Assembly: GCA_021323635.1 (NCBI GenBank)
Contig: JAJPKQ010000041.1
Location: forward strand, 1-64,000
Origin: a bacterium
GTDB lineage: Bacteria > Actinomycetota > Thermoleophilia > Solirubrobacterales > Solirubrobacteraceae
Direction: 5' to 3'
Length of the DNA: 64,000 bases
The number at the start of each line of letters is the position of its first letter. Position 1 is the first letter of the stretch. The translations under genes and the position numbers were made by a program. The notes beneath the pieces were generated by a model, which was not told where the DNA came from, made no database searches, and saw only the letters and a program-made list of their open reading frames with translations. This document shows, piece after piece, positions 1 through 64,000 of this stretch.

Positions 1-107
1 GCTGGCTCGATCTATATAACTGGCGAAGACCGCACGGCTCCCTCGGCCACAAGGCTCCCGGTGCTCGCTTGGCTGAGCTGAACAACGTCCTCGGGTCTTA
101 CAGCTAG
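1..107 (+). mobile_element. IS481-like transposase, C-terminal 34 residues (cut by window edge)
   Basis: Reading from base 3, the sequence encodes a tail containing YNWRRPHGSLGHKAPGARL and ending NNVLGSYS before a TAG at 105-107. The RPH...LG...RL...NN(L/V)LG pattern is the usual C-terminus of IS481-type DDE transposases, just after the catalytic core. Only the tail lies in the window, so the catalytic triad, the upstream end and intactness cannot be judged. It converges on the secreted-protein gene at 149, with a hairpin between them. No terminal inverted repeat could be identified from this side alone. Confidence 0.72.
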
Positions 108-120
108 CGGCACCTGCTCG

Positions 121-147
121 GGGGCGGCGCCTCCGGCGCGCCGCCCC
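121..147. terminator. bidirectional hairpin terminator
   Basis: A perfect 10-bp stem (GGGGCGGCGC at 121-130, GCGCCGCCCC at 138-147) with a 7-nt loop lies between two convergent genes: the transposase tail ending at 107 and the minus-strand gene whose stop is at 149-151. There is no U tract, as is common in high-GC actinobacteria. Confidence 0.6.
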
Positions 148-148
148 G

Positions 149-1045
149 CTAGGGGGTCGAGATCAACGTCGCCGAGTAGGTCAGGCGCGCTTCGACGTAT
201 TCGCAGGCGTAGTGGCGCACGACGCCCGTGCGAATCTGGGCAGTCGGTTCGCTCGTCTTCGTGCAGGCGCTCTTGGGTCGCGAGGCGCGCCAGGTCGTGG
301 TCTTGCCCTGCGAGAGGGCAAGCGCGGGCGCCCAGGTCGGCGCGGTCAGCACCACAACGTCGCCCTTCTTGACCGCGATCGTCGTTTCCAGTGGAAACTG
401 GGCGGTGATCCCAAAGTAGGGTTCGAGCTTCACCAGCGGCGTCTGCGCGACAAGCTTGTAGGTGACTTCCGGCAGCGGCGCCTTGCTCTTGCCCTTCTTC
501 CTTTGCTTGCGCTTGGGCTGGATCGGTTCGAGGATGCCAAGCGCCGCCTCCGCTTCGCCGCCCTCATGTTCGTTGAAGTACTTGGTGTCGGCGCTGGTCG
601 GGTTGCCGAGCGAGATGCTCCAGGCGACGATCCGCCCCCCGCGCGGGATCACGTCGGGGCTCTTGATCGTCCCGATCCGGGACTGAAAGCCGCTGGTGCG
701 GCTGACCACGAGGCATTCCGATGTCGCGGTGGCGCTTGCGCTGGCGTGGCCGAGCGCCGCCGTCTTGCCGCCCTTCGCCGATCCCTGCTTGGCCCTCCCC
801 TGCGCCTTGGCCGAGCGCTTGGCTTCCGCTTCCTTGCTGGCGGGCCTGCCGGCGGCTTCTTCGCTGCTGGGAGGCGTGCGCTTGGGGCCGCCTTCGCAGC
901 TGGGCGTGGCCTTGGGCGCCTTTTCAGGCAGACCGACTTCGGCAAGCGTCGCCAGCGCGCTCGCCGGCGCCGCGAGCGCCGCCAGCAGGGCGCCCATGAC
1001 CAGCGGGCGCGCAAGTCGCGCGTGCAAGCCTGCCTGCTCTCTCAT
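149..1045 (-). CDS. conserved secreted protein, function unknown (298 aa)
   Basis: The N-terminus is a typical Sec signal (short basic start, then a leucine/alanine-rich core ending near PASALA). A lysine/alanine-rich low-complexity linker follows, then a globular beta-rich region with conserved-looking pieces such as CLVVSRTSGFQSRIGTI and VKKGDVVVLTAPTWAPAL, and a Cys late in the domain. I recall similar proteins in Thermoleophilia with no assigned function, so none is given. The start at 1045 is preferred over an ATG at 1060: it forms an ATGA overlap with the stop of the upstream HIT gene and has GGAGAGG just upstream, implying translational coupling. It is the last gene of the run. Confidence 0.75.
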   Translation of the reverse strand: MREQAGLHARLARPLVMGALLAALAAPASALATLAEVGLPEKAPKATPSCEGGPKRTPPSSEEAAGRPASKEAEAKRSAKAQGRAKQGSAKGGKTAALGHASASATATSECLVVSRTSGFQSRIGTIKSPDVIPRGGRIVAWSISLGNPTSADTKYFNEHEGGEAEAALGILEPIQPKRKQRKKGKSKAPLPEVTYKLVAQTPLVKLEPYFGITAQFPLETTIAVKKGDVVVLTAPTWAPALALSQGKTTTWRASRPKSACTKTSEPTAQIRTGVVRHYACEYVEARLTYSATLISTP

Positions 1046-1497
1046 CGCCTCTCCGAACACATCTGAGCGGCAAATCTACCGTCCTGCGCCCGCAATGCCC
1101 GCGCAGCGCGGGCGATCTGCTCGGCGTCGCCCGCCTCAGGCAGCCACGGCAGGCGCAGCGGATCGTCTTTGTATCGAGGAATCACATGGATGTGGAAGTG
1201 CGCGACCGTCTGCCAGGCGGCCGCGCCGATCGAGCTCAGGATGTTCACCCCATCAGCGTTCAGAAGCGCCCTGGCGCGGCGGCCGAGCTCCTGGGCGGCG
1301 CACGCTGCGGCGTGGAGCTCGCGCTCGGGCAGCTCGAGCAGGTCGGCATGATGGGCGCGGGTGACCACCAGCGCATGGCCGCGCGTGGCGGGGTTGATGT
1401 CCATGAAGGCAACGGTCAGCTCATCCTCGCGGACGATCTCCGCGGGCAGCTCGCCCGCGACGATGCGGCAGAAGATGCAGCCTTCGGAGTCGCTCAT
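1042..1497 (-). CDS. HIT family nucleotide hydrolase/transferase (HinT-like)
   Basis: A 151-aa histidine-triad protein. The signature HFHIHVIPR carries the catalytic histidine triad (H-x-H-x-H), preceded by the usual WQTVA segment. The N-terminal CIFCRI supplies the CxxC seen in zinc-binding HinT/HIT proteins, followed by the family pattern DINPATRGHALVVT. Members hydrolyse AMP-lysine or AMP-phosphoramidate type substrates; the exact substrate cannot be read here. The ATG at 1497 is chosen because homology begins at MSDSEGCIFC. The gene sits 13 bp after the CCA enzyme and overlaps the following secreted-protein gene by 4 bp. Confidence 0.92.
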   Translation of the reverse strand: MSDSEGCIFCRIVAGELPAEIVREDELTVAFMDINPATRGHALVVTRAHHADLLELPERELHAAACAAQELGRRARALLNADGVNILSSIGAAAWQTVAHFHIHVIPRYKDDPLRLPWLPEAGDAEQIARAARALRAQDGRFAAQMCSERR

Positions 1498-1510
1498 GCT
1501 CGAGGGAAGG

Positions 1511-3103
1511 TTAGGGAGCCTCGCGCCCCGATGCGTTGAGCGCACGCGCGTATGCAAGCGCGCCGGGGCGGTCGCTGACCTCGCCGGCAAACTGCGCTGC
1601 TCTCAGCTCCTCCAGCAGCGTGCCGATTGCCGGCCCCGGCGCCAGCCCGAGCGCCCGCGCAAGCTCATCGCCGCGCAGCAGCGGCGCCGGCGGCCCGCAG
1701 CGGTGATAGGCGAGCGCTTCAGGCAGGACCGTTGCTGCAAGCGCCAGATGCTCGGCGATCGCCTGCTCTGAGCGCTCGCCGCGCGTGGCCAGACGGTCAG
1801 CGACAGACAACAGGGTGACGTCAAGCGCGACCGAGCCGGAGCTGCGCAGGTACCCGTAGAGGGTCCGCCGTGCAAGCGGCATCGGCTCGTGCACGAGGAA
1901 GCCCAGTCGCAGGTGGTGGCGAACGAGCGCGCCGACATGCGCCTGCAGATGGGAGCTTGTGCGCAGCCGAGCGAGCATCGCGCGGCCGATGCGCTCCCCT
2001 TGCACGTCGTGGCCGACGAAGGTCACCCGCCCGCGCGCGTCGAGGGCGCGCGTTGCGGGCTTGCCGATGTCGTGCAGCAGCGCGCCGAGGCGAAGCGCCT
2101 GGGAGCGCGTCATGCCGTCGGCAAGCGGCGCGGCCATCGCGCAGGCGAGCGCATCGCGCCTCTCCTCGCCGATGGCCTGCGCGAGCACCTCCAGGTCGCC
2201 GCCCGGGCGCCCGCGCGACTGCGGCGCCAGCAGCGCCCGCTCAACTGCGACGGCGGCGCGCAGCACCGCCAAGGTATGCTCGTAGACGTCAAGATGGTGG
2301 AAGCGGCTCTGCATCAGACCCTGGCAGGCGACCAGCTCCGGCAGCAGGACCGCCAACAGCCCGAAGCGATCGAGCAGCGCTATCGCGCCCGCCGGGTCGG
2401 CCCCGCAGAGCATCAGGCGCAGCTCCGCGAAGCAGCGCTCAGGGGCGACCCTGCCCAGCTGCGGCGCATGCTCGGCAAGCAGCGCTGCGGTCTGGGGCTC
2501 GATCGCAAGCTCCAGCGCAGCCGCCAGCCGCACCGCGCGCAGCGCCCGCAGCGGGTCTGCGGCAAGCGCCCCTGCGCCGGCAACGCGCAGCCGCCGCGCG
2601 GCTAAGTCCGCGAGCCCCCCGGTCGGGTCGATCAGCTCGCCGCCGTCAAAGGGCTGGGCGATCGCATCGATCGTGAAGTCGCGCGCGCGCAGGTCCTGCT
2701 CGATGGTCGCTCCGCGCAGCGGCTCGACGTCGACCTGCAGCGCCCCCTCTGCGGCAAGCACGCGCCAGCCGCCGTGCTCTGCGTGAAGCAGGAAGGCGAC
2801 CCCGCCGAGCGCCCGCGCGAGCGCGCGCGCCAGGCGCCGGGGGTCCTCCGGTGTGACGATGTCCACATCGACGGACACGACTGGCCCGGCCGCTGCACTC
2901 GCCGCCGCATCAAGCCGCGCCCGGGCTGCATCGAGCAGCGAGGTGCGCGGCGGCGCCGGCGCGGGGGCGCTGGCGACCTCCGCAAGCAGCAGCTCACGTA
3001 TCAGCCCCCCCACCAGCCAGCCCCGCTCGCCGGCGAGCGCCTCTTGCAGCGCTTGCAGCGCTGAGCGCGCAGCGCGCGCGCCGCTGCGCTCAGGAGCCCA
3101 CAT
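1511..3103 (-). CDS. cca: CCA tRNA nucleotidyltransferase / poly(A) polymerase family with HD domain
   Basis: Class II nucleotidyltransferase fold: LVGGLIRELLL near residue 30 corresponds to the family's GG-x-VRD motif (with E replacing D), DVDIVTPED supplies the metal-binding DxD, and RDFTIDAIA matches the RDFT(I/V)NA(M/L)A motif. DPLRALRAVRLAA is the RNA/nucleotide helix. A C-terminal HD domain is marked by HDIGKPATR. The protein adds or repairs CCA ends of tRNA, or polyadenylates RNA; the two activities cannot be separated by eye. At 530 aa it is somewhat long, with Ala-rich inserts in the head domain. The start overlaps the alr 3' end by 14 bp. Confidence 0.9.
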   Translation of the reverse strand: MWAPERSGARAARSALQALQEALAGERGWLVGGLIRELLLAEVASAPAPAPPRTSLLDAARARLDAAASAAAGPVVSVDVDIVTPEDPRRLARALARALGGVAFLLHAEHGGWRVLAAEGALQVDVEPLRGATIEQDLRARDFTIDAIAQPFDGGELIDPTGGLADLAARRLRVAGAGALAADPLRALRAVRLAAALELAIEPQTAALLAEHAPQLGRVAPERCFAELRLMLCGADPAGAIALLDRFGLLAVLLPELVACQGLMQSRFHHLDVYEHTLAVLRAAVAVERALLAPQSRGRPGGDLEVLAQAIGEERRDALACAMAAPLADGMTRSQALRLGALLHDIGKPATRALDARGRVTFVGHDVQGERIGRAMLARLRTSSHLQAHVGALVRHHLRLGFLVHEPMPLARRTLYGYLRSSGSVALDVTLLSVADRLATRGERSEQAIAEHLALAATVLPEALAYHRCGPPAPLLRGDELARALGLAPGPAIGTLLEELRAAQFAGEVSDRPGALAYARALNASGREAP

Positions 3104-4202
3104 AGCGGCGGGGAACGCGCGCGCCGATCGCGCAGGTCACCTCGTAGTTGATCGTCTGCAGCTTCTCCGCGACCTCCTCGGCGCTGATGCGCTCCTGACC
3201 CTGCGCACCGATGATCACGGCCTCGGATCCGAGCAGCTGCAGGCAGGAGGGATCGCTGCCGAGGGCGACCGTGATGTTGTCCATGCTCACAGTGCCCACC
3301 TGCGGCGATCGACGCCCGCCGATCAACACCTCTCCGCGCCCGGAGAGGCCGCGCCGAAAGCCGTCGGCGTAGCCGATCGGCAGCACGCCGATGTATGTGT
3401 CGGTCTGCGCGCGGTAGCGGCGGCCGTAGGTCGCGTACTCCCCGGCGCGCAGCAGCTTGACCTCAGCGACGTAGGTGCGCAGCGTCAACGCCGGGCGCAG
3501 GCCCTGCGCTGCAGCGTCCGCGCCGAAGGGGTCCATGCCGTAGATCGCGATGCCGCAGCGGGCCATGTCGAAGTGCGCCGAGCGCTCGCGCAGCAGCGCG
3601 GCGCTGTTTGCCGCATGCGCAAGCGCCTGCGGGGCAAGCGCCTTGACGCGAGAGGCGACGTCACGAAAGGCGGCAAGCTGCTGCTCGAAATAGCCCTCAT
3701 CGCTCATTTCGTCTGCTGTGGCGAAGTGCGTCATGACACCCGCCACCTGCACCCCGGGCAGCTCCAGCGCGCGCCGGGCGAGCGCGACCACCTCCTCGGG
3801 GTCGCGGCTGCCCAGGCGGCCCATGCCGCTGTCGAGCTTCAGGTGGACGCGACCACCGCCCGCGCGCACAAGCGTCTGCAGCGTCTGCTCTCGCCAGGCG
3901 ACGATGTCCGCGGAGCAGCTCAGCGCAAGGGCGATCTCCTCCTCGCAGAGCGCGCCCATCACGAGTATCGGGACCTCGCGCAAGCCTCCAGCGCGCAGCT
4001 GCGCTGCCTCCTGTGCGGTTGCCACAGCCAGCCAGCGCGCGCCGCCTGCGAGCGCTGCTCGCGCCGCGGGCAGGGCGCCGTGGCCGTACCCTTCCGCCTT
4101 GACGACAGCGCACAGCAGGGCGCTTGCACAGAGGCGCTCGCGCAGCAGCGCGGCGTTGTGGGCGATCGCCCCCAGGTCGACCTCCGCGGCGGCGCGCTCC
4201 AC
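3090..4202 (-). CDS. alr: alanine racemase (PLP-dependent)
   Basis: Converts L-alanine to D-alanine for peptidoglycan. VVKAEGYGHG contains the PLP-binding lysine (usual form VVKANAYGHG). The second catalytic base tyrosine lies in the ATYGRRYRA region, and GVLPIGYADG and VGTVSMD are family signatures in the C-terminal beta domain. A GTG at 4202 gives 370 aa, the family norm, and starts one base after the nnr stop; an ATG at 4259 would add 19 basic residues inside nnr and is less likely. The pairing with nnr upstream is common in actinobacteria. Confidence 0.96.
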   Translation of the reverse strand: MERAAAEVDLGAIAHNAALLRERLCASALLCAVVKAEGYGHGALPAARAALAGGARWLAVATAQEAAQLRAGGLREVPILVMGALCEEEIALALSCSADIVAWREQTLQTLVRAGGGRVHLKLDSGMGRLGSRDPEEVVALARRALELPGVQVAGVMTHFATADEMSDEGYFEQQLAAFRDVASRVKALAPQALAHAANSAALLRERSAHFDMARCGIAIYGMDPFGADAAAQGLRPALTLRTYVAEVKLLRAGEYATYGRRYRAQTDTYIGVLPIGYADGFRRGLSGRGEVLIGGRRSPQVGTVSMDNITVALGSDPSCLQLLGSEAVIIGAQGQERISAEEVAEKLQTINYEVTCAIGARVPRRYVGS

Positions 4203-4203
4203 G

Positions 4204-5835
4204 CTAGCGGCCCCCGACGGCGGCTCTTCCCGCCAGCGCCTGCGCACGCGCGCTCGCAAGGCAGTCGATCACATCGCCTGCCAGCACCGCCTCGGCTACC
4301 CCGACCCTGGCTGCCGCAAGCTGCCCCGCGCGCAGATGCATCAGCACGCCCGCCGCGGCGGAGAGCAGCGGCGGCGTGCCTGCGGCCAGCAGCGCCCCGA
4401 TCACCCCCGCGAGCACATCGCCGCTGCCCGCGCTCGCGAGCGCTGGCGCGCCGCCCGGGCTGACCAGCACCCGGCCATCGGGGTCGCCGATCAGCGTGTC
4501 GTCGCCCTTGAGCGCCACGATCGCCCGCGCACGCCTTGCGGCAGCGCGTACGCTTGCCAGCCGTGCGGTCTCGATCGATCGGCTCTCTGTGGCCAGCAGC
4601 CGCGCCAGCTCGCCGGCGTGGGGCGTGAGGATGGTGGGCGCGCTGCGCCCGGCAAGCGCGTCGATCTCCCCAGCAAAGGCGTGCAGCCCGTCGGCGTCCA
4701 GCACAAGCGGCAGCGTGAGCGTCGCGGCAAGCTCGCGTACAAGCTGCATCGTCTCCCGCCGGCGCCCGATGCCGTTGCCGAGCACGAGCGCGCCGCCGCG
4801 GCGCGCAGCCTCGACGATCGCAGGTGCCGCTGCGAGCGCCAGATGGCCGCTGCCGTCGTCGGCAAGCGCACGGGTCATCACCTCGGCGGGCGCAGCGCTG
4901 GCAAAGCGCTCGCGCAGCGCCGCCGGCAGGCAGGCGGTGAGGTAGCCTGCGCCCGCGCGCAGCGCGCCGCCTGCGGCCAGCCGCACCGCCCCGGTCAGAT
5001 CCGGCGAGCCGCCCACGAGCAGCACGTGGCCGCTGGTGAACTTGTTCGAGCGCGCCCCGCGCCTGGGCAGCAGCGCGATCGCCCGCTCGTCCACCAGCGC
5101 GACATCGGGGCGCTCGGCTTCGGCGCCCTGATCGCCTGCCGCCGCCTCGGCGGTGCTCTGCCAGGCCTCCTCAGGAATCCCGATCGGCGCAACCCTCACC
5201 TCGCCGGCGTGCCACTTGCCCGGGGCCACCAGCAGGCCGACCTTGGCGACCTGAAAGGTGACCGTCGCGCTCGCGCTGATCGCAGCGCCCGGCACCTCAC
5301 CGCTGGAGGCATCGACGCCGCTTGGAATGTCGACTGCAAGCACGGGCGCCTCGCTTGAGCTTGCAAGCTCGATCGCCTTGGCGATGCCACCGCGCGGGGC
5401 ACCCGCGGCGCCGGTGCCAAGCAGGGCATCGACGATCACCGCTGCGCGGGCCAGCGAGCGCGCGCTGGCAGCGCAGGCATCCTCGTCATCGCAGCAGCGC
5501 TCGCGCAGGGGCACATCGGGAAGGCGCGCTAGCGCTGCTGCGGCATCACCTGCGTACTCCGAGCGCGCGGCGGTGCAGAGCACCTCCACTGCAAGCCCGG
5601 CCGCCGCCAGCAGGCGCGCGGCGACGAAGCCATCGCCGGCGTTGTTGCCCTTGCCGGCGAGCACCACCACCGCGCCGCCCTGCGCCAGCTCCTCGGCGAC
5701 GCGGGCGACCGCGGTCCCCGCGCTCTCCATCAGCTCCGTGCCCGGGATGCCCGCACGCTCGATCGCAAAGGCATCGAGGGCACGCATGCGCGCAGCGTCT
5801 GCAAGCGGCGTTGACCAGTGCGCTACCGGCTCCAT
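4204..5835 (-). CDS. nnr: bifunctional NAD(P)HX epimerase / ADP-dependent NAD(P)HX dehydratase
   Basis: Repairs hydrated NADH/NADPH. The N-terminal YjeF_N epimerase domain shows GKGNNAGDGFVAARLL (GxGNNGGDG motif) and DALLGTG; the C-terminal ribokinase-like dehydratase domain shows TPHAGELARLL and AGSGDVLAGVIGALLA. At 543 aa this is the usual fusion length. The ATG at 5835 is chosen because homology begins there; a longer frame upstream to 6114 runs into glmS and has no family similarity. A TAGGAT -10-like element ends 8 nt before the ATG, so the mRNA may be nearly leaderless. Confidence 0.94.
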   Translation of the reverse strand: MEPVAHWSTPLADAARMRALDAFAIERAGIPGTELMESAGTAVARVAEELAQGGAVVVLAGKGNNAGDGFVAARLLAAAGLAVEVLCTAARSEYAGDAAAALARLPDVPLRERCCDDEDACAASARSLARAAVIVDALLGTGAAGAPRGGIAKAIELASSSEAPVLAVDIPSGVDASSGEVPGAAISASATVTFQVAKVGLLVAPGKWHAGEVRVAPIGIPEEAWQSTAEAAAGDQGAEAERPDVALVDERAIALLPRRGARSNKFTSGHVLLVGGSPDLTGAVRLAAGGALRAGAGYLTACLPAALRERFASAAPAEVMTRALADDGSGHLALAAAPAIVEAARRGGALVLGNGIGRRRETMQLVRELAATLTLPLVLDADGLHAFAGEIDALAGRSAPTILTPHAGELARLLATESRSIETARLASVRAAARRARAIVALKGDDTLIGDPDGRVLVSPGGAPALASAGSGDVLAGVIGALLAAGTPPLLSAAAGVLMHLRAGQLAAARVGVAEAVLAGDVIDCLASARAQALAGRAAVGGR

Positions 5836-5843
5836 CCCCGGCG

Positions 5844-5849
5844 ATCCTA
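5844..5849 (-). promoter_or_regulatory. candidate -10 element for nnr
   Basis: On the minus strand TAGGAT lies 8 nt before the nnr ATG. This matches the TAnnnT -10 spacing of leaderless or near-leaderless actinobacterial transcripts. No convincing -35 is visible, and 135 bp separate nnr from the glmS stop, leaving room for a promoter. Confidence 0.4.
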
Positions 5850-5971
5850 GCCACACCACCGCCGCTGAGGCTGCCACAGCTCGTCGGGGGCCGACTCTGG
5901 GGTTGGCGTGTGAGCATCGCCTTGCGCTCCGCCGCGCGGCGCGCTCGCCGCAGGCCCCGCTCCCGCGAGCG

Positions 5972-7849
5972 CTACTCGACAGTGACGGTCTTGGCGAGGT
6001 TGCGGGGCTGGTCGACGTTGTAGCCGCGGCGAGCGGCGATCTCGTAGGCGAGCAGCTGCAACGGCACCACCGCGAGCAGCGGCTGCAGCAGCGGGTCGAC
6101 CGCCGGCAGGGCAACCAGCTCGTCGGCGTGCTCGCGCACGCTCTCGTTGCCCTGCGAGCAGATCGCGATCACGCGCGCTCCGCGCGCGCGCACCTCCTGC
6201 ATGTTGGCGATCAGCTTGCCAAGCACCGGCGAGTCCGTCGCCACGCAGACCACCGGCGTCGATTGGTCAAGCAGCGCAATCGGGCCATGCTTCATCTCGC
6301 CCGCGGCGTATGCGTCGGTTGCGATGTAGGAGATCTCCTTGAGCTTCAGCGCGCCCTCCAGCGCGATCGGCAGCCCGACATTGCGCCCGATGTAGAGGAA
6401 GAATTGCTCCTGCCAGTGGCGCTCGGCGATCGCCGCCACCGCGCGGCGCAGATCGCTGTGGCGTCGGTCATCGGGTGAGCCGAGCATCTCGGTGATGCGA
6501 TGTGGCAGGCGCCGGAGCTCATCTGAGAGCTCCCTGATGCGCTCCGGCTCAAGGGTTCCGCGCAGCTCTGCCAGCCGCAGCGCGAGCAGCTGCATCACCA
6601 CCACCTGACAGGTGAAGGTCTTGGTCGCGGCGACCCCGATCTCGACACCCGCGCGGGTGAAGAGCGTCCCCTGGGCATCGCGCGTCATCTGCGACCCGGC
6701 AACGTTGGCAAGCGCGACCACCATCGCGCCACGGGCGCGCGCCTCGCGCAGCGCCGCCAGCGTGTCCGCCGTCTCCCCAGACTGCGAGATGCCGATCACC
6801 AGGTCGTGGGCGCCAAGGACCGGATTGCGGTAGCGCCACTCCGAGGCGATGTCAAGCTCGACGGGCAGGCGCGCCCACTCTTCGAGGAGGTAGCGTCCGA
6901 CCAGGCCGGCGTGGTAAGAGGTGCCGCAGCCGACGATGATCACCCGCCCGCAGGCGGCCAGCTGGGCCTCCTCAAGATCGCCCTCGAGCTCAAGCTCGAT
7001 GCCGCCATCGGCGCGCAGGTGCCCGGAGAGCGTCTCTGCGACCGCATCGGGCTGCTCATAGATCTCCTTGAGCATGAAGGTCTCAAAGCCGCCCTTTTCA
7101 ATCGCCTCCTGGTCGAGCATGACCTGCTCGGGCTCACGTTCGACAGCCTGCCCGTCGCCGGCGGTGATGCGCACTCCCTGCTCTTCCAGCAGCGCGACCT
7201 CCTCGCTCTCGATGACGATCACGCGGCGCGTGTGCGAGAGGAAGGCGGGGATCGCCGAGGCGATGAACTGCTCGCCATCGCCCAGCCCCACGATCAGCGG
7301 GCACTGGCGCCTGGCGCCGACCAGGCGCCCTGGATCGGTCGTACTCATCGCAACGAACGCGCAGTCGCCGACGATCTCCTGCAGGGTCGCGCGCGCGGCG
7401 GCAACGAGATCGCCCGAGTAGTGAGCGCCGATCAGGTGCGCGATCACCTCCGCGTCCGTCTCCGAGCGGAGCACCGCGCCCTCCGCGCGCAGACGCTCGC
7501 GCAGGTCGATGTAGTTCTCGACGATCCCGTTGACCACGACGTGGAAGCGCCCGGCGCTGTCGAAGTGAGGGTGGGCGTTGGCCTCATTGACCCGTCCGTG
7601 GGTGGCCCAGCGCGTATGGCCGATGCCCGCCCACAGCACCCCGTCGGGCGCTCCGGCGCCGTTGCGCGAGGCCTCGAGCTTGGCCTGCAGCGCATCGAGG
7701 TTGCCGACTGCGCGCGTCAGCTCCACCTGCTCGCCGTCGGTGACGGCGATGCCGGCGCTGTCGTAGCCGCGGTACTCAAGGCGGCGCAGCGCGCTCAGAA
7801 GCAGCCCCTGAGGCGCGCGTCTGCCAACGTAGCCGACGATCCCGCACAT
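5972..7849 (-). CDS. glmS: glutamine--fructose-6-phosphate aminotransferase (isomerizing)
   Basis: Makes glucosamine-6-phosphate for cell-wall precursors. MCGIVGYVG exposes the N-terminal catalytic Cys2 of the class II glutamine amidotransferase. Two SIS sugar-isomerase domains follow, with GCGTSYHAG and ISQSGETADTLAAL, and the C-terminus PRNLAKTVTVE is diagnostic. The length of 625 aa is typical. It follows glmM by 33 bp on the same strand, so consecutive steps of UDP-GlcNAc synthesis are encoded together, downstream of ribosomal genes rplM and rpsI. Confidence 0.97.
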   Translation of the reverse strand: MCGIVGYVGRRAPQGLLLSALRRLEYRGYDSAGIAVTDGEQVELTRAVGNLDALQAKLEASRNGAGAPDGVLWAGIGHTRWATHGRVNEANAHPHFDSAGRFHVVVNGIVENYIDLRERLRAEGAVLRSETDAEVIAHLIGAHYSGDLVAAARATLQEIVGDCAFVAMSTTDPGRLVGARRQCPLIVGLGDGEQFIASAIPAFLSHTRRVIVIESEEVALLEEQGVRITAGDGQAVEREPEQVMLDQEAIEKGGFETFMLKEIYEQPDAVAETLSGHLRADGGIELELEGDLEEAQLAACGRVIIVGCGTSYHAGLVGRYLLEEWARLPVELDIASEWRYRNPVLGAHDLVIGISQSGETADTLAALREARARGAMVVALANVAGSQMTRDAQGTLFTRAGVEIGVAATKTFTCQVVVMQLLALRLAELRGTLEPERIRELSDELRRLPHRITEMLGSPDDRRHSDLRRAVAAIAERHWQEQFFLYIGRNVGLPIALEGALKLKEISYIATDAYAAGEMKHGPIALLDQSTPVVCVATDSPVLGKLIANMQEVRARGARVIAICSQGNESVREHADELVALPAVDPLLQPLLAVVPLQLLAYEIAARRGYNVDQPRNLAKTVTVE

Positions 7850-7882
7850 GACCGGCTGAGTATGACAGCGCCAGGGGCCCGG

Positions 7883-9229
7883 CTAGCGCTCGGCGCTGAG
7901 GATTCCGGCGAGCCGCTCGCACGCTGCCCTCGCCTCCTCCGCGGCGGGCGCCTCCACCATCACCCTCACCAGCGGCTCGGTGCCGCTTGCGCGCACCAGG
8001 ATCCGCCCGCGCCCGTCAAGCGAGGCCTGCTCGCGCTCGAGCGCCCGCTTGAAGGGCTCAGACTCCAGCGCGGCGCGCTGATCGGCGACCGCGACGCTGA
8101 TCAGCTCCTGCGGCAGGCGCTGCAGCGCCTGCCCGGCGCGCGGCGCGGCGCCGGCGTGCGCCTCCAGCAACAGCAGCGCCGAGGCGATGCCGTCGCCACA
8201 GGAGGAGAAGGAGCGATCGATGATGTGCCCGGACTGCTCGCCGCCCAGACGCCACGAGCGCTCCTGAAGGGCGGCAAGCACGTGGCGGTCCCCGACGGGC
8301 GTCTGCGCGATCGCGATGTGCGCGCGCTCGAGCGCTTGGTGCAGGCCGAGGTTGCTCATCACCGTCACCGCGACGCCGCCGCCCAGCTCGCCCTTGCGTG
8401 CCAGATGTGAGGCGATCAGCACGAGCATCTCATCGCCATCGAGAACCGCTCCCTGGCTGTCTACCGCGAGCACGCGGTCCCCATCGCCATCGAAGGCGAA
8501 GCCGACGTCGAAGCTCCCGCCGCGCACCAGCTCGATGAGCGCGCTGAGATCGGTGGAGCCGCAGCCGGCGTTGATGTTGCGCCCATCGGGCGCGGCGGCG
8601 ATCGCTGTGACCTCCGCTCCAAGCCGCCTGAAGAGCTCGGGGGCAACCTGCCAGGTCGCGCCGTTGGCGCAGTCCAGCGCGATCCGCATCCCCGCCAGGG
8701 AGAGGCCGGCAAAGCGCTCCTGCAGCGCCCGCAGGTAGTCCTCCGCGCAGCCGTGCAGCCTGCGCACCCCCCCGGGCGCGGCGGCCGCAGCGGCTCGCTG
8801 ACCGGGTTCCCGCAGCTGCGCTTCGATCGCCTGCTCGCGCGCGTCGGAGAGCTTTGCGCCGTCGGCCCCGAAGATCTTGATCCCGTTGTCGGTGTGCGGG
8901 TTGTGCGAGGCCGAGATGACCGCCGCAAGCTCAAAGCCGTAGGCGGCGAGCAGCAGCGGAGCGGCCGGGGTCGGCAGCACGCCCGCCAGCAGCGCCTCCC
9001 CGCCGGCCGCGGCGACGCCCGCCGCAAGCGCACACTCGAGCATCGGCCCCGAGGCGCGCGTGTCGCGCAGGATCAGCACGCGCGGGGGCTGCTCGGAGCC
9101 CTCCAGCGCCGCGGTGCAGACCGCCCCGCGACCGATCGCAAGCGCAAGCTCCGCGCTCAGAAAGCTGCCCGCGGCGCCGCGCACGCCGTCGGTGCCAAAC
9201 AGCCTTGCAGGCCTGCTTGAGGCGCTCAA
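7883..9229 (-). CDS. glmM: phosphoglucosamine mutase
   Basis: Interconverts GlcN-6-P and GlcN-1-[11 protein letters not shown] opens the family, [14 protein letters not shown] contains the phosphoserine, [11 protein letters not shown] binds Mg2+, and [15 protein letters not shown] is the C-terminal phosphate-binding loop. At 448 aa it is normal length. The start is a TTG at 9229 that shares TTGA with the rpsI stop codon, indicating translational coupling to the ribosomal gene. Confidence 0.97.
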
Positions 9230-9870
9230 CGCTTGGAGAACTGCGGACGCTTGCGCGCCTTCTTCAGCCCAGCCTTCTTGCGCTCCTTCACACGGGAGTC
9301 GCGCGTCAGCAGGCCCCGCCGCTTGAGCTCGCGGCGCAGGTTCGGATCGGCCTCGAGCAGGGCTCTTGCGATGCCGTGGCGCAGCGCGCCCGCCTGCGAG
9401 GAGACGCCGCCGCCGTGGATGCGCGCATGGACATCCATCCGCTGCTCGTAGCCGACCGCCTCCAGCGGGGCGGCGATCATGCGCTGCAGGGCGACGCGCG
9501 GGAAGTACTCCTCTAGCGACCGGCCGTTGATCGTGTGAGCGCCCTTGCCGGGACGCAGGATCACGCGCGCCACCGCAGTCTTGCGCTTGCCGGTCGCCTG
9601 GTAGCGGGCGCTCGCGCCAAGGTCGATCGCTGCCTGCACGACGGGCGCCTGCTCGAGATCGCCCGCCGCCGCAGCCTCCTCGGGCTCCTGCTCGCCGGCC
9701 TGCTCCTCCTCAGGCTCTGCGGCGATGTAGGCGGCGTAGGGGTCCGCCTCCTCGCCGCGCCCGAGCGGGTCCACGCCTTCAGGGACGATGTCGACTTCAA
9801 GGTGGGCGCCCGGCACCTCGGTCGGCTCATCGGGCTCGGGGCCGTGCCCGCGACGGCGCTCCTCGCTCAT
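9226..9870 (-). CDS. rpsI: ribosomal protein S9 (uS9) with long acidic N-terminal extension
   Basis: The C-terminal ~130 residues are classical uS9: [38 protein letters not shown], and a basic tail ending [11 protein letters not shown] that reaches the P-site. Ahead lie about 85 extra residues, rich in Glu, Asp and Ala (for example [20 protein letters not shown]), with no similarity to the core. The ATG at 9870 begins MSEERRRG and is the first plausible start after rplM; no internal ATG occurs before the core. Some actinobacterial S9 proteins carry shorter acidic extensions. It overlaps glmM by 4 bp. Confidence 0.96.
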
Positions 9871-9910
9871 GCTGCGCCGCTCCTGTGCGCGCGAGGTCTC
9901 CAGCCCGCGC

Positions 9911-10363
9911 TCATCGCGTGCTCACCTGCAGCGGCGCCGGCTGCTGTGCCGCGTGCGGATGCTCGGGCCCCGCGTAGATCTTCAGCTTGGTCAGCTGCTT
10001 GCGTCCCAGGCGGTTGCGCGGGAGCATGCCCTTGACCGCCATGCGCAGCACCTCCTCGGGGCGCCGCTCGAGCATCTGCGCGAGCGAGCGTGTCTTGAGC
10101 CCGCCCGGGTAGCCGGAGTGGCGGCGGTAGAGCTTCTGCGCGCGCTTGTTGCCGGTGACCGCGATCCGCTCCGCGTTGATCACCACGACGAAGTCCCCCG
10201 TGTCCACGTGCGGCGTGTACTGCGGCTTGCGCTTGCCGCGCAGGATGTCGGCGATCTGCGTCGCAAGCCTGCCAAGGGTCAGCCCGGCCGCATCGATCAG
10301 CACCCACTCGCGCTCGCGGTCCTGGGCGCTGGCAACGTATGTTCTCGGTCGCAATGTCTTCAT
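9911..10363 (-). CDS. rplM: ribosomal protein L13 (uL13)
   Basis: The 150-aa protein contains [54 protein letters not shown] and [12 protein letters not shown], all uL13 hallmarks. The ATG at 10363 ([10 protein letters not shown]) has GGAG upstream; an extension to 10480 would overlap the palindrome region and lacks similarity. It is the first gene of the rplM-rpsI-glmM-glmS run. Confidence 0.97.
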
Positions 10364-10406
10364 CGGGCACTCCAAAGCGCCGGCCCTGCGGCGCGGCGGG
10401 AGCAAC

Positions 10407-10412
10407 ATGATA
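10407..10412 (-). promoter_or_regulatory. candidate -10 element for the rplM operon
   Basis: TATCAT on the minus strand lies about 44 nt before the rplM ATG in the only gap upstream of the operon, giving a leader of roughly 35 nt. No clear -35 is seen at 16-18 nt. Confidence 0.35.
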
Positions 10413-10441
10413 GGGGATCGCGCGCTCGCGGCGATGTGCGC

Positions 10442-10457
10442 GGCGCTCGCGAGCGCC
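10442..10457 (-). terminator. candidate hairpin terminator after guaA
   Basis: A perfect 16-bp palindrome, GGCGCT-CGCG-AGCGCC, lies 13 bp beyond the guaA stop. It would form a 6-bp GC stem with a 4-nt loop. No U tract follows. Confidence 0.4.
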
Positions 10458-10470
10458 CGGCACCGCTCCG

Positions 10471-12087
10471 CTACTCCCACTCGATCGTTCCCGGCGGCTT
10501 GCTTGTGATATCGAGCACGACCCTGCCGACAGCGCGAATCTCAGAGAGCATCCGCGAGGCGACCCGCTCCAGCAGGTCGTAGGGGAGGCGCGCCCAGTCG
10601 GCCGTCATCGCGTCGTCGCTTGTCACCGCCCGGATCGCGATCACGTAGCCGTAGGTGCGCTCATCCCCCTGCACGCCGACCGCCCGGATGTCGGGCAGCA
10701 CGCAGAAGGACTGCCACAGCTCGTGATAGAGGCCTGCTGCGCGAATCTCCTCCTGCAGGATGTGGTCGGCCTCGCGCAGTATCTCCAAGCGCTCGCGCGT
10801 GGCCTCGCCGCCGACGATGCGAATTGCCAGCCCCGGCCCCGGGAACGGCTGGCGCCAGACCAGCCGCTCAGGCAGACCGAGCTGCTCGCCGACCGCGCGC
10901 ACCTCATCCTTGAAGAGCATCCGCAGCGGCTCCACCAGCTCCAGGTCCAGCCGCTCAGGCAGCCCGCCGACGTTGTGGTGGGACTTGATCCGGGCCGAGC
11001 CGCTCCCGCCTCCGGACTCGATCACATCCGAGTAGAGCGTTCCCTGGACGAGGTAGCGCGCGCGCTGCCCGCCTGCGGCAAGCCGCGCCGCCTGCTCTTC
11101 GAAGACGCGGATGAACTCCTCCCCGATCGCCTTGCGCTTGGCCTCCGGGTCGATCACCCCCTGCAGGCGCGAGAGGAAGCGCTCCTGCGCATCCACCGCC
11201 ACCAGCGGCACGCTGAAGGCGTCGCGGAAGGCGCGCTTGACCTGCTCGCCCTCGTCTCGTCGCATCAGGCCGTGATCGACGAAGACGCAGGTCAGCCGAT
11301 CGCCGACGGCCCGATGGACGAGCAGCGCGGCGACGGAGGAGTCGACGCCGCCGGAGAGCCCACAGATCACCCGACCCTCGCCCACCTGCTCGGCTATCCG
11401 CGCGACCTGCTCGTCGATGATCGAGGCCGGGCTCCAGCTGCGCGCGCAGCCGCAGATCTCGCCCAGGAAGCGCTCAAGGATCGCCTGCCCAAATGGCGTG
11501 TGGGCCACCTCGGGATGGAACTGGATGCCGTAGATCCCGCGCTCCTGGCTCTCCAAGGCGGCCACCGGCGAGGCATCCGAGGAGGCAAGCGTGAGGAAGC
11601 CCGGCGGCGGCTCAAAGACGGTGTCGCGGTGCGACATCCAGCAGGTCTGCTCGCTGGGCAGGCCGGCAAGCAGGCGCCCCGGCGCCCTGACCGCAAGCGC
11701 GGAGCGCCCGAACTCGCCGACCGCCGCCTGCTCGACGCGACCGCCCAGCGAGTGCACGAGCAGCTGCATGCCGTAGCAGATGCCCAGCACCGGCACGCCG
11801 AGCTCGAGCAGCTCGCGCTCAAGTGGCGGCGCCTGATCCGCATAGACCGAGGCGGGGCCGCCTGAGAGGATGATCCCCCGTGGCCGGCGCCTGCGAACCT
11901 CCGCCAATGCTGCGCCGTGCGGGATCAGCTCCGAGAAGACGCCGCACTCGCGAACGCGCCTGGCGATCAGCTGCGAGTACTGGCCGCCGTAGTCGACGAC
12001 CACAACCTCCTCGCTGGCGAGCGCCTCATCGCCTCCCCGCGCCCGCACGGGCGCCGTGCTGGATGCGCTGGCAGCCGCGCTAGACAT
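10471..12087 (-). CDS. guaA: GMP synthase (glutamine-hydrolysing)
   Basis: Converts XMP to GMP. The N-terminal class I amidotransferase shows [10 protein letters not shown], the nucleophile Cys in GICYGMQLL and the His-Glu of QFHPEVAHT. The ATP pyrophosphatase domain has the P-loop [14 protein letters not shown], and the C-terminal dimerisation domain ends [10 protein letters not shown]. The 538-aa length includes about 25 extra N-terminal residues before [20 protein letters not shown]. The ATG at 12087 overlaps the guaB3 3' end by 8 bp, placing two consecutive guanine-synthesis steps in one operon. Confidence 0.97.
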
Positions 12088-13273
12088 CCGCGAGCACGGC
12101 CACGCGGGAGCCGCCGGCGCCCATCCCGACCGCCTGCTCGCGCTGAAGCTGCTTGCCCTCCGTCTGCAGAGCCGGCGCGATCACGACCTCCGCACGGTTG
12201 AACTCCGCAAGATCCTGATAGCCGCAGGTCGCCATCGACGTGCGCAGGCCGCCGAAGAGATTGAAGGTGCCGTCGTTCTCATGCGCAGGGCCCACCAGGA
12301 TCTCCTCGAGCGTGCCGTTCTGGTTGACCGCCACCCGCGTGCCCCGCGGCAGCGACGGATGGAAGGTCGCCATGCCCCAGTGATAGCCGTGCCCGGGCGC
12401 TTCGAACGCACGCGCCAGCGGCGAGCCGATCATCACCGCGTCCGCCCCCAGCGCGATCGCCTTGGCGACGTCGCCGCCGGTGCGCATGCCGCCGTCGGCG
12501 ATCACCTGGCAGTACTCGCCGGTCTCCAGCATGTGCGTCGAGCGCGCCTCGGCGACATCGGCGATCGCGGTGGCCTGGGGCACGCCGATGCCAAGCACGC
12601 CGCGCGTCGTGCAGGCGGCGCCCGGTCCCACCCCGACCAGCACCCCTGCGGCGCCCGTGCGCATCAGGTGCAGGCCGGTGTGGTAGGAGGCGCAGCCCCC
12701 GACCACCACCGGCAGCTCGAGCGTGGGAATGAACTCCTTTAGGTTCAGCGGCTCCGAGATCGAGGAGACGTGTTCGCCGGAGACCACCGTGCCTTGGATC
12801 ACAAGCACGTCGAGGCCGGCATCCAGCGCCAGCTCGTAGTAGTCGCGCACCCGCTGTGGGGTGAGCGAGGCTGCCACGACCACCTTCTGCGCCTTGATCT
12901 CTTCGATCCGCTGGCGGATCAGCTCCTCCTTGATCGGCTCGCGGTAGATCTCCTGCATCTCCCGCGTGGCGCTCTCCTTGGGCAGCGAGGCGATCCGCTC
13001 CAGCTGCGCCTCGGCATCCTCATAGCGGGTGAAGACGCCCTCTAGGTTGAGCACCGCCAGCCCCCCCAGCCGGCCGATGATGCCGGCGGTCGCAGGCGAG
13101 ACGACGCCGTCCATCGCCGCCGCCAGCAGCGGCAGCTCGAACTGGTAGGGGCCCAGCTTCCAGGAGATGTCGACGTCGTCGGGGTCACGCGTGCGCCGCG
13201 AGGGCACGATCGCGATGTCATCGAACCCGTATGCCCGCCGCCCCTGCTTGCCTCTGCCGATTTCTACTTCCAT
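12080..13273 (-). CDS. guaB3: GuaB3-family IMP dehydrogenase-related protein
   Basis: The 397-aa TIM barrel lacks the CBS pair of canonical IMP dehydrogenase. It begins with the GuaB3-type stretch [21 protein letters not shown], and the catalytic loop reads [21 protein letters not shown], keeping the nucleophilic Cys and Thr. [26 protein letters not shown] is the phosphate-binding segment. Actinobacteria often encode this paralogue; position upstream of guaA supports a role in IMP to XMP conversion or GMP balance, but whether it is the main IMPDH cannot be told here. The start [11 protein letters not shown] is set by similarity; its 5' end overlaps the PfkB gene by 10 bp. Confidence 0.9.
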
Positions 13274-14259
13274 CTGCGCATCGTATCGCTGCCACCGACG
13301 GGATCGCCGGCAGGGCCGCCCTGCAGCGTTTTCACCTCGACCTCGCCCGCCAGCCGCTCGACGTCGCGCAGCTCGAGCACCCCGGCTCCCATTCGCGCTG
13401 TGGAGTCCGCGCCCGCGGCCACCGCCAGCCGCAGGCACTCCTCCGCCGCTGCGCCCTCATAGCGGGCGGCGACATAGCCGGCGATGAAGGCATCGCCGGA
13501 GCCCGCGGGCGCGACCGGCTCACGCTCTGAGATCTGCGCTCGCAGCAGGGTCTGGCAGCCGTCGATGTTCAGCGAGGCATAGCAGCCGTCATGGCGCGTG
13601 ATGATCGCCTCGCGCGCGCCCATCTGGACGATCTCGCGCGCGCCCTCGGCAAGCTCGGCCTCGTCTGCCCACTCATGCCCGACCAGCTCCTCGGCCTCGC
13701 TCACATTCGGGCTGACCAGATCCGGGCCGCACTTGACCGCCTGGCGCAGCGGCTCCCCGTCTGCGTCGACGACCGTCGTCAGGCCGAGCTTCGAGAGCTC
13801 CCTGATCAGATCGGCGTAGATCGAGGGCTCGACGCCGCGCGGCAGGGAGCCCGCGAAGACGACGATCGCCGCGCCGCGCGCCAGGTAGAGGAGCTTGTCG
13901 CGGAAGGTCTCGATCTCAGCCTCGCTGACGCGCGGGCCGCGCTCGTTGATCTCCGTCTGCTCGCCGCTGGTGGGGTCGAGCACGGACGTGTTGGTGCGCG
14001 ACTCTTCGCCGATCCGCACGAAGTCGTTGAGGATCGATTCGGCGGTCAGCTCCTCGACGATGCGCGTCCCGGTCGCGCCGCCCGCCAGGCCGGTCGCGAT
14101 CACCGGTCGCCCCAGGCACTTGAGCGCGCGCGCGACGTTGATCCCCTTGCCGCCGGCCATCGCCTGCTGGGCGACCGTCCGGTGGCGGCGGCCGACCCGG
14201 AAGCTCGGCACCGAGAGCGTCTTGTCGATCGCCGCGTTCAACGTGACGGTCAGGATCAC
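13264..14259 (-). CDS. PfkB-family 1-phosphofructokinase / hexose-phosphate kinase
   Basis: MILTVTLNAAIDKTL, AGGKGINVARALKCLG and the catalytic APAGSGDAFIAGYVA place this in the LacC/FruK branch of PfkB kinases, which phosphorylate fructose-1-phosphate or tagatose-6-phosphate. At 331 aa it is slightly long, with a Gly/Pro-rich tail. No fructose PTS genes are nearby, so the substrate is open. A GTG at 14259 with AGGAAGG upstream is the start. It overlaps guaB3, so it is probably cotranscribed with guanine synthesis. Confidence 0.88.
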   Translation of the reverse strand: MILTVTLNAAIDKTLSVPSFRVGRRHRTVAQQAMAGGKGINVARALKCLGRPVIATGLAGGATGTRIVEELTAESILNDFVRIGEESRTNTSVLDPTSGEQTEINERGPRVSEAEIETFRDKLLYLARGAAIVVFAGSLPRGVEPSIYADLIRELSKLGLTTVVDADGEPLRQAVKCGPDLVSPNVSEAEELVGHEWADEAELAEGAREIVQMGAREAIITRHDGCYASLNIDGCQTLLRAQISEREPVAPAGSGDAFIAGYVAARYEGAAAEECLRLAVAAGADSTARMGAGVLELRDVERLAGEVEVKTLQGGPAGDPVGGSDTMRRWK

Positions 14260-14320
14260 GGGACCTTCCTAGCACAGTCTGCATCCTCCGGCTGCGCGCC
14301 CGCGCCTGCGCAGCGCCCGC

Positions 14321-15265
14321 TCACAGCGCCCAGAGCGCCTCGCGCAGCTCCTGCGCTGCGGCGCCCGCCGCCTGCGCGGGCTCCCCGCCCCGCTGCAGCC
14401 ACGCGCCCGCGATCGAGCGCGAGGCGGCGACGAGGATCGAGGCTCTGCGGGCGTCGCCGCTCAGCGCCGCCAGCGCGCCGCCGAGGCGCTGCGGCGAGCC
14501 CCCCTGGGCCCCGACGCCCGGCAGCAGGAAGACCGCGTTGGGAAGCAGCTCGCGGGCGCGCTCGAGCAGCTCGGGCGCAGTCGCGCCAAGCACCGCGCCG
14601 AGATCGGAGAGGCCCTCCCCCGGCGCCGCCTCGCCCGCCAGGCGCGCCAGCAGCGCCGCAACCCGTTCCCAGAGCAGCTCGCCGGAGGCCAGGCGCAGCT
14701 CCTGCAGATCGCGCGCGCCCTCGTTGGAGGTGCGCAGCAGCGCAAAGATGCCCCCGCCGCCGGCGCGCGCGCCGGCCAGAAAGGGCGCAAGCGAGTCGGC
14801 GCCAAGCAGCGGATTCACCGTTGCCGCATCGACGCCCAGACCCGCCACCGCCGCCTCCTCCGAGCTTGCGGGCGCCCCGGCGGGCGCGAAGAGAGCCTGG
14901 GCGTATACGGCCGCGCTCACCGGCACATCGCCGCGCTTGCCGTCGGCGATGACCAGCAGGCCGCGCTCCCTTGCGTAGGCGACAAGCTCCACGAGCACCC
15001 GCCAGCCGGGCGCCAGCAGGCGCTCGAAGCAGGCGAGCTGGAACTTGACGCCTACGCACGCCTCCGCCGTCGCATCGATCAACGCGCGGCAGTGGCGCCC
15101 GACCGCCTCTGCGGCGCGCTCGGCGGGGTCGCCATCCGCCGTGGCGCCGGCCGCGGCGGATGGCCACAGCGCGCTCGGATCGGGGTCGACGCCCAAGACC
15201 AGCTGCGAGCGGCGCTGCGCAACCAGCTCTGTGAGACGTTGTCCGAACGCGCTGCGGCTGTTCAG
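14321..15265 (-). CDS. pyrF: orotidine-5'-phosphate decarboxylase (type 2), apparent CTG start
   Basis: Final step of UMP synthesis. IADGKRGDVP carries the catalytic Lys-Asp, and VNPLLGADSLAPF plus VFLLPGVGAQGG are phosphate-binding loops of the longer PyrF2 type. The first ATG/GTG/TTG is a TTG at 15196, but that removes the conserved helix before LGVDPDP. Reading upstream, FGQRLTELVAQRRSQLV is typical family sequence and the frame has no ATG/GTG/TTG. A CTG at 15265 overlaps the HU stop as CTGA and has GAAGG 7 nt upstream, giving 314 aa. I favour CTG; 15196 is the conservative alternative. Confidence 0.9.
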   Translation of the reverse strand: MNSRSAFGQRLTELVAQRRSQLVLGVDPDPSALWPSAAAGATADGDPAERAAEAVGRHCRALIDATAEACVGVKFQLACFERLLAPGWRVLVELVAYARERGLLVIADGKRGDVPVSAAVYAQALFAPAGAPASSEEAAVAGLGVDAATVNPLLGADSLAPFLAGARAGGGGIFALLRTSNEGARDLQELRLASGELLWERVAALLARLAGEAAPGEGLSDLGAVLGATAPELLERARELLPNAVFLLPGVGAQGGSPQRLGGALAALSGDARRASILVAASRSIAGAWLQRGGEPAQAAGAAAQELREALWAL

Positions 15266-15534
15266 GCTACGGCCTTCTTGAGCGTCGCGCCCGCGCTGAA
15301 GCGGACCGACTTGGACGCCTTGATCTTGATCGTCTCGCCGGTCGCGGGGTTCCTGCCGGTGCGCGCCGCGCGCTTGGAGATGCTGAACTTGCCAAACCCC
15401 GGAAGCGTCACGTCGGAGCCGCGCTTGAGCGCATCCTGGACGCTTGCCAGCGTCGCGTCGACCGCGCGCTGGGCATCGGCCCTGGTCAGATCGGCTCTGT
15501 CGGCGACCTGCTCGATCAACTCCGTCTTTGTCAT
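15262..15534 (-). CDS. hup: HU-family DNA-binding protein
   Basis: A 90-aa histone-like protein beginning MTKTELIEQVADRADLT, with the HU signature GFGKFSISKRAARTGRNPATGE in the DNA-binding arm and a basic tail ending LKKAVA. HU bends and compacts DNA and dimerises. There is no long Lys-rich C-terminal tail as in mycobacterial HupB. The ATG at 15534 is fixed by family length. It is probably cotranscribed with pyrF downstream, whose start overlaps its stop. Confidence 0.96.
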   Translation of the reverse strand: MTKTELIEQVADRADLTRADAQRAVDATLASVQDALKRGSDVTLPGFGKFSISKRAARTGRNPATGETIKIKASKSVRFSAGATLKKAVA

Positions 15535-15676
15535 TGCTCTGCTTGACCTCCTGCTCGTGTGGTTGGGCGACCGCGAAGCTAGCACGGTTCGCGCCGCGAC
15601 GCTAACAGGCGCCTCGGACGGCAGCGCGGCTGCGAGGCGGCGCAAACGTCCCCGCAGCTGCGATCATGGGCGCTCG

Positions 15677-15817
15677 ATGTCTCTGACGAGAATCGCCTGG
15701 CTGCTCACGGTCGGCGTCTCCCTGCTGGTCGGCCTGCTCGTGCTGCTGGCCGGCTACACCGGCTATGCCGTGCTGAGCGTCGCGGTCGCGGCCTCTGCTG
15801 CGATCAACCTGACCTGA
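15677..15817 (+). CDS. small single-helix membrane protein (46 aa)
   Basis: An ATG at 15677 opens a 46-residue frame, MSLTRIAWLLTVGVS onward, with a strongly hydrophobic stretch (LLVGLLVLLAGYTGYAVLSVAV) sufficient for one or two transmembrane helices. It fills the gap between divergent hup (minus, starting at 15534) and rdgB (minus, ending at 15819), stopping one base before the rdgB stop codon. I recall similar GYTGY-containing small membrane proteins in Thermoleophilia, but no function is known. No strong ribosome-binding site precedes it. Coding potential is plausible, not proven. Confidence 0.5.
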   Translation: MSLTRIAWLLTVGVSLLVGLLVLLAGYTGYAVLSVAVAASAAINLT

Positions 15818-15818
15818 G

Positions 15819-16415
15819 CTACGCCGCGCCGGCGCGGGCGCGCAGGTGCTCGGCAAGCGCACGCGCGGCCTTGCCGCGGTGGGAGATCGCGTCCTTCTGC
15901 GCCGGGGAGAGCTCGGCTACGGTCTTGCCCTGCGGACCCTCCGCCGCCAGGAACACGGGGTCATAGCCGAAGCCCCCCTCCCCACGCGGATGCTCCGCCA
16001 GGCGCCCCTCGCAGGTGCCGATGAAGACCTCCTCGCGGCCGCCGGCAGGATCCACGTAGGCGAGCGCACAGACGTAGCGCAGCGGGCTGCCGGCAGGGGC
16101 TTCGCGCAGCAGCTTGGCGGTGTTCTCCGCGTCGAGCGCATTCTCCTGGCCCCGGCTTGCATATCGTGCCGAGCGCACGCCGGGGGCGCCGCCCAGCGCC
16201 TCAGCCTCGATCCCGGAGTCCTCGCCGATCGCCGCCCGGCCGCTCGCCTGCGCGGCGGCGCGCGCTTTGGCCAGCGCGATCTCCGCAAAGCTCTCCCCCT
16301 GCTCAGGTGGGAGCTGCACATCCGGCCCGATCGGCTCAAGCTCGAGCTCCGGCAGCATGCGCGCGAGCTCCGCGAGCTTGTGGGGGTTGCGGCTTGCTAC
16401 AAGGAGCCTGGTCAT
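15819..16415 (-). CDS. rdgB: dITP/XTP pyrophosphatase (RdgB/HAM1)
   Basis: House-cleaning nucleotidase that removes non-canonical purine triphosphates. LLVASRNPHKLAELARML matches the family N-terminus (T/S-x-N-x-x-K), GEDSGIEAEALGGAPGVRSARY is the central signature, and GFGYDPVFL plus AISHRGKA complete the site. The 198-aa length is standard. The ATG at 16415 follows GGGGGC. It lies 10 bp behind rph in the common murI-rph-rdgB order. Confidence 0.96.
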   Translation of the reverse strand: MTRLLVASRNPHKLAELARMLPELELEPIGPDVQLPPEQGESFAEIALAKARAAAQASGRAAIGEDSGIEAEALGGAPGVRSARYASRGQENALDAENTAKLLREAPAGSPLRYVCALAYVDPAGGREEVFIGTCEGRLAEHPRGEGGFGYDPVFLAAEGPQGKTVAELSPAQKDAISHRGKAARALAEHLRARAGAA

Positions 16416-16425
16416 GCCCCCGCGC

Positions 16426-17166
16426 TCATCCTGCGGCGCCCGCGATCGTCTCCTGCTGGAGCGCGCGCAGCTGCGCGATGCCGCTCGCGGCAAGATCGAG
16501 CAGCCGATCGAGGCGCGCGCGGGAGAGCGGCGAGCGCTCAGCGGTCGCCTGCACCTCAACGAGCTCGCCGGCATCGGTCATCACGACGTTCGCGTCGACC
16601 TCAGCGCGCGAGTCCTCGCTGTAGTCGAGATCGAGCAGCGTCTGCCCCTCGACGACGCCGCAGGAGACGGCGGCGATCGAGCCGCGCAGCGGCGAGCGCT
16701 CGATCGCCCCCTCCGCGAGCAGACGCGCGCACGCCAGCGCGAGGGCGACGTAGGCGCCCGAGATCGCCGCGCAGCGCGTGCCCCCGTCGGCCTGCAGAAC
16801 ATCGCAGTCGAGATAGAGCGTGCGCTCGCCGAGCGCCTCCAGGTCGAGGACCGCGCGCAGCGAGCGCCCGATCAGGCGCTGGATCTCAACTGTGCGCCCA
16901 TCCGGGCGCCCGCGGCTGACATCGCGGCTCTTGCGCTCCCCTGTGGAGGCGGGCAGCATCCCGTACTCGGCCGTCATCCATCCCCGGCCCTGGCCCGCCA
17001 GCCAGCGCGGCACGCCCTCCTGGCGCGAGGCGGTGCAGATCACGCGCGTCTCGCCGACCTCGATCAGCGCTGAGCCCAGCGCGGTGCGCACGAAGCCGGG
17101 CTCGATTCGCACCGGGCGCAGCCCGTGCGCGGGGCGTCCGTAGGAGCGTGTCGGCTCGCTAGCCAA
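16426..17166 (-). CDS. rph: ribonuclease PH
   Basis: Phosphorolytic 3' trimming of tRNA precursors. GRPAHGLRPVRIEPGF opens the protein; EIQRLIGRSLRAVLDLEALGERTLYLDCDVLQADGGTR is the conserved RNA and phosphate-binding block, and YSEDSRAEVDANVVMTD is diagnostic. The 246-aa length is normal. The start is a TTG at 17166 inside the last codons of murI (8-bp overlap); no ATG or GTG would preserve the N-terminus. Confidence 0.96.
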   Translation of the reverse strand: MASEPTRSYGRPAHGLRPVRIEPGFVRTALGSALIEVGETRVICTASRQEGVPRWLAGQGRGWMTAEYGMLPASTGERKSRDVSRGRPDGRTVEIQRLIGRSLRAVLDLEALGERTLYLDCDVLQADGGTRCAAISGAYVALALACARLLAEGAIERSPLRGSIAAVSCGVVEGQTLLDLDYSEDSRAEVDANVVMTDAGELVEVQATAERSPLSRARLDRLLDLAASGIAQLRALQQETIAGAAG

Positions 17167-18061
17167 CGCCGATCGCCCCCTCGGCGTCGGCGAGGGCCCC
17201 TAGCGCAACCTGCTCGACCGCGGTCAGGGGCATCTGCAGGAAGCGGGTGGCAAGGGCGCTGAAGCTCTCGACCTCTCCGGTGCACAGGAAGCGGTACTCG
17301 CCTTCGCGCTCGCTGGCGCTGCGCAGCCGGCGCGTGGTGAGCGCGTGCTCGACCTGACGCGCAAGCGCCGGCCCGGAGGCGATCAGCCGCACCTGGGGCC
17401 CGAGCATCCGCTGCAGCATGCGGCCGATCAGCGGGTAGTGGGTGCAGCCCAGTATCACCGTGTCGACGTCAGCGGCGATCAGCGGCGCGCAGGCGGCGCG
17501 CACAAGCTCGACCGCAGCGGCGCTGAACTCCTGTCCTTCCTGGATCATCCGCGCCAGCCCCGGGCAGGGCACCGCGGTCAGCGTCACATGCGCATCGACC
17601 GCTGCCAGCGCCCGATCGTAGGCGGCGCTGGCGACGGTCGTCGGCGTCGCAAGCAGTCCGATCCGGCCGCTGCGGGTCTGCGCCACCGCCTGCGCGGCCT
17701 CCGGGCGCACGACGCCTAAAACCTCCACGCCGAGCGTCGTCTCGAGCATGCGCTCCTGCAGCGCGCCCAGCGCGGCCGAGGTCGCTGCGTTGCAGGCGAC
17801 GACAAGCAGCTTCGCCCCGCGGGCCAGCAGCTCCTCGGAGAGCTCCAGGGCAAAGCGCGTGAGCTCCTGCGGTGTTCTTTCGCCATAGGGGAAGCGCGCG
17901 GTGTCGCCGAGGTAGACGTAGTCCTCGTGCGGCAGCGCGACCAGCAGCTCGTGTAGGACTGTCAGGCCGCCGACGCCCGAGTCAAAGACGCCGATCGGGC
18001 GCTCTCTGTAGTCGGTCTTGGCGGTGGCGGGGCTGATCGCGCGAGCGTGCACTGCCACCAA
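17159..18061 (-). CDS. murI: glutamate racemase
   Basis: Provides D-glutamate for peptidoglycan. IGVFDSGVGGLTVL contains the conserved Asp/Ser pair, VVACNAATSAAL the first catalytic Cys and ILGCTHYPLI the second Cys-Thr-His. About 280-300 aa is expected. The first codon is ambiguous: TTG at 18061, GTG at 18058 or GTG at 18052 all lie before the conserved start, giving up to 300 aa. The gene is divergent from a glycosyltransferase whose upstream region it overlaps. Confidence 0.95.
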   Translation of the reverse strand: MVAVHARAISPATAKTDYRERPIGVFDSGVGGLTVLHELLVALPHEDYVYLGDTARFPYGERTPQELTRFALELSEELLARGAKLLVVACNAATSAALGALQERMLETTLGVEVLGVVRPEAAQAVAQTRSGRIGLLATPTTVASAAYDRALAAVDAHVTLTAVPCPGLARMIQEGQEFSAAAVELVRAACAPLIAADVDTVILGCTHYPLIGRMLQRMLGPQVRLIASGPALARQVEHALTTRRLRSASEREGEYRFLCTGEVESFSALATRFLQMPLTAVEQVALGALADAEGAIGVG

Positions 18062-18115
18062 TCATCCCAGAGCGCGCAGCGGCATCGCGCGGCGGCCGCT
18101 ACGTTGGCGCCAACC

Positions 18116-19060
18116 GTGCGCGCGCTGCTGGTCTCCAACATGTCACCCGACGAGAAGCACCCCGAGCGCGGCTCCTTCGTGCGCGACCAGTTTGCGGCGC
18201 TGCAGGCGCTGCCCGGGCTCGAGGTCGAGCTCTTCGAGCACCGCCCCGGAGCGCGCGCGCTGGCCGCTGGCGCGCTGGCGCTGCGCGGTCGCTACCGCAA
18301 CACGACCTTTGACGTCGTGCATGCGCACTTTGGCCTCAGCGCCTACAGCGCGCTTGCTGTCCGGGCGCGCGTGCGCGCGCTGACGGTGCACGGCACCGAC
18401 CTCATCCATCCACGCACGGCTCTGCTGACCCGCATCGCCCTGCGCCATGTTGAGCTGCGCGCCGCCCCCTCGCGCGCGCTCGCCGAGCTTTTGCCCGACC
18501 CCGAGCAGGTGGAGATCCTGTCCTGCGGCGTCGACCTGGAGCGCTTCAGGCCGCTGGAGCGCCGCCAGGCGCGCGCGCGCATCGGCGTTCACCCCAGCCG
18601 TCCCTGCGTGCTCTTTCCAGCCGACCCCACGCGCGCCGAGAAGCGCTTTGACCGCGTGCGCGAGCTCTCGCGCGCGCTTGCGCCCCCCCACGAGATCCTG
18701 CACCTGGGAGGCGTTGCGCCGGCGGCGGTGCCCGACTTCGTGAATGCCGCAAACGTGGTCCTGGTCGCCTCCGAGCGGGAGGGGTTCGGCTTGGCGGTGC
18801 TCGAGGCGCTCGCCTGCGACGTGCCGGTGCTGGCAACGCCTGTCGGGATCCATCCCGAGGCGCTCGAGGGCGTGCCAGGAACGCTCTGCGCGCCATTTGC
18901 GATCGAGCGCTGGGCGGATGCGGCAAATGCCCACCTCGCTGCGGCCGACCCGCGCATCGCCGGTCGCGCACGCGCTGAGCGGTGGTCATCGGTGCGGATG
19001 GCGCAAGCGGTCGCGCTGGCCTGGCAGCGGGCGCTTGCGAGCCCTAGTGCGCAACGGTAG
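18116..19060 (+). CDS. GT4-type glycosyltransferase
   Basis: A GT-B fold glycosyltransferase: the N-terminal acceptor half begins VRALLVSNMSPDEKHPERGSFVRDQ, typical of GT4 enzymes, with VVHAHFGLSAY and TVHGTDL inside. The C-terminal nucleotide-sugar half has EREGFGLAVLEALACDVPVLATP (E-x7-E motif) and LSCGVDLERF. The donor and acceptor are unknown. The GTG at 18116 gives 314 aa and matches family starts; an upstream ATG at 18047 would overlap murI and adds unrelated sequence. No Shine-Dalgarno is obvious. Confidence 0.9.
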   Translation: MRALLVSNMSPDEKHPERGSFVRDQFAALQALPGLEVELFEHRPGARALAAGALALRGRYRNTTFDVVHAHFGLSAYSALAVRARVRALTVHGTDLIHPRTALLTRIALRHVELRAAPSRALAELLPDPEQVEILSCGVDLERFRPLERRQARARIGVHPSRPCVLFPADPTRAEKRFDRVRELSRALAPPHEILHLGGVAPAAVPDFVNAANVVLVASEREGFGLAVLEALACDVPVLATPVGIHPEALEGVPGTLCAPFAIERWADAANAHLAAADPRIAGRARAERWSSVRMAQAVALAWQRALASPSAQR

Positions 19061-19194
19061 GCGCGCAGGGCGGCGATTGGCGCTGTCGCTGAGCGAGCGC
19101 ATCGGTGCAGGCTGCAGAGCGCCCGCTGCGCTTCCCCTGCCGGCGCAGGCCGTTCACCGCCGCGACCCCTCCGAGGACCAGCATTGAAGGGGTG

Positions 19195-19695
19195 ATGGAC
19201 TCCGAGAGCGATGCTCAGCAGCTCCTGAGTGCCGTATGGTCCCCAGCAGGCGGCGAGGCTCCTGTCCCGCTGCCTGTGGACCCTTTTGTAATCGGGCGAC
19301 GGCTGGGCATCAAGGCGTACGCGGCCACCCTCGAGGAGGGCATCTCCGGGATACTCGTCAAGCGAGCAGGGCAGGATCCCGAGATCTATGCGCACGCCCC
19401 CGACAGCCCCAATCGGCGGCGCTTGACCTGCGCACATGAGCTTGGTCACCACTACAAGCGCAGTGCGGCCGGCGCTGCCGAGTGGGAGTAGGTCGAGCAT
19501 CGAGATCTCCTGAGCTCCGCGGGGAGCGACCCAGAGGAGGTCTGCGCCAACAGCTCGGCCGCCAGCTTGCTGATGGTGAAGGAGGCGGTGGAGCAGGGCG
19601 GCAAGGAAGGCAAGGGGGTGCCAACGCTCGCGTTCGGGTTCGACGACTCCGAAGACGCGATGAGCCATCGGCTGGCCAATCTCGGCATGAGGTGA
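19195..19695 (+). pseudogene. ImmA/IrrE-type metallopeptidase interrupted by in-frame TAG
   Basis: The ATG at 19195 (AAGGGG upstream) opens a COG2856-like peptidase. Residues 1-98 include the zinc motif in LTCAHELGHHYKR. A TAG at 19489-19491 stops it, but the same frame continues to 19695 with HRDLLSSAGSDPEEVCAN, SLLMVKEAVEQGG and AMSHRLANLGMR, which match the C-terminal half of the family. The predicted third zinc ligand (Glu in DPEE) lies beyond the stop. Relatives as I recall them read ANQFAAALLMP where this reads ANSSAASLLMV, a further sign of decay. Such peptidases cleave XRE repressors in phage and mobile elements; no XRE partner is visible upstream. Confidence 0.72.
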
Positions 19696-19821
19696 GAGCG
19701 AGAGTGGCACGCCCGCAAGCGACGCTGATCCGCCTGCGCGACGCGAGCTGCGTCCAGCGCTTCCCAACGCCTCAGATGAGCTGGCCCGCCCCGGCCTGCG
19801 TCGGGTTCCGGTCTGCGGCCT

Positions 19822-20145
19822 GATGAGGAGGCGCAGCAACGGCGCCTCCATGAGGCGGCCGTCCCGGAGCGCGAGGCCCACGCCGAGCAGGTCGCTGACA
19901 ATCGCAGGCTGCGCAAGCGCATCGCCGACCACGTCTCCCTCGCCATTGCAATCCAGGTCGGCATTGCGGATGCCGCCTTCTTGATCTAGGGCTTCAGGAA
20001 CGGGTGGAGGATCCCCGGCAGCACGATCATCGCGTGGCTGAGCGCCACGGTCATCGGGGTGATCGCGGTCGGCCTGGTTGTCACGAATTCGTTGTTTCCC
20101 TCCGCCCCGGCCGCGACAGCGAGGCCACCTAAGCCGCGAGGGTGA
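19822..20145 (+). pseudogene. remnant of a membrane protein, interrupted by in-frame TAG
   Basis: One frame reads ADNRRLRKRIADHVSLAIAIQVGIADAAFLI, then TAG at 19987-19989, then GFRNGWRIPGSTIIAWLSATVIGVIAVGLVV and a tail ending at TGA 20143-20145. The two pieces look like the two transmembrane helices of a small actinobacterial membrane protein that I recall next to ImmA-type peptidases. No ATG, GTG or TTG opens the frame after a TGA near 19770, so the 5' end is also lost; the start given is approximate. Identification is by recall of the family pattern (helix, Y/F-x-Y-G, WRIP, helix). Confidence 0.5.
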
Positions 20146-20225
20146 GGAGCGGGCGAGGCGGCGGCAGCCGCCGCACCCGCGCGCGCGCTCCGGGTAGCAT
20201 GCGTCACAGGATGGGAAGGCTACGA

Positions 20226-21332
20226 GTGATACCGCGCTTCAAGCGCCGGGCCGCCGCTGAGTCAAACGGAGCCGAGCACGGCTCCCAGAGCGCTGCCGCC
20301 ACAGAGGCCACGCCGCACGGCACAGGGCCCGGTCCGCTCGCGCCCAGCGCGCCCGACGCCCAGACGAGCGCGGGCGCAGCCGCCGCCGCAGCGGCGCCCA
20401 AGCCGCCTGCCGGCGCTGGCGCGCGCCCTTCCCCTGGTACGGCCCCCGCTGCGGCCGGCGCCAGCGCGGCGGCACCGCAGGCGACATCCAAGCCCCTCCC
20501 GGCGGCGGAGCAGCCGGGCGAGGGGCACAAGCGCGAGCGCCCGCCCGGCTTTCGCACGCGCGGGCGCATGCGCCGGCGGCTGCAGTACCTGCGCACCGCG
20601 CGCGAGCTCTCCTACCGCGACCTTGGCGGCCTGACCTTCGACCTCTACCGCTTCGGCGGTCGCCGCGAAGAGCTGATGGCCGCCAAGCTCGAGCGGCTCA
20701 TGCAGATCGACACCGAGCTGCGCGCGCTCGAGCGCGCGCTCGAGCGCCGCCTGCCCTTCACGACCCTGCGCGAGGCGGGCGTGATCGCCTGCCCGCGCTG
20801 CGCCGAGGTGCACAGCGAGGAAGACCGCTTCTGCCCCCATTGCGGCATGCCGGTGGCAGCCGATGCCGAGCGACCGCTGGCAACCGCGCCCTCGCCGCCA
20901 CCGATGCCGGCACACGCTCCCCACAGCGCCGCAGGCTCATCAAGGTCGGCTGCCCCCGCTGCGCCGGAGAACCCGGCGGTGCCTGCGCAAGCGCCGCAGG
21001 CGCCATCAGCTCCCCAGCCGGCCGCAGGCCGGCAGCCCACTCCAGCCCAACGGCCCTCCCCAGGCACGCAGCCGACGCCGAGCCTGCAGCCTGCCACAGC
21101 CCCTTCGCCCTCCGCAGAGAGCGCCGCGCCGCCGGCCGAGCGCCGTCCCGGCGACATGCCGAGCCAGAGCACGGGCGCAGGCGAGACAACGGAGCGCCTG
21201 AGCGCCGAAGAGACGCGCATCCTGCGCTCGGCTGCAGGCGCCCAGCAGCCGCCGGGCGAGCAGACCCGGATCTGGCCGGCGCAGCCCCGCTCCGCCGAGC
21301 AATCCGACAGCGAGAGCGATCTGAGGGGTTGA
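20226..21332 (+). CDS. zinc-ribbon protein with long Ala/Pro-rich linkers, function unknown
   Basis: The 368-aa protein starts at a GTG with GGAAGG 7 nt upstream. Residues ~10-100 are low-complexity Ala/Pro/Gly. A conserved helical block (RRRLQYLRTARELSYRDLGGLTFDLYRFGG, then LERLMQIDTELRALERALERR) is followed by a four-Cys zinc ribbon, CPRC...FCPHCG, and another long Pro/Ala/Gln linker. I recall this helical block plus ribbon as a Thermoleophilia family without assigned function. The stop overlaps the next gene's TTG as TTGA, so the two are coupled. Upstream ATGs at 20199 and 20211 are alternatives. Confidence 0.8.
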   Translation: MIPRFKRRAAAESNGAEHGSQSAAATEATPHGTGPGPLAPSAPDAQTSAGAAAAAAAPKPPAGAGARPSPGTAPAAAGASAAAPQATSKPLPAAEQPGEGHKRERPPGFRTRGRMRRRLQYLRTARELSYRDLGGLTFDLYRFGGRREELMAAKLERLMQIDTELRALERALERRLPFTTLREAGVIACPRCAEVHSEEDRFCPHCGMPVAADAERPLATAPSPPPMPAHAPHSAAGSSRSAAPAAPENPAVPAQAPQAPSAPQPAAGRQPTPAQRPSPGTQPTPSLQPATAPSPSAESAAPPAERRPGDMPSQSTGAGETTERLSAEETRILRSAAGAQQPPGEQTRIWPAQPRSAEQSDSESDLRG

Positions 21333-21649
21333 GCGCGACCGCACTCCCCAGGCAAGGCTCGCAGGCGCCTGCCGGCGGCGGTGAGCAGGGCGCAGAGCGC
21401 TGCCCGGTCTGCTCTGCGCAGCTTGCAGCCGACCAGGACTGGTGCCTGCAATGTGGCGCGGCGGCGCGCACGCGCCTGGCGCCGCCACCGCACTGGCGAC
21501 CGCTCGTGAGCCTGCTTGTCCTTGTCATCGTCGCAGCGCTGATCGGCCTGGCGCTGGCGCTCGCCAAGCTCGCGGGCGCCAGCCCGACGAGCGGCTCGCT
21601 CGCTCCCGGCGCGGTTGCGATCGGAGCCAGAGCAGCGGCCGGCATCTGA
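21329..21649 (+). CDS. zinc-ribbon single-pass membrane protein (106 aa)
   Basis: Begins at a TTG overlapping the previous stop (TTGA) with GGGG just before it. It contains a four-Cys ribbon, CPVC...WCLQCG, then one strong transmembrane helix, LVSLLVLVIVAALIGLALALAKLAG, and a short outside tail. The ribbon would be cytoplasmic. Tight coupling to the preceding zinc-ribbon protein suggests they act together; the role is unknown. A frame extending upstream to 20840 overlaps the preceding gene and is not credible. Confidence 0.7.
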   Translation: MSATALPRQGSQAPAGGGEQGAERCPVCSAQLAADQDWCLQCGAAARTRLAPPPHWRPLVSLLVLVIVAALIGLALALAKLAGASPTSGSLAPGAVAIGARAAAGI

Positions 21650-21677
21650 GGGAAGGCCGGCGAGGCGCCACCTGACA

Positions 21678-23195
21678 ATGAGCGGGCGCAGGAGGCACGA
21701 GCAGCGTGCGGCGCTCGGCGGAGAGGAGCCGGCGGACTTCGATCTGGCGGTCGTCGGCGCGGGAGCGGCAGGACTCTACAGCGCGCTCTGCGCGGCACGG
21801 GCCGGCGCACGGGTGGCGCTGATCAGCGCCACTCCGCTCGCGCAGGCCGCAAGCTACTGGGCGCAGGGCGGGCTCGCGGCAGCGGTGGCCCCCGCTGACA
21901 GCCCCGCTCGCCACCTCGCCGACACCGAGCGCGCCGGACGTGGAGCCGTGCGCTCCAGCGCCGCGCGGGTGCTGGTGGAGGAGGCGCCCGAACGCCTGCG
22001 CGACCTGCTCGCCTTAGGGGTCCGCTTCGACGCCGATGAGCACGGCGAGCTGCTGCTCGGGTTGGAGGGCGGTCACTCCGCCCACCGCATCGTCCACGCC
22101 GGCGGCAGCGCGACAGGCCGACGGCTGCTGCGAGCGCTCTCGGCGATCGTCGTGCAGCGTGAGCAGATCGCCATCTTCGAGGGCGCATACGCCGCCGAGC
22201 TGCTGCTTGCCGAAGGGCGCTGCGTGGGGCTGCGCGCGACCGGCGCACCGCCCATCCGCGCGCGGGCGCTGATTCTCGCGACCGGTGGCGCCGCGGCGCT
22301 GTGGTCGCGCACCACCAACCCTCCGGGCTCGCTGGGCAGCGGCATGATGCTTGCCGCGGCGGCAGGCGCCGAGCTTGCCGACCTCGAGCTCGTGCAGTTC
22401 CACCCCACTGCCGTGTGCGGGCTGCCCGGGCGTGAAGGGTTCCTGATCACCGAGGCGATCCGCGGCGAGGGAGCGACGCTCCATGATGCGCACGGCGAGC
22501 GCTTCGTGGATGAGCTTGCGCCTCGTGACGAGGTGTCGATCGCGATCGTCAGAAGAATGGCCGAGCAGCGGAGCGCAGCGGTCTATCTGGACATGCGCGC
22601 GCTCGATCCCGCCCGCTTTCCAAACGTCTTCTCCGCCCTCAGCGAGGCCGGCCTCGATCCGGCCAGGCAGCTGGTGCCGGTGGCGCCGGCAGCCCATTAC
22701 ACGATCGGCGGCATCCGGACCGACCTTGACGGACGCACCACCCTCCCCGGCCTCTTTGCGATCGGCGAGTGCTCCTGCACGGGGCTGCACGGCGCAAACC
22801 GCCTGGCCTCCAACTCGCTCAGCGAGTGCTTCGTGTTCGGAGCCAGGGCGGCCAAGGCCGCGCTCGACGAGCCCATCCCCGGCCCCTCGGCGCCGCTGCA
22901 GCGCGCGCTCGCGCCCGCGGCGAGCCCCTCTGCGCCGCAGATGCCGGCGCCGTCGGCGGCGACGCGAGCGGCGCTGTGGCGCCACGCCGGCGTGCAGCGG
23001 CAGGCCGAGGGGCTAAAGCAGCTTTTGAAAGACGAGCATCCCCTTGCGCGCCTGGTCGCGCGCTGCGCGCTTGCCCGCGCCGAGAGCCGCGGCGTCCACC
23101 AGCGTCTTGACCATCCCCGCAGCGATCCGCAGCTCGATCGGCGGCACATCTGCGTCGCGGCCGACCAGCAGCTGCGCTGGGAGCGCTGGGAATGA
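21678..23195 (+). CDS. nadB: L-aspartate oxidase
   Basis: FAD enzyme that makes iminoaspartate for de novo NAD synthesis. The dinucleotide motif VVGAGAAGLYSAL lies near residue 25; SYWAQGGLAAAV, ELVQFHPTAV and IGECSCTGLHGANRLASNSL are succinate dehydrogenase/NadB signatures, and AESRGVHQR marks the C-terminal domain. The 505 aa are normal. The ATG at 21678 follows the membrane zinc-ribbon gene by 28 bp. Quinolinate synthase (nadA) and nadC, often adjacent, are absent from this window. Confidence 0.95.
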   Translation: MSGRRRHEQRAALGGEEPADFDLAVVGAGAAGLYSALCAARAGARVALISATPLAQAASYWAQGGLAAAVAPADSPARHLADTERAGRGAVRSSAARVLVEEAPERLRDLLALGVRFDADEHGELLLGLEGGHSAHRIVHAGGSATGRRLLRALSAIVVQREQIAIFEGAYAAELLLAEGRCVGLRATGAPPIRARALILATGGAAALWSRTTNPPGSLGSGMMLAAAAGAELADLELVQFHPTAVCGLPGREGFLITEAIRGEGATLHDAHGERFVDELAPRDEVSIAIVRRMAEQRSAAVYLDMRALDPARFPNVFSALSEAGLDPARQLVPVAPAAHYTIGGIRTDLDGRTTLPGLFAIGECSCTGLHGANRLASNSLSECFVFGARAAKAALDEPIPGPSAPLQRALAPAASPSAPQMPAPSAATRAALWRHAGVQRQAEGLKQLLKDEHPLARLVARCALARAESRGVHQRLDHPRSDPQLDRRHICVAADQQLRWERWE

Positions 23196-23387
23196 CGCCG
23201 GTGCCCGCCGCATCCCGCAGCTAACAGCCCCTTAACAAACTTCTGCGCTGCCCTTGACGTGCGGTTTATGTGCGTCGGCTTTCCTCGTCGCTATGAGCGC
23301 AGCAGCAGCGAGCAGCATTTGCCGGATCGCAGCGACCAGCCCGCGCGATGCAGCGCATCGTCGCTGCGACTGCGGTGTTCCTAGACA

Positions 23388-24077
23388 GTGGCGAGGCGGC
23401 GACGCCGGCGCAAGCACGGGGAGCGGGCGGGGGCGTCCGAAGCAGAGTCGGCAATCCAGCCCAAGGAGAGACTAGAGCGCATGTACCAGATCAGCAGAGC
23501 CATTTACCGCGAGCTTGCCCCCTATGTCGGCGACCACCACGAGTCGGGCGATATCGACGCCGAGCAGCGCAGAGTCACCCTCAAGCGCTCGCTGCTGCGA
23601 TCCTGCGAGGCGGTCGTCGAGCGGCTCGCGCGCGATCCCTACTGCTTCGCGGATCCCGTGCGCACGCTCTTCTCCGACATCCGGCCCTACTTCCCGATGA
23701 GCGAGCAGCGCCGCGTGCACCGGGTGGTCTCCGCATATATGGCGATCGCTGAGCGTCACATCGCCGAACACCCGCTTGAGAGCTATGTCGCGGTCACAGG
23801 CGAACCGCCGCGCTGCCGAGCGACGACGCGCAAGGGCGAAGCCTGCCGCCGCCTGCCGCTGCCGCACAACGGCTACTGCCCCTCCCACCAGCATCTCGCC
23901 GAGAGCGAGGACGGCGAGCTGCCGCTGGCGCGCCTGCGCGAGAAGGCTGAAGCGATCCTGGCAGGGCTGGCCGGCGAGGCGGCGCGAATGCCAACCCCGG
24001 AGCAGGGCTCCTTGGCGCGTGATGCCGACGCGGCCCCCCAGATCGTCCTCCGCGAGGCCGAGCTGGTGCCCGCATAG
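23388..24077 (+). CDS. DUF5763-like Cys/His protein, function unknown
   Basis: The 229-aa frame has a basic N-terminus (GTG at 23388), a helical block from MYQISRAIYRELAPYV, and a small Cys/His motif CRATTRKGEACRR...GYCPSHQH that resembles the DUF5763 metal-binding signature (CRAxTKxGxxC...YCxxH). The tail is rich in Glu and Ala. An ATG at 23481 has AAGGAGAG about 10 nt upstream and is an alternative start, but the basic segment also recurs, as I recall, in relatives. No role is known. The 192-bp gap before it holds a TTGACG at 23252-23257 with no clear -10 partner. Confidence 0.7.
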   Translation: MARRRRRRKHGERAGASEAESAIQPKERLERMYQISRAIYRELAPYVGDHHESGDIDAEQRRVTLKRSLLRSCEAVVERLARDPYCFADPVRTLFSDIRPYFPMSEQRRVHRVVSAYMAIAERHIAEHPLESYVAVTGEPPRCRATTRKGEACRRLPLPHNGYCPSHQHLAESEDGELPLARLREKAEAILAGLAGEAARMPTPEQGSLARDADAAPQIVLREAELVPA

Positions 24078-24080
24078 GGG

Positions 24081-24099
24081 CGCTCCCTGGCGCGGAGCG
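24081..24099 (+). terminator. candidate hairpin terminator
   Basis: CGCTCC and GGAGCG form a 6-bp stem with a 7-nt loop a few bases after the stop at 24077. No U tract. Confidence 0.4.
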
Positions 24100-24206
24100 T
24101 TGCGCGTGCCCGCCAGGCGCAGAATGCTGCCGCGCACATAGCCGCCGACGCGCGATCGCTGCATGCTCGAAGCAGCAGGCGGCGTCCGTCACTACCCTTG
24201 AGCGCG

Positions 24207-25112
24207 ATGAGCGCCGAGCAACAGGTGCAGAGCGTGCTCGAGGATCAGATCCTCACGCTCACGCTCAACCGGCCGGAGCGGCTGAACGCCTGGACGCCGC
24301 AGATGGCCCGCGAGCTGATCGCGGCCTTCGAGCGCGCCGACGCCGACGACGAGGTGCGCGCGGTGATCGTGACCGGCGCCGGACGCGGCTTCTGCGCCGG
24401 GGCTGACCTCGCGGCGGGCGGCCAGACCTTCGACCTGCGCGCTCGCAGCGCAGCGATCGGCGAGCTGGAGGTGGGGGCGCGCTCGGCGCCCGAGCCCTCT
24501 GCCGAGCACCCGCCGCGCGACAACGGCGGCCAGCTCGTCCTGCGCATCTTCGAGTGCACCAAGCCTGTGATTGCGGCGATCAATGGCCCCGCCGTGGGCG
24601 TCGGTGCGACGATGACCCTGCCGATGGACATCCGCCTCGCCTCCAAGGATGCCCGGATTGGCTTTGTGTTTGTGCGTCGTGGAATCCTCCCTGAGGCCTG
24701 CTCCAGCTGGTTTTTGCCGCGGATCGTAGGCATCAGCACGGCGCTTGAGTGGACGCTGAGCGGCCGGGTGCTCTCCGCCTCGGAGGCGCATGCAGGCGGG
24801 CTCCTGCGCTCGCTCCACGAGCCGCAGGAGCTGATCCCCGCCGCGCGCGCGATCGCAGCTGAGATCATCGCCTCCGCAGCACCCGTCTCGGTTGCGCTCA
24901 CCCGGCGGTTGCTCTGGCGGATGCTTGGCGCAGAGCATCCGATGATCGCCCACCGCGCGGACTCTCGCGGCATGTTCCTGCGCGGTCGCTCCGCAGACGC
25001 AGCTGAGGGCATCGAGGCGTTCCTCCAGAAGCGCCCTGCGCGCTTCCCCGAAAAGGTCTCAAGCGACCTGCCGGAGATCATGCCCGGCTACGAGCCCCCT
25101 GAGTTTGCCTAG
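24207..25112 (+). CDS. enoyl-CoA hydratase/isomerase (crotonase) family protein
   Basis: Crotonase fold acting on acyl-CoA. The oxyanion-hole segments are GRGFCAGADLA and NGPAVGVGATMTLPMDIRLAS, and RRGILPEACSSWFLPRIVG holds the region of the catalytic glutamates. The 301-aa length and the segment GGLLRSLHEPQEL fit enoyl-CoA hydratases; the chain-length preference is unknown. The ATG at 24207 lies 8 nt after TACCCT (24193-24198), a likely -10, so the transcript is probably near-leaderless. The HyuA-HyuB fusion gene starts 4 bp after its stop. Confidence 0.9.
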   Translation: MSAEQQVQSVLEDQILTLTLNRPERLNAWTPQMARELIAAFERADADDEVRAVIVTGAGRGFCAGADLAAGGQTFDLRARSAAIGELEVGARSAPEPSAEHPPRDNGGQLVLRIFECTKPVIAAINGPAVGVGATMTLPMDIRLASKDARIGFVFVRRGILPEACSSWFLPRIVGISTALEWTLSGRVLSASEAHAGGLLRSLHEPQELIPAARAIAAEIIASAAPVSVALTRRLLWRMLGAEHPMIAHRADSRGMFLRGRSADAAEGIEAFLQKRPARFPEKVSSDLPEIMPGYEPPEFA

Positions 25113-25116
25113 CGGC

Positions 25117-28100
25117 GTGAGCGCTCACGGCGGGCTCAGCCTGCTCGGCGTCGACGTCGGCGGAACCTTCACCGACGCGGTGTTGATCGCGCGCGGCCGC
25201 CTGCGCAGCGTCAAGGTGCCCTCCACCCCGGCGCAGCCCGAGCGGGCGATCCTCGACGCCCTCGCGGCGCTGCTCGAGGGAGCGCCCGAGCCGACGCCGC
25301 TCGCCCGCTTTGCCCACGGGATGACGGTCGCCACCAACGCGCTGCTCGAGGGGCGCATGGCATCGACGGCGCTGATCGCAACCGAGGGCTTCTGCGACAT
25401 CATCGAGCTCGCTCGCCAGCAGCGCGCGGAGCTCTACCGCCCCTGCGCGCCCCATCCGCCCGCGCTGAGCCCCCCTGAGCGGCGCCTCGGCGCCCGCGAG
25501 CGGACGCTCCCTGAGGGGGTGGAGCGGGAGCTCTCCGCCGCGGCGCTGCAGGAGCTGATCGCGGCGATCGCAGCAGCGGAGGTGCAGGCGGTGGCGGTCT
25601 GCCTGCTTCACTCCTACGCCCACCCCCAGCACGAGCAGATGATCGCCGAGGCGCTTGCCGAGGCCCTGCCCGACGTGCACGTCTCGCTCTCCCACGAGCT
25701 CGTCGGAACCATCCGCGAGTACGAGCGAGCCGCCACAACCGAGCTTGACGCGGCGCTCTCGCCGCTGCTCTCAGGCTACCTGCGCGCGCTTGGGCGCGCG
25801 ACGGCGCGCCGGTCGCTGTGCGCGCCCTCCGTCATCTCCTCCTCGGGCGGGCTGCTCGACATCGAGCGCGCCGCCGCACACGCGGCGCTGACGCTGCTCT
25901 CAGGGCCCGCCGGCGGCGTCCGCGGGGCGCAGCTGATCGCCAGGCGCGCCGGCGAGCCCGATGCGCTCTGCTTTGACATGGGCGGCACCTCCTGCGACGT
26001 CTGCCTGATCCGTGGGGGCGAGGTCGGCGAGAGCGCGCAGCGCACGCTCGCCGGGCGTCCGGTCGCGCTGCCCGCGCTTGACATCATCACGATCGGCGCC
26101 GGCGGCGGCTCGATCGCCTGGCGCGATCGCGGCGGCGCGCTCTGCGTCGGGCCGCGCTCCGCCGGGGCCAGCCCCGGCCCCGCCTGCTACGGACGTGGCG
26201 GCAGCGAGCCGACCGTGACAGACGCCAACCTGCTGCTCGGGCGCCTGCGCGCGGAGGTCGCGCTCGCAGGCGGCCTGCGGCTGGATCCGGCCGCCGCGGA
26301 GCGGGCGATCGCGGCGCTCGCCAACTCGCTTGGCATCGGCACGCTCGCCTGTGCTGAGGGCATCGTGCGCGTGGCCGAGGAGGAGATGGCGCGCGCCCTG
26401 CGCCTGGCAAGCGTGGAGCGCGGGATCGACCCGCGCTCGATGGCGCTGCTGGCCTTCGGCGGCGCCGGCCCGCTGCACGCCGCCGCCCTCGCGCAGGCGC
26501 TCGGCATCGAGCGCGTGCTCGTGCCGGGCAGCGCGGGCGTGCTCTCCGCGCTCGGCCTGGCCGCGGCGCCGCCGCGAGCCGACGTCGCGCGCACGGTCCT
26601 GCTTGCTGGAGAGGCGCTCAGCGCCGAGCGCATCAGATCCGCCATCCGCGAGCTTCTGGCGCGAGCATCTGCCGCCCTGCGCGAGCCCACCGAGCGCGTG
26701 CGCGTCACCTATGAGCTGCGCTATGTCGGCCAGTCCTTCGAGCTGCCCGTGATCGACGAATGCACGCAGCGGGAGCCGGAGGTCGACGTGCAGCGGCTCT
26801 GCGCGCGCTTTGGCCAGGAGCACGAGCGTCGCTTCGGCTACCGCCAGGAGGGAGAGCCGATCGAGCTGGTGACGATCCGCGTGAGCGCCTTTGGCGGCAG
26901 CGCTGAGGTCGCCGAGCAGGCGCTCGTCGCCGCCGCGGACAGCGGCGAGGCACCGCCCCTCCCGATCAGCCTGATCTGCGACGGATCGGTGCGTCCGGCG
27001 CGGCTGCACCGGCGGCTGCCGGAGCCCGGCGAGCCGATCAGCGGACCGGCGGTGATCGCGCTGGCGAGCTCCACCGTGCTGGTGCCCGAGCGCTGGCAGG
27101 CGCGCACGCTGGCGGGAGGCACCCTGCAGCTGCGCGTGGATCGCGAGGTGGTCGAGCGCGACGATCGCCGGCGGGAGCTGCGCCGGGCGCCCGCCATGGC
27201 GCGCCCCGCCCGGCGCCTTGACCCCGTCTCGCTGCGCATCAGCCTTGGCGCGCTGCACTCGATCTGCGAGGAGATGGGGAGCGTGCTCGTGCGTGCATCG
27301 CACTCGGCCAACATCAAGGAGCGCCGGGACGCCTCAAGCGCGCTCTTTGACGCCGCCGGGCAGCTGGTCATGCAGGCCGAGCACATACCGGTGCATCTGG
27401 GCGCGATGCCCGAGGCGGTGGCGGCGGTGCTCGGCTTCGAGCAGCGGCCGGGGAGCTCATTCATCCTCAACGACCCCTACGCCGGCGGCACGCACCTGCC
27501 GGACATCACGATCATCACCCCCGCCTTCCTGGCCGGCGAGCTGATCGGCTTTGCAGCCACGCGCGCCCACCATGCCGACGTCGGCGCAAGCGAGCCCGGG
27601 TCAATGCCCGCGCACTCGCGCACGCTCGCCGAGGAGGGGATCGTGATCGCCCCCCAGCGGATCGAGACGGAGACGATCGAGCGTCTGGTCGCCTCGATGC
27701 GCCAGCCGCGTGAGCGCCGCGCAGATCTGCGCGCACAGCTTGCCTCCTGCCGGCTCGGCGCCGAGCGGCTGCGCGCGCTCGCCTCAAGCGTCGGCGCCGC
27801 GCGCCTGCACGCCCAGCTCGACGCCGTGCTCGACTACGCTGAGCGGCGCATGCGCAGCGAGCTTGTCCGACTGCGCGAGCGCCACGGCGAGGAGCTCCAC
27901 AACGAGGACGTCCTGGAGGGCTCCGAGCACGAGCTCACCCTGCGTCTGCGCGTGCTGCTTGGGCAGGGCTCCGCGACGCTCGACTTTCGCGGCTCCGCCC
28001 CCGCCGATCCAGGCAACCTCAACTGCCCGCTTGCCGTCACCCGCTCGGCCTGCTACTACGCGCTGCGGGTGCTGTGCGACCCCGACATCCCCCCCTGCGC

Positions 28101-28779
28101 CGGCTCTTACCGACCGCTGCAGGTGCTCGCAGACCCCGGCTCGATCCTTGACGCCAGGCCGCCCGCCGCGGTGGCGGCGGGCAATGTCGAGACCTCCTCG
28201 CGCGTCGCCGATCTCGTGCTCGGCGCCTTCGGGCGCGCGCTGGGCCAGGGGACCATGAACAACCTCACCCTCGGCAACGAGCGCTTCTCCTACTACGAGA
28301 CGATCGGCGGCGGCCAGGGCGCCTGCCCGGACGCACCGGGCCCAAGCGGTGTGCACGTGGCGATGAGCAACACGCTCAACACCCCTGTGGAGACGCTCGA
28401 GCGCGACTACCCGCTGCGTGTGCGCAGCTACGCGATCAGGCGCGGCAGCGGCGGCGAGGGGCGCCACCAGGGCGGCGATGGCGTGGTACGCGAGATCGAA
28501 GCCCGCGAGCAGATGCGCTTCTCGCTGATCGCCGAGCGCAGATCGCATCCCCCGCGCGGCGCCCAGGGGGGCGCTGACGGCGCGCCCGGGCGCGACCGCC
28601 TGCTGCGCGCAGGAGGCCCGGCGCTGGGGGAGCCGCTCGCCGCCAAGAGCTCCGGCACGCTGCAGCCAGGCTGGCGCATCCGCGTCGAGACACCGGGCGG
28701 CGGCGGCTTTGGCTCGCCCGCGCGCCGGCGGCGCCAGCGACCGCGCCAAGCCAGCGAAGGGGAGCCCGACAGCCGCTAG
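25117..28779 (+). CDS. fused hydantoinase/oxoprolinase HyuA-HyuB
   Basis: A 1220-aa ATP-dependent amidohydrolase combining both subunits. Residues ~1-690 are Hyu[16 protein letters not shown] (ASKHA phosphate loop), [26 protein letters not shown] and [10 protein letters not shown]. Residues ~700-1205 are Hyu[36 protein letters not shown] and [12 protein letters not shown]. Families act on 5-oxoproline, hydantoins or N-methyl hydantoins, or carboxylate ketones; the substrate cannot be inferred. Bacterial HyuA and HyuB are usually separate genes, while fused forms resemble eukaryotic 5-oxoprolinase. The GTG at 25117 lies 4 bp after the enoyl-CoA hydratase stop. Confidence 0.93.
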
Positions 28780-28781
28780 CA

Positions 28782-28910
28782 TCAAATTGCCGGCCGGCGG
28801 CCCCCCACCCACCCCCGCCGGTCGGCACTCCTTCGGGCAGATCGTCGCCGCGCGACCGCCGCCCAGCTCGGGCCCGCCTCCGGTAAGGCGTCGATTTGCA
28901 GGCAATTTGA
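28782..28910. repeat. 129-bp segment bounded by 10-bp perfect inverted repeats
   Basis: TCAAATTGCC at 28782-28791 and its exact complement GGCAATTTGA at 28901-28910 bracket a GC-rich hairpin and overlap the -35 of the next gene. The AT-rich arms stand out from the local sequence. No target-site duplication is visible. Confidence 0.5.
28789..28826 (+). terminator. strong hairpin terminator after hyuAB
   Basis: GCCGGCCGGCGG (28789-28800) pairs with CCGCCGGTCGGC (28815-28826) through 12 pairs including one G-U, around a C-rich 14-nt loop, 9 bp after the hyuAB stop. No U tract follows. Confidence 0.6.
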
Positions 28911-28935
28911 GAATCCCGTGATTATCGCCTATGCT
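28907..28935 (+). promoter_or_regulatory. promoter of the DUF1802 gene
   Basis: TTGAGA (28907-28912) and TATGCT (28930-28935) are separated by exactly 17 bp, a good vegetative sigma-factor promoter. The predicted leader to the ATG at 29016 is about 74 nt. Confidence 0.6.
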
Positions 28936-29015
28936 TAGCCCCCAGACCGCGCCGGTCGTACCCTCCGGCGGCACGGTCAACTGTTTGTTGTCGTTCGACC
29001 CCTCCAGGATCTCCG

Positions 29016-29648
29016 ATGCCAATTGCTCTCAAAGAATGGGCGGTCACCGTCCGCGCCCTCGCTGAAGGCGAGCAGCTGATCACCCTCCGCAAAGGAGGCG
29101 TGCGCGAGCCCGAGAAGCGCTTCCGCCTCGAGCACAACCGCTTCTTCCTCTACCCCACCTTCGACCACCAGTCCTACCACCTGGTGCGCGAATCCCACCA
29201 GCCCGAGATCAAGCGCGCGCTCGAGGAGGGCGTCTGGCCGGAGGGCGAGCCGAGCCTGCGCGAGCTGACGCTCGCCGCCGAGGTGCCCCAGCCCGACCGC
29301 GTCCGCATCCGCGCCTTCGCGGAGGTCGCAGCGCACTTCACGATCACCGACCGCCGCACGGTCGAGGCGCTCTCGCCCTTCTACGTCTGGACCAGCGACT
29401 ACGCGGAGAAGCGCCTGGAATGGAAGCGGCGTCACCCGCTGCACGTGCTGCTCCTGCGCGCATACCGCATCCCACGCCCCGTAACCGTGCGCGTGCGCGA
29501 CGAGCATCTGGGCTGCCGCTCCTGGTGCGAGATCCAGCGCGACCTGCCCTTCGAGGGCACGCCGGTGCTCTCCGAGGGCGAGTTCGAACGCGCCAGCGAG
29601 GAGATCGAATCGATCATCCGCGAGGCGGCCGCGCCGGCGCTCGTCTGA
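29016..29648 (+). CDS. DUF1802 family protein
   Basis: The 210-aa protein begins ALKEWAVTVRALAEGEQLITLRKGG and contains EKRFRLEHNRFFLYPTFDHQ, the usual DUF1802 signature, with a later YVWTSDYAEKRL block. No catalytic motif or signal peptide is evident, so it should be cytoplasmic. The family's function is unknown. It has its own promoter and ends 6 bp from the convergent zinc-ribbon gene. Confidence 0.85.
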   Translation: MPIALKEWAVTVRALAEGEQLITLRKGGVREPEKRFRLEHNRFFLYPTFDHQSYHLVRESHQPEIKRALEEGVWPEGEPSLRELTLAAEVPQPDRVRIRAFAEVAAHFTITDRRTVEALSPFYVWTSDYAEKRLEWKRRHPLHVLLLRAYRIPRPVTVRVRDEHLGCRSWCEIQRDLPFEGTPVLSEGEFERASEEIESIIREAAAPALV

Positions 29649-29654
29649 GTCGCG

Positions 29655-30083
29655 CTAGGCCTCCTTGCCGCCTTCCAGCAGCGCTTCCCGCGCCGCCTGC
29701 AGGCCGCCGGCGGCGACGAAGACGTCAAAGGGGCCGCCCGCCAGCAGCTCCGGGATCGGACGATCGGCTGCTCGCCGCAGCAGCGCAGGGATGCCCGCGT
29801 CCAGGAGCAGCTGGCGCACCATCTCCCCCTCCGGCTCATTGCTTGCGCGCGTCAGGCGCACGAGCGGCCCCTCGGCGTAGCGGGGGTTGATCTTGCGCGC
29901 CTGCTCGCGCAGCGCGCTCGGGCGCCCTGCGCCCTGGCCCCGCTGAGCCACTCTGCCAAGGGGGACGCCGCAGTGCTGGCAGAAGCGCTCCGGCTCGGCG
30001 TGCGTGGTGCCGCAGAGCGGGCAGCGCAGCGCGCCTGCGCGCTCAGCGTGCCGCCTGCTCGCTGCCTGCCGGCGCCACCTCAA
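29655..30083 (-). CDS. zinc-ribbon plus DUF2007-like protein
   Basis: The N-terminal half has a four-Cys ribbon, CPLCG...FCQHCG; the C-terminal half, LVRLTRASNEPEGEMVRQLLLDAGIPALLRR onward, resembles DUF2007 signal-transducing modules. The start is uncertain: the only canonical codon is a TTG at 30083, 41 bp inside mec, and the sequence before CPLCG looks like shadow coding. It lies last in the cysM-mec run. Role unknown. Confidence 0.7.
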   Translation of the reverse strand: MRWRRQAASRRHAERAGALRCPLCGTTHAEPERFCQHCGVPLGRVAQRGQGAGRPSALREQARKINPRYAEGPLVRLTRASNEPEGEMVRQLLLDAGIPALLRRAADRPIPELLAGGPFDVFVAAGGLQAAREALLEGGKEA

Positions 30084-30477
30084 CCACTACCTCCGAGACG
30101 ACCGCGCCGTCGATCAGGTAGGAGCGGACCGCGGGCTCCTCCCCGGCGAGGCCGACGATCAGCCACTCGACTCCCGGCCAGGACTGAGCGAAGTTGATGT
30201 CCGTCTGAGAGGGGTAGGGCGCGGTGCGCGTGTGCGAGTGGTAGATCGCCCCCAGCGACAGCCCTTCGGCCTCGATCCTGTTGTGCAGCTCCAACACCTC
30301 GCGCGGGTCGATCTCAAAGCGCAGCGGGCTTGCGGCGGCGTTGCGCGCGGGATGCACACGCGCGGCCCGGCGCTCGCCCGCGAGCTCGCCGAAGGCGATC
30401 ACCCCGCAGCACTCGTTCGGCGCCTCGCTGAGCGCGTGCTCGACGATCTGAGCGAGTAGCTCCTGCGCGATCACCAT
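30043..30477 (-). CDS. mec: JAMM (MPN+) metalloprotease, Mec-type
   Basis: The 144-aa zinc protease has the full JAMM set: Glu in EAPNECCGVI near residue 22 and HSH-x7-S-xx-D in YHSHTRTAPYPSQTD. In Mycobacterium, Mec+ (Rv1334) releases cysteine from the CysO-cysteine adduct made by CysM; gene adjacency to cysM (30 bp upstream) supports the same job. Unlike in Mycobacterium, cysO is not adjacent but 5.3 kb away. Because CysO here ends GGRR, the protease may also trim the CysO precursor. Confidence 0.88.
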   Translation of the reverse strand: MVIAQELLAQIVEHALSEAPNECCGVIAFGELAGERRAARVHPARNAAASPLRFEIDPREVLELHNRIEAEGLSLGAIYHSHTRTAPYPSQTDINFAQSWPGVEWLIVGLAGEEPAVRSYLIDGAVVSEVVVEVAPAGSEQAAR

Positions 30478-30507
30478 CGCTGCCTGCCAACCGCCGGAGC
30501 CCGGCAG

Positions 30508-31479
30508 CTACCACCAGACGGTCGCGTCGATGTCCGAGAGCTCCTCGAGCGGACGCGTGTAGATGCCGCTGGAGAGGTATTTCCAGCCGCCGTCGGCAAC
30601 CAAGAACACCACATTCCCCTCATCGAGCTCCTCTGCGATGCGCACCGCCACACGCGCGACCGCGCCGGATGAGGGGCCGGCAAAGAGCCCCTCCCGCTCG
30701 AGCAGTCGCCTGGTGAAGCGGATCGCGTCGGCGTTGCGCACGAAGATCTTGCGGTCCAGCAGCGAGAGGTCGATGATCGGCGGGATGAAGCCTTCATCGA
30801 GCGAGCGCAGCCCCTGCACGGGCTCCCCGGGCATCGGCTCGGCGGCGACGATCTTGACCGCCTCGCCGAAGGCCTCCTTCAGGCGCCGGCCGCAGCCCAT
30901 CAGCGTCCCGCCGGTGCCGAGGCCCGCCACGAATGCCGAGACCTCCTCGAGCGCTTCTAAGATCTCAACCGCCGTGCCGTTGTAGTGGGCGGCGGGGTTG
31001 GCCTTGTTGCCGTACTGGTAGGGCATGTACCACGAGGAGTCCTGGGCGGCCAGCTCAAGCGCCTTCTCGACCGCCCCATTGGAGCCCTTGGCGCCCTCGG
31101 AGAAGATCACCTTGGCGCCGTACATCTGAAGCAGCTGGCGACGCTCGGCGGTGACGTTCTCGGGCATCACGACCGTCAGCTCATAGCCCTTGCGCGCGCA
31201 GATCATCGCCAGCGCGATACCGGTGTTGCCGGAGGTCGGCTCGATGATCCGCTGCCCGCGCGCCAGCGCGCCGCGCTCCTCGGCGTCCTCGATCAGCGCC
31301 CGCGCGACACGGTCCTTGACCGAGCCGGTCGGGTTGGTGCCCTCGAGCTTCGCCCAGATGCGCACGCCCTCCTTGGGTGAGAGCGTGGGCAGCTCGACCA
31401 GCGGCGTGTTGCCGATCGCTGCGACCAGGTCGCTGAAGCGACCCGCGCAGGGCTTGTTGCACAGCCGTTCGAGGGCCAT
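30508..31479 (-). CDS. cysM: cysteine synthase, CysM type (CysO-thiocarboxylate dependent, inferred)
   Basis: PLP enzyme, 323 aa. AKLEGTNPTGSVKDRVA contains the PLP lysine, PTSGNTGIALAMICA binds the substrate carboxylate and GLGTGGTLMGCGRRLKE holds the phosphate. The C-terminus DIDATVWW resembles the flexible CysM tail. In actinobacteria this type uses O-phosphoserine and CysO-thiocarboxylate rather than O-acetylserine and sulfide. The mec neighbour and the presence of cysO and an E1-rhodanese in the window support that assignment. Minus-strand TATATT about 10 nt before the ATG at 31479 may be its -10. Confidence 0.9.
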   Translation of the reverse strand: MALERLCNKPCAGRFSDLVAAIGNTPLVELPTLSPKEGVRIWAKLEGTNPTGSVKDRVARALIEDAEERGALARGQRIIEPTSGNTGIALAMICARKGYELTVVMPENVTAERRQLLQMYGAKVIFSEGAKGSNGAVEKALELAAQDSSWYMPYQYGNKANPAAHYNGTAVEILEALEEVSAFVAGLGTGGTLMGCGRRLKEAFGEAVKIVAAEPMPGEPVQGLRSLDEGFIPPIIDLSLLDRKIFVRNADAIRFTRRLLEREGLFAGPSSGAVARVAVRIAEELDEGNVVFLVADGGWKYLSSGIYTRPLEELSDIDATVWW

Positions 31480-31689
31480 CTCCTAAGGAAATATAGCCAG
31501 CCGCAGAGGCCGGGACCAGGGCCTGGATCTGCGCACGCGCAGCCTGGGCGCAGCGACGGCGCAGGCGCCCGCGAGGAGGCCACCGGGTCGCGCTCGCCCC
31601 GCCGCGCGGCGCGCCCGTCTGCCGCACAGCGCAGGGAGCATCCTGTGCGTTTACATATGCACGTGTGCTGTCAATCACACTTACACGCA

Positions 31690-31706
31690 ACCGTAGTTTG
31701 TACGGT
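31690..31706. promoter_or_regulatory. palindromic operator candidate upstream of the MMPL exporter
   Basis: ACCGTA (31690-31695) and TACGGT (31701-31706) form a perfect 6-bp inverted repeat with a 5-bp spacer, in an AT-richer patch within the 325-bp gap between divergent cysM and the MMPL gene. A second, weaker inverted repeat GTGTG-N8-CACAC lies at 31667-31684. The layout suits a TetR- or MarR-type repressor. No regulator gene is adjacent. Nothing else recognisable fills 31480-31804 apart from the two gene starts. Confidence 0.45.
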
Positions 31707-31804
31707 GGTCTCTGTAGGCATCAGGGATCGAAGATGACGGCGGTTGAGGTTTGCGCGGTGCTCCGGGTCGACGCCAGCAAATAGCGAGCTTCAAGGAGCA
31801 TCGG

Positions 31805-34800
31805 GTGCACAGCACAGCCCACTTCAGGCCCAGGCGCTTACCGCGACTGGCAGGGCGCATCGCCCGCGGGGGGAGCGGACGGCCGCTGCCCTGGGCCAGC
31901 CGGCGCCACCACACGCGTCCCCGCCTGCGCACGCGTGGCGCGCTGAGCGTGTCGCGCCGCCGAGCGCTTGGCGCCCTGGGCGTCTGGGCGCTGGCGGTGG
32001 TCGGGCTCGGGCTGCTCGGCCAGCGTGTCGAAGGTCGCCTCAGCCCGCTCACGCTGGAAGTCCCGGGCTCTCCCTCCGCCAAGGCTGAAGCGCTGCTGCA
32101 GCACAGGTTCGGCAACTCGATACCGATCGCGATCCTGCTGCGCGGCTCACCCCAGGCGCTGGCAAGCCAGGGCCCGGCCGTCGTGCGCTCGCTGCGGACA
32201 CTCTCCAACGTGGAGGTGCTCTCACCCTTCGAAGGCAGCCAGACGTTCGCGTCCGCCAGCAAGAGCGAGCTGCGACCGACACCTGACGCCGCGCTTGTGC
32301 TCGTCAGCTTCATCAGGAGGCAGAGCGAAGCGATGGCGACGGTGCCCGCAACCGAAAGCATCCTCAAGCGCACCGTGCGCGCCCCGGTGCACAGCTACCT
32401 GACCGGCCTGGCGGTGGTCGGCAAGGCGCTGCAGGACGCCACGCTGTCGAGCACCGAGCAGGCGGAGCTGATCGCCCTGCCGGTTCTGATTCTCGTGCTC
32501 CTGCTCGTCTTCCGCTCGCCCGTTGCGGCCGCGCTGCCGCTGCTGATGGGCGGCGCGACGGTGGTCGCCGGACACGGCCTGCTGTGGCTTGCAAGCTTCA
32601 TCACGCCGATCAACTCGCTCGGGGTGGCGATCGCCGCGATGATGAGCCTCGCGCTCGGCGTCGACTACTCGCTGCTGATGATCTCCCGCGTGCGCCAGGA
32701 GCTGGCCGCGGGCGCAAGCCACCCGGCCGCGATCGCCACCGCCAGGCGTCTCGCCGGGCGCACGATCGCGGCAGCCGGCGGCACGCTCGCGCTGACGATG
32801 CTTGCCGCAAGCGCGGTCGCGACGCCGGGCCTGCTCGGACCGGTCGCAATCGGGGTTGTCATCTCGGGGCTGCTCAGCGTCGCGCTGGCGCTCACCGCGC
32901 TGCCCGCGATGCTGCGCCTCCTGGGCCCCCTGCTCAACCGCTGGGAGCTGCGGCTGCCGCGGCGAGGCCAGGGGCGCTCGCTCCCCGGCGCTGCGGCCCT
33001 GGCGCAGCGGCTGCTGTCGCATCCGGCGCTGGTCGCCCCGGCGATCCTGCTTGGCATGCTGGCGCTCGCGGTGCCGGCAGGAGCGCTGCAGATGGGCCCG
33101 CCGGATCCCTCCGAGCTTCCCGCCGGCAGCCCGGTTCGCACCGCGGTCAGAGTGGTTGAACGGACCATCGGCCCGGGCTGGACGGCGCCTTTTGTCATCA
33201 TCGCAAACGCCCACAGCGGCCCGATGACGACATCGCAGCGCATCGATGCGCTCGCGCGCTGGCAGGCTGAAGTCGCGCGGGCACCCGATGTCGCGGCAGT
33301 GCTCGGGCCCGCCTCGGTCGCCGGCGCACAGCAGCGCCTCGCCGAAGCGCACGTGCAGCTTGCAGCTGCGCCGCGGCAGCTCACCGCAGCCGATCGCGGC
33401 GTCGCTGGCCTGCGCTCGGGCCTGCAGAGCGCGCGCTCAGGAGTGCAGGCGCTGCGCAGCGGCCTCGCTGCCGCGCTTGGCGGCGCCAAGGCGCTGGGCT
33501 CGGGCCTGCAGAGCGCGCACGGCGCGGCCGGTGAGCTGGCAAGCGCAGGCGGGCGCGCTCACAGCGGCGCGCAGGCGCTGGCCGCCGGCGCCGGAGTCGC
33601 CCAGCAGGGCGCAAGCCGCCTGGCGGCCGAATCGGCTCGCGCACGCGCGGGGGCGGGCGAGCTGGCCTCGGCTAGCGCCCGCGCGCACGCCGGCGCAAGC
33701 CGCCTGGCGGCCGAATCGGCTCGCGCACGCGCGGGGGCGACGCAGATCGCAGCCGCCGCGGAAGGCGCCCAGCAGGGCGCAAGCAGCCTTGCCGCCGAAT
33801 CGGGGCACGCGCGCGCGGGCGCCGGCGAGCTCGCCGAAGGGCTGGCGCAGGCCGCAGACGCATCGGCGCAGCTGGCGCACGGCCTGGGCGAAGCCGAAGC
33901 GGGCGCGAAGGCGCTGGCGGCATCGGACCATCGGCTCGCGACCGGCGCCGCAGAAGAGGCGACGGGGATGGAAGAACTTGACGCGACCGTCCGCGCAGTC
34001 GCAGCGCCACTGCAGCTGCTCAGCGAAGAGCTTCACGCCTGGGCGGGCCTGATCGAAGCCTCGCGCAGCTCTGAAGCCGCAATCGAAGCAAAGCTTGAGG
34101 AAGCGATGCGCCAGCTCGAAGCGATGACGCTCGGACGCGAAGACCCCCGCTACCCCGCGCTCGCCCAGGCGCTCTCCTCGCTCAAGGGCATGCTTGAAGG
34201 CAGTGGGCTGGCGAGGCTCGAAGGCGGACGCAGACAACTGCAGAGCGCGCTCGAACGCCTGCTTGCGCTCCCCGAAGAGCTCTCGAAGCTCCTGACCGAC
34301 TTCAACCGCCTCACGGTCGGCGCCAGAAGAATCGCGACGGGCGCTCAGGAATCCGAAGAAGGCGCCCAGCGGCTGAGCTCCGCGATCGATGCTCTGCACC
34401 ACGGCAGCGGGCAGCTCGCGGGCGGCATGCAGAGCCTGCAGGCCGGCGCTGGCCGGCTCGAGGGCGGCCTTGCGCTGCTTGAAGCCGGCAGCGGGCAGCT
34501 CGCGGGCGGCCTCGGCCAGCTCAGCGCGGCCAACCGAGGTCTGGCGGGCGGCTTGAACGCGCTGGCAGGGGGCAACCAGGCTCTTGCAGGCGGCCTGGGA
34601 AGGGTTGCCACGGGCAGCGATCGCCTCGCTGGGGGCCTGGGGACGCTGGCGGCGGGCAACCGGCAGCTGGCAGGCGGCCTGGGCGCGGCCGTCGCGGGCA
34701 GCGGTCGCTTGGCCGGAGGCCTGGAAGCTCTGGCCGCGGGCAACCGGCAGCTGGCAGGCGGCCTGGGCGCGGCCGTCGCGGGCAGCGGTCGCTTGGCCGG

Positions 34801-35779
34801 CGGCCTCGCGAGCGCCCATCAGCGCACGGGCGCGCTGCAGGCGGGCCTCGCAGCGGCGCAACGACCCCTCGCTCACTACGCGGCGATGCTAGAACGCTAT
34901 GAGCACGACTTCCGGCTGCTGCACGCAAAGGCGCCGGGCACGCTCGACTCCGGCTACCTAGTGCTCGCTGCGCTCGACGGCACCGTCGGCGCAGCGCGCG
35001 AACAGGCAGCGCAGCTGGTCAATGTCAACGGCGGCGGCCAGGCGGCGCGCATGATGATCATCGCCGCAAGCCCGCCCAACTCCGCAGCGACCGCGGCGCT
35101 CTCCGCGCGTCTGCGGGCCTCGCTGCCGGCGCTAGCGCGGGCGACCGGCGCGACCGTGCAGGTCGGTCAGGGTGCGCAGTACCTGCTCGACTACAAGAAC
35201 GCCAACACCGCGCGCTTCCCCTGGCTCGTGCTCTCGCTGGCGGCGATCGCCGCACTGATGCTGATCGTGATTCTGCGGGCGCTGCCGCTGGCGCTGATCG
35301 CCGTCGCGCTGAACCTCGCGACGATCGCGGTCGCGCTCGGCGCGCTGGAGCTGCTGACCGCAACGCACCTGCTCGGCGGTCCCGGCTACATCGACGCGGC
35401 CTCCGGCGCGGGCATCGTCTCGATCATGTTCGTCCTCTCGATCGACTACGAGGTGTTCCTGCTGATGCGCATGCGCGAGCACTGGCTGGCGCGCCGCGAC
35501 GCCAATGCGGCGATCTTCCACGGGCTGGGCAACACGGCCGGCGTGATCACCGGATCGGCCGCGATCATGACGGCGGTCTTCTGCGCCTTTGCCAGCGCCT
35601 CGGTGGTGCCGCTGCGTCAGTTCGGCATCGGCCTCACGATCGCGGTGCTGCTCGATGCGACGCTCGTCCGGCTGGTCCTGCTGCCGGCGCTGATGCGGCT
35701 GGCAGGCGCGCGCATCTGGTGGCTGCCGCGCGCGCTCGAGCGCCGCCTGCCGGCAATCGAGGGCACCGCGTCAGCCTGA
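31805..35779 (+). CDS. MMPL/RND-type exporter with very long repeat-rich extracytoplasmic domain
   Basis: A 1324-aa membrane exporter. An N-terminal helix (~residues 53-71) precedes a first extracytoplasmic loop, then helices at ~220-400 containing LGVDYSLLMISRVRQE; a second loop of about 700 residues follows, and a second helix bundle at ~1137-1290 containing MFVLSIDYEVFLLMRMRE. Both GVDYS and SIDYE motifs fit MMPL proton relays. The second loop holds 14-residue repeats such as AAGNRQLAGGLGAA, likely a helical stalk. The GTG at 31805 has AAGGAG with 6-nt spacing. Glu codons are often GAA, unlike neighbours that prefer GAG. Substrate, probably a lipid or hydrophobic compound, is unknown. Confidence 0.92.
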   Translation: MHSTAHFRPRRLPRLAGRIARGGSGRPLPWASRRHHTRPRLRTRGALSVSRRRALGALGVWALAVVGLGLLGQRVEGRLSPLTLEVPGSPSAKAEALLQHRFGNSIPIAILLRGSPQALASQGPAVVRSLRTLSNVEVLSPFEGSQTFASASKSELRPTPDAALVLVSFIRRQSEAMATVPATESILKRTVRAPVHSYLTGLAVVGKALQDATLSSTEQAELIALPVLILVLLLVFRSPVAAALPLLMGGATVVAGHGLLWLASFITPINSLGVAIAAMMSLALGVDYSLLMISRVRQELAAGASHPAAIATARRLAGRTIAAAGGTLALTMLAASAVATPGLLGPVAIGVVISGLLSVALALTALPAMLRLLGPLLNRWELRLPRRGQGRSLPGAAALAQRLLSHPALVAPAILLGMLALAVPAGALQMGPPDPSELPAGSPVRTAVRVVERTIGPGWTAPFVIIANAHSGPMTTSQRIDALARWQAEVARAPDVAAVLGPASVAGAQQRLAEAHVQLAAAPRQLTAADRGVAGLRSGLQSARSGVQALRSGLAAALGGAKALGSGLQSAHGAAGELASAGGRAHSGAQALAAGAGVAQQGASRLAAESARARAGAGELASASARAHAGASRLAAESARARAGATQIAAAAEGAQQGASSLAAESGHARAGAGELAEGLAQAADASAQLAHGLGEAEAGAKALAASDHRLATGAAEEATGMEELDATVRAVAAPLQLLSEELHAWAGLIEASRSSEAAIEAKLEEAMRQLEAMTLGREDPRYPALAQALSSLKGMLEGSGLARLEGGRRQLQSALERLLALPEELSKLLTDFNRLTVGARRIATGAQESEEGAQRLSSAIDALHHGSGQLAGGMQSLQAGAGRLEGGLALLEAGSGQLAGGLGQLSAANRGLAGGLNALAGGNQALAGGLGRVATGSDRLAGGLGTLAAGNRQLAGGLGAAVAGSGRLAGGLEALAAGNRQLAGGLGAAVAGSGRLAGGLASAHQRTGALQAGLAAAQRPLAHYAAMLERYEHDFRLLHAKAPGTLDSGYLVLAALDGTVGAAREQAAQLVNVNGGGQAARMMIIAASPPNSAATAALSARLRASLPALARATGATVQVGQGAQYLLDYKNANTARFPWLVLSLAAIAALMLIVILRALPLALIAVALNLATIAVALGALELLTATHLLGGPGYIDAASGAGIVSIMFVLSIDYEVFLLMRMREHWLARRDANAAIFHGLGNTAGVITGSAAIMTAVFCAFASASVVPLRQFGIGLTIAVLLDATLVRLVLLPALMRLAGARIWWLPRALERRLPAIEGTASA
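33611..33823 (+). repeat. 84-bp period direct repeats in MMPL gene, block 1
   Basis: A 45-bp segment at 33611-33655 recurs exactly at 33695-33739, and its first bases recur again at 33779: an 84-bp (28-residue) period encoding units like GASRLAAESARARAGA. Confidence 0.85.
34652..34800 (+). repeat. 84-bp period direct repeats in MMPL gene, block 2
   Basis: The 65 bp at 34652-34716 are repeated exactly at 34736-34800, offset 84 bp. The protein unit is two 14-residue repeats (NRQLAGGLGAAVAGSGRLAG). Divergent copies extend upstream to about 34380. Confidence 0.88.
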
Positions 35780-35798
35780 CGCCGCGATCCTCGCGGCG
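35780..35798. terminator. bidirectional hairpin terminator
   Basis: CGCCGCGA-TCC-TCGCGGCG, a perfect 8-bp stem with 3-nt loop, starts at the first base after the MMPL stop and lies 15 bp before the convergent cysO stop. Confidence 0.65.
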
Positions 35799-35812
35799 AG
35801 CGCTTCGCCCCG

Positions 35813-36091
35813 CTAGCGCCGCCCGCCGGCCATCGCGGGCAGGATCACCAGCGTGTCGGACTCGGCGACCGGCGTCTGCAGCCCGTCGAGCACGCGCACA
35901 TCCTCGTCGTTGAGGTAGACGTTCACGAAGCGATTGAGCTCGCCCTCGGCGGAGAAGAGCTGCTCGCCGGTGGCCGGATGGGCGGCGACGAGCGCGCTCA
36001 GGACCTCGCCGACGCTGGCCCCCTCGGCGTGCAGCTCGCGCTCGCCGCCGACCGCGGCGCGCAGCACGGGTGGGATCTTCACGGTAGCCAT
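35813..36091 (-). CDS. cysO: CysO-like ubiquitin-fold sulfur carrier ending Gly-Gly-Arg-Arg
   Basis: The 92-aa beta-grasp protein closely matches mycobacterial CysO as I recall it: MATVKIPPVLR at the start, LNRFVNVYLNDEDVRVLDGL in the middle and LVILPAMAGG near the end. CysO is adenylated and thiocarboxylated at the terminal glycine and donates sulfur to CysM. Here the diglycine (residues 89-90) is followed by Arg-Arg before the TAG, so the encoded form cannot be activated without C-terminal trimming. It lies 10 bp downstream of its likely E1, moeZ; the ATG is fixed by homology. Confidence 0.88.
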   Translation of the reverse strand: MATVKIPPVLRAAVGGERELHAEGASVGEVLSALVAAHPATGEQLFSAEGELNRFVNVYLNDEDVRVLDGLQTPVAESDTLVILPAMAGGRR

Positions 36092-36101
36092 GACCGAGAG
36101 G

Positions 36102-37283
36102 CTATCCGGCCGCGGCGCAGAACGCCTCGTAGTCCGGGAATACCCCCATCTCCTGATCGCTGATCTCCTCCGGGGCACGCGAGCAGATCGGGCAGGCGGG
36201 ATCGCGACGGACCTTGACCTCGGTCAGCGTCGCCGCCAGCGCGTCATAGAGCAGCAGACGGCCGATCGCAGGCTCGCCGATCCCGCAGATCAGCTTCACG
36301 ACCTCGGTCGCCTGCAGCAGCCCCATCGTGCCCGGAAGCACGCCCAGCACGCCGTTTGCGCCACAGGAGGGGGCAAGCTCGGCCGGCGGCGGCTCGCGGA
36401 AGAGGCAGCGGTAGCAGGGTCCCTCGTAGGGGACGAAGACCGACAGCTGGCCGTCGAAGCCCAGGATCGACGCTGAGACGACCGGCTTCTTCAGCCGCAC
36501 GCTGGCGTCGTTGAGCAGGTAGCGCGTGGGGAAGTTGTCGAGCCCGTCCACGATCACGTCATAGTCCGAGATGATCTCGAGGATGTTCGAGGCGTCGATG
36601 CGCACCGGGTACTTGACGACGTTCACGTCCGGGTTCAGCGCCGTGATCGTCTGCTCGGCGGAGTCCACCTTCGGCACCCCGATGCGCTCGCTGTTGTGGA
36701 TCACCTGGCGCTGCAGGTTGGAGCGATCGACCGCGTCGTTGTCGACGATCCCAAGCGTCCCCACGCCGGCCGCCGCAAGGTAGAGCGCCGCGGGCGAGCC
36801 CAGCCCGCCGGCGCCCAGCAGCAGCACCTTGGCGTCAAGCAGCTTCTGCTGGCCCTCCAGCCCGATCTCCGGGACAAGCAGGTGGCGCGAGTAGCGATCA
36901 AGCTGCTCGGCGCTGAGCGTGCGCGGGATCTCGACCTCGTAGCCGCGGTCCTTCCAGAGCGTGATGCCGCCGGTCATCGAGCGCACGTTCTGGTAGCCAA
37001 GCTCGTTGACGAGCGTGCGCGCGGCATAGGCGGAGCGCACGCCGGAGGCGCAGTAGAGGATCACCGCCGCGCCGCGGTCCGGCACGGTCGCTTCGAAGCG
37101 CGACTCCAGGTAGGCGCGCGGCACGTGCTTGGCGCCGGGGATCTTGCCTGCCGAAAGCTCCTCGGTCTCGCGCACATCGACGATCACAACACCCTCCTCG
37201 CGCAGCTCCTTGACCTCCGCGGGATCGACCTCGACGATCTCGCTCTTGACCCTGCGCAGCAGCTCTGCACCGGTAACGCTCAT
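36102..37283 (-). CDS. moeZ: rhodanese-ThiF fusion, E1-like sulfur-carrier activating enzyme (MoeZ/MoeB-like)
   Basis: 393 aa. Residues ~15-120 are a rhodanese domain with the active-site Cys in LYCASGVRSAYAA; residues ~130-370 are the ThiF/MoeB adenylating domain with LLGAGGLGSPAALYLAAAGVG, VDNDAVDRSNLQRQ and zinc CxxC pairs CYRC and CPIC. It should adenylate CysO (and possibly MoaD or ThiS) and pass sulfur from the rhodanese cysteine. In mycobacterial MoeZ the rhodanese is C-terminal; here the order is reversed. The ATG at 37283 has AGGAG upstream and a TATACT -10 about 44 nt away. Confidence 0.92.
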   Translation of the reverse strand: MSVTGAELLRRVKSEIVEVDPAEVKELREEGVVIVDVRETEELSAGKIPGAKHVPRAYLESRFEATVPDRGAAVILYCASGVRSAYAARTLVNELGYQNVRSMTGGITLWKDRGYEVEIPRTLSAEQLDRYSRHLLVPEIGLEGQQKLLDAKVLLLGAGGLGSPAALYLAAAGVGTLGIVDNDAVDRSNLQRQVIHNSERIGVPKVDSAEQTITALNPDVNVVKYPVRIDASNILEIISDYDVIVDGLDNFPTRYLLNDASVRLKKPVVSASILGFDGQLSVFVPYEGPCYRCLFREPPPAELAPSCGANGVLGVLPGTMGLLQATEVVKLICGIGEPAIGRLLLYDALAATLTEVKVRRDPACPICSRAPEEISDQEMGVFPDYEAFCAAAG

Positions 37284-37316
37284 CTCAAAACTCCTGAACT
37301 GTGGTCGACTTTCATG

Positions 37317-37332
37317 TACTTCAGTCAGTATA
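37317..37332 (-). promoter_or_regulatory. moeZ-cysO promoter -10 with overlapping short palindrome
   Basis: Minus-strand TATACT (37327-37332) overlaps the inverted repeat TACT-N6-AGTA (37317-37330). No -35 is recognisable, which fits activator or repressor control. A 14-bp direct repeat TCAGGGCGCCCCGC lies just upstream at 37349-37362 and 37393-37406. Confidence 0.4.
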
Positions 37333-37451
37333 GCGAGCGCGGAGGCCTTCAGGGCGCCCCGCCTGCCGCCGCCAGGCCTGCGCCCCGCACCCTCAGGGCG
37401 CCCCGCAGGCGCCGGCCGCTGGAGCTCCGCCACGGCACCGCCGCGCGGCGC

Positions 37452-38954
37452 TCAGCCGACGCTCAAATAGGTATAGCCGACGCGGCTGGGCGCAGCGACC
37501 GGCGTGCCGTTGAACGTCGCCTTGGCGCGGTAGCGCCCGACTGCCGGGATTGGGAACGGCACGCTCGCGCTCCCTTGGACGGCAAGCACATGCAGCTCGC
37601 GATCGAACTGCCAGCCGAAGACCGGGTTGTAGCGCTGCACTTCGATGCCAACCGGGCCGCCGGCGCCGGGTCGCACGGAGACCACGATCGGAACGCTTTC
37701 GCCGGGATGGACGGAGCCGTTTGCAAAGGCAATCGTGGTTGTTGTGAGAGACCGCGACTCGCGGAAGAGCCGGTAGGAGCCCTGGCTGCCGCGGCGGATC
37801 GCGACCACGACGTAGTAGCGACCCGGGCGCACCGTTCGCTGCATGCTCTCATTGCCGCTCGAGCCGCAAGCGCAGTCGATCAGGCGCCCGCTTTCCTCCC
37901 GCAGCTGCAGGTCGATAGCCGTGCTTTCGCCTGCCCGCAGGCGCAGCGTGAGCACCGAGTGCGAGCGAACGCGGATGTGATAGATGCGCAGCACCGACGC
38001 GCCCGCCGCGCTCAGCCGCCCGGAGACCGTCTCGTTGTTGCGCAGCGTGGCTCCCGGCCCGATCTCGGCCGGGCTCGCAGCCGCCACAGCGAGGTGGAAA
38101 CGCTGCAGACCGTTGAAGCGCTGGGAGGGGGTGACCTCGAGCACATAGCGTCCCGTGTGCCCGGGTCCGGGCGTGAAGAGCGTGTATGCGGAGCAGCGCA
38201 GCCGCGCCAGCGGCCTGGCCGATTCGAAGCTGGTCGTCCTCGGACCGTAGAGGGCCGCCGAGACGCAGGCCTTCGGTGTCTTGTTGACTAGCGAGACGAT
38301 GTAGCTTACGCCTTCGCGCAGCTGCGCCGAGTAGACCGCGTTGACGTACTGGATGCGATCGACGCGCCCGCTGGCGCCGGCGGCGGGCAGGGGCGCGCCC
38401 GGCGGCCGCTGCGGTGGCGTCGGCACGTAGACCTGCAGGGTGAAGGGCGCCAGGCGAGAACCCGCGAGCGCCGCCACCCGGATCGCGTATTCGCCGCCCT
38501 TTGCGACCGCCGCACGCAGCGCGGCGCGGCCGGAGCGACCGGTCACCGCGCAGGCGATCGGCTGGTAGGTCGAGCGGACCACGCGGTAGAGGTCGACGGT
38601 CGCTTCCAGCTTTCCCTGCGCCTGCAGCTCGAGCGCAACCTGCTGAGCCTGCCGGGCGCTGAAGGTGTACCACACCGAGCTGAGCGTCCCCGGGCGGCAG
38701 CGCGATTCAGGTTCGCCCGCTTCGATGCTCGCGCCGACCGTCGTGCCGCTGAGCGCGGCCGGAAGTGAGCCGACCGGCTGGGCGTCTTCCAGTCGATCGT
38801 TGGCGGGCGCCCGCGGCGGCGCCGGCGCTTCTTGCTCGCCGAGCGCGACCGCCGAGCGAGCTGCTCCTCGCGCCCCGGCGACCGGCGCCAAGATGCCAGG
38901 GATCGCCGCAACCATTAGCAGCGCGCAGCATTGCCTGACCCAGATCTGCCGCAT
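37452..38954 (-). CDS. secreted protein with PPC-like beta-sandwich domains
   Basis: 500 aa with a Sec signal peptide (MRQIWVRQCCALLMVAAIPGILAPVAGA). NDRLEDAQPVGSLPAALSGTTVGASIE and SSVWYTFSARQ match the start of bacterial pre-peptidase C-terminal (PPC) type domains, and further repeats of ...GRYVLEVTP, RPGRYYVVVAIRRG suggest three or four sandwich domains. No protease or other catalytic domain is present. Scattered cysteines may pair outside the cell. The ATG at 38954 follows GGAGG with 7-nt spacing. Role unknown; probably cell-surface or adhesion related. Confidence 0.78.
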   Translation of the reverse strand: MRQIWVRQCCALLMVAAIPGILAPVAGARGAARSAVALGEQEAPAPPRAPANDRLEDAQPVGSLPAALSGTTVGASIEAGEPESRCRPGTLSSVWYTFSARQAQQVALELQAQGKLEATVDLYRVVRSTYQPIACAVTGRSGRAALRAAVAKGGEYAIRVAALAGSRLAPFTLQVYVPTPPQRPPGAPLPAAGASGRVDRIQYVNAVYSAQLREGVSYIVSLVNKTPKACVSAALYGPRTTSFESARPLARLRCSAYTLFTPGPGHTGRYVLEVTPSQRFNGLQRFHLAVAAASPAEIGPGATLRNNETVSGRLSAAGASVLRIYHIRVRSHSVLTLRLRAGESTAIDLQLREESGRLIDCACGSSGNESMQRTVRPGRYYVVVAIRRGSQGSYRLFRESRSLTTTTIAFANGSVHPGESVPIVVSVRPGAGGPVGIEVQRYNPVFGWQFDRELHVLAVQGSASVPFPIPAVGRYRAKATFNGTPVAAPSRVGYTYLSVG

Positions 38955-39050
38955 TCGGGGCCTCCATTCCACATCCGCGCGCGCGCTCCTGCATCTGCCG
39001 GCGATGCGCGCGATGGCGCAGCGGCGTGCCGGCGGCGCCCCTGCGCCTGA

Positions 39051-39066
39051 TACCCTAGTGACCAGG
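39051..39066 (+). promoter_or_regulatory. suf operon -10 with overlapping imperfect palindrome
   Basis: TACCCT (39051-39056) overlaps CCTAGTGACCAGG (39054-39066), palindromic at 5 of 6 pairs around a central G. Its position over the -10 suits autorepression by the Rrf2 protein that starts at 39143. No -35 is visible. Confidence 0.4.
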
Positions 39067-39142
39067 TCGGCATTGGCCGCCGCGCTCGCTCGAGCGCGTG
39101 CAGGCGCCACCGCCGACCAGACCCCCGACACGTGGGCAGCAG

Positions 39143-39628
39143 ATGATCTTCTCCAGCAAATCCGAGTACGGCGTGCGCGTGATGGTCGCGCTCGCACGCC
39201 ATGCAGACCTGCGCGAGGAGGGCTCGCCAGAGGCGCTCTCGCTGGCGGAGATCGCCGCCGAGCACGCGATGCCGCTGGCCTACCTCGAGCATCTGGTCGC
39301 GCGGCTGCGCCGCGCCGGCCTGATCGACTCCCGCCGCGGCGCCCGCGGCGGCTACCTGCTCGCCCGCCCCGCCGAGCAGATCAGCCTCGCGGAGATCATC
39401 GAGGCGCTGGAGGGCGTGATCGCGCCGATCGAGTGCATCTCGCTGAGTGCCGGCGGCGAGCTGATCTGCGCGCGCGAGAGCGAGAGCCAAGCGGCCTGCC
39501 CGACCAAGCTGCTCTGGACGCGCGTGCGCGGAGCGATTCTCACGACGCTGCACGAGACGACGCTGGCGGAGCTGCTTGCGGGAGCGCAGAGCCGCCCAAC
39601 CCGTGAACCACTAACGACAGGAGCCTGA
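39143..39628 (+). CDS. Rrf2-family Fe-S regulator of the suf operon
   Basis: 161 aa. The winged helix begins MIFSSKSEYGVRVMVALA, with the recognition region LAYLEHLVARLRRAGLIDSRRGARGGYLLAR typical of Rrf2/IscR. Three cysteines follow (IEC, ELIC, AACP), spaced 11 and 9 residues apart, suitable for a labile [2Fe-2S] or [4Fe-4S] cluster. It lies 5 bp before sufC, so it very likely senses Fe-S status and controls the operon (SufR/IscR role). The ATG is set by homology; the 39098 start would add unrelated residues. Confidence 0.9.
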   Translation: MIFSSKSEYGVRVMVALARHADLREEGSPEALSLAEIAAEHAMPLAYLEHLVARLRRAGLIDSRRGARGGYLLARPAEQISLAEIIEALEGVIAPIECISLSAGGELICARESESQAACPTKLLWTRVRGAILTTLHETTLAELLAGAQSRPTREPLTTGA

Positions 39629-39633
39629 TCAGC

Positions 39634-40392
39634 ATGGCTGAGCTTGAAATCCAGAACCTGCACGTGCGCACCGAGGAGCGCGAGATCCTCCGCGGCGTGA
39701 ACCTGGCGATCGAGGGGGGCGAGATCCACGCCCTGATGGGGCCCAACGGCTCGGGCAAGTCCACGCTTGCCAACACGCTGCTTGGCCACCCCGCCTATGA
39801 GGTGACAGAGGGGCGCATCCTCTTCAAGGGGCAGGACATCGCCGAGTGGGATCCGCACGAGCGCGCCCGCGCGGGGCTGTTTTTGGCCTTTCAGTACCCG
39901 GTTGCGATCCCGGGCGTCTCGGTCGCGAACTTCCTGCGCATGGCGATCAACGCCAAGCGCGCAGAGCCGATCGCGGTCAAGGAGTTCCGCGAGCTGTTGG
40001 CGCGTGCGGTCGAGCTGCTTGACGTCGACCGCTCCTTCACCGCGCGCGCGCTCAACGACGGCTTCTCCGGGGGCGAGAAGAAGCGCGCGGAGATCCTGCA
40101 GATGGCGATGCTCGAGCCCGAGATCGCGATCCTCGACGAGACCGACTCAGGTCTTGACATCGACGCCCTGCGCACCGTCGCCGAAGGCGTCGCGAAGCTG
40201 CATGCGGCAAACGGCTTAGGCGCGCTGATCATCACCCACTACCAGCGCATCCTCCACTACATCAAGCCTCAGTTCGTGCACATCATGCTCGATGGGCGCA
40301 TCGTCCTGGAGGGCGGCGAGGAGCTCGTGGAGCGCCTCGAGCGCGAAGGCTACGACCAGATTCGCAAGGAACATGGCGCCCTCGTCTCCTGA
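39634..40392 (+). CDS. sufC: Fe-S assembly ATPase SufC
   Basis: ABC-type ATPase of the SufBCD scaffold, 252 aa. Walker A GPNGSGKST, signature FSGGEKKRAEILQ and Walker B AILDETDSGLDIDAL are all intact. It powers cluster assembly on SufB-SufD in the cytoplasm. It follows the Rrf2 gene by 5 bp and overlaps sufD by 20 bp. Confidence 0.97.
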   Translation: MAELEIQNLHVRTEEREILRGVNLAIEGGEIHALMGPNGSGKSTLANTLLGHPAYEVTEGRILFKGQDIAEWDPHERARAGLFLAFQYPVAIPGVSVANFLRMAINAKRAEPIAVKEFRELLARAVELLDVDRSFTARALNDGFSGGEKKRAEILQMAMLEPEIAILDETDSGLDIDALRTVAEGVAKLHAANGLGALIITHYQRILHYIKPQFVHIMLDGRIVLEGGEELVERLEREGYDQIRKEHGALVS

Positions 40393-41791
40393 GCGCGGCG
40401 CCAGCGCCACGCGCGAGGCGACCCTCTACCGGCCGCTTGCCGGTGCGGGCGCGCGCGCCGATCTGGCGGCGCACCCCGCGTGCGCCGATGCCACCGGCGC
40501 CGAGGAGATCGCAGCCCAGCTGCGCAAGGCGGCGCTCTCAGCATACGAGCGCCTCGAGCTGCCCGAGTGGCGCCGCTCGGGGTTCTGGACGACAAGCTTT
40601 GCCGCGCTTGACATTTCGGCGCTCGAGGCCCGCCACCACGAGCCGGGCACCTCGAGCACCGAGGAGCTGCTCGCCGCACCGCTGGCGGCGCTGCCGGCGC
40701 GTGAGCGCGCCGGGCGCATCATCCAGCTTGACGGCTCGATCGTCGCCGTCGAGCTTGCGCCGAGCTTCGCCGAGCGCGGCGTAATCCTCTGCCCGCTCGC
40801 CGAGGCGCCCGCCCGTGAGCCCAAGGCCTTCTCCGAGCACTTCTCGCGCCGGCTGACGATCGACCGCCACAAGCTGGAGGCGGCAAACGCGGCGCTGTGG
40901 AGCGATGGCGTGTTTTTGTACGTGCCGCCCGGATGCGCGGCGCAGGAGCCCTTTGAGATCATCAATGTGGTCTCGGGAGCGGGCGTGGCCCAGCACGCGC
41001 GCGTGCTGATCGTGGGCGAGCGGGCGAGCGACTTTCGCGTGCACGAGCACGGCATCGCCCCCGATGGCATCGGTCAGGCGCTGCACACCGAGAGCTTCGA
41101 GCTCTACCTCCACGATGGCGCGCGCTGCCGGCTTGCCAACATCGAGGACTGGGGCAGCGGCGAGGTCTTCAACCAGACCACGCGCGTGGTCAGCGTCGGG
41201 CGCGACGCCTACTGCCACTGGCTGCCCGCCCAGCTTGGCGGCCACCTGATGCACGAGCATCTTGAGCTTGCCCTCAGCGAGCCCGGCGGCGACATGGCAT
41301 TTCGCGGGCTCTTCTTCAGCGAGGGCGCCGAGCAGCTGGACACCTTTGCCGTCGACCTGCACGAGACGGGCCCCTCCGGCGGGGATGTGCACTTCCGGGG
41401 GGCCGCCACCGGCTCAAGCCGCGCCTCGATGGAGGGTCTGATCAAGATCAACCCGGGCGCACAGCAGAGCCACACCTACCTGCAGATCCACACGATGATG
41501 CTCTCTGATCAGGCGCGCATCGACGCCATCCCCTCGGTGCTCGTCTCCGCCGACGACGTCTCGGCCTCGCATGGCGGCACGGTCGGCGAGCTCGACGAGA
41601 GTGCGATCTTCTACATGGCAAGCCGCGGGCTGGATCGCGCAGCGGCGGTGCGCGTGCTGGTCGAGGGCTTCTTCGAGCCGATCATCGCCGAGCTTGCCGA
41701 CGGGCCCCTTGAAGAGCTCGTACGCGCAAAGATCGCCGCCAAGCTCGCCCGCGCACGCACGGAGATCGAGGCCTACGTCCGCTCCCGCTAG
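40373..41791 (+). CDS. sufD: Fe-S assembly scaffold SufD
   Basis: 472 aa. The SufBD beta-helix domain spans most of the second half: FLYVPPGCAAQEPFEI, AQHARVLIVGERASDF, SGGDVHFRGAATGSSRASMEG and VSASHGGTVGELDESAIFYMASRGL. SufD-type rather than SufB because it lacks the N-terminal region of SufB and the conserved SufB cysteine block. The ATG at 40373 has AAGGA upstream and lies within the last codons of sufC, implying coupling. Confidence 0.94.
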   Translation: MAPSSPERGASATREATLYRPLAGAGARADLAAHPACADATGAEEIAAQLRKAALSAYERLELPEWRRSGFWTTSFAALDISALEARHHEPGTSSTEELLAAPLAALPARERAGRIIQLDGSIVAVELAPSFAERGVILCPLAEAPAREPKAFSEHFSRRLTIDRHKLEAANAALWSDGVFLYVPPGCAAQEPFEIINVVSGAGVAQHARVLIVGERASDFRVHEHGIAPDGIGQALHTESFELYLHDGARCRLANIEDWGSGEVFNQTTRVVSVGRDAYCHWLPAQLGGHLMHEHLELALSEPGGDMAFRGLFFSEGAEQLDTFAVDLHETGPSGGDVHFRGAATGSSRASMEGLIKINPGAQQSHTYLQIHTMMLSDQARIDAIPSVLVSADDVSASHGGTVGELDESAIFYMASRGLDRAAAVRVLVEGFFEPIIAELADGPLEELVRAKIAAKLARARTEIEAYVRSR

Positions 41792-43100
41792 CAGCACGAC
41801 CGCCACGCAGGGCCAGCCCGAGCAGAGCGCGCCCGGCCTGGGGTCGGCGCCCGCGCTCAAGCCGCCCGCCGGGGCGCTGCTGCCCGAGGCGCTGCGCGCG
41901 GACTTCCCGATCCTGCAGCGGCAGATCGAGGGCCGGCCGCTGATCTACCTGGACTCCGCCGCCACCGCGCAGAAGCCCCGGGCGGTGATCGAGGCGATCG
42001 CCGCCCACCTCTCAGAGCGCAACGCCAACGTCCACCGCGGCCTCTACCCGCTCGCGCGCGAGGCCGACGCCGCCTACGAGAGCGCGCGCGCTGCGATCGC
42101 GCGCTTCATGGGCGCCCCGGCTCAGGGAACCGTGTTCACAAAGAACGTCACCGAGGCGATCAACCTGGTCGCCTACGCCTGGGGGCGGCAGCAGCTGCGC
42201 CGCGGCGAGGTGATCCTGACCACGCAGATGGAGCACCACGCCAACATCGTGCCCTGGCAGGAGCTCTGCCGTGAGCGGCAGGCGCAGCTGCGCTTCCTGG
42301 CGGTCGACTCCGAAGGCCAGATCGACCTCGCGCAGCTGCGCGCGGAGCTTGAGGGACACGCTGTGCGTCTTGTCGCCTGCGCGCACATCTCAAACGTGCT
42401 CGGGACGATCAACCCCGTTGCGCAGATCGTCGAGATCGCCCACCAGGCGGGCGCGCTGGTGCTGATCGACGGCGCCCAGGCCGCTGCACAGCTGCCCGTC
42501 GACGTGGGCGCGCTCGGCTCGGACTTCTACGCCTGGACCGGCCACAAGGTGCTTGGGCCGACCGGCATCGGCGTGCTGCACGCAGACCCGGCGCTGCTTG
42601 AGAGCATGGGCCCCTTCCTCACCGGCGGCGACATGATCGCCTCGGTGCAGGAGCAGTGCTCAACATGGAACGAGGTCCCCTACAAGTTCGAGGCGGGGAC
42701 GCCCCCGATCGCCGAGGCGGTCGGCCTGGCCGCGGCGGTCGCCTATCTGCAGGACATCTCGATGGAGGCGGTGCGCAGCCACGATGAGCGCCTCAGCGCC
42801 CACCTGCTCGCCCGCCTCGCGGAGGTTCCGGGCCTGCGCATCTTCGGGCCGCGCCTCCCCCAGGCACGCGGCGCCTTGGTCTCCTTTGCGATCGATGGCG
42901 TGCACCCCCACGACATCGCCGAGATCGCAGGCGGCGAGGGGATCTGCATCCGCGCCGGCCATCACTGCGCCCAGCCGCTGATGCGCCGCCTCGGGGTGCC
43001 CGCCACCGCGCGCGCCTCGCTTGCCCTCTACAACCGCCCGGAGGAGATCGACGCGCTGGCGGCGGCGCTGCTGCGCGCGCGCCAGATCTTCGCCGACTAG
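41709..43100 (+). CDS. sufS: cysteine desulfurase SufS (start codon unresolved)
   Basis: Class II PLP desulfurase that supplies sulfur to SufU and SufBCD. The PLP lysine is in WTGHKVLGPTG, the catalytic Cys in GHHCAQPLMRR, and YLDSAATAQKP and FTKNVTEAINLVA are typical. Family similarity begins at LRADFPILQ (~41895). No ATG, GTG or TTG occurs between the sufD stop and there. The only nearby canonical codon is a TTG at 41709, 83 bp inside sufD, which would add about 55 Ser/Pro-rich residues; CTG codons at 41838, 41877 or 41880 are the alternatives. The coordinate given uses the TTG. Confidence 0.93.
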   Translation: MKSSYAQRSPPSSPAHARRSRPTSAPASSTTATQGQPEQSAPGLGSAPALKPPAGALLPEALRADFPILQRQIEGRPLIYLDSAATAQKPRAVIEAIAAHLSERNANVHRGLYPLAREADAAYESARAAIARFMGAPAQGTVFTKNVTEAINLVAYAWGRQQLRRGEVILTTQMEHHANIVPWQELCRERQAQLRFLAVDSEGQIDLAQLRAELEGHAVRLVACAHISNVLGTINPVAQIVEIAHQAGALVLIDGAQAAAQLPVDVGALGSDFYAWTGHKVLGPTGIGVLHADPALLESMGPFLTGGDMIASVQEQCSTWNEVPYKFEAGTPPIAEAVGLAAAVAYLQDISMEAVRSHDERLSAHLLARLAEVPGLRIFGPRLPQARGALVSFAIDGVHPHDIAEIAGGEGICIRAGHHCAQPLMRRLGVPATARASLALYNRPEEIDALAAALLRARQIFAD

Positions 43101-43117
43101 AGTGGGATCGAGGCAAG

Positions 43118-43522
43118 TTGAGCGAGGACCTCTACCGCGAACAGATCCTTGACCACTACAAGCGCCCGCGCAACTTCGGCGAGCTTGAGCCACACGACCT
43201 GCAGGCGCACGAGCACAACCCCCTCTGCGGCGATGAGCTCACCGTGCAGATTCGCGTCGCGGAGGGCAGGATCGCCGACCTGCGCTTCTCCGGCCAGGGC
43301 TGCGCGATCTCCCAGGCGGCCGCATCGATCGCCTCTGAGGAGCTGATCGGGATGGAGCTCTCCGAGGCTGCGGGCCTCTCCGCGGACTGGATGCTCGAGC
43401 TGCTGGGGATCCCGATCTCGGCCACCCGGCGCAAGTGCGCGCTGCTCGGGCTGAAGGTGCTGCGTGCCGCGATCACCGGCGAGGGCAGCTGGCCGAACGG
43501 CAGCGCCGCGGGCGCGATATAA
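43118..43522 (+). CDS. sufU: SufU sulfur-relay / scaffold protein
   Basis: 134 aa. The three conserved SufU cysteines are in NPLCGDEL, GCAISQAAAS and RRKCALLGL, with the usual insertion between the second and third. SufU accepts persulfide from SufS. The start is a TTG at 43118 preceded by GAGG. TAA stop at 43520-43522 lies within a TATAAT sequence. Confidence 0.95.
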   Translation: MSEDLYREQILDHYKRPRNFGELEPHDLQAHEHNPLCGDELTVQIRVAEGRIADLRFSGQGCAISQAAASIASEELIGMELSEAAGLSADWMLELLGIPISATRRKCALLGLKVLRAAITGEGSWPNGSAAGAI

Positions 43523-43545
43523 TCCCTACCGCGCGGCACGGGATT
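43518..43545 (+). promoter_or_regulatory. consensus TATAAT and hairpin before sufB
   Basis: A perfect TATAAT (43518-43523) spans the sufU stop; AATCCC (43521-43526) and GGGATT (43540-43545) form an inverted repeat with a 13-nt loop that itself contains CCGCGCGG. It may be an internal sufB promoter or an mRNA-processing or attenuation element. No -35 is evident. Confidence 0.35.
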
Positions 43546-43598
43546 GGGTGGTGCCGCAGAGCTGATCCCCGCACACGCCAACTGAGAGGTCTTACAAG

Positions 43599-45011
43599 AT
43601 GGCAACTATCGACCGCACACGCACGAAGAGCAAGGCTGCAAAGCAGAGCCCGATCGTCGAGGGCGCAGAAGGCGAGCTGCGTGCCCGCAAGGGAATCTCG
43701 CGCGAGGTCGTGGAGGAGCTCTCACGGATCAAGGGCGAGCCGGAGTGGATGCGCGCGCACCGTCTGCGCTCGCTTGAGATCTTCGAGCGCAAGCCGATGC
43801 CCAAGTGGGGCGTGCCGCTGGAGGGGCTGAACTTCGACGAGCTGGTGCTCTACTCCCCGCCCACCACCGGCCGCTTCAACTCCTGGGATGAGGTGCCCGC
43901 GGAGATGAAGAAGACCTACGAGGACCTAGGCATCCCCCAGGCCGAGCGCGAACACCTCGCCGGCGTGGTTGGCGTCTGGCGCCAGGAGCCCGTCTACGAG
44001 GGCCTCAAGGAGGAGTACAGAAAGCAAGGGATCCTGTTCTGCTCGATGGACACCGCGATCAGGGACTACCCCGAGCTGGTGCAGCGCTACTTCATGACCA
44101 AGTGCGTGCCACCGCAGGACAACAAGTTCTCCGCCCTGCACGGCGCGGTCTGGTCGGGCGGCTCCTTCGTCTACGTCCCGCCGGGCGTCAAGGTCGACCT
44201 GCCGCTGCAGGCCTACTTCCGCATGGAGGGCGCCGGCGAGGGCACCTTCGAGCACACCCTGATCATCGCCGACGAGGGCTCCGACGTCAACTACATCGAG
44301 GGTTGCACTGCGCAGACCTACTCGGTCAACTCGATGCACTCGGCGGTCGTGGAGATCTTCGTCAAGGAGGGCGCGAAGGCCCGCTACACGACCGTCCAGA
44401 ACTGGTCCAAGGACGTCTACAACCTCAACACCAAGCGTGCGATGGTCGAGGCGGAGGGCACCGTCGAGTGGGTCGGCGGATCGATGGGCGCAAAGTACGT
44501 CATGCTCTACCCGGCCTCCTACCTGCTCGGAGAGCATGCCCGCGCCGATCACCTCAACGTCGGCGTCGCCTCGGGCGCTGTTCACAAGGACACCGGCGCG
44601 AAGGTCCTCCACCACGCGCCCAACACGACCTCGAACATCCTTGCCAAGTCGATCTCCAAGGACGGCGGCATCATGGGCTACCGCGGCCTGGTGAAGATGA
44701 GCAAGAACGCTCACGGCTCCAAGGCGCGCGTGCAGTGCGACGGCCTGATGATGGACGGGCGCTCGCGCTCTGACACCTGGCCGGACATCCAGGTCCAGTG
44801 CCCGCACGTGACGGTCGCCCACGAGGCCACGGTCGGGCGGATCTCCGACGACCAGCTCTTCTACATGGGCTCGCGCGGCTTCACCGAGGATGAGGCGGCT
44901 GCGATGATCGTCAACGGCTTCATCGAGCCGGTGACAAAGGAGCTGCCGATGGAGTACGCGGTCGAGCTAAACCGCCTGATCCAGCTGGAGATGGTCGGCT
45001 CGATCGGGTAG
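43599..45011 (+). CDS. sufB: Fe-S assembly scaffold SufB
   Basis: 470 aa, matching SufB: ISREVVEELSRIKGEPEWMRAHRL at the N-terminus, VPPQDNKFSALHGAVWSGGSFVYVPPGV in the middle and EATVGRISDDQLFYMGSRG near the end, with Cys in EGCTAQTYSVNSMHSA. It forms the cluster-building SufBC2D complex. ATG with GAGAGG upstream. It is the last gene of a sufC-D-S-U-B operon and runs tail to tail with a CADD-like gene 15 bp away. Confidence 0.97.
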   Translation: MATIDRTRTKSKAAKQSPIVEGAEGELRARKGISREVVEELSRIKGEPEWMRAHRLRSLEIFERKPMPKWGVPLEGLNFDELVLYSPPTTGRFNSWDEVPAEMKKTYEDLGIPQAEREHLAGVVGVWRQEPVYEGLKEEYRKQGILFCSMDTAIRDYPELVQRYFMTKCVPPQDNKFSALHGAVWSGGSFVYVPPGVKVDLPLQAYFRMEGAGEGTFEHTLIIADEGSDVNYIEGCTAQTYSVNSMHSAVVEIFVKEGAKARYTTVQNWSKDVYNLNTKRAMVEAEGTVEWVGGSMGAKYVMLYPASYLLGEHARADHLNVGVASGAVHKDTGAKVLHHAPNTTSNILAKSISKDGGIMGYRGLVKMSKNAHGSKARVQCDGLMMDGRSRSDTWPDIQVQCPHVTVAHEATVGRISDDQLFYMGSRGFTEDEAAAMIVNGFIEPVTKELPMEYAVELNRLIQLEMVGSIG

Positions 45012-45026
45012 GGCGAGCCCAAGCAG

Positions 45027-45740
45027 CTATACCCGCTGCGCCTCGAGCGCGTCAAGCAGCTGCCAGTTGGCGGCAAGCGCCGACGCAGCGGCCTCTGCCG
45101 CCTGCGCCTCGGCGGCGGTGCGCTCGCGCTCGCCGCTGCCGCTCAGGCTCGCCGCAAGCGCACGGGCGGCAAGCTGGGCGTGGGCGCCGTCGCTTGCCTC
45201 GTGCAGCTTGAAGTAGGCGGTCGCGCTGCCGTCGGCAAAGCCGTAGTGCGCGATCAGCCCCTCGCGCTTGCTGCGCGCGATGCGGGGCTGCGTGGACTCG
45301 ATCGCAAAGAGCGTGCCAAGCGTGGCTGCAAATGAGCGCTCCTCATCCCCCGCCCAGATCGCCGCGCAGCGCCGCGTTGCCGCGAGCGGCTCGCCGCCGA
45401 GCCGAGGACTCGCGGCCCTCAGAAAGTCATCCCACAGCGCGATGTGCTCGCGCTCCTCGCAGGCATGGTCGGCAAGCTCTGCTGAGAGATCCGCCTCGAT
45501 CGCGCCACGCTCGGCAAGCTGTCCGGCAGAGCGTGCGGCCTGCTCGGAGGCCTCTGCAAGCGCGACCACGAGGTGACGGTACTCGCCCGCGTAGCGGGCA
45601 AGCTCAGCGGCGCTCAGCTCGCCCGCGTTCCAGCGCAGATAGAAGGGATGGGAGAGCAGGTCATGGCGGGAGGACGCCTGTGCAAGGCGCTGCGAGATCG
45701 ACGCGGCGCGCCGAGCGATGAGGGGAGCGGTGCTGGCCAT
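45027..45740 (-). CDS. CADD/TenA-like haem-oxygenase-fold dimetal protein
   Basis: 237 aa, all-helical. HPFYLRWNAGELSAAELARYAGEYRH matches the PqqC/CADD start. Candidate metal ligands are Glu95/Glu98 and His99 (CEEREHIALW), Glu148 (FAIESTQP), and His180, Asp184, His187 (HEASDGAH), which match the H-x3-D-x2-H pattern of Chlamydia CADD. CADD makes p-aminobenzoate from an internal tyrosine; other members are oxidases, so the reaction here is inferred only at the level of a dimetal oxygenase fold. TenA thiaminase lacks this ligand set. It stands alone, convergent with sufB. Confidence 0.72.
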   Translation of the reverse strand: MASTAPLIARRAASISQRLAQASSRHDLLSHPFYLRWNAGELSAAELARYAGEYRHLVVALAEASEQAARSAGQLAERGAIEADLSAELADHACEEREHIALWDDFLRAASPRLGGEPLAATRRCAAIWAGDEERSFAATLGTLFAIESTQPRIARSKREGLIAHYGFADGSATAYFKLHEASDGAHAQLAARALAASLSGSGERERTAAEAQAAEAAASALAANWQLLDALEAQRV

Positions 45741-45790
45741 CGAGGTGGCGGCGATGGTAGCGCAGCGCTCCGACGGAAAGGCGGCCGCCC

Positions 45791-46963
45791 TCAGGCGGCA
45801 AGCGCGCGGTCAAGCTCGCTGCGCGGGAGCTCGAGCAGCAGGCGCTCCACGCGCGGCGGGGCACCCTCTGCAAGGGTCACGCAGGAGCCCGGCCAGTAGG
45901 GGTTTGCGGAGGGCTCAACCGGCCGCAGGAAGGCGCGCTCGTAGGTCCAGCAGCCGGTGTTGAGAAGGTGCGCGCCGCCGCGCCCTCGCCACTCCTGGTT
46001 GCGATCGCCGGGCAGGGGCCCGGCGCGATGGGTGTGCCCGAAGATGAGGTAGCGCTCCCCGAGCCCCAGGCGATCGGCGACCTCGCCTGCGGCTGCCAGG
46101 CCGGCGCGGCGCAGCTCGCCCGCAGAGAGGGTTGCGTTCAGCGGTCCCAGCCCGGCGCGATTGAGCGCTGCGATCACCAGCGGGAAGGCGCGCTTGGCGG
46201 CGCGTCCGCCGAGCGCGACCCCTAGCGCCTGCAGGCGCGTGCGCACCTGCCGCGCGGAGCCGCCGCCGTTGGGCAGCCAGTGGGTCGTGTCGCCGCCCCC
46301 CAGCGCGTGCCAGGCGCGCACCGTGACCGAGCCGTTGAGCGCGGCGTTGGTGGGGCCCTGGCGGGCGACCGCGTCGATCCACGCATAGAGCGGGCTGCAG
46401 AGCGCCTCGTAGTCGACGACCTCGCGCAGCGAGGCGCTCGGGCGCCCGAGCACCCGTGCCATCGCGCCGACGCCAAGGCGCTCGAGCGTCGGGATCGTGA
46501 CGTGGGCGTCCAGGTAGTGGCCATGCATCGCGTAGACGTCCTCGCGCAGGAAGATCCCCGGATAGGAGACCGTCAGCCGCGCGGGCGCGATCAGCTCCGC
46601 GAGCGCCTGCAGGGTGCCGCCGAAGGTGTGCGCGGGCAGGCGCTCATCGAGCGCGAGCGTGCCGTCGCGCTCTTCGATGCGCCGCGCGATCGCCCCTGCG
46701 ATCAGCGCATGATCGTGGTTGCCCGGGCAGATCACGACCTCCCGGTCTGCGAGCGTCTTGCCCAGCGCGCGCAGGAACGGCGCCGCCGCCGCGACTGCCC
46801 CACGTGCGGGCCCGTGGCGCAGCTCGAGCACGTCCCCGAGCAGGACCAGCCGCTCTGCCTCGCGCGCACGGGCGAGCACCCGCTCCTGGATCGCCGGCAG
46901 GCGCAGCAGGTCCGCGCGCGCTGCGCTGCCGAGGTGAAGGTCGGAGAGGATCAGCGCCTGCAC
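45791..46963 (-). CDS. calcineurin-like metallophosphoesterase
   Basis: 390 aa. Dimetal motifs are in order: ILSDLHLGS (D-x-H), LVLLGDVLELRHG (GD), ICPGNHDHAL (GNHD), YAMHGHYLD and IFGHTHRAG (GHxH). The LpxH/UDP-2,3-diacylglucosamine type is not supported, since the organism is probably Gram-positive; substrate unknown. The GTG at 46963 is chosen because VQALILSDLHLG begins there; an upstream ATG at 47098 lies inside ispH. It follows ispH by 17 bp and is likely cotranscribed. Confidence 0.88.
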   Translation of the reverse strand: MQALILSDLHLGSAARADLLRLPAIQERVLARAREAERLVLLGDVLELRHGPARGAVAAAAPFLRALGKTLADREVVICPGNHDHALIAGAIARRIEERDGTLALDERLPAHTFGGTLQALAELIAPARLTVSYPGIFLREDVYAMHGHYLDAHVTIPTLERLGVGAMARVLGRPSASLREVVDYEALCSPLYAWIDAVARQGPTNAALNGSVTVRAWHALGGGDTTHWLPNGGGSARQVRTRLQALGVALGGRAAKRAFPLVIAALNRAGLGPLNATLSAGELRRAGLAAAGEVADRLGLGERYLIFGHTHRAGPLPGDRNQEWRGRGGAHLLNTGCWTYERAFLRPVEPSANPYWPGSCVTLAEGAPPRVERLLLELPRSELDRALAA

Positions 46964-46980
46964 GCCACGCTGCCGGCGCT

Positions 46981-47955
46981 CTAGGCCGCGCCTGACTGCA
47001 GCGCCAGGCGCATTTCCTTGGGCAGCATGAAGCGCACGTCCTCGGATGTCGCCTCGACCTCTTCGACCTGCCCCACGCCCAGCGCGCGGAAATGGCAAAG
47101 CAGCTCCTCTACGAGGTGCTCGGGCGCGGAGGCGCCGGAGGAGATGCCCACGGTGCGCTTGCCCTCGAGCCAGCCTGGGTCCAGCTCGCGCAGGGAGTCG
47201 ATCAGGTAGGACTCGGTGCCACAGGCGCGCGCGACCTCGACCAGGCGCGCGGAGTTGGAGGAGTTGCGCGAGCCGATGATCAGCACCAGATCGCAGCGCG
47301 AGGCGATCTTCTTGACCGCCGCCTGGCGGTTGGTGGTCGCGTAGCAGATGTCCTCCCGACGCGGCCCTTTTATCTCTGGAAAGCGCTCACGCAATCGCGC
47401 GACGATCGCCGTCGTCTCATCGACCGAGAGCGTCGTCTGGGTGACGAAGGCGACGCGCGACTCATCGGGCACGGAGAGCTGATCGACGTCACGCTCATCC
47501 TGCACGAGCACGATCCGCCCGGGCGCCTCGCCCATCGTGCCTTCGACCTCCTCGTGGCCGTCGTGCCCGACCAGGATGACCGTGTAGCCGGCCTCGGCGA
47601 ACTTGCGCGCCTCGACATGGACCTTCGTGACCAGCGGGCAGGTCGCGTCGATCGTCACCAGCGAGCGCGCCTGCGAGCGCTCGCGCACCGCCGGCGCAAT
47701 GCCGTGCGCGGAGAAGACCGTGACCGCGCCCTCGGGGACCTCGTCGACCTCATCGACGAAGACCGCCCCGCGCTCGCGCAGGTCCGCAACCACGTTCTTG
47801 TTGTGCACGATCTCCTTGCGGACGTAGACGGGCGCGCCGTATAGCTCGAGCGCGCGCTCGACCGTCTGCACAGCGCGATCCACGCCGGCACAGTAGCCGC
47901 GCGGCGCCGCAAGGATGATCCGCTCGATGGCGGTCTGCGCCTCTGCGCTCTCCAC
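46981..47955 (-). CDS. ispH: 4-hydroxy-3-methylbut-2-enyl diphosphate reductase
   Basis: Last step of the MEP isoprenoid pathway, a [4Fe-4S] enzyme. The three cluster cysteines are in PRGYCAGVDRAV, DATCPLVTKVH and EDICYATTNRQ; SAHGIAP and IGSRNSSNSARLVEVA bind the diphosphate. Start GTG at 47955 gives 324 aa, the family norm; TACAAT lies exactly 6 nt upstream, so the transcript should be leaderless. Longer frames to 48999 run antisense through the neighbouring acyltransferase and are not real. Confidence 0.96.
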   Translation of the reverse strand: MESAEAQTAIERIILAAPRGYCAGVDRAVQTVERALELYGAPVYVRKEIVHNKNVVADLRERGAVFVDEVDEVPEGAVTVFSAHGIAPAVRERSQARSLVTIDATCPLVTKVHVEARKFAEAGYTVILVGHDGHEEVEGTMGEAPGRIVLVQDERDVDQLSVPDESRVAFVTQTTLSVDETTAIVARLRERFPEIKGPRREDICYATTNRQAAVKKIASRCDLVLIIGSRNSSNSARLVEVARACGTESYLIDSLRELDPGWLEGKRTVGISSGASAPEHLVEELLCHFRALGVGQVEEVEATSEDVRFMLPKEMRLALQSGAA

Positions 47956-47961
47956 AGCCTG

Positions 47962-47967
47962 ATTGTA
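47962..47967 (-). promoter_or_regulatory. -10 of leaderless ispH transcript
   Basis: Minus-strand TACAAT, then 6 nt, then the GTG at 47955: transcription would start on the first base of the start codon. Confidence 0.6.
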
Positions 47968-48051
47968 TGCGCTCGCGGGCGCCGTCACGCTGGCGCCCGC
48001 GCCCGCCGGAGCCGATCTGCCGCGCGCACCACGCGCCGGCGCCCCCGGCGA

Positions 48052-48057
48052 TACGCT
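48052..48057 (+). promoter_or_regulatory. -10 of leaderless WS/DGAT transcript
   Basis: TACGCT, then 6 nt, then GTG at 48064, mirroring ispH in the same 108-bp divergent gap. Confidence 0.5.
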
Positions 48058-48063
48058 GTGGTC

Positions 48064-49587
48064 GTGGCACAGCGTCATCTGGATCGCCTGACCCCGGTGG
48101 ATGCCTCCTTCCTGCATCAGGAAGACGCGAACGCGCATATGCATCTGGGCGCGCTGGTGCAGATCAGCGGGGAGCCGCTCACGCGCGCGGAGCTGCTCGA
48201 TCAGATCCGCGAGCGCCTGCATCTGGTGCCCCGCTACCGCCAGAAGCTCGCCTACACCCGCCTTGACGCCGGGCGTCCGGTCTGGATCGACGACCCGGCC
48301 TTCGACCCGGACTTTCACGTGCGCCACACCGCGCTGCCGGCGCCGGGCGGCTTCCGCCAGCTGCAGGCGCTGACCGCGCGCATCTTCTCCCAGCCCCTGG
48401 ACCGCGCACGACCGCTGTGGGAGATGTGGCTGGTGGAGGGCCTGCGCGAGGGCGGCTGCGCGCTGATCTTGAAGAACCACCACTGCCTGATCGACGGCGT
48501 GGCGGGGATGGACCTGGCGACGGTCCTCTTTGACCTTGACCCCCACGCGGCGCCGCCGGAGCACCCCGAGCACAGCTGGCAGCCGCACCGCGAGCCCAGC
48601 CGGCTGGAGCTGCTCGGCACCCTTGCCCGCGCGGCGCTGCGCAGCGAGCGCGAGCTGGCGGAGAAGGCGCTTGCGGCGCTCGCCAACCCGGAGGGCGCGA
48701 TGCGCAAGCTGCGCGATGCGGCCGAGGGCCTTGGCGAGGTCGCCTGGGCGCTGCTCAACCCCGCGCCTGCAACGCCCCTCAACGAGCCGATCGGGCCCTA
48801 CCGGCGCTTCATCGGCATCGCCGCGCCGCTCGATGACCTGAAGGCGATCAAGAATGCCTTCGGCGGCACCGTCAACGATGTCGTGCTGGCGATCGTCACG
48901 GGCGCGCTGCGCACCTTTCTGATCGAACGGGGCGTGCGTACGAGCGGGCTTGAGCTGCGCGCGCTCGTTCCCGTCTCGGTGCGCGCCCCCGACGAGCACG
49001 GGGCGATGGGCAACCGGATCGTGGCGATGCGCGCGCCGCTGCCGGTCTTCATCGCCGATCCGATCGAGCGCCTGCGCTACCTGACCGCCGCGATGGCCGA
49101 TCTGAAGGAGTCCAAGCAGGCGATCGGCGCAAAGGTGATCGCTGACGTCCAGAACTTCGCGCCCCCCACGCTGCTTGCGCAGGCCTCGCGCCTGCAGTTC
49201 TCAACCCGCCTCTTCAACCTGCTGGTCACGAACATCCCCGGCCCGCAGTTCCCCCTCTACGTCCGCGGCCGCATGCTGCGCCACGCCTACCCGATCGCGT
49301 TCCTGCCAAACAACCACGCGCTGTCGGTCGCGATGATGTCCTACAACGGCGAGATCACCTTCAGCCTGCTTGCGGACTTTGACGCGCTGCCCGACGTCGA
49401 GCTGATCGGCGAGGCGATCTCCGCGGAGATCGCCGCCCTGCTTGCGGCCACCCGCAGCGAACCGTCCCGGCGGACGGCCAGACGCAGCAGGCGCAAGAAC
49501 GCGCAGCGCTTCCTGCCAAGGCCGCCGCTCAGCCTCGTGGGCGCAGAGAGCGCGGCGAGCGCTACCCGAACCCGAGCGCGAACTTAG
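48064..49587 (+). CDS. wax ester synthase / diacylglycerol O-acyltransferase (WS/DGAT)
   Basis: 507 aa. RHLDRLTPVDASFLHQED opens the family, and the catalytic HHxxxDG motif is NHHCLIDGVAG near residue 140. FGGTVNDVVLAIVTGALR and LVTNIPGPQFPLYV are conserved second-half motifs. It esterifies acyl-CoA to diacylglycerol or fatty alcohols for storage lipid. A GTG at 48058 is an alternative start, but 48064 is leaderless-spaced. The basic, Ser/Arg-rich tail overlaps the convergent DUF59 gene by 26 bp. Confidence 0.93.
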   Translation: MAQRHLDRLTPVDASFLHQEDANAHMHLGALVQISGEPLTRAELLDQIRERLHLVPRYRQKLAYTRLDAGRPVWIDDPAFDPDFHVRHTALPAPGGFRQLQALTARIFSQPLDRARPLWEMWLVEGLREGGCALILKNHHCLIDGVAGMDLATVLFDLDPHAAPPEHPEHSWQPHREPSRLELLGTLARAALRSERELAEKALAALANPEGAMRKLRDAAEGLGEVAWALLNPAPATPLNEPIGPYRRFIGIAAPLDDLKAIKNAFGGTVNDVVLAIVTGALRTFLIERGVRTSGLELRALVPVSVRAPDEHGAMGNRIVAMRAPLPVFIADPIERLRYLTAAMADLKESKQAIGAKVIADVQNFAPPTLLAQASRLQFSTRLFNLLVTNIPGPQFPLYVRGRMLRHAYPIAFLPNNHALSVAMMSYNGEITFSLLADFDALPDVELIGEAISAEIAALLAATRSEPSRRTARRSRRKNAQRFLPRPPLSLVGAESAASATRTRART

Positions 49588-49975
49588 CGTCCTCGCTCAT
49601 CCGCTCCGGCGTCCAGGCCGGCGTGAAGGTCAGCTCGCTCTGCACGCTGGCCACGCCCTCCACTTCGCCAACCAGCTCTTCGATCTGCGCCGCGACGTGC
49701 GGCCCGATCGGGCAGCCGGGCGTGGTGAGGGTGTAGGTGACGCGCACATCTCCGCCGTCAATTTCCACGCCATAGATCAGGCCGAGCTCGACGAAGTCCA
49801 GGCCCAGCTCCGGGTCGATCACGTTCGCCAGCGCGTCCATCACCTCCTCGACATTGACCGGCACGCCGCCGGCGCCCGGCTGCTGCGTGGGGGCACCAGC
49901 CCCGCCTGCGGGCGCCGCTGCGCCCTGCGCCTGCTGCTCCTGCTCCGTCGGCTGCTGACCCTGCTGATCGGACAT
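49562..49975 (-). CDS. MIP18/DUF59 metal-sulfur cluster assembly factor
   Basis: 137 aa. About 40 Gln/Ala/Gly-rich residues precede the MIP18 domain: VNVEEVMDALANVIDPELGLDFVELGLIYGVEI and TYTLTTPGCPIGPHVAAQIEELV, with the conserved Cys in TPGCP. Family members (SufT, PaaD, MIP18) help Fe-S protein maturation, so it may serve the suf system 4.5 kb away; this is inference. The ATG at 49975 lies 7 nt after TACACT. Its end overlaps the WS/DGAT 3' end. Confidence 0.88.
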   Translation of the reverse strand: MSDQQGQQPTEQEQQAQGAAAPAGGAGAPTQQPGAGGVPVNVEEVMDALANVIDPELGLDFVELGLIYGVEIDGGDVRVTYTLTTPGCPIGPHVAAQIEELVGEVEGVASVQSELTFTPAWTPERMSEDAKFALGFG

Positions 49976-49982
49976 CGCCACC

Positions 49983-49988
49983 AGTGTA
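49983..49988 (-). promoter_or_regulatory. -10 of near-leaderless DUF59 transcript
   Basis: Minus-strand TACACT, followed after 7 nt by the ATG at 49975. A GTG at 49981 lies within this spacing and is unlikely. Confidence 0.5.
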
Positions 49989-50017
49989 GTGGCGGCGATC
50001 GCCGGCCGACCGGCGCT

Positions 50018-50473
50018 TCAGTTGCTGGTTCCCATCCGGTCCCAGGCGTAGAGGGAGAGGCACTCGTGCAGAAGCTCGACCGCGCGCGCGCGAGAGAGGC
50101 GCGGCAGGATCACCTCCAGCGCATGGCGCTCGGTGATCGGCTCCCGCGAGGGCTCCTCGCCCCTGAAGCGCACCGCGATCTTCAGCGCCTCGCGGCGGTT
50201 GTCGCCCAGGTGCTGAAAGACGCCCGCCAGGAACTCCATGCTCGGCAGCGGCTGGCCGACCTCAAGCGAGGCGTGCCAGGCCGCCAGCAGGTGCAGGTCC
50301 TCCTGGTCGAGATCGGCAAGCGCCTGCACGTAGTGGTCTGAGAGCTGCTCCTCGGGTAGATCGTCGACCCAGGCGTGCAGGATCTCGTCGACCAGCTGGC
50401 GGCGGCCCTCGCGGCTGAGCGAGTCCGCGATCACCCGTACAGCATCATGCGGTTCGATAAAGCAGAGCGGCAT
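50018..50473 (-). CDS. hypothetical protein, 151 aa
   Basis: Not recognised. Acidic, Leu/His-rich and apparently all alpha-helical, starting MPLCFIEPHDAVRVIADSLSREGRRQLVDEILHAW. No signal peptide, membrane segment or metal motif is clear. The ATG at 50473 has an excellent GGGAGG, 4 nt upstream. It lies 102 bp downstream of gltD on the same strand, so cotranscription with glutamate synthase is possible. Confidence 0.7.
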   Translation of the reverse strand: MPLCFIEPHDAVRVIADSLSREGRRQLVDEILHAWVDDLPEEQLSDHYVQALADLDQEDLHLLAAWHASLEVGQPLPSMEFLAGVFQHLGDNRREALKIAVRFRGEEPSREPITERHALEVILPRLSRARAVELLHECLSLYAWDRMGTSN

Positions 50474-50575
50474 CTTGCCTCCCTGGATCGGTTCTCTGGG
50501 GTTTGCAGTGGCACCAACCGGCGCAGGGGCAAACTTTAGGGGCCGGTCAGGACGGCACTTTTGCGCGCCCGTGCG

Positions 50576-52066
50576 CTAGGCGGCAAGCGCGCCTGCGCCG
50601 CGAGCGTCCTGCTCGCCGCTCTGGGCGGCCAGATAGCGCTCGACCGCCAGCGCGCACTGCCGTCCCTCGTTGATCGCCCAGACGATCAGCGACTGGCCGC
50701 GGCGCGCATCGCCGGCGGCAAAGACCCCCGGCACGCTCGTCTGATAGCGCGGCGCAAGCACGTTCGAGCGCTGGTCGCGCTCCACCCCGAGCTGCTCGAG
50801 CAGCGCCTGCTCGGGCCCCAGGAAGCCCATCGCCAGCAGCACCAGCTGCGCGGGCAGCTCGCGCTCGCTGCCGGCCACCGGCGCAAAGGGCGGCGCCCCC
50901 TGCGCCTCTGCCACCTGCAGCGCTCCGACCGCCCCCTCGGCGCCGGGCAGGAAGCTCAACGTCGTGCGCGAGAAGTCCTGCTCGCCGCGGGAGAGCGCAC
51001 TCGCCTCCTCCATCGCATAGCTGATGCGCAGCTTTGCCGGCCACAGCGGCCACGGGGTGAGCGCATCCGGGCGCCGCCTGGGAGGCTGGGGCAGGAGCTC
51101 AAGCTGGACCACGGAGCTTGCGCCCTCGCGGATCGCGTTGCCGACGCAATCCGCGCCGGTGTCCCCGCCGCCGATCACCACCACCTGCTTGCCCGCGGCG
51201 CTGATCGCCACCTCCGGCTGGGGCTGGGGCAGCTCAGGCTCCGGCCCGCGCTCGCGTGCGATCGCGCGGTTGCGCTGATAGAGGTAGTCCATCGCAAAGT
51301 GGATCCCTTCAAGCTCGCGCCCGGGCACGGGCAGATCGCGGGGCACGCGCGCGCCCGTCGCGATCACGATCGCGTCGAAGCGCTCGCGCAGCTGCGCAGC
51401 GCTCAGGTCCCTGCCCACCTCGCAGCCCAGGCGCAGCAGCACCCCCTCTTCCTGCAGCTGCCTGACGCGCCGCTGCACCACCCACTTCTCGATCTTGAAG
51501 TCAGGCACGCCGAAGCGCACCAGGCCGCCCGCGGCCTCGTCGCGCTCAAAGAGCTCCACGCGATGCCCGGAGCGGCGCAGCTGCTGCGCCGCGGCCATCC
51601 CCGCCGGCCCCGAGCCGATCACCGCCACCGAGCGCCCGCTCTCCTGCCGCGGCGGCTCTGGCACCACCCAGCCCTCCGCCCAGGCGCGATCGACGATCGC
51701 CTGCTCGATCTGCTTGATCGTGACCGCTTCCCCCTCGCGGATCTCCAGCACGCAGGCCGCTTCGCAGGGCGCAGGGCACAGCCGGCCGGTGAAGTCGGGG
51801 AAGTTGTTGGTCGCGTGCAGCTGGCGCATCGCCTCCTCGAAGCGGCGGTGGTAGACGAGGTCGTTCCAGTCCGGGATCAGGTTGCCGAGCGGGCAGCCGT
51901 TGTGGCAGAAGGGCACGCCGCAGTCCATGCAGCGCGCGCCCTGCTCGCGCAGCTGCCCCTCGGGCGCGGGCGCCACGAACTCCTGGTAGTCGGCCACGCG
52001 CGCCCCCGCGGGTCGGTAGCTTGGCCCGTGGCGCTCGATCTTCAGGAAACCGCCGAGCTCGCCCAT
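50576..52066 (-). CDS. gltD: glutamate synthase small subunit
   Basis: 496 aa. The N-terminal Fe-S domain holds [24 protein letters not shown] and [14 protein letters not shown] and NADPH sites are [14 protein letters not shown] and [15 protein letters not shown]. It feeds electrons from NADPH to GltB. The ATG at 52066 overlaps the gltB stop (TGATG), so subunits are made in a coupled fashion. Confidence 0.97.
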
Positions 52067-55000
52067 CAGCTGCCCCCCTCGGCGCCCTGCAACGGCCCAC
52101 CGGCGCCGGCGATCGGCGCCGGCTGCGCGTGCAGCGCAGGCGGCGCTTCGCTCTCGGCCACAAGCTGGGCTTCTTCATCGAGCACACGCCGGTAGTCGTG
52201 CGGCATGACCTTCACGAACGCGCCGGCCGCAAGCAGCTCCTCAAAGCGCTCGAGCGCCGCCGCCGCCACCGGCGAGTCGGTGTAGCGGTGGTGCTCCTCG
52301 ATCATCGTGCGCAGCTCCAGCGCATCGGCGGCGCTGATCTCCTCGAAGCCGACCATCCCCATGTTGCAGCGCTCAGGGAAGCTGCCTGACTCGTCAAGGA
52401 CATAGGCGATCCCGCCGCTCATGCCCGCGGCGAAGTTGCGCCCGGTCGGCCCGAGCACGACGACGCGCCCGCCCGTCATGTACTCGCAGCCGTGATCGCC
52501 AAGGCCCTCCACGACCGCCCAGGCGCCGGAGTTGCGCACCGCAAAGCGCTCCCCCGCCAGCCCGCGGAAGAAGGCCTTGCCCGCGGTTGCGCCATAGAGC
52601 ACGGTGTTGCCCACGATCACGTTGGCGGCGGCGTCGAAGTCCTCCCCCACGCCCTCGCGCGGGCGGATCGCGAGCACGCCGCCGGAGAGCCCCTTGCCCG
52701 CATAGTCGTTGGCGTCGCCGGCGAGGATGAAGGTGACCCCGGGCGCAAGCCAGCCGCCGAAGCTCTGGCCGGCGGAGCCGCGGAAGCGCACCTCAAGGCC
52801 GCGCTCGGGCGGCAGCCCGCCGGCGCCGTAGACGCGCGCGATGTGGCTTGAGAGGATGCCGCCCACGCAGCGATTCACGTTCCGTATCTCCATGCTCAGC
52901 CGCAGCGAGGCGCCATCCTCGCGTGTGCCGATGCGCGTGCGGCCTACAGGCTCCTCGGCGCCGGAGCCCTCCTTGACCTCAAGCAGCGGCGCCGCGGCGC
53001 GGACGAGCTCCCAGTCGAGCGCGTCCTCGAGCACGGGCGGTGGGCTCTGCACGCGCCGGCGCGGCGCTCCCTCGGGAAGCTGCAGCGGGCGCAGCAGCGC
53101 CGAGAGATCGACCCCGGCAGCCTTCCAGTGCTCGATCGCGCGGTCGTGCTCGAGCAGATCAGAGCGCCCGATCGCCTCCGCCAGCGAGCGCAGGCCGAGC
53201 GCCGCCAATCCCTCGCGCACTTCCTCGGCCAGGAAGAAGAAGAAGTTGATCACATGCTCGGGCGTGCCCGTGAAGCGCGCGCGCAGCTCCGGGTCCTGGG
53301 TGGCGATCCCGACCGGGCAGGTGTTGAGGTGGCAGGCACGCATCATGATGCAGCCGGTCGCGATCAGCGGCGCCGTGGAGAAGCCCATCTCGTCGGCGCC
53401 GAGCAGCGCCGCGATCAGCACGTCGCGCCCGGTCTTCAGCTGGCCGTCGGTCTGCACGATGATGCGCGAGCGCAGGTCGTTGAGAAGCAGCGTCTGCTGG
53501 GTCTCGGCAAGCCCGATCTCCCACGGCACTCCCGCCGCCTGGATCGAGGAGAGCGGCGAGGCGCCCGTGCCGCCGTCGTGACCTGAGATCAGCACGCGAT
53601 CGGCGTTCGCCTTCGAGACGCCCGCGGCGACCGTCCCCACCCCGACCTCCGAGACGAGCTTGACCGACACCTCTGCCGCGGGGTTTGCGCAGCGCAGGTC
53701 GTAGATCAGCTGCTTTAAGTCCTCGATCGAGTAGATGTCGTGGTGGGGCGGCGGCGAGATCAGCCCGACGCCGGGGGTGGTGTGGCGGATCGAGCCGATG
53801 TAGGCGTCGACCTTGTGGCCCGGCAGCTGGCCGCCCTCGCCGGGCTTTGCGCCCTGGGCCATCTTGATCTGCAGCTCATCGGCGTTCACGAGGTAGTGGA
53901 TCGTCACCCCAAAGCGCCCGGATGCGACCTGCTTGATCGCCGAGCGGCGGCGATCGCCGTTGGCGTCGGGGTGGAAGCGCACCGGGTCCTCGCCGCCCTC
54001 GCCCGTGTTCGAGCGCCCGCCCAGGCGGTTCATGGCGATCGCGAGCGTCTCGTGCGCCTCGCGCGAGATCGAGCCCAGGCTCATCGCCCCGGTGCAGAAG
54101 CGCTTGACGATCTCGCTCGCCGGCTCGACCTCCGCAAGCGGGATCGCGCGCTCGGGGTCGGTGCGCAGCGCCAGCAGCCCACGCAGGGTCGCGGCACGGG
54201 CGGCCTGCTCGTTGACCGCGCGCGCGTACTCCTTGAACTTCGCGTAGGCGGGGCCTGAGCGCAGCGCCGCAAGCGCCTCGCCGGAGCCACCGAGGGCATC
54301 CGCGACGGCGCCGTCTGTCGCGCGCACGGCGTGCTGCAGGGTGGCGATCGTCTCCGGGTTCCAGATGTGGCGCTCCCCGTCGCGCCGCCAGGCGTAGACG
54401 CCGCCGACGGGCAGCGCGCGCTCGTAGGAGCCGCCCGAGGGAGAGCGGCCGGCAAGCCTTGCGCACCCGGCGCTCGGGTAGGCGCGCTCATGGCGCGCGA
54501 GCGCCTCGCGCGCGATCACCTCGAGCGAGACGCCGCCCACGCGCGAGGCGGTGCCGCTGAAGTGCCGCTCCACCACCTCGCTGGAGAGGCCGACCGCCTC
54601 GAAGATCTGCGCGCCGCAGTAGGACTGGATCGTCGAGATGCCCATCTTCGAGATCGTCTTCAGCAGCCCCTTGCCGATCGCCTTGAAGACGCGCTCGGCG
54701 GCCTCCGGCGCGCTCAGCGTCTCCTCGCCGCTCGTCCCGTCCGAGCCGCTTGCGCCGCTGGCGGTCACCGGCGCGCCCTTGCGCGGCAGGCGCCCTTCGT
54801 GGGCGAGCTCGTCGATCGTCTCCAGCAGGACGTAGGGGTTGACGGCGCTTGCGCCGTACCCGATCAGCGTCGCGAAGTGGTGCACCTCGCGCGGCTCCCC
54901 CGACTCGAGGATGATCCCCACGCGCAGGCGCACCCCCTCGCGGACGAGGTGGTGGTGGACGGAGGCGACCGCCAGCAGTGAGGGGATCGGCACGCGCTTT

Positions 55001-56886
55001 GCGCCGATGGCGCGATCGGAGAGGATGATGATGTTGACGCCCCTTGCGACCGCCGCATCGGCCTCGCCGGCGATGCGCTCAAGCGCCCCCTCCATCCCCG
55101 CCGCGCCCTCTGCCGCCGGCCAGGTGGTGTCGATCGTGCAGGCCGAGAAGACATCGTGGTCGATGTGGCGCAACGTCTCAAGCTCGCGGTTGAGCAGCAG
55201 CGGGCGCTCGAGCACAAGCTGGTGGGCGTGCTCGGGCTCCTCTGCCAAGAGGTTGCGCTCGCTGCCCAGGAAGGTCCTCAAGCTCATCACGATCTCCTCG
55301 CGGATCGGATCGATCGGCGGGTTTGTGACCTGCGCGAAGAGCTGCTTGAAGTAGGAGAAAAGCGGCGGCGCCTGCTCGGAGAGCATCGCCAGCGCCAGGT
55401 CGTTGCCCATCGAGCCGACCGGCTCTTCGGCGTTGCGCGCCATCGGTTCGATCAGCACCCGCAGGTCCTCCTGGCTGTAGCCGAAGGCAAGGCGGCGGCG
55501 GTGCAGGGGCTCGCTTGAGATCGTCACCTGCTCGGAGGGAGGCAGCTCGTCGAAGTGCACCGAGCGCTCCGCAAACCACTTGGCATAGGGGCGCCGGCGC
55601 GCAAGCGCCTCCTTGACCTCGCTGTCGCCGACGATCCGCCCGGCGGGCAGATCGACCAAGAACAGCTTGCCCGGCGCCAGGCGTCCCAGGCGCTTGACCT
55701 CCGCGTCGGGGATGTCGAGCAGCCCGATCTCCGATCCCAGCACGACGTAGCCGTCCTTGGTCTCCACCCAGCGGCCGGGGCGCAGCCCGTTGCGGTCGAG
55801 CGTCGCGCCGACGATGCGCCCGTCGGTGAAGGCCACCACCGCGGGCCCGTCCCAGGGCTCCATCAGGCAGGCGTGGTACTCGTAGAAGCCGCGCAGCTCC
55901 GGGTCGATGTCCTTGCGGCTGGCGTAGGCCTCGGGGATCATCATCATCACCGCGTGGGGCAGCGAGCGCCCGGCGAGCATCAGCAGCTCAAGCACGTTGT
56001 CAAAGGTCGCCGAGTCGGAGTTGCCGCGCGGGATGACCGGCAGCGCCTTTGGCAGATCGGCGCCGAAGAGCTCGCTTGCAAGCTCGCTTTCGCGTGCCCG
56101 CATCCAGTTGACGTTGCCCATCAGCGTGTTGAACTCGCCGTTGTGGCAGATCACCCGGTAGGGGTGCGCGAGCGGCCAGCTGGGGAAGGTGTTGGTGGAG
56201 AAGCGCGAGTGCACGAGCGCAAGCGCGCTGCGCGCGCGAGGATCGCGCAGGTCCGGGTAGAAGCGGGGCAGCTGCCAGGAGATCAGCATGCCCTTGTAGA
56301 CGATCGTGCGCGAGGAGGAGGAGGCGATGTAGAGGTCCGCTGCGCCCTCGCGCTCGCATTGGCGCTCGACGCTGCGGCGGATCACGTAGAGCTTGCGCTC
56401 GAAGGCCTCCTGCGAGCTCTCGCCGCTGCCCACGAACAGCTGCATGATCTCCGGCCTGCACTCGCCGGCCACGCGCCCCACATGCTCGGCGCAGACCGGC
56501 ACCTCCCGCCAGCCCAAGGGCACCTGGCCCTCGGCGCCGACGGTGCGCTCAAGGCGCTCCTGGAGCTGCTCGCGCCTGCGCGGATCGCGTGGCAGAAAGC
56601 ACATCATCACGCCGTAGTCGCCGGCTGCAGGCAGCGCGAACTCGACGCTGCCGCGCAGCAGCTCGTCGGGAAGCTGCATCAGGATGCCCGCCCCGTCCCC
56701 GGTCTGCGCGTCGGCCCCCGAGGCGCCACGGTGCTCGAGGTTCTCGAGCGCCTCCAGCGCAAGCTCGATCACCTCGTGGCAGGGCGCGTTGTCCAGCCGC
56801 GCGACCATCCCCACCCCGCAGGAGTCGTGCTCGAGGGCGGGATCGTAGAGCCCGGCGGCTTGAGGTAGCTTGCTGTGCGCAGTCAT
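52066..56886 (-). CDS. gltB: glutamate synthase large subunit
   Basis: 1606 aa. A short propeptide of 22 residues precedes the N-terminal nucleophile in EHDSCGVGMVARLDN of the Ntn amidotransferase. The FMN domain shows GGRSNTGEGGEDPVRF, ISGHDGGTGASP and the 3Fe-4S set CIMMRACHLNTCPVG; the C-terminal Gly-rich beta-helix contains LSGGVLAIRPREG and GMSGGIAYVLDE. Together with GltD it makes two glutamates from glutamine and 2-oxoglutarate. An ATG at 56937 would lengthen the propeptide to 39 residues; neither start has a clear ribosome-binding site. Confidence 0.97.
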   Translation of the reverse strand: MTAHSKLPQAAGLYDPALEHDSCGVGMVARLDNAPCHEVIELALEALENLEHRGASGADAQTGDGAGILMQLPDELLRGSVEFALPAAGDYGVMMCFLPRDPRRREQLQERLERTVGAEGQVPLGWREVPVCAEHVGRVAGECRPEIMQLFVGSGESSQEAFERKLYVIRRSVERQCEREGAADLYIASSSSRTIVYKGMLISWQLPRFYPDLRDPRARSALALVHSRFSTNTFPSWPLAHPYRVICHNGEFNTLMGNVNWMRARESELASELFGADLPKALPVIPRGNSDSATFDNVLELLMLAGRSLPHAVMMMIPEAYASRKDIDPELRGFYEYHACLMEPWDGPAVVAFTDGRIVGATLDRNGLRPGRWVETKDGYVVLGSEIGLLDIPDAEVKRLGRLAPGKLFLVDLPAGRIVGDSEVKEALARRRPYAKWFAERSVHFDELPPSEQVTISSEPLHRRRLAFGYSQEDLRVLIEPMARNAEEPVGSMGNDLALAMLSEQAPPLFSYFKQLFAQVTNPPIDPIREEIVMSLRTFLGSERNLLAEEPEHAHQLVLERPLLLNRELETLRHIDHDVFSACTIDTTWPAAEGAAGMEGALERIAGEADAAVARGVNIIILSDRAIGAKRVPIPSLLAVASVHHHLVREGVRLRVGIILESGEPREVHHFATLIGYGASAVNPYVLLETIDELAHEGRLPRKGAPVTASGASGSDGTSGEETLSAPEAAERVFKAIGKGLLKTISKMGISTIQSYCGAQIFEAVGLSSEVVERHFSGTASRVGGVSLEVIAREALARHERAYPSAGCARLAGRSPSGGSYERALPVGGVYAWRRDGERHIWNPETIATLQHAVRATDGAVADALGGSGEALAALRSGPAYAKFKEYARAVNEQAARAATLRGLLALRTDPERAIPLAEVEPASEIVKRFCTGAMSLGSISREAHETLAIAMNRLGGRSNTGEGGEDPVRFHPDANGDRRRSAIKQVASGRFGVTIHYLVNADELQIKMAQGAKPGEGGQLPGHKVDAYIGSIRHTTPGVGLISPPPHHDIYSIEDLKQLIYDLRCANPAAEVSVKLVSEVGVGTVAAGVSKANADRVLISGHDGGTGASPLSSIQAAGVPWEIGLAETQQTLLLNDLRSRIIVQTDGQLKTGRDVLIAALLGADEMGFSTAPLIATGCIMMRACHLNTCPVGIATQDPELRARFTGTPEHVINFFFFLAEEVREGLAALGLRSLAEAIGRSDLLEHDRAIEHWKAAGVDLSALLRPLQLPEGAPRRRVQSPPPVLEDALDWELVRAAAPLLEVKEGSGAEEPVGRTRIGTREDGASLRLSMEIRNVNRCVGGILSSHIARVYGAGGLPPERGLEVRFRGSAGQSFGGWLAPGVTFILAGDANDYAGKGLSGGVLAIRPREGVGEDFDAAANVIVGNTVLYGATAGKAFFRGLAGERFAVRNSGAWAVVEGLGDHGCEYMTGGRVVVLGPTGRNFAAGMSGGIAYVLDESGSFPERCNMGMVGFEEISAADALELRTMIEEHHRYTDSPVAAAALERFEELLAAGAFVKVMPHDYRRVLDEEAQLVAESEAPPALHAQPAPIAGAGGPLQGAEGGS

Positions 56887-56971
56887 TGCAGTCGCTGTTG
56901 AGGGTGCGCGCAGCCGACGAGGCAGATTGCTCTGCATCGACCAGCGCAGGACCGCACCCGAGACGGTAAAA

Positions 56972-57000
56972 AGCCTAGCAGCGGCAGGCCCCCCGAGCAA
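56972..57000 (-). promoter_or_regulatory. gltBD promoter
   Basis: On the minus strand TTGCTC (56995-57000) and TAGGCT (56972-56977) are separated by exactly 17 bp, directly after the addA stop. The leader to the ATG at 56886 would be about 80 nt. Confidence 0.5.
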
Positions 57001-57002
57001 GG

Positions 57003-60000
57003 CTAGGGCGTCGCCTCCGGCGCCCTGAAAGTGGCCTCCAGATCCCAGCTGCAGAGCCCTCCCCGCGCCGGGCAGCCAGCGCAAAGAGCGCGGTTTGGCG
57101 CGGGGCTCGGCGCCGGCGCGAGCGCGCAGGCCGCATCGAGTCGCTCGCGCAGCTGCGCCTCCAGCTGCTGGCCCTGCTCGCGCCCGTAACGGGCCACCGC
57201 GGGCTGCTCAGGATGGCGCAGGAACCAGTGGATCACCTCGACCGCCGCCGCTCCGTCCCTGAGCGCGGCGAGCGCGTAGATCTGCCGCTGCAGGCTGTAG
57301 CGCTCGCGCACCGCATCCTCAGCGCTCACCCCCTCCCGCAGGCGATCGCTCTTGTAGTCGATCACGAGCGCCTGATCGCGCTCGCGCGCATAGAGGTCAA
57401 AGGCGCCGCCGATCGGCGGCAGCTGCGGGTCGAGCACGAACACAAACGGCAGCTCACGCGCGCCCTGTGCACGAGCTGCGCGCTGCGCGAGGGGGCCGCT
57501 CAGCGCCACCCGCGCAAGCTCGGCGATCTCCGCGCACTCGGCGGCGCTCGGCTCCCCGAGGCCCGCCGAGGCCGCCAGCTGTGCCACCGCCGAGGGGCCC
57601 GGCGCGCCTGCGCGCTCGGCCGGCGGCGCGGCGATCAGCGCGTGCAGGATCTTGCCAAGCGCACGCCCGCCGCGCGCGCGGGCGCCGGGGCGCCGCTCGC
57701 GCTCACAGGCCGCCTCCCCCCCGCGCGCGATCGAGAGCTCCGGCAGGCGCAGGATGTCCTCCACATAGAAGCGAAGCGCGCAGCGCTCGAGCTTGGCGAG
57801 GCTGCTGTATGAGATCAGCTCGCGGCGTGCGAGGAGCTCCTTGAGGCTTGGCGTAGCCTGCGGCGGGGATGGCGCAGGCGGCCCGCCGCGGCGCGGGCCC
57901 GCACGCCCCTGCTCGGCGCGCCCGGCGCGCGGGGCCTCGCGCTCGAGCGCCTGCGCCGCCCTCTCGCCGAGCAGCCGCAGGCGCACCGGGCCGGCGATTC
58001 CGGGCACGGTGAGGGGGTCCACAAGACGCTCCGCCGCCTCCAGGGCGCCTGCGAGATCCGGGAGCAGCGCGGGCGCAAGCCAGTGCAGCTGCGCGCCGCC
58101 CGGGCGCTCTGCGGGCCAGCGCGCAAAGGGCGCGCAGCCGCTCAGTATCAGCCGCTCGCGGGCGCGCGTGCAGGCGACATAGAGCAGGCGCTCGCTCTCC
58201 TCCTGCTCTCGGGCGCTGCGCTCGGCAAGCAGCTGGTCGTAGTCGAGCGCGGAGCGCTCTTCCTTGCCTGCGTGGGAGGGAATGCGCACTCCCAGGCGCT
58301 CGCCGTCGACTAGCACCAGCGGCCGCTGCAGGCGCACGGCGCTGCCAAGCTCGGCCAGGCAGACGACGTCGAACTCCAGGCCCTTGGCGGCGTGGATCGT
58401 AAGCAGCCAGACGCCCTCCTCTGTGGCGGGCGCCGGCGCCTGGGCGCGATCGGGCAGCTCGGCGGCAAGCGCCGCATATTCAAGAAAGGAGCGAACGCGC
58501 GGCCCCTCGGCGCGCTCAAAGCGCCGCGCGGCGGCCACCAGCGCGCCGACGGCATCCTGATCCTCCTCGTCAAGCAGCTCCCCGGCGCGCTGCAGCGTCG
58601 CCGCGATCCCCTCGTAGCAGAGCTGCGCGCGTGCGCGCTCGCGCTCCTTTAGGTAGCGCTCTAGCCGCTTGCGCTCGCGCTCGCTTAGCGCCTGGGGCTG
58701 GCGGCGCTCGGACGCCGCTGGATCGCTGCGCACCGCCTGCGCAAGCGCGGTCGCCAGCGAGCAGCCAAGGCGCGCGCGCAGCTGCGCGATGCCGAGCAGC
58801 GCCTCCGCGGAGAGCCCGCAGAGCGGCGAGGCCAGCGCCGTGGAGAGCGCGAGCTCCTCCTCGTCGTTGAGCAGCGACCGCAGGTGGCAGAGCAGCGTCG
58901 TGGTCGCCTCGCTGCCCCACAGCGACTCGCCCCCGCTCGCAAGCGGGATCGAGCGCGCCTCAAGCGCCTGCCGATAGACCGCCATGCCCGTGCGCGAGCG
59001 CATCAGGATCGCGACCTGCGCCGGCTGGCAGGTGCCCTGCGCAAGCAGCTGCGCGATCCGCTCAGCCAGCAGCTGCGCCTCGAGCAGCCGCGTGCGGGTC
59101 ACCCCGCGCCGCTGCTGGACCCCCGCCGGCCAGGGCAGCCGCGCAAGCGCCTCATCGACGAGCAGCAGCTCCAGGCGGGGCTCCGCCGGCTCGCGCGCGC
59201 GCAGGGTCTCGGTGCGACCGGCAGCCATCGCCCGGTGTCGGTCGCCCAGGCGCTGCGCAAAGAGCGCGTTGAGCGTCTCGATCAGCTCCGGATGTGCGCG
59301 GAAGCTCGTCCTCAGGGTAAGCTCGGCGCCCTCGCGGCGCAGCGCGGCGGCCCGCCGGCGGAAGATCTCCACCTCAGCGTGGCGGAAGCCGTAGATCGAC
59401 TGCTGCTCGTCGCCGACCGTCAGCAGGTTGCCGTCCTCGAGCGCCCGCAGCAGCGCAAGCTGGCGCGCGTTGACATCCTGGAACTCATCGACCATGATCA
59501 GGGCGTAGCGGCGGCGCCAGCGCGCTCGCAGCCTGCTGTCTCCCTGAAGCAGCGCCAGGGCGCAGAGCTCGAGGTCGTCGTAGTCGAGGCACCCCGCCGC
59601 CTGCTTGTGGGCGGCAAAGCGCTCGTCAAAGAGCTCGAGCAGGCGGGAGAAGAGCGCGGCGATCGCGCTCGCCTCGCCCTCGCCCTCCTCCCCGCCGCCG
59701 CGACCGGCGCCCGGGGCGGGCAGCGCCGGCGAGCGCTGACCGCGCGAGCGCAGCTGGTCATAGACGGTGAGGATCGCCTGCTGGAGCTGCTCGGGCGCAT
59801 AGGCGCTCAGCTGCTCGCGCTGCTCGCCGGAGAGCTCCTCCACCAGCGCGCCCAGGGCCTCCTCGTAGGCGCGCGCCCGCAGCAGCGCCGCGTGTCCCTC
59901 CTCAAGGACGCTGAAGCCCGGCTGCAGCGCGCCCTCGAAGGACTGCTCGCGCAGCAGCATCGCGCAGAAGCCGTGGAAGGTGCCGATGAAGGCGCCGCGC

Positions 60001-60260
60001 AGCCGGCTGCGCTGCAGGCGCCCCTCGCGCTCGCCAAGCCGCGCGGCCACGCGCTCGCGCAGCTCCGCTGCGGCGCGCACGGTGAAGGTGATCGTGAGCA
60101 GCCGCTCGGGCGCGATCTGCTCCTCGAGCACCGCGCTCACGAAGCGCTCGACGAGCACGCGCGTCTTGCCCGAGCCGGCCGCCGCGCTGACCAGGAGCGG
60201 CGCAATCGGTCGTGCCAGCACGCTGCGCTGCTCATCGATGAGGTGCCCGGAGGCGCTCAT
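57003..60260 (-). CDS. addA: AddA/UvrD-like helicase-nuclease with Fe-S cysteines
   Basis: 1085 aa. SF1A helicase motifs are complete: LLVSAAAGSGKTRVLVERF (Walker A), MVDEFQDVNARQ, TVGDEQQSIYGFR, LTIHAAKGLEFDVVCL and LLYVACTRARERL. The C-terminal RecB-type nuclease has GAFDLYARERDQALVIDYKSD and QRQIYALAAL. A Cys in LAKLERCALRFYVED plus CAGCPARGGLC near the end fit an Fe-S-bound nuclease. It processes double-strand ends for recombination. The ATG at 60260 overlaps the addB stop by 4 bp (ATGA). Confidence 0.9.
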   Translation of the reverse strand: MSASGHLIDEQRSVLARPIAPLLVSAAAGSGKTRVLVERFVSAVLEEQIAPERLLTITFTVRAAAELRERVAARLGEREGRLQRSRLRGAFIGTFHGFCAMLLREQSFEGALQPGFSVLEEGHAALLRARAYEEALGALVEELSGEQREQLSAYAPEQLQQAILTVYDQLRSRGQRSPALPAPGAGRGGGEEGEGEASAIAALFSRLLELFDERFAAHKQAAGCLDYDDLELCALALLQGDSRLRARWRRRYALIMVDEFQDVNARQLALLRALEDGNLLTVGDEQQSIYGFRHAEVEIFRRRAAALRREGAELTLRTSFRAHPELIETLNALFAQRLGDRHRAMAAGRTETLRAREPAEPRLELLLVDEALARLPWPAGVQQRRGVTRTRLLEAQLLAERIAQLLAQGTCQPAQVAILMRSRTGMAVYRQALEARSIPLASGGESLWGSEATTTLLCHLRSLLNDEEELALSTALASPLCGLSAEALLGIAQLRARLGCSLATALAQAVRSDPAASERRQPQALSERERKRLERYLKERERARAQLCYEGIAATLQRAGELLDEEDQDAVGALVAAARRFERAEGPRVRSFLEYAALAAELPDRAQAPAPATEEGVWLLTIHAAKGLEFDVVCLAELGSAVRLQRPLVLVDGERLGVRIPSHAGKEERSALDYDQLLAERSAREQEESERLLYVACTRARERLILSGCAPFARWPAERPGGAQLHWLAPALLPDLAGALEAAERLVDPLTVPGIAGPVRLRLLGERAAQALEREAPRAGRAEQGRAGPRRGGPPAPSPPQATPSLKELLARRELISYSSLAKLERCALRFYVEDILRLPELSIARGGEAACERERRPGARARGGRALGKILHALIAAPPAERAGAPGPSAVAQLAASAGLGEPSAAECAEIAELARVALSGPLAQRAARAQGARELPFVFVLDPQLPPIGGAFDLYARERDQALVIDYKSDRLREGVSAEDAVRERYSLQRQIYALAALRDGAAAVEVIHWFLRHPEQPAVARYGREQGQQLEAQLRERLDAACALAPAPSPAPNRALCAGCPARGGLCSWDLEATFRAPEATP

Positions 60261-62971
60261 CGCAGCTGCCTGCAGACTCCCGGATGGGCGCACCCGCCGC
60301 TCGAGCAGGTCAGCGGCCGCGCCTCGATCAGCCCCTCCGCCAGCTGCACGGCGGCCAGCTGCGCGGCGGCGACCGTCGCCTGCTCGAGCTCCGCCAGCTC
60401 CTGCGCGGCGAGGAGATCGGTGCGATATGCGGGCAGATCGACTCCCGCCAGCAGCGCTCCGCGTGGGCGCAGGTCAGGGCCGCCAAGCGGCTGATAGAGG
60501 CCGCCGACGACCTCCAGGTCGAGCAGCTGGCGGGCGGCGCGCATGTAGAGCGCAAGCTGAAGCGTGCCCTCCTTGGCCCACCTGGCAGCGGCAAAAGCCG
60601 GGCGCAGCGAGCGCTTGTAGTCGTAGACCACGGCCGCCCCCTGCGCGTCCACGTCGATGCGGTCGATCCGCCCGGAGATCTCAAGCTGCTCGCCCAGCGC
60701 AAGCGCCGGCAGGGCGCCTGAGCGACCGAAGTCAAGCTCGATGTGGCGCGCGCTGAAGCGCCGCTGCTGCTCGCAGGCAAGCTCGAGGTAGCGAAAGAGC
60801 CCATCGCGCAGCCGCAGGAGCATCAGCTGCGCCGGCGCGCCCGAGCGCTGATGCGGCGCGCGCGCGAGCGCGCCTTCGCGACGCTCCTGCGCCGCAAGCT
60901 CCGCGGCGATGAGCTCACGTGCGCGCCCAAGGCGCGCAGGTGTAAGGCGCGCCTCGCCCGTCTCCTGCTCAAGCGATCTGAAGAGCCCCTGCAGCAGGCG
61001 GTGGGCGATCTGCCCTTCGGTCAGCGCCGGCGCCTGCGGCGAGAGCTCCTGCGCCCTCAGCGCGCGCTCGATCAGCCACCGCCGCGGACAGCGCGCGTAG
61101 CACTCAAGCTCGGTCGCCGAGATGCGCCCGGGGGGATCGAGCGCCGCCGCGAAGCTGCGCACGCGCTCGCCAGCCTGATCGAGCTCTCGCGCGGGCGCGG
61201 CGGGCGGGCGGGAGGCGACGCGCCCGCACGGAGAGGGCCCCTGCTCGCGCTGCTGAGCCTCGGTCGCCCCCGCGGGCAGCTGCTCGAGCAGCAACGAGGG
61301 TGCGAGCGCCCGGCCGTCCGCGGCGCGCTCGCTGTAGCTGATGTAGAGGTCGCCGCCGGCGCCGGCGAGGCAGCGGGCAAAGAGCGCGCGCTCGGACGCC
61401 AGCTGGTCATCGGCTGCCAGCGGCGCGATGCCGCGAGCGCCAAGCAGCGCACGCTCGCCCTCGCTGAGGAAGCTGCGCGCCTGCGGGGGGCCGGGGAAGA
61501 TGCCTTCGTTCATGCCGCAGAGCAGCAGCGCCTGCGGCCTGTGCGCTGCGAGCTGGAGCGGATCGCAGATCGCAAGCGCCGAGCGCCCCTCCCCGCACTG
61601 CAGAGGCGCGTGGAAGCGCAGGCGCGCAAGCACCGCCGCGATCCGCGCGGGTGTCGCGATGCGCTCTGCCAGCGCACGCGAGCGCCTGCCTGCGCCCGCG
61701 CGCAGCGACTGCTCCAGGTCGCTCAGTCGCTCAAGCGCGCCAAGCGCCGCGCGCAGCGCCGCCGCCTCGCACTCCCCCTCGCGCGCGAGCACGCCCTGCA
61801 GCGGCGCCCAGGCGCCGACAAAGAGCTCCAGCAGCAGGGGGAGCACGGGCGTCTGGCGCCCGGCGGCGGCCCGCGCAGCCTCCCAGTCGGGAGCAGGCGC
61901 CTGAAGCGGGGTGCTGCGCAATCCCTGCGCGCCCGCCAGCGCCAACGCACCGCGCGCGTCACGGACGCCCGCCCGCAGGCAGTCGCCTTCCAGCTGCGCG
62001 AGCGCCGCGCGGGGCACCCGCGCGCCGGGGTGTCGCAGCCAGGCAAGCAGGTCCTCGAGCTCCCCCTCCCCGCCGGCGATGCGCAGCCAGCCGAGCGCCG
62101 CCGCGCCGATCGCGCTTGAGCCAAAGGAGCGCGCGTGCAGCGCGCTGAAGGGGACCTCGGCGCGCTCGAGCAGAGCGCCAAGCGCCGGCGCCAGGCGCTG
62201 CGGGCGGCGGTGGACGACCGCGATCTGCGCAGGCGCAAGCCCTGCGCCGCGCAGCTGCTCGATGCGCTCAAGCAGCGCAGCGGTCTCCTCGCGCTCGCTG
62301 GCACAGCGGCGCAGCGTCACCGACAGCGAGCGCGCCGGCGCGTCGGTCGGCAGGCGCTCCTCCGCGAGCGCCGCAAGCGCCAGGTGCGCCGCGCTCGCGC
62401 CCGCTGCGGGGGCCTCCAGCAGCAGCTCCGAGGGCAAGCCCGGAAGCTGCCGATCGCGCGCAAGCGCCCCGATCGCATCGGCGAGCGCGCGTTCGCGATC
62501 CTCTGCCTGCAGCTCCGCCAGCAGCGATCGATACTCGCCGTGAAGCGAGCCCAGCAGCGCGAGCCGCGCGTTGCCCGCCACGCTCTTGTGCGCACAGGCG
62601 GCCGCCAGCTGCTGCGGGCAGACGCGCGCCGCTTCAAGCTCGCCGATCGCTCGCGCCAGCGGGGCTGCGAAGGGAGCCCGGCCGCTGCGCTCAAGCAGCG
62701 CCCCCACCAGCAGCTCACGCTCGAAGCTCAAGATCGTCTTAGCGGCGCCGCGCGAGCGCAGCAGCTCCTGGGCAAGCTCGGAGAAGCTCAGCACCCGCAC
62801 CCCTACCAGCGCGCCGGCGCGCGCGAGCGCCCGGCGGCAGCCGAGCGCCGCCGGCGCGCTGCCCGCAGCCACCCAGCAGCTGCGGGCAGCAGCGCGCGCG
62901 CCCTGCAGGCGCCTGTGCAGCGCGGCGTCGAGGTGCGCCTGGTCCTCGCCGCTGTAGAGAGTGATCCTCAC
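60257..62971 (-). CDS. addB: AddB-like nuclease subunit with Fe-S cysteines
   Basis: 904 aa. The first two thirds are a helicase-like fold without a good Walker A (as in AddB), with LLLCGMNEGIFPG typical of the family. The C-terminal PD-(D/E)XK nuclease contains GRIDRIDVDAQGAAVVYDYKRS and LQLALYM; cysteines in LECYARCPRRW and CSSGGCAHPGVC fit a 4Fe-4S cluster. The GTG at 62971 is set by the N-terminal similarity RITLYSGEDQAHL. Translationally coupled to addA. Could equally be named an AdnA-like subunit; pair identity is clear, the exact subfamily is not. Confidence 0.85.
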   Translation of the reverse strand: MRITLYSGEDQAHLDAALHRRLQGARAAARSCWVAAGSAPAALGCRRALARAGALVGVRVLSFSELAQELLRSRGAAKTILSFERELLVGALLERSGRAPFAAPLARAIGELEAARVCPQQLAAACAHKSVAGNARLALLGSLHGEYRSLLAELQAEDRERALADAIGALARDRQLPGLPSELLLEAPAAGASAAHLALAALAEERLPTDAPARSLSVTLRRCASEREETAALLERIEQLRGAGLAPAQIAVVHRRPQRLAPALGALLERAEVPFSALHARSFGSSAIGAAALGWLRIAGGEGELEDLLAWLRHPGARVPRAALAQLEGDCLRAGVRDARGALALAGAQGLRSTPLQAPAPDWEAARAAAGRQTPVLPLLLELFVGAWAPLQGVLAREGECEAAALRAALGALERLSDLEQSLRAGAGRRSRALAERIATPARIAAVLARLRFHAPLQCGEGRSALAICDPLQLAAHRPQALLLCGMNEGIFPGPPQARSFLSEGERALLGARGIAPLAADDQLASERALFARCLAGAGGDLYISYSERAADGRALAPSLLLEQLPAGATEAQQREQGPSPCGRVASRPPAAPARELDQAGERVRSFAAALDPPGRISATELECYARCPRRWLIERALRAQELSPQAPALTEGQIAHRLLQGLFRSLEQETGEARLTPARLGRARELIAAELAAQERREGALARAPHQRSGAPAQLMLLRLRDGLFRYLELACEQQRRFSARHIELDFGRSGALPALALGEQLEISGRIDRIDVDAQGAAVVYDYKRSLRPAFAAARWAKEGTLQLALYMRAARQLLDLEVVGGLYQPLGGPDLRPRGALLAGVDLPAYRTDLLAAQELAELEQATVAAAQLAAVQLAEGLIEARPLTCSSGGCAHPGVCRQLR

Positions 62972-63067
62972 CCTTGAATCCTGGCGCAGGGGCCCGACAC
63001 ATTGCCGAGCCCGATCCGGGGGCAAGCGCTCTTCGCAGCGGCCTTGGGCGCTCTGCGTAGGATATCC

Positions 63068-63092
63068 GTCCAACGCCGTCCAGATTTGTCCA
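63068..63092. repeat. three GTCCA direct repeats at exact 10-bp spacing
   Basis: GTCCA at 63068-63072, 63078-63082 and 63088-63092 (TGGAC on the other strand) lie in the divergent gap between addB and the GGDEF-EAL gene. One-turn spacing suggests a binding site for an oligomeric regulator. The rest of the 297-bp gap shows only a minus-strand TATCCT near 63063 (possible addB -10). Confidence 0.55.
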
Positions 63093-63268
63093 GAGCACGC
63101 ACGCGCGGTACGAGATAGCACCTGCAAGGAAGGTGAGGCGGTGATCGAAGGCCCCACCGGCGCGGGGAAGCGATACGGGGACACGCGCTCCGTGCGCGCC
63201 CGCAGCGGTGGCCCCTCGAGAGCAGCTGCCTTCTCGCATCAGTTCCGTAGCAAGTGGGAGAAAGGACC

Positions 63269-63328
63269 ATGAGCGGGATCAGGCAGGGATGCAGCGCGCA
63301 GGTCAGCTGGTCGGTGCAGCGGCGATGA
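63269..63328 (+). CDS. 19-codon leader ORF upstream of GGDEF-EAL gene
   Basis: An ATG at 63269 with a strong GGAGAAAGG just upstream encodes MSGIRQGCSAQVSWSVQRR, then TGA at 63326-63328. The stop overlaps the ATG at 63325 of the downstream gene (ATGA), suggesting the short ORF delivers ribosomes to it. The peptide has no recognisable motif; its role, if any, is probably regulatory. Confidence 0.45.
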   Translation: MSGIRQGCSAQVSWSVQRR

Positions 63329-64000
63329 TGTACTTTGCCAACAGCGCCGGGTCGGGCACAAAGAGCGATCAGCGCCCGCGACGATCCACAGACGCGCTGA
63401 TGCCGCTGGGCGTGATCGGCCGCGAGGAGCTAAGCCACGAGCTTGAGGACCGCCTCGGCGAGGCGCAGGATGGCAACCGCCCGCTGGCGCTGATGTGGCT
63501 CTCGGTGCTGCAGTCCGCGGGCGCCGCGGGGCTGCAAGCGGGCGCACCCTCAAGGAGCCTCCTGCGCCACTGTGCGGAGCGCATCGCAGCGCGCCTGCGC
63601 GAGGGCGACATCCTCGGCTACATGGGCGAGGGCGACTTCGCAATCCTGGTGGGGTCGATCCACCACCCCGCCGATGCGATCAGCTTCGCCCGCTCGCTCG
63701 TCGAGGCCTTCCAGCGGCCCTTCCTGGAGGGCAGCTCCCCCCTCTACGCCGAGGTTGACATCGGCGTCGCGGTGCACCCCAACGACGGCGAGCTGCCCGT
63801 GCGCCTGCTGCGCGCAGCCCAGCAGGCAGCGCGCCATGCCGCAAGGGAGATGCCCGCCCGCCGCGCGCGGCTGGTCTTCAGCTCCGAAACGCTCAACTGC
63901 CGCCAGCAGCGCTACGTCCAGATCACGGACGGTCTGCAGCGCGCGCTCGAGCGCGAGGAGTTCATGCTCCACTACCAGCCGATGCTCTACCTGCCCGGCG
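63325..64000 (+). CDS. degenerate GGDEF plus EAL domain protein (partial, runs off window)
   Basis: From ATG 63325 (alternatives 63289, 63328) the frame stays open to the window end. A GGDEF domain is recognisable but altered: the active-site motif reads GEGDF in REGDILGYMGEGDFAIL, while the RxxD inhibitory site (REGD) five residues earlier is intact. After a linker, LQRALEREEFMLHYQPMLYLPG begins an EAL phosphodiesterase domain. The likely activity is c-di-GMP hydrolysis or sensing rather than synthesis. The EAL catalytic residues lie outside the window. Start context is discussed under the leader ORF. Confidence 0.85.
   Translation, partial: MMYFANSAGSGTKSDQRPRRSTDALMPLGVIGREELSHELEDRLGEAQDGNRPLALMWLSVLQSAGAAGLQAGAPSRSLLRHCAERIAARLREGDILGYMGEGDFAILVGSIHHPADAISFARSLVEAFQRPFLEGSSPLYAEVDIGVAVHPNDGELPVRLLRAAQQAARHAAREMPARRARLVFSSETLNCRQQRYVQITDGLQRALEREEFMLHYQPMLYLPG

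What the first reader, a model, noticed from the sequence alone, without database searches (positions are those of the whole stretch)
35813..36091. CysO sulfur carrier with a Gly-Gly-Arg-Arg C-terminus needing proteolytic maturation
The CysO homologue is otherwise near-canonical, but two arginine codons (35816-35821) separate the diglycine from the stop. CysO as known ends in free Gly-Gly, which the E1 adenylates. The encoded form should be inactive until Arg-Arg is removed. A JAMM protease of the Mec class, which cleaves after this diglycine in the CysO-Cys adduct, is encoded 5.3 kb away. QbsE/QbsD is a known analogy where a JAMM enzyme removes two residues after Gly-Gly. This predicts a dual-role Mec: precursor trimming and cysteine release.
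Basis: partly seen in the sequence, partly recalled or inferred. Interest (0 to 1): 0.72.

Follow-up and report, generated by a model that had tools for sequence, protein, structure and literature searches.

The report
Capped CysO sulfur carrier, likely Mec-trimmed
This small protein, which carries sulfur for making cysteine, has two extra arginines after its working Gly-Gly end; such short, ever-changing caps turn out to be the rule in its bacterial family and are most likely clipped off by the neighbouring metalloprotease Mec, a kind of arrangement already known from a few other bacteria.

Summary
In detail: window 36091-35813 (-) encodes a CysO homologue ending LPAMAGGRR. It is neither a sequencing error nor an oddity. 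Of 107 orthologues from the same family (named relatives: Solirubrobacterales), 97 have 1-21 residues after GG and 10 end in GG. The sequence up to GG is nearly invariant; tails differ between species (12 states among 21 species of the own genus). Tails are not random: 73% are 1-2 residues (3% expected), and the first residue after GG is Ala, Arg, Ser, Gly, Cys or Thr in 93 of 97, never Pro. The threonine-synthase-linked paralogue mostly ends in bare GG. Mec is present in all 71 good-quality genomes, and moeB-cysO-cysM-mec is a conserved cluster. One actinobacterium has CysO fused through GG to CysM. Best explanation: Mec, presumably kept for releasing cysteine from CysO-Cys, also trims the cap. 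Capped actinobacterial sulfur carriers that depend on a JAMM protease are already published (PtmS1/S2/S3), so the kind is not new. The test of co-occurrence with mec was inconclusive, and no cleavage was shown here.

The parts
35813..36091 (-). CysO-type sulfur carrier (ThiS/MoaD family), 92 aa, ending Gly-Gly-Arg-Arg
35816..35821 (-). two Arg codons (CGG CGC) after the diglycine: the cap
   Evidence: compared with 107 orthologues
30043..30477 (-). Mec-type JAMM metalloprotease: HSHTRTAPYPSQTD at residue 80 and the Glu of NECCG near residue 22; the only Prok-JAB gene of the genome above cut-off; candidate trimming enzyme
30508..31479 (-). CysM-type cysteine synthase, the expected partner of thiocarboxylated CysO
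   Evidence: conserved order
36102..37283 (-). rhodanese-MoeB/ThiF-type E1 directly upstream of cysO (start at 37283 inferred); expected to adenylate the Gly-Gly carboxylate and sulfurate it
29655..30083 (-). zinc-ribbon plus DUF2007 protein overlapping mec; homologues found in 49 of 80 related cysO loci; role unknown

Best explanation
The gene encodes a pro-form of CysO. MoeB-type E1 enzymes need a free C-terminal glycine carboxylate, so the GGRR form should not be activated until Arg-Arg is removed. The Mec JAMM protease most likely cuts after the second glycine, the same bond position it is expected to hydrolyse in the CysO-Cys adduct. Mature CysO-GG is then adenylated and sulfurated by the adjacent rhodanese-MoeB, donates sulfur to the aminoacrylate on CysM, and Mec releases cysteine. 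Because Mec acts after GG on every cycle anyway, a short cap costs little and drifts freely, provided that the first residue after GG can be cut. Shown here: the sequences, the tail statistics, the conserved cluster, the intact JAMM motif, the GG-CysM fusion. Inferred: the cleavage, the enzyme responsible, the inactivity of the capped form.
For: Caps in 97/107 family orthologues, lengths 1-2 in 78. First residue after GG A40 R26 S14 G7 C4 T2 of 97, no Pro (12.4 expected), 2 bulky hydrophobic (16.8 expected); the depletion holds against C-termini of 728 other genes in related loci (p 1.7e-8 and 4.5e-10) and after collapsing to 68 genus-tail pairs (p 6.8e-11). Within the phylum CysO and JAMM co-occur: 165 both, 9 CysO only, 20 JAMM only, 102 neither. 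moeB-cysO-cysM-mec, same strand, in 54 of 80 loci. Paralogue mostly bare GG: 7 of 21 tailed against 97 of 107. CysO-GG-AA-CysM fusion in G166 right after mec, no start codon at the joint. Published precedents: the JAMM gene ptmS1 is needed for thioacid production where PtmS2 and PtmS3 are capped with MV and C (PMC6006322); MoaX is cut after GG before Ser (PMC4326299); DRJAMM cuts a MoaD-MoaE fusion (PMC8832034).
Against: No cleavage data. JAMM-less genomes are not consistently uncapped: 3 of 7 readable ones have tails (AG, CGAAR, R), Fisher p 0.22. Mec is kept in genomes whose CysO ends in bare GG, so its presence gives no specific link to the cap. For tails of two or more residues Arg directly after GG is uncommon (3 of 57), so RR is not the typical cap. 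The p-values do not correct for shared descent.
Confidence: 0.74

Rival explanations
1. The cap is removed, but by another enzyme, for example a carboxypeptidase that prefers C-terminal Arg or a general protease; Mec acts only on CysO-Cys.
For: Tails end in Arg in 43 of 97 cases against 12.5% of control genes; capped carriers occur in 3 genomes without a detected JAMM.
Against: Tails such as A, S, GL, AQG, APGLPG or SPLDHEIA do not suit one carboxypeptidase, and the constraint lies on the residue after GG. In the published Streptomyces case loss of the JAMM gene abolishes use of the carriers.
Confidence: 0.13
2. The cap is not removed; GGRR CysO is inactive or has another role, and the paralogue with bare GG (G000:C15:51310-51579) is the working sulfur carrier.
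For: The genome has a second CysO-like protein that ends in bare GG.
Against: The capped protein sits in the moeB-cysO-cysM-mec cluster and is conserved at 62-83% identity with a nearly invariant C-terminal LPAMAGG in almost all family genomes, while the paralogue is beside threonine synthase.
Confidence: 0.06
3. The tails are purely neutral read-on after stop-codon loss, with no constraint of any kind and no need for trimming because the E1 tolerates them.
For: Hypervariable sequence and length; several first codons are single-step changes from TGA, such as TGC and CGA.
Against: Random downstream frames give a median of 34 codons to a stop and only 3% at 2 or fewer, against 73% observed; the first residue is strongly restricted.
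Confidence: 0.07

Closest known systems
PtmS1/PtmS2/PtmS3 of Streptomyces platensis (PMC6006322)
   Same: actinobacterial sulfur carriers capped after GG (MV, C), JAMM gene beside the capped carrier, JAMM needed in vivo
   Different: sulfur goes to thioplatensimycin; caps differ; the present case is tied to cysM and has RR
M. tuberculosis Mec/CysO/CysM
   Same: same three proteins, same cluster logic; CysO aligns over its full length
   Different: M. tuberculosis CysO ends in GG and needs no trimming
QbsE/QbsD of Pseudomonas (cited in PMC6006322; details from memory)
   Same: JAMM enzyme removes residues after GG before activation
   Different: siderophore pathway, distant sequence
HcyS/HcyD of Wolinella (from memory; no paper found in the library)
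   Same: JAMM-type enzyme removes a residue after GG of a sulfur carrier
   Different: homocysteine route, not CysM
MoaX of M. tuberculosis (PMC4326299) and MoaD-MoaE of Deinococcus (PMC8832034)
   Same: carrier freed by a cut after GG; DRJAMM is the enzyme in Deinococcus
   Different: fusion to MoaE rather than a short cap; the MoaX protease was not identified in that paper

Membership tests
CysO sulfur carrier | ThiS/MoaD beta-grasp sequence, full-length match to M. tuberculosis CysO | tested here: met
CysO sulfur carrier | clustered with cysM and mec | tested here: met
   window order plus 54 of 80 related loci
CysO sulfur carrier | encoded C-terminus is free Gly-Gly | tested here: not met
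   GGRR; but also not met by 97 of 107 family orthologues, so it cannot be a defining feature of the wider family
CysO sulfur carrier | thiocarboxylate formation and sulfur donation to CysM | not testable with these tools
   needs biochemistry
Mec (JAMM, Prok-JAB) | JAMM motif Glu...HxH...S..D | tested here: met
   NECCG Glu near residue 22, HSHTRTAPYPSQTD at 80-93; motif found by pattern in 28 of 30 Mec loci
Mec (JAMM, Prok-JAB) | hydrolysis of CysO-Cys | not testable with these tools
   needs biochemistry
capped sulfur carrier with JAMM maturation (QbsE/PtmS2 type) | residues after GG and a JAMM gene in the same cluster | tested here: met
capped sulfur carrier with JAMM maturation (QbsE/PtmS2 type) | cap absent where JAMM is absent | tested here: inconclusive
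   3 of 7 readable carriers in JAMM-less genomes tailed, p 0.22; incomplete assemblies and paralogues confound
capped sulfur carrier with JAMM maturation (QbsE/PtmS2 type) | JAMM enzyme removes the cap | not testable with these tools
   needs biochemistry

The most novel reading that the evidence does not exclude
The cap is kept by selection as a gate: newly made CysO is locked until Mec frees it, so carrier activation is coupled to the supply of the same enzyme that releases cysteine. In some species (tail exactly Cys, e.g. G079, G008, G218) the gene even encodes CysO-Cys, the natural Mec substrate. The under-representation of bare GG (10) relative to one-residue (40) and two-residue (38) tails in this family would fit.
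Probability: 0.15. Interest if true: 0.55.

Novelty: new member of a known kind. Interest (0 to 1): 0.4.

Why it matters
It turns a reported handful of capped sulfur carriers into what looks like a common state: two thirds of the sampled CysO-like proteins in Actinomycetota have residues after GG. That matters for annotation and for assays (recombinant CysO may need the cap removed), gives a natural data set of what a Mec-type JAMM may accept after GG, and offers a CysO-CysM fusion as a direct test substrate.

Tried and rejected
Sequencing error for RR: rejected, independent genomes have RR. Tail/mec co-occurrence within the family: uninformative because mec is universal in good genomes. The same across the phylum: inconclusive. 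Wider occurrence of the CysO-CysM fusion: the other two genomes of that family lack it. HcyS/HcyD and Amycolatopsis BexX/CysO papers: not in the library. Structure prediction was not run: the tool folds single chains only, and the question is about a protease-substrate pair.

Full report
What is there. Window 36091-35813 on the minus strand encodes a 92-residue ThiS/MoaD-family protein ending LVILPAMAGGRR. It aligns over its whole length with M. tuberculosis CysO in structure 3dwg, which stops at the second glycine. The gene starts ten bases after the stop of a rhodanese-MoeB E1 (36102-37283, start inferred). A CysM-type synthase (30508-31479) and a JAMM protease (30043-30477) follow on the same strand, after a 4 kb MMPL gene on the other strand. 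The JAMM motif is intact (the Glu of NECCG, HSHTRTAPYPSQTD at 80) and this is the only Prok-JAB gene of the genome above cut-off.

Is the tail odd? No. I read the C-termini of 107 orthologues from the same family (named relatives are Solirubrobacteraceae/Solirubrobacterales). Ninety-seven continue past GG by 1-21 residues; 40 have one, 38 have two, 10 have none. Tails in the window's own genus alone are R, RR, AG, GR, SR, AQG, L, S, TRAPSL, AE, a 21-residue one, or nothing. The sequence up to GG is nearly invariant. RR occurs independently with different codons. Eighty loci from the named genome collection, which largely overlap this set, give the same picture (67 tailed, 13 bare).

Is the tail random? 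No. In downstream DNA the first stop is a median of 34 codons away and within two codons in 3% of frames; 73% of the orthologues have a tail of one or two residues. The residue right after GG is A 40, R 26, S 14, G 7, C 4, T 2 of 97, with no proline (12.4 expected) and two bulky hydrophobic residues (16.8 expected); the second residue is much less restricted. Against C-termini of 728 other genes in related loci the depletion remains (1 of 40 one-residue tails, p 1.7e-8; 3 of 57 longer tails, p 4.5e-10), and it survives collapsing to 68 genus-tail pairs (p 6.8e-11). These p-values do not model the phylogeny. Tails also end in Arg more often than control genes do (43 of 97 against 12.5%), for which I have no firm explanation.

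Is it specific to this carrier? Largely. The genome has a paralogue beside threonine synthase that ends in bare GG. Of 21 such paralogues (20 in the family, one in the order), 14 end in GG, and the six tailed ones in the family have a single Arg; tailed 7 of 21 against 97 of 107 for the cysM-linked carrier (p 7e-8).

Context. The order moeB-cysO-cysM-mec on one strand is found in 54 of 80 loci; most others hold part of the same set, in many cases on short contigs. The distance from cysO to mec runs from 0.7 to 6.8 kb, so 5.3 kb in the window is ordinary. mec is found in 138 of 146 family genomes and in 71 of 71 of good quality, including the genomes with bare GG. So Mec is kept for another reason, presumably CysO-Cys hydrolysis, and trimming would be an additional use.

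Across the phylum (296 genomes, completeness at least 90%) CysO-like proteins and JAMM genes co-occur strongly: 165 both, 9 CysO only, 20 JAMM only, 102 neither (not corrected for phylogeny). Of 101 readable C-termini 68 are tailed and 33 bare; both states occur within 9 families. This set takes the best hit per genome and therefore mixes the two paralogues. One genome (G166) has CysO joined through GG-AA to a complete CysM, directly downstream of mec, with no start codon at the joint and both domains matching Pfam. Seven carriers in the two sets have a tail of exactly Cys, the same sequence as the CysO-Cys adduct.

The test that failed to decide. If caps need Mec, JAMM-less genomes should have bare GG. 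Of seven readable carriers in such genomes four are bare and three tailed (AG, CGAAR, R), against 67 of 99 tailed with JAMM outside the family (Fisher p 0.22). Two of the three belong, by sequence and neighbours, with the threonine-synthase-linked paralogue, and the third genome may simply be incomplete, but this is not support.

How it likely works. CysO-GGRR is trimmed to CysO-GG, most likely by Mec; MoeB adenylates and sulfurates it; CysM uses it; Mec releases cysteine. The restriction of the residue after GG and the shortness of tails fit a processed pro-peptide whose only requirement is to be cut. The cleavage and the enzyme are inferred; the roles of MoeB, CysM and Mec are taken from the M. 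tuberculosis pathway (established knowledge), not tested here.

What is known. Iyer et al. 2006 predicted that JAB enzymes free ThiS/MoaD from fusions (PMC1779556). PMC6006322 (2018) describes PtmS2 (cap MV) and PtmS3 (cap C), the clustered JAMM PtmS1, and loss of thioacid products when ptmS1 is inactivated, and states that capped carriers typically need a protease, as exemplified by QbsD. MoaX is cut after GG before Ser (PMC4326299) and DRJAMM cuts MoaD-MoaE (PMC8832034). HcyS/HcyD is from memory. So the window feature is a further member of a known kind; the breadth, the hypervariability with a restricted first residue, and the CysO-CysM fusion are the parts I did not find described in the library that was searched.

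Noticed in passing
L369 (G166:C157), reverse strand; also L253: CysO and CysM are one open frame (399 aa), joined GG-AA-HDSILDAIGNTP, right after mec: a natural fusion that must be cut after GG if the carrier is to work.
   Followed up: yes
L099 (G079), L237 (G008), L284 (G218), L304 (G196), L271 (G315), L298 (G296), L295 (G420): CysO-like genes whose tail is exactly one Cys, so that the primary translation product equals the CysO-Cys adduct.
   Followed up: partly
L002 1489-1764; L350-L368: A second CysO-like carrier, directly downstream of threonine synthase in the own genome, is widespread in this family and mostly ends in bare GG; its role is not clear.
   Followed up: partly
window 29655-30083 (-): Zinc-ribbon plus DUF2007 protein overlapping mec; homologues in 49 of 80 related cysO loci.
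   Followed up: partly
window 31751-35779 (+): MMPL-family transporter with a very long repetitive Ala/Gly-rich insert (LAGGLGALAAGNRQ-like units) placed between cysO and cysM on the opposite strand; a homologue is near cysO in only 1 of 80 loci.
   Followed up: partly
window 25105-28779 (+): Hydantoinase/oxoprolinase A and B subunits fused into one 1224-residue protein.
   Followed up: no
CysO tails of the own family: Tails end in Arg in 43 of 97 cases against 12.5% for other genes; reason unknown.
   Followed up: partly
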